7,024 nt of DNA from Candidatus Methylomirabilota bacterium (GTDB lineage: Bacteria; Methylomirabilota; Methylomirabilia; Methylomirabilales; Methylomirabilaceae). Positions 1 to 7,024 of this stretch are shown in pieces. Under the pieces are notes generated by a model. That model ran no database searches. It was not told the origin of the DNA and saw only the letters and a program-made list of their open reading frames with translations. Position 1 is the stretch's first letter. Each line of letters begins with the position of its first letter. The stretch spans positions 1-7,024 of the forward strand of contig JAGWRQ010000110.1 in the NCBI GenBank assembly GCA_028869615.1, read 5' to 3'. Position numbers and translations under genes: made by a program.

Positions 1-654
1 CGGCGCCACAAACAGCTCCTCCATGATCCAGAAGGTGTGGCCCCACTCGTTCAGCGCCACATTCACAAAGATCATCGCAGGGCCGCCGACCGTCAGGATG
101 AACGGCAGGGAGTGCGCTTTAGCAAACAGGGGGATTCGAGTCCTGGCCCACATGTAGGCGTTGATCCCGATGATGATGTAGATCGGGTAGCTGAGATAGA
201 ACTCGATGATGTGGCTCGGCGTAAAGTCCGTATCGCGGATCACCGTCTGGTGCCAGGTCCCGTCCTGCTCGGTAAAGAAGCTGGCGCCCCAATAGACGGC
301 CCAGGCGAACGTCACGATCCACATCCCGAGACCCCAAAACCGCCTCAACTCCTCCTCCGGCGTGATTCGATCCAGATTCCGGTCGCGGGTCTTCCAGATG
401 TAGCCCAAAGTGAAGGTCAGCACCGACGCCTCGATGATCAACTCGCCGATGAGCATATTCCACCAGTAAACCCGGAAGTCCTCAGAGAAGAAGTCAAGGC
501 CTTTCGACCATGAGAAGTACTGCTGGTAAATCCGAATCAGGATGTAGAAGATGCTGATAGCTACCTGGCATTTAAAGAAGGTGCCCCAGCCAAACATCTG
601 TTCGGCCGACTCAGCACGCTTAGCAGGTGCGGCTTCTGTCCTGTACTGTGCCAT
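1..654 (-). CDS. pmoC: Particulate methane monooxygenase subunit C (PmoC/AmoC family), 3' end outside window
   Basis: Integral membrane subunit of the copper membrane monooxygenase that oxidises methane to methanol (or ammonia, in AmoC). I translated the minus strand from 654: 218 residues are visible, starting MAQYRTEAAPAKRAES and still open at the window edge. The family's metal ligands are present with exact spacing: D131 and H135 in DGTWH, H148 in FTPSH, N202 and H206 in NEWGH. They match Asp156/His160/His173 and Asn227/His231 of Methylococcus PmoC, including the 54-residue gap between H148 and N202. The next ligand (His245 equivalent) would fall two residues past the edge. Hydrophobic spans lie near 27-41, 60-92, 105-128, 149-172 and 182-201. 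A strong Shine-Dalgarno, AAGGAGG (664-670), sits 9 nt before the ATG. pmoA and pmoB should follow outside the window. AmoC or PxmC remain possible; PmoC is preferred from context. Confidence 0.95.
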   Translation of the reverse strand, partial: MAQYRTEAAPAKRAESAEQMFGWGTFFKCQVAISIFYILIRIYQQYFSWSKGLDFFSEDFRVYWWNMLIGELIIEASVLTFTLGYIWKTRDRNLDRITPEEELRRFWGLGMWIVTFAWAVYWGASFFTEQDGTWHQTVIRDTDFTPSHIIEFYLSYPIYIIIGINAYMWARTRIPLFAKAHSLPFILTVGGPAMIFVNVALNEWGHTFWIMEELFVAP

Positions 655-663
655 TCGATTCTT

Positions 664-670
664 CCTCCTT
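664..670 (-). promoter_or_regulatory. Shine-Dalgarno of pmoC
   Basis: The minus strand reads AAGGAGG followed by nine bases and then ATG at 654. It fixes the pmoC start; no other in-frame start nearby has such a site. Confidence 0.85.
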
Positions 671-750
671 ACACTCTGATCAATTTACATACATAGACTG
701 TACTACTCTCGAGACCGCTTATCTTCCTACGTTCTGTTGACGCTGATTCT

Positions 751-760
751 CACCTCCTTT
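751..760 (-). promoter_or_regulatory. Orphan Shine-Dalgarno-like sequence in the pmoC leader
   Basis: The minus strand reads AAAGGAGGTG, fully complementary to the 16S anti-SD core. It lies about 100 nt upstream of the pmoC start. No ATG follows at a usable distance, and the overlapping GTG frame closes after eight codons. It may be chance, a ribosome standby site or the relic of a leader peptide. Confidence 0.35.
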
Positions 761-847
761 GTCGCCACTGACGTAACCGGGTTAGGTTTGAGGTCGTTGT
801 TGATCCGGGAAAATCGCTCTTCGGAAACTCCGTTTTAAGAGACCTTT

Positions 848-877
848 AGCATATGCCGCCATCGGAACCCCTGTCAA
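848..877 (-). promoter_or_regulatory. Candidate sigma-70-type promoter for pmoC
   Basis: On the minus strand a perfect -35 hexamer TTGACA (877-872) is followed after 18 bp by TATGCT (853-848), a 4/6 match to TATAAT. Transcription would start near 841, giving a leader of about 190 nt. pmoCAB of several proteobacterial methanotrophs is driven by sigma-70-type promoters with long leaders, which fits. It is a sequence match only. Confidence 0.55.
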
Positions 878-956
878 GACCTTTTTACCGCCCGAACCCA
901 GTTCCAACTTCAACCCCGTTCACACCTGCCCACTGGACAATTTGTAATTTAAACTA

Positions 957-974
957 CGCAAGGATGATGCCAAA
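957..974 (-). promoter_or_regulatory. Candidate sigma-54 (-24/-12) promoter for pmoC
   Basis: The minus strand reads TTTGGCATCATCCTTGCG. It has the invariant GG (971-970) and GC (959-958) separated by exactly 10 bp, within TGGCAT-N5-TTGC (consensus TGGCAC-N5-TTGCW). The predicted start is near 946, about 290 nt before pmoC. The only other gene beside this gap encodes a sigma-54-dependent activator, which raises the chance that it is real. Deviations are T for C at the end of the -24 box and G after the -12 TTGC. Confidence 0.55.
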
Positions 975-1071
975 CGTGGTTACAATCCGAACCCATTCTG
1001 CTCCCACCTGTGAAATCAAGCAGTTCAAACGATGACTTAGAGGGAGACCCAGCCAGTCGCTAGAGAATTCA

Positions 1072-1098
1072 TAGTTAATTTTTGGGTAATTTTAACTA
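1072..1098. repeat. Inverted repeat TAGTTAA / TTAACTA, possible activator site
   Basis: TAGTTAA at 1072-1078 is matched by its perfect complement TTAACTA at 1092-1098. The arms are 20 bp apart, two helical turns, in an AT-rich patch. The centre lies about 140 bp upstream of the start predicted for the -24/-12 promoter, the usual range for a sigma-54 enhancer. Fis-type domains bind such dyads as dimers. It is a site only by position and symmetry. Confidence 0.35.
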
Positions 1099-1115
1099 GT
1101 ACGTCCCACGCTGCA

Positions 1116-1138
1116 ACACCTGTCCACCGACACCTGTC
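1116..1138. repeat. Direct repeat of ACACCTGTC next to the activator stop codon
   Basis: ACACCTGTC occurs at 1116-1124 and again, identical, at 1130-1138, with 14-bp periodicity. The second copy abuts the stop codon of the activator gene (1139-1141). It could be a tandem protein-binding site upstream of pmoC, or the trace of a mobile-element end; the sequence alone does not decide. Confidence 0.4.
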
Positions 1139-2794
1139 TCAGGCTGAGTCAATCTGCGTCTGCCGTTTCAGCCCGAACTGCTCCAGCTTGCGGTACAGCG
1201 TACTGCGGGAGATGCCGAGCTGCGCGGCCGCCTGCGAGAGGTTGCCCGCGCACTGCTGGACGATCTGGCAGATGAGCTGCCGTTCGGTCTGGGCCAGCCA
1301 CCCGCCGGGCGCCGGGCGCTCCGCTTCCCCGCGCGTGGTGCGGATCACCGCCGGAAAGTCCTCCCAGCGAATCTCCGGCCGCGGCAAGAGGACCCCGACC
1401 TGCTGCAAGACATTGCGCAGCTCCCGGACATTGCCGGGCCACGGATACGGGGTGAGCGCCAGGGCGCGCAGCGCCTCCTCGGTAAAGCGCAAGTCCGGGC
1501 AGTGCAGCGCGGCGGCCACGTCGGTCAGAAACGAGGCGGCCAGCAAGGGGATATCCTCCCGCCGCTCCCGCAAGGGGGGCAGGTGGATCGAGATGACATT
1601 GAGGCGGTAGTACAAGTCCTCCCGAAACAGCCCCTTGGCGACCTCTTTGAGCAGGTCTTTATTGGTGGCGGCAATGATGCGGACATCGAGCGGGACCGGC
1701 TGGCCGCTGCCGAGCCGGGTCAACTCCTGCTGCTCCAGCACGCGCAGGAGCGCCACCTGCGTGCTGGGGGCGCACTCGCTGACCTCATCGAGGAAGATCG
1801 TGCCGCCCTGGGCCTCTTCGAACCGGCCCGGCCGGCCGCCTTTGCGCGCCCCGGTGAAGGTGCCCTCTTCGTAGCCGAACAGCTCGGACTCGATCAGCTC
1901 CCGGGGGATGGCGCCGCAGTTGACCGCGATGAACGGCTGGAGCGCGCGGGGGGAGCTGGCGTGGATGGCGTGGGCGAGCATCTCTTTGCCGGTCCCCGAC
2001 TCCCCCGCGATCAGGACGGAGAGGGTGTTGCCGGCGGCGATCAGGCCGATCTTGGTGGCGTTGCGGAAGGCGGCGGAGGCGCCCACCAGATCGGCAAAGG
2101 TGTACTTGGCCCCGACGACGACCGCCTTGGGCTTGCGGGCGGGGGGCGGGTCGAGGCGGGGGGCGGCGGGGAAGAGCAGCGCGGCGGCGGGCGGGCCGGC
2201 GCGCAGCGCCACGCCCCACGCGGTGAGTAGCCGACCGCTGTGTCGACCGTAGACCTTGACCTCCTGCGGGATCGGCGACCCACGCGTCAGGAGGACGCGG
2301 CCGATCTCGGGTAGGTCCGGGTAGGCGGCCACGGACGGCGCAGCCGGGTCGAGCTGCAGCAGGTGGGCGGCGGCCCGGTTGCACAGCAGCACCTGCCCCT
2401 GGGCGTCCAGCACCAGCAGGCCGTCGCTCAGGTAATCGGCAACCACGCCGAGCGGCCCGAAGAGCCCCTCGGCGAGGACCTTTGGGCGCACGGGCGGCGC
2501 GAGGAGCGAGCCCGCCAGCAGTTCAATCACCAGATCGCTTTTGACGTGCGTGCGACAGAGCAGGACGTGGCCCTGAGCCTGTTCGCTCGCGGAGAGCACG
2601 TGCGCCGGCGGCTCGACCAGGGAGACCTGGCCGCTACGGACCCGAGCTTTGCACCCGCCGCACTCCCCATCCGCACAGCGGTAGTCCACCAGGCGCAAGC
2701 CCTGCCGCAGGGCGTACTGCAGGATCGGCTCGGTCGCCTCACACTCGATGGTGATGCCCAGCGGTTCAAATCGGACCTTGCGCTTGCGCGTCAT
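1139..2794 (-). CDS. Ferredoxin-PAS-AAA+-Fis sigma-54-dependent transcriptional activator
   Basis: Cytoplasmic enhancer-binding protein, 551 aa from the chosen start. Residues 1-95 form a plant-type [2Fe-2S] ferredoxin domain with C40-x4-C45-x2-C48 and C80, resembling the N-terminal electron-transfer domain of oxygenase reductases (MmoC/XylA type). Residues about 115-205 look like a PAS domain, followed by an Ala/Pro-rich linker (205-222). The AAA+ core has Walker A GESGTGKE (264-271), the sigma-54 loop as GTFTGA (311-316, normally GAFTGA), Walker B IFLDE (333-337), FREDLYYRL (390-398) and WPGNVREL (452-459). A Fis-type helix-turn-helix fills about 501-542. The ATG at 2794 is preferred because TTGAGG lies about 9 nt before it and the ferredoxin fold starts at once. 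A start at 2917 would add 41 low-complexity residues and overlap the helicase stop. It most likely regulates the adjacent pmoC in response to redox state or oxygen; this is inference. No specific gene name is recognised. Confidence 0.93.
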   Translation of the reverse strand: MTRKRKVRFEPLGITIECEATEPILQYALRQGLRLVDYRCADGECGGCKARVRSGQVSLVEPPAHVLSASEQAQGHVLLCRTHVKSDLVIELLAGSLLAPPVRPKVLAEGLFGPLGVVADYLSDGLLVLDAQGQVLLCNRAAAHLLQLDPAAPSVAAYPDLPEIGRVLLTRGSPIPQEVKVYGRHSGRLLTAWGVALRAGPPAAALLFPAAPRLDPPPARKPKAVVVGAKYTFADLVGASAAFRNATKIGLIAAGNTLSVLIAGESGTGKEMLAHAIHASSPRALQPFIAVNCGAIPRELIESELFGYEEGTFTGARKGGRPGRFEEAQGGTIFLDEVSECAPSTQVALLRVLEQQELTRLGSGQPVPLDVRIIAATNKDLLKEVAKGLFREDLYYRLNVISIHLPPLRERREDIPLLAASFLTDVAAALHCPDLRFTEEALRALALTPYPWPGNVRELRNVLQQVGVLLPRPEIRWEDFPAVIRTTRGEAERPAPGGWLAQTERQLICQIVQQCAGNLSQAAAQLGISRSTLYRKLEQFGLKRQTQIDSA

Positions 2795-2913
2795 CCTCGA
2801 TGTCCTCAATTGTGCGGGGCGGTCACCCGCGCCTCGTCGGCGGGGGTCGGTGTCGTGTGTTCTCCCGCCACTCGTAGCAACTCTTGTTCCAGGCCGAGGG
2901 GCGGGGCAGGCGC

Positions 2914-4146
2914 TCACACATCCTCGGTCTTCGTCGATTTCCGGCCCTGGCGGACACTATTACGATTCTTAGAAGCTGTGGTTGCACTAGCAGCCGTCCC
3001 TGGCGCAAACACCGATTCGTCCGGCCATTGCACGGGGATCTTGAACCCGATATATTTCTCGATCGCGTCAAGCGACAGCACATATTCCTCGTCAGCCAAG
3101 CTGATCGCCTTACCGGCCGCCCCGGCCCGCGCCGTTCGTCCGATCCGGTGGACGTAATCTTCCGGATCCTGGGGGAGGTCGTAGTTGATCACATGACTGA
3201 CCGCCTCGACATGCAGCCCGCGCGATGCAACGTCGGTCGCCACCAGGATCGGCAGCGTGCCCGCTTTAAACTTGGCAATAATCCGAAGGCGCTTGCGCTG
3301 ATCGATACTCCCGCTGATCATATCGGCCCGGAAGCCGCACCGGACCAGTTTATCGGTGAGCCGCTCGGCGCCCTGCCTGGTATTCGAAAAGATGAGGATC
3401 CGTTGCCATGCCTCGCGCTGGAGCAGCCAGCGCAGCAGCCGAAACTTCTCTTGCTTCTCGACGTGAAAGAGCAGGTGTTCAACCTTGTCCACCGTGACCT
3501 GCTCGGGAGAAATGGCGACCTTGATCGGGTTATTCATAAATTCATACGACAGTTCCATCTCTCGGAAGGAGAGCGTCGCCGAGAAGAGGAATGACTGGCG
3601 CTTATGGTAGGGGGGAAGTCGTCTCAGCAGAAAGCGAAGGTCTTTGATGAATCCCATATCGAACATCCGGTCGGCCTCGTCCACAACCAGGACCTCGACT
3701 TGAGAGAGTTCGTAGACCCCCTGTTTGAAGTAATCGATGAGCCGCCCGGGTGTCCCGATGAGGATGTCTACGTTCTGTTGGAGCGCGTCCCGCTGTTTTT
3801 GATAGTCCACTCCTCCATAGACGGCGAGCCGCGTCAGGCCGGTGAATCCACCCAGCAGTTCCGCATCCCACAAGATTTGCACGGCCAGCTCACGTGTGGG
3901 GGCCAGGACCAGGGCGCGGGGGGCGCCAGGAAGCGTGGGACGCCTTGAGCGGAGCAGTCTGACGAAGAGGGGGATCAGGAAGGCGGCCGTCTTGCCGCTG
4001 CCGGTCTGGGCTTGCCCGGCGATATCTTTCCCCGCCAGGGTGAGCGGCAGTGTCTCGGCCTGGATCGGCGTGCACTGAGTGAAGCCGGCTGTCTCTATCC
4101 CCTTACGAATCGACTCGGGAAGCGAGAAGGCGTCGAAGGTCGTCAT
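2914..4146 (-). CDS. rhlB: RhlB-like DEAD-box ATP-dependent RNA helicase
   Basis: ATP-dependent RNA helicase, 410 aa, cytoplasmic; RhlB-type enzymes unwind RNA for the degradosome and in cold adaptation. All superfamily 2 DEAD motifs are visible: Q motif GFTQCTPIQ (21-29), motif I AQTGSGKT (46-53), Ia PTRELA (83-88), TPGR (132-135), DEAD (156-159), SAT (189-191), VATDVASRGLH (302-312) and HRIGRTARAG (333-342, with Ala where Gly is usual). Several stretches (IKDLRFLLRRLPP, KRLRII, YVHRIGRT) are close to the E. coli RhlB sequence as I remember it. The tail after about 375 is short, low-complexity and basic, as expected for an RNA-binding extension. The ATG has no clear Shine-Dalgarno. A good promoter lies about 90 nt upstream. 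The activator gene follows 119 bp downstream on the same strand, so read-through is possible. Confidence 0.94.
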   Translation of the reverse strand: MTTFDAFSLPESIRKGIETAGFTQCTPIQAETLPLTLAGKDIAGQAQTGSGKTAAFLIPLFVRLLRSRRPTLPGAPRALVLAPTRELAVQILWDAELLGGFTGLTRLAVYGGVDYQKQRDALQQNVDILIGTPGRLIDYFKQGVYELSQVEVLVVDEADRMFDMGFIKDLRFLLRRLPPYHKRQSFLFSATLSFREMELSYEFMNNPIKVAISPEQVTVDKVEHLLFHVEKQEKFRLLRWLLQREAWQRILIFSNTRQGAERLTDKLVRCGFRADMISGSIDQRKRLRIIAKFKAGTLPILVATDVASRGLHVEAVSHVINYDLPQDPEDYVHRIGRTARAGAAGKAISLADEEYVLSLDAIEKYIGFKIPVQWPDESVFAPGTAASATTASKNRNSVRQGRKSTKTEDV

Positions 4147-4242
4147 ACGCAGTTGTCGGACAGGACGGTCTCAGCAAGTCGTCCCGCAGGGCGCGCACCG
4201 GTCAGTCGATTATGTCTTGTAGGCGTATGCATACTCAGAATT

Positions 4243-4271
4243 ATTATGCCTCTCATCATTGGGATTGACAA
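4243..4271 (-). promoter_or_regulatory. Sigma-70-type promoter of rhlB
   Basis: On the minus strand TTGTCA (4271-4266, 5/6 of the -35 consensus) and CATAAT (4248-4243, 5/6 of the -10 consensus) are separated by exactly 17 bp. The predicted start near 4236 gives a leader of about 90 nt. It is the best consensus promoter in the window. Confidence 0.7.
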
Positions 4272-4295
4272 GGTAAATCCGTTGTGATAAAAATG

Positions 4296-4310
4296 CTCGG
4301 TTTTTCCGAG
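4296..4310. repeat. Small hairpin CTCGG-TTTTT-CCGAG, terminator-like on the minus strand
   Basis: CTCGG (4296-4300) and CCGAG (4306-4310) form a 5-bp stem with a 5-nt loop. On the minus strand it is followed by CATTTTTATC, the layout of a weak intrinsic terminator. No minus-strand gene lies just upstream to be terminated, so its role is uncertain; it could insulate the rhlB promoter. Confidence 0.3.
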
Positions 4311-4349
4311 AGCGGCCAAATGAACGTGTGATGGCGACGGATTGGACTA

Positions 4350-4369
4350 CAACCGAAGTCATTCGGTTG
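4350..4369. repeat. Perfect 8-bp inverted repeat with 4-nt loop
   Basis: CAACCGAA (4350-4357) and TTCGGTTG (4362-4369) are exact complements around GTCA. There is no T-run on either side, so it is not a standard terminator. It may be an operator or an RNA hairpin in the upstream region of the lipoprotein gene. Confidence 0.4.
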
Positions 4370-4449
4370 CCCAGCGGCAAAGATACTTGGTGGTCCGGAA
4401 GACCTTGTCGAAGGGCAGTTTCAGAAGCCCGCCCGTTGAGTCCCCCCTC

Positions 4450-4463
4450 GATGGCCCGCCATC
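4450..4463. repeat. Short dyad GATGGC-CC-GCCATC upstream of the lipoprotein gene
   Basis: A perfect 6-bp inverted repeat with a 2-bp centre, about 60 bp before the GTG start. Its size and symmetry suit a dimeric repressor or activator site, but nothing identifies the protein. Confidence 0.25.
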
Positions 4464-4524
4464 CGGGAAGCGTTGCTTAGAGCAGAAGTTCGTCCTAACC
4501 TTTTAACTTTCTACGGAGGTAACA

Positions 4525-4950
4525 GTGAAGCTGAGAAACGTGGTAACAGGAGCGCTCGTCTTAACCTTGGTTTTCCTTGCCGGCTGCGGAGGAGGGGGAG
4601 GGGAAGGAAAAGGGAACCCCTTAGGCGTGGCAGCACAGTTCATGGATCTGTACTATCACAAAGGGAACGTCCAGGAGGCGAAGGCGTTGGCGACACCTGA
4701 GACGGCCGAGAAGATCCAGGCTCCTGCAGAGGCTGCCGGAGAGCAGGAGATCTCGTACAACCTGAAAGAACAGAGCAGAGAGGGAAAACATTCGTACGCC
4801 CTGTATCAGATGACTATCAAGAGAAAAGAGGGTGAGCCCATTTATAAAACGGTCTCCCTCTTCGTCGATCTGGTCGATGGAGCCTGGAAGATTACCCTGT
4901 TTGATGAGAAGACCATGAGTGGACCACATCAGGAAACATCGAAGGGCTAG
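4525..4950 (+). CDS. Small DUF4878/NTF2-like lipoprotein
   Basis: 141-aa predicted lipoprotein exported and anchored to a membrane. It begins with a short basic n-region (MKLRNVV), a hydrophobic core and the lipobox LAGC with C21 as the lipidated residue, followed by a Gly-rich linker (21-32). The mature part (about 35-130) fits the DUF4878/NTF2-like fold: an initial helix FMDLYYHKGNVQEAKAL, a run of strands and a closing DGAWKITLFDE, the usual 'W+I' signature of this group. No catalytic residues are evident, so a binding or structural role is likely, but the function is unknown. The start is GTG with GGAGG (4515-4519) five bases upstream, which settles it over other frames. It is divergent from rhlB, and the VTT protein gene follows 200 bp downstream behind a terminator-like hairpin. 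Confidence 0.85.
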   Translation: MKLRNVVTGALVLTLVFLAGCGGGGGEGKGNPLGVAAQFMDLYYHKGNVQEAKALATPETAEKIQAPAEAAGEQEISYNLKEQSREGKHSYALYQMTIKRKEGEPIYKTVSLFVDLVDGAWKITLFDEKTMSGPHQETSKG

Positions 4951-5065
4951 TTTAGCCTTGACGTGACAGCTTTTGACCTGTTCGGTATCCGGTTCGCAGA
5001 CCAGTCAATCGCGGCGACGGAGTTCGCCGAATCAATTATCCCGCTGACCCATCCGGGATTCATAA

Positions 5066-5107
5066 CTCCTGCCGAAGGGCTCCTTTCGGTAGGAGCTATT
5101 GCTTTTG
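5066..5107 (+). terminator. Terminator-like hairpin after the lipoprotein gene
   Basis: CTCCTGCCGAA (5066-5076) pairs with TTCGGTAGGAG (5085-5095): 11 bp with one G-U pair and an 8-nt loop. It is followed by CTATTGCTTTTG, which is moderately T-rich. It lies 115 bp after the lipoprotein stop, so it may end that transcript before the VTT gene. The tail is imperfect, so it may be a leader hairpin instead. Confidence 0.5.
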
Positions 5108-5150
5108 AGGTGCGCCTACTCGGTTCACACCATATGAGAAGCCGTCATCG

Positions 5151-5882
5151 ATGAAGAAAACCAGCCTGCTCGCGGTCATTGTGAGCGGAACTATCGCCCT
5201 TGTTTTTGCTGTGGGCTGGGTTTCGCTGGATGGATGGCGAGAACTGCTCACCTATTACACGGACGAAGGGGCTGTAGCCCGGTACATCAAAACCTTCGGC
5301 CCGTATGGACCTCTCATCTTCATCGGGCTCCAGATCCTCCAGGTAGTGGCGGCGCCGATCCCTGGTGAGGCGACAGGCATCATTGGCGGATATCTCTTCG
5401 GGACCTTCGGAGGCTTCCTCTACTCCACTATTGGCCTGACCATCGGCTCTTGTCTCGCCTTCGGCTTGGGCCGATGGCTGGGACATCATTTTATCCGCCG
5501 CATCATCACACCGGAGACGTACTATAAGTTTTACTTTATTACACGGTCTCAGGGGAAGCTGGTCACCTTCCTGCTCTTTCTCTTCCCCGGCTTCCCGAAG
5601 GACTTCCTGTGCTACATCCTCGGCGCTAGTCCGCTGCCGTTTCGCACCTTCTTTTTGCTGAGCACTGTGGGCCGCATCCCTGGCACCTGGCTCCTCTCCA
5701 TGCAGGGAAGGGAAATTCGTACCGCCCACTATGGCACCTTTTTAGCCCTACTCTTCTTGGCGGTGGCAGGGCTCGCGGCACTCTACATATACCGAGACCG
5801 GGTTTTCAGGTGGATGAAGCTCCGTCAGCTGCAGAAAGAGCGCCGGCAGAGAGGTGCGGCGAGAGGCTCGGGGCTCGGATGA
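5151..5882 (+). CDS. VTT-domain (TVP38/TMEM64, DedA-like) inner-membrane protein
   Basis: 243-aa polytopic membrane protein. A hydrophobic N-terminal helix (about 5-24) is followed by an amphipathic segment and the VTT/SNARE-associated core: QVVAAPIPGEATGIIGGYLFG (64-84), a Gly-rich membrane span with GSCLAFGLGRWLG (99-111), and a second re-entrant half FLFPGFPKDFLCYILGASPLPF (143-164) with the GRIPGT turn (174-179). A last helix (about 195-213) precedes a strongly basic cytoplasmic tail (215-239). DedA/VTT relatives include phospholipid carrier flippases and proteins needed for membrane-potential homeostasis; the substrate here is unknown. The ATG at 5151 is chosen because it starts the hydrophobic helix; its Shine-Dalgarno (GAGAAG near 5135) is weak. 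No strong own promoter was found. Confidence 0.88.
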   Translation: MKKTSLLAVIVSGTIALVFAVGWVSLDGWRELLTYYTDEGAVARYIKTFGPYGPLIFIGLQILQVVAAPIPGEATGIIGGYLFGTFGGFLYSTIGLTIGSCLAFGLGRWLGHHFIRRIITPETYYKFYFITRSQGKLVTFLLFLFPGFPKDFLCYILGASPLPFRTFFLLSTVGRIPGTWLLSMQGREIRTAHYGTFLALLFLAVAGLAALYIYRDRVFRWMKLRQLQKERRQRGAARGSGLG

Positions 5883-5887
5883 ACTTA

Positions 5888-5936
5888 GCCGACCCGTTTT
5901 TGCAAAGGCATGTGCAGTGTGCTAGTGTGTCGTGTG
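5888..5936 (+). repeat. 49-bp promoter-bearing repeat, copy 1
   Basis: This element matches 6772-6820 at 45 of 49 positions without gaps. Both copies are intergenic, in the same orientation, just before a gene or operon (here crcB). The four differences are at 5905, 5906, 5909 and 5929. Conservation extends upstream of the -35 box into GCCGACCCG, more than a promoter alone would require. Confidence 0.85.
5900..5928 (+). promoter_or_regulatory. Promoter of the crcB-DUF190 operon, within repeat copy 1
   Basis: TTGCAA (5900-5905) and TAGTGT (5923-5928) are separated by 17 bp, the standard sigma-70 layout; the -10 keeps T, A and the final T. The predicted start near 5935 falls in the dyad GTGTC-GTGT-GACAC (5927-5940), a possible operator. 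That dyad is not kept in repeat copy 2. Confidence 0.55.
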
Positions 5937-6007
5937 ACACCGCAGAAGCCAGGGCAAGTCAGGCTGACCGGCGCATCCATTAGCTGAACTACTTCAAACG
6001 AGGCATC

Positions 6008-6388
6008 GTGGGGAAGGTTCTGCTCGTAGGCATTGGGGGGTTTCTCGGTTCGGTCGCCCGCTACCTGGTCAGTGGGTACATTCAGGATCGGACGGGCGAA
6101 ATATTCCCCTTTGGCACCCTGGCAGTCAACGTAATCGGCTGCTTCGTAATCGGAGGCCTTTCCGAGCTGGCAGAAGCGCGCGGCTTCCTGTCACCGGAGG
6201 CGCGCGCGTTGGTGGTGATCGGTGTACTGGGCGGGTTCACGACCTTCTCGACCTTCGGCAACGAGACGGTCAACCTGCTGCGTGACGGCGAGTGGGCGTT
6301 CGCCGCCATAAATCTGCTGACCCATGCGGTGTTGGCGATCGGGGCGGTCTGGGTCGGTCGGACGACGGCGCACACCGTCTGGAGGTGA
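6008..6388 (+). CDS. crcB: Fluoride ion channel CrcB/Fluc
   Basis: 126-aa inner-membrane protein of the CrcB/Fluc family, which assembles as an antiparallel dimer and exports fluoride down its gradient. Signatures are complete: GGFLGSVARY (10-19), GTLAVNVIGCF (36-46, with the conserved pore Asn at 41) and GVLGGFTTFSTFGNE (72-86), whose F80 and F83 form the 'Phe box' and whose Gly-Thr-Thr-Ser run forms the sodium site. Four membrane helices are expected (about 3-22, 34-54, 66-90, 97-118), the usual size for the family. The start is GTG with GAGG (6000-6003) just upstream. No fluoride riboswitch could be recognised in the 70-nt leader. It is followed four bases later by a DUF190 gene, a frequent partner of crcB. 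Confidence 0.95.
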   Translation: MGKVLLVGIGGFLGSVARYLVSGYIQDRTGEIFPFGTLAVNVIGCFVIGGLSELAEARGFLSPEARALVVIGVLGGFTTFSTFGNETVNLLRDGEWAFAAINLLTHAVLAIGAVWVGRTTAHTVWR

Positions 6389-6392
6389 GGTG

Positions 6393-6734
6393 ATGATGCT
6401 CCCTCAGGAAGGCTACCTGCTCCGGATCTTCATTGGCGAAAGCGACCGTCACTCCGGGAAGCCGTTGTACGAGTGGGTCGTACTCAAGGCGCGCGAACAG
6501 GGGCTGGCCGGCGCGACAGTGCTTCGAGGGCTGATGGGATACGGCGCGCACAGCCGACTTCATACGTTCAAGATCGAACGGCTGTCGCTCGATCTGCCGG
6601 TTGTCGTGGAGATTGTCGACAGCCGCGAGAAGCTCGATGCATTTCTCGATCTGATCGATGACGACATCACGGAGGGCCTGGCCACGATTGAGAAGGTACA
6701 CGTTCGCCTGTACCGAAGCAGGAAGGCCGAGTAG
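6393..6734 (+). CDS. DUF190 (UPF0166) PII-like protein paired with CrcB
   Basis: 113-aa soluble protein of the DUF190 family, a ferredoxin-like/PII-like fold that often lies beside or is fused to crcB. Family hallmarks run along its length: an N-terminal LLRIFIGESDRHSGKPLYE, then AREQGLAGATVLRG and GYGAHSRLHT, the central LSLDLPVVVEIVDS, and a C-terminal ITEGLATIEKV. A regulatory or fluoride-related role is suggested only by its constant association with crcB; no enzyme activity is known to me. The start at 6393 is chosen because GGAGG (6381-6385), inside the last codons of crcB, lies 7 nt upstream; ATG at 6396 and GTG at 6390 are alternatives. The four-base gap after crcB implies co-transcription and probably translational coupling. 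Confidence 0.92.
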   Translation: MMLPQEGYLLRIFIGESDRHSGKPLYEWVVLKAREQGLAGATVLRGLMGYGAHSRLHTFKIERLSLDLPVVVEIVDSREKLDAFLDLIDDDITEGLATIEKVHVRLYRSRKAE

Positions 6735-6771
6735 TCCTCTTTAGGCCTGGCGCCACCCGCCTGCCATACCT

Positions 6772-6820
6772 GCCGACCCGTTTTTGCATTGGTATGTGCA
6801 GTGTGCTAGTGTTTCGTGTG
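6772..6820 (+). repeat. 49-bp promoter-bearing repeat, copy 2
   Basis: Second copy of the element at 5888-5936, 45 of 49 bases identical, same orientation, in the gap between the DUF190 gene and the CPCC protein gene. Flanks on both sides are unrelated to those of copy 1, so the unit is about 49 bp. Confidence 0.85.
6784..6812 (+). promoter_or_regulatory. Promoter of the CPCC protein gene, within repeat copy 2
   Basis: TTGCAT (6784-6789) and TAGTGT (6807-6812) with a 17-bp spacer, at the same offsets as in copy 1. The predicted start near 6819 leaves a leader of about 27 nt before the ATG at 6846, a plausible distance. Confidence 0.55.
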
Positions 6821-6845
6821 GTCAAGCACGCATTGAGGGTGCAGT

Positions 6846-7024
6846 ATGAGCGAAGGATCGAAGCTCACCATCGAGGTGATCTGTCCGTGCTGCCAAGCGA
6901 AGCTCACCGTTGACCCTGAGCTTGGCGCAGTGTTACATCACGAGCCGCCGCCGAAGGCAGAGATCGTTACGGATCTGAAGACTGCCGTCGAGGAGCTGAA
7001 GGGTGAGGCGGGCCGGCGGGAGGC
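6846..7024 (+). CDS. Small CPCC-motif putative metal-binding protein, 3' end outside window
   Basis: 59 complete codons are visible and the frame is open at the right edge. The protein starts MSEGSKLTIEVICPCCQAKL: C13-P-C15-C16 resembles a half zinc ribbon, followed by a hydrophobic turn and VLHHEPPPK (29-37). After that the sequence is charged (TAVEELKGEAGRRE) and probably helical. It fits a widespread family of short uncharacterised bacterial proteins with an N-terminal CPCC and a charged helical tail; I know no experimentally defined role. GAGGG (6835-6839) lies six bases before the ATG and supports the start. It has its own promoter in repeat copy 2, so it appears separate from the crcB operon. 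Confidence 0.75.
   Translation, partial: MSEGSKLTIEVICPCCQAKLTVDPELGAVLHHEPPPKAEIVTDLKTAVEELKGEAGRRE

Follow-up and report, generated by a model that had tools for sequence, protein, structure and literature searches.

Gene order in the window

The analysed window of 7,024 bases is the entire contig G000:C42 of a genome from the genus Methylomirabilis, and all coordinates given below refer to features on its minus strand. The first 218 residues of pmoC (1..654; Pfam PF04896, 2e-84) were found at one end, where the gene is truncated by the contig end. A gene encoding a regulator of 551 residues (1139..2794, with an ATG start codon at 2794) lies on the same strand, pmoC following downstream after a gap of 484 bases. 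The coordinates and Pfam matches thus agree with the earlier note, which had placed a sigma-54 activator directly upstream of, and codirectional with, pmoC. The upstream neighbour of the regulator is a DEAD-box RNA helicase (RhlB-like, 2914..4146), which holds the same position in G021, G022, G025, G032, G033 and G034. An Rfam scan of the window with E up to 1 returned zero matches.

Domain architecture and conserved residues of the regulator

Pfam, NCBIfam, sequence matches to PDB entries and a family alignment identified the protein as an activator composed of Fer2, PAS-like, sigma-54 AAA+ and Fis helix-turn-helix parts. When the whole protein was scanned against Pfam, matches were obtained for Fer2 (PF00111, residues 10–85, 8.6e-12), Sigma54_activat (residues 237–404, 8.3e-65), the AAA lid and HTH_8 (residues 500–540, 3.9e-13), all exceeding the Pfam curated cut-offs. 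The Fer2 domain (2540..2767) carries C40, C45, C48 and C80 in the arrangement CX4CX2CX31C, confirming the intact N-terminal [2Fe-2S] motif and its positions as first reported. The AAA+ core (residues about 230–488; 1331..2107) contains the Walker A motif GESGTGKE at 264, a GTFTGA loop at 311–316 and FLDE at 334, and matches the structures of NifA and DmpR; it is followed by the Fis-type helix-turn-helix (residues 500–540; 1175..1297), so that both of these parts of the original description were upheld by Pfam. Sigma-54 activators were also matched in NCBIfam, where none of the 25 listed out of 50 matches exceeded its own equivalog cut-off. Of the features that define bacterial enhancer-binding proteins, the regulator has an AAA+ domain with Walker A and B, a GAFTGA-type loop with one letter changed and a Fis-type domain; RpoN is encoded in its genome, as in the Methylomirabilis genomes carrying the regulator, and a candidate −24/−12 promoter lies nearby.

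The PAS-like domain (residues about 109–211; 2162..2470) was borderline by profile, since the PAS_8 score was 20.7 bits for the full-length scan and 21.9 for residues 1–230 alone, on either side of the cut-off of 21.8. The predicted fold supports a PAS-like segment as read in the earlier note. The mean pLDDT was 44.5 in the first structure model and 79.8 in the model from a deeper alignment, in which the ferredoxin part is still of low confidence. With E up to 1, the Pfam scan of residues 1–230 gave six families (Fer2, four PAS models and one cyclase-sensor model) and no receiver domain (PF00072); the regulator is a one-component activator, not a response regulator.

Of 24 family members, reaching down to 66% identity, 23 have all four cluster cysteines. 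C40, C45 and C80 never vary, and the single exception, P0017, has glycine in place of C48. The sigma-54 contact loop reads GTFTGA in 22/24 members and GAFTGA in P0009 and P0023. Among proteins of solved structure, the ferredoxin domain is closest in sequence to methane monooxygenase component C (MmoC; 1jq4, 3.1e-11); next come P450 and toluene-monooxygenase reductases, and after these plain ferredoxins and benzoate-dioxygenase reductase. With MmoC and then other oxygenase reductases nearest, the initial remark that this domain resembles those of oxygenase reductases was right.

The intergenic region upstream of pmoC

Directly after the regulator stop codon lies a tandem GACAG-N-TGT repeat (1112..1138), the proposed enhancer. 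It is present in the gap of six aligned genomes, half-degenerate in one, and lies 150–165 bases upstream of the −24/−12 box, a usual distance for an enhancer. Fifteen genus genomes, scanned with up to 3 mismatches, held 13 distinct sites at the ends of regulator copies or matching contig ends and 2 elsewhere.

The box TTTGGCATCATCCTTGC (958..974) is the proposed sigma-54 promoter of pmoCAB; in the gap of six genomes it conforms to the sequence TTTGGCAYCATCCTTGC, with a −12 element of TTGT in one. That genome, G031, thus departs from TTGC, its first repeat half is degenerate, and the GACAG-N-TGT pattern gave zero matches there even with 3 mismatches allowed. In the distal half of the gap, conservation is highest at the box, stretches closer to pmoC being conserved to the same degree. 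Across the 15 genomes the box pattern occurred once per genome in five, each time upstream of pmoC, and a reversed-pattern control gave 0 matches. Within the window alone, −24/−12 pattern matches occurred at chance frequency (26 vs 26.7 expected), and the case for the box as a promoter depends on conservation and position.

A second, sigma-70-type promoter is proposed at 848..877 on the basis of conservation, formed by TTGACA (872–877) and TATGCT (848–853), TTGACA being conserved in 7/7 aligned sequences. The pmoC leader also contains AAAGGAGGTGA (750..760), invariant in 7/7 sequences, with no start codon at a usual distance.

Distribution and second copies

In the searched genomes, the regulator was confined to the genus Methylomirabilis, and an N-terminal search of 80 phylum genomes outside the genus found zero homologues. 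Weak ferredoxin matches at 16 loci, spread over 15 other genomes of the phylum, were rejected as homologues, as the sigma-54 motif was present in 0/16 frames. Wherever the flank of a regulator copy was visible, the copy adjoined either pmoC or a single second conserved locus; this was the outcome of checking the refuting condition of the earlier note, homologues mostly away from pmo genes. At the second locus, a copy precedes an outer-membrane-protein-like gene in seven genomes, and the GACAG-N-TGT repeat is found there too, within a block common to both copies. No GG-N10-GC was common to the ten sequences upstream of that gene, one of which has only 33 bases, and a sigma-54 promoter for it was rejected on this ground; scattered GG-N10-GC occurred in 6/10, one being common to G033 and G034.

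Copies lacking the ferredoxin and PAS domains were found in one genome (G032 C41) and as one metagenome protein of 370 residues (P0024). G025 has a second pmoC with neither regulator, repeat nor box, and therefore not every pmoC depends on the regulator. In G027 (80% complete) the regulator is present and pmoA was not found; in G021 and G033 pmoA is present and pmoC was not found.

When a set of 5.8 billion proteins was searched twice with the N-terminal part, with 543 and 746 candidates scored, the ferredoxin–sigma-54 layout turned up in the regulator family only, and a common occurrence of the layout was rejected on these protein-set searches, which were word-based and could miss divergent fusions. 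A whole-protein search, in which the best 120 of 7,996 scored candidates were considered, included 95 more distant activators (P0026–P0120); 87 had a GAFTGA-type loop and none a [2Fe-2S] motif before it. Likewise, among the best 80 of 584 relatives from the genome-contig search, a loop-bearing frame was found at 76 of the 80 loci, with no [2Fe-2S] motif before the loop and no close relative of the regulator.

Proposed role and alternative explanations

Synteny, the conserved box resembling a sigma-54 promoter and the regulator-linked repeat indicate that the protein is very likely a sigma-54 activator of pmoCAB; it likely switches methane oxidation on and off, and would do this in response to the redox state of the cell. 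Chance or mis-annotation was rejected because the gene, the cysteines and the intergenic elements are conserved across genomes. The Fis domain would bind the repeat after the regulator's own stop codon, DNA would loop between repeat and box, and the AAA+ ring would open the sigma-54 polymerase complex at the −24/−12 box, while the TTGACA promoter would supply basal transcription. Less certainly, the MmoC-like ferredoxin domain would acquire a [2Fe-2S] cluster, and oxidation of the cluster once O2 is available, or its reaction with NO, may lift a brake exerted by the ferredoxin and PAS domains on the AAA+ core; natural copies devoid of both domains would suit such a brake. Of the earlier interpretation, the setting of pMMO transcription is supported at the sequence level by synteny, box, repeat, RpoN and a distribution following pmo; for electron or O2 sensing, the one line of evidence is the ferredoxin domain with its conserved cysteines, which would likely read redox, O2 or NO. 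On balance we think it probable that the ferredoxin-bearing activator binds the repeat and drives pmoCAB from the −24/−12 box under predicted [2Fe-2S] control.

It is unlikely, yet deserves some weight, that the protein activates pmoCAB but that its ferredoxin responds to NO or to the supply of Fe-S or iron instead of electron or O2 status, with the PAS domain possibly carrying the main signal. Reactivity with NO and a dependence on iron supply are known for Fer2 clusters, Methylomirabilis-type organisms produce NO from nitrite, and a PAS-like fold is present, but the ferredoxin domain is most closely related to domains with which oxygenase reductases transfer electrons. The ferredoxin domain could also be a relic or structural element holding no cluster, with regulation of the protein through a partner or through how much of it is made from two gene copies; P0017, which lacks C48, and the sensor-less copies in G032 C41 and P0024 would fit, whereas the invariance of C40, C45 and C80, and of C48 in all but that member of a family reaching down to 66% identity, speaks against it. 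This is the least probable of the readings.

Hardly more probable is that the TTGACA promoter alone drives pmoCAB, box and repeat being minor or conditional and the regulator acting mostly on its own gene or at the second locus. TTGACA is invariant, the repeat belongs to the block that both copies have in common, and pmo promoters elsewhere are of sigma-70 type in the accessible portions of PMC3615186, PMC8782848 and PMC12403871; against this, the box stands out in the distal half of the region and in the five matching genomes its pattern has no site other than the one at pmoC.

For activation of pmoCAB from the −24/−12 box, a wider reading has about an even chance: in nitrite-driven, O2-making methanotrophs, a copper pMMO would be run by sigma-54, a ferredoxin of the soluble-enzyme-reductase type would read redox or O2, and a second near-identical copy, in some species stripped of its sensor, would tune the same site. 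Control of pMMO expression is poorly known, and the literature, as far as available in part, places pmo under sigma-70. If true, a dedicated sigma-54 activator with a conserved repeat and promoter would offer a directly testable switch of methane oxidation in bacteria that produce O2 themselves and in which O2, NO and electrons compete. This would also be the first pmo operon under sigma-54 control, and the sensors of sigma-54 activators would gain a new class, a ferredoxin-type redox sensor.

Comparison with known systems

The regulator resembles one-component sigma-54 activators such as NorR, NifA and DmpR in having an N-terminal sensor, an AAA+ core and a Fis helix-turn-helix. Their sensors are a GAF domain with mononuclear iron (NorR), a GAF domain (NifA) and an aromatic-binding V4R domain (DmpR); unlike the regulator, none is known to have a ferredoxin-type [2Fe-2S] sensor. 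MmoC and other oxygenase reductases, the closest sequence relatives of its ferredoxin domain, are electron-transfer enzymes with Fer2, FAD and NAD domains, not transcription regulators.

The pmoCAB operons of proteobacterial methanotrophs have a sigma-70-type promoter, as far as the partial sources go, and a TTGACA-type promoter is found here too; the available sections of PMC3615186, PMC8782848 and PMC12403871 describe no −24/−12 box or sigma-54 activator for them. The regulator is unmentioned in the available text of PMC3404531, PMC5623727, PMC4641369, PMC3543383 and PMC4831470, and its guessed locus tags had no literature match. For the soluble enzyme, control by sigma-54 has been described: according to the excerpts of PMC5874634, MmoR is a sigma-54 activator whose gene lies beside the soluble methane monooxygenase operon with its −24/−12 promoter, and it carries a GAF domain in two species but lacks one in another two. 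The likeness, within this partial source, is a sigma-54 activator gene adjoining a methane monooxygenase operon with a −24/−12 promoter. An MmoR orthologue was rejected on architecture and place, the neighbour being pmoC and not an mmo operon: MmoR belongs to the iron-containing soluble enzyme, its gene being located within or close to mmo operons, whereas the regulator has a ferredoxin domain together with a PAS-like one, and its gene precedes pmoC of the copper enzyme.

Genomic context of the regulator

The window makes up the whole of contig C42 (7,024 bases) of its genome, G000. The regulator gene (1139-2794, minus strand) lies on the same strand as pmoC, which is truncated at the contig end (1-654), and is neighboured on its other side by a gene for an RhlB-like helicase (2914-4146) and, on the plus strand, a small lipoprotein-like gene (read from the sequence and without a Pfam family) and genes for a VTT-domain protein, CrcB and a DUF190 protein. 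The CrcB/DUF190 pair is flanked by a 49-base direct repeat (5888-5936 and 6772-6820, 92% identical).

The pmoA of G000 was found on a separate contig, C130, the end of which encodes 16 residues that resemble the last part of PmoC (68.8% identity), consistent with a pmoCAB operon split by assembly. In G025, a finished genome of the same genus (2,752,854 bases, one contig), pmoA and pmoB lie downstream of pmoC. G025 also has an extra pmoC, and after it a relative (84%) of the 254-residue gene found after pmoB in the main cluster (L122:9003-10897 and L123:3803-4567); no Pfam match was obtained for either 254-residue-type gene.

Co-occurrence with pmo genes

PmoC/AmoC was present in 9 of the 95 phylum genomes, eight of them within the genus (9 copies) and one, G037, outside it. 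The end of the regulator lies directly upstream of pmoC in five of the nine genus copies (G000, G022, the first copy of G025, G031 and G032). The pmoC contig of G026 starts at the tandem repeat, just past the expected position of the regulator stop codon, and those of G030 and G034 start nearer to pmoC than the regulator end. Co-occurrence with pmoC was a test proposed in the earlier note; the extra pmoC of G025 and the genome G037 are without the regulator.

Among the 15 genus genomes, pmoA was detected in 10, regulator sequence in 10 (G030 and G031 being counted on the last 30-31 residues only, at contig ends) and both in 9; G026 has pmoA without the regulator and G027 the regulator without pmoA. 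Neither was found in G023, G024, G028 and G029, and pmoC was not found in G021 and G033, although both have pmoA. RpoN was found in 14 of the 15.

Regulator-pmoC intergenic region

A GACAG-N-TGT tandem repeat stands immediately 3' of the regulator stop codon. Allowing at most three mismatches, its pattern matched 17 times in 9 of the 15 genus genomes, and the reversed pattern, used as a control, 3 times. Ten distinct sites directly follow regulator sequence (two of them matching on the other strand too), three are at the ends of contigs that start with the repeat (G021 C83, G026 C2 and G026 C19) and two, with three mismatches each, lie elsewhere (G030 C126 and G032 C74). Only the second half of the repeat is in good shape in G031, which gave no match at this threshold.

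The intergenic DNA was aligned in full for six genomes and in part for G030; of the 487 window columns, 184 are invariant across the six full rows. The best conserved stretch of the distal half, GTTTGGCATCATCCTTG (15 of 17 positions invariant), is the predicted -24/-12 element, and is matched in conservation by two ribosome-binding-like stretches closer to pmoC. Its core, TTTGGCAYNATCNTTGC, occurs once each in G000, G022, G025, G026 and G032, every time upstream of pmoC; it is absent from the other 10 genus genomes, and the reversed pattern had no match anywhere in the 15. The -12 element of G031 reads TTGT. Within the window alone, matches of the -24/-12 type are no more frequent than expected by chance, and the argument therefore rests on conservation and place. 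A TTGACA element is also invariant in all seven sequences.

About 100 bases before pmoC is a ribosome-binding-like stretch, AAAGGAGGTGA (window 750-760, minus strand), without a start codon at the usual distance. It is invariant in 7/7 sequences and close to intact upstream of the extra G025 pmoC.

Additional and shortened regulator copies

A further copy of the regulator in G025 lies some 0.5 Mb from the first (the pair being at L121:9315-11091 and L123:8409-10185). The two share a 1,777-base block including the repeat, with one mismatch (99.94% identical), and encode identical proteins, while the DNA identity of the window's copy to them is about 85%; such near-identity suggests gene conversion or a recent duplication. 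The second copy is flanked by a divergent histidine kinase/NtrC pair on one side and, on the other, by a 299-residue gene (L121:11219-12118), which had no family match over the cut-off and, judged by its sequence, looks like a coiled-coil outer-membrane protein. This gene is found in 10 of the 15 genus genomes, not in G000, and is directly preceded by regulator sequence in seven of those 10 (G022, G025 and G030-G034); no -24/-12 box shared across genomes was detected upstream of it.

In each of G021, G022, G031, G032, G033 and G034 there are two contigs that break off within the regulator. In G031, G032 (3' side), G033 and G034 the end sequence that such contigs share is identical and has a length of exactly 127 or 141 bases, which we read as assembler behaviour at repeats. 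The regulator end at the second locus of G022 (L168:1-467, contig C22) opens with sequence that matches residues 314-354 of NtrC (90%) and then goes on as the regulator; this would be either a conversion tract or a chimera made in assembly.

In G032 the copy on contig C41 (L135:2-244), which also carries the kinase/NtrC pair about 7 kb away, retains residues 1-30 and then resumes, in frame, at the position of residue 213 in the window protein, leading on into the AAA+ core. Most of its ferredoxin domain and the entire PAS domain are missing. Metagenome protein P0024 (370 aa) is built in the same way, and its core and DNA-binding domain are intact. Natural forms of this kind, lacking the sensor, hint that the sensor may act as a brake.

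Rarity of the domain layout

A search for the layout was proposed in the earlier note, and the ferredoxin and sigma-54 fusion was found in 23 proteins of one family (five-residue-word searches, best 120 of 7,996 scored candidates listed). Among those best 120 from the whole-protein search, Fer2 and Sigma54_activat occurred together in these 23, which are 66 to 88% identical in alignment; two shortened members came next, and then a sharp fall to activators without Fer2. With residues 1-115 as query, 26 proteins came up: these 23 again, a pair of reductase-like proteins and the shortened P0024. The most divergent member recovered only three family proteins, itself included. Since the searches depend on shared five-residue words, divergent fusions may be missed. 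Where named, the sources of close relatives were Methylomirabilis or Methylomirabilota (two), NC10 (one) and Verrucomicrobiae (one); the last, P0022 (88% identical), was taken for a mis-binned record. The regulator belongs to the one-component sigma-54 activators; within the searches made, its sensor domain was not found elsewhere in that class.

Comparison with known methanotroph regulation

From sequence comparison, the regulator very likely acts on pmoCAB of Methylomirabilis as a sigma-54 activator; if it does, its ferredoxin domain would likely have a role linked to redox or O2. No pmo-linked or ferredoxin-fused sigma-54 activator was recognised in the titles and abstract openings returned by searches of open-access literature. 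The Methylomirabilis genomes paper treats pmo genes, and a word find in its main text gave no 'sigma', 'promoter' or 'ferredoxin' (PMC6094997). In the portions of the methanotroph literature consulted, sigma-70 is given as the factor demonstrated for pMMO and sigma-54 as that for the soluble enzyme (PMC8782848), sigma-70-like elements are described for pmoCAB of Methylosinus trichosporium (PMC3615186), in Methylosinus sporium methane-metabolism genes are preceded by RpoD motifs whereas nitrogen genes have RpoN motifs (PMC12403871), and MmoR and a -24/-12 motif are described at mmoX (PMC5874634).
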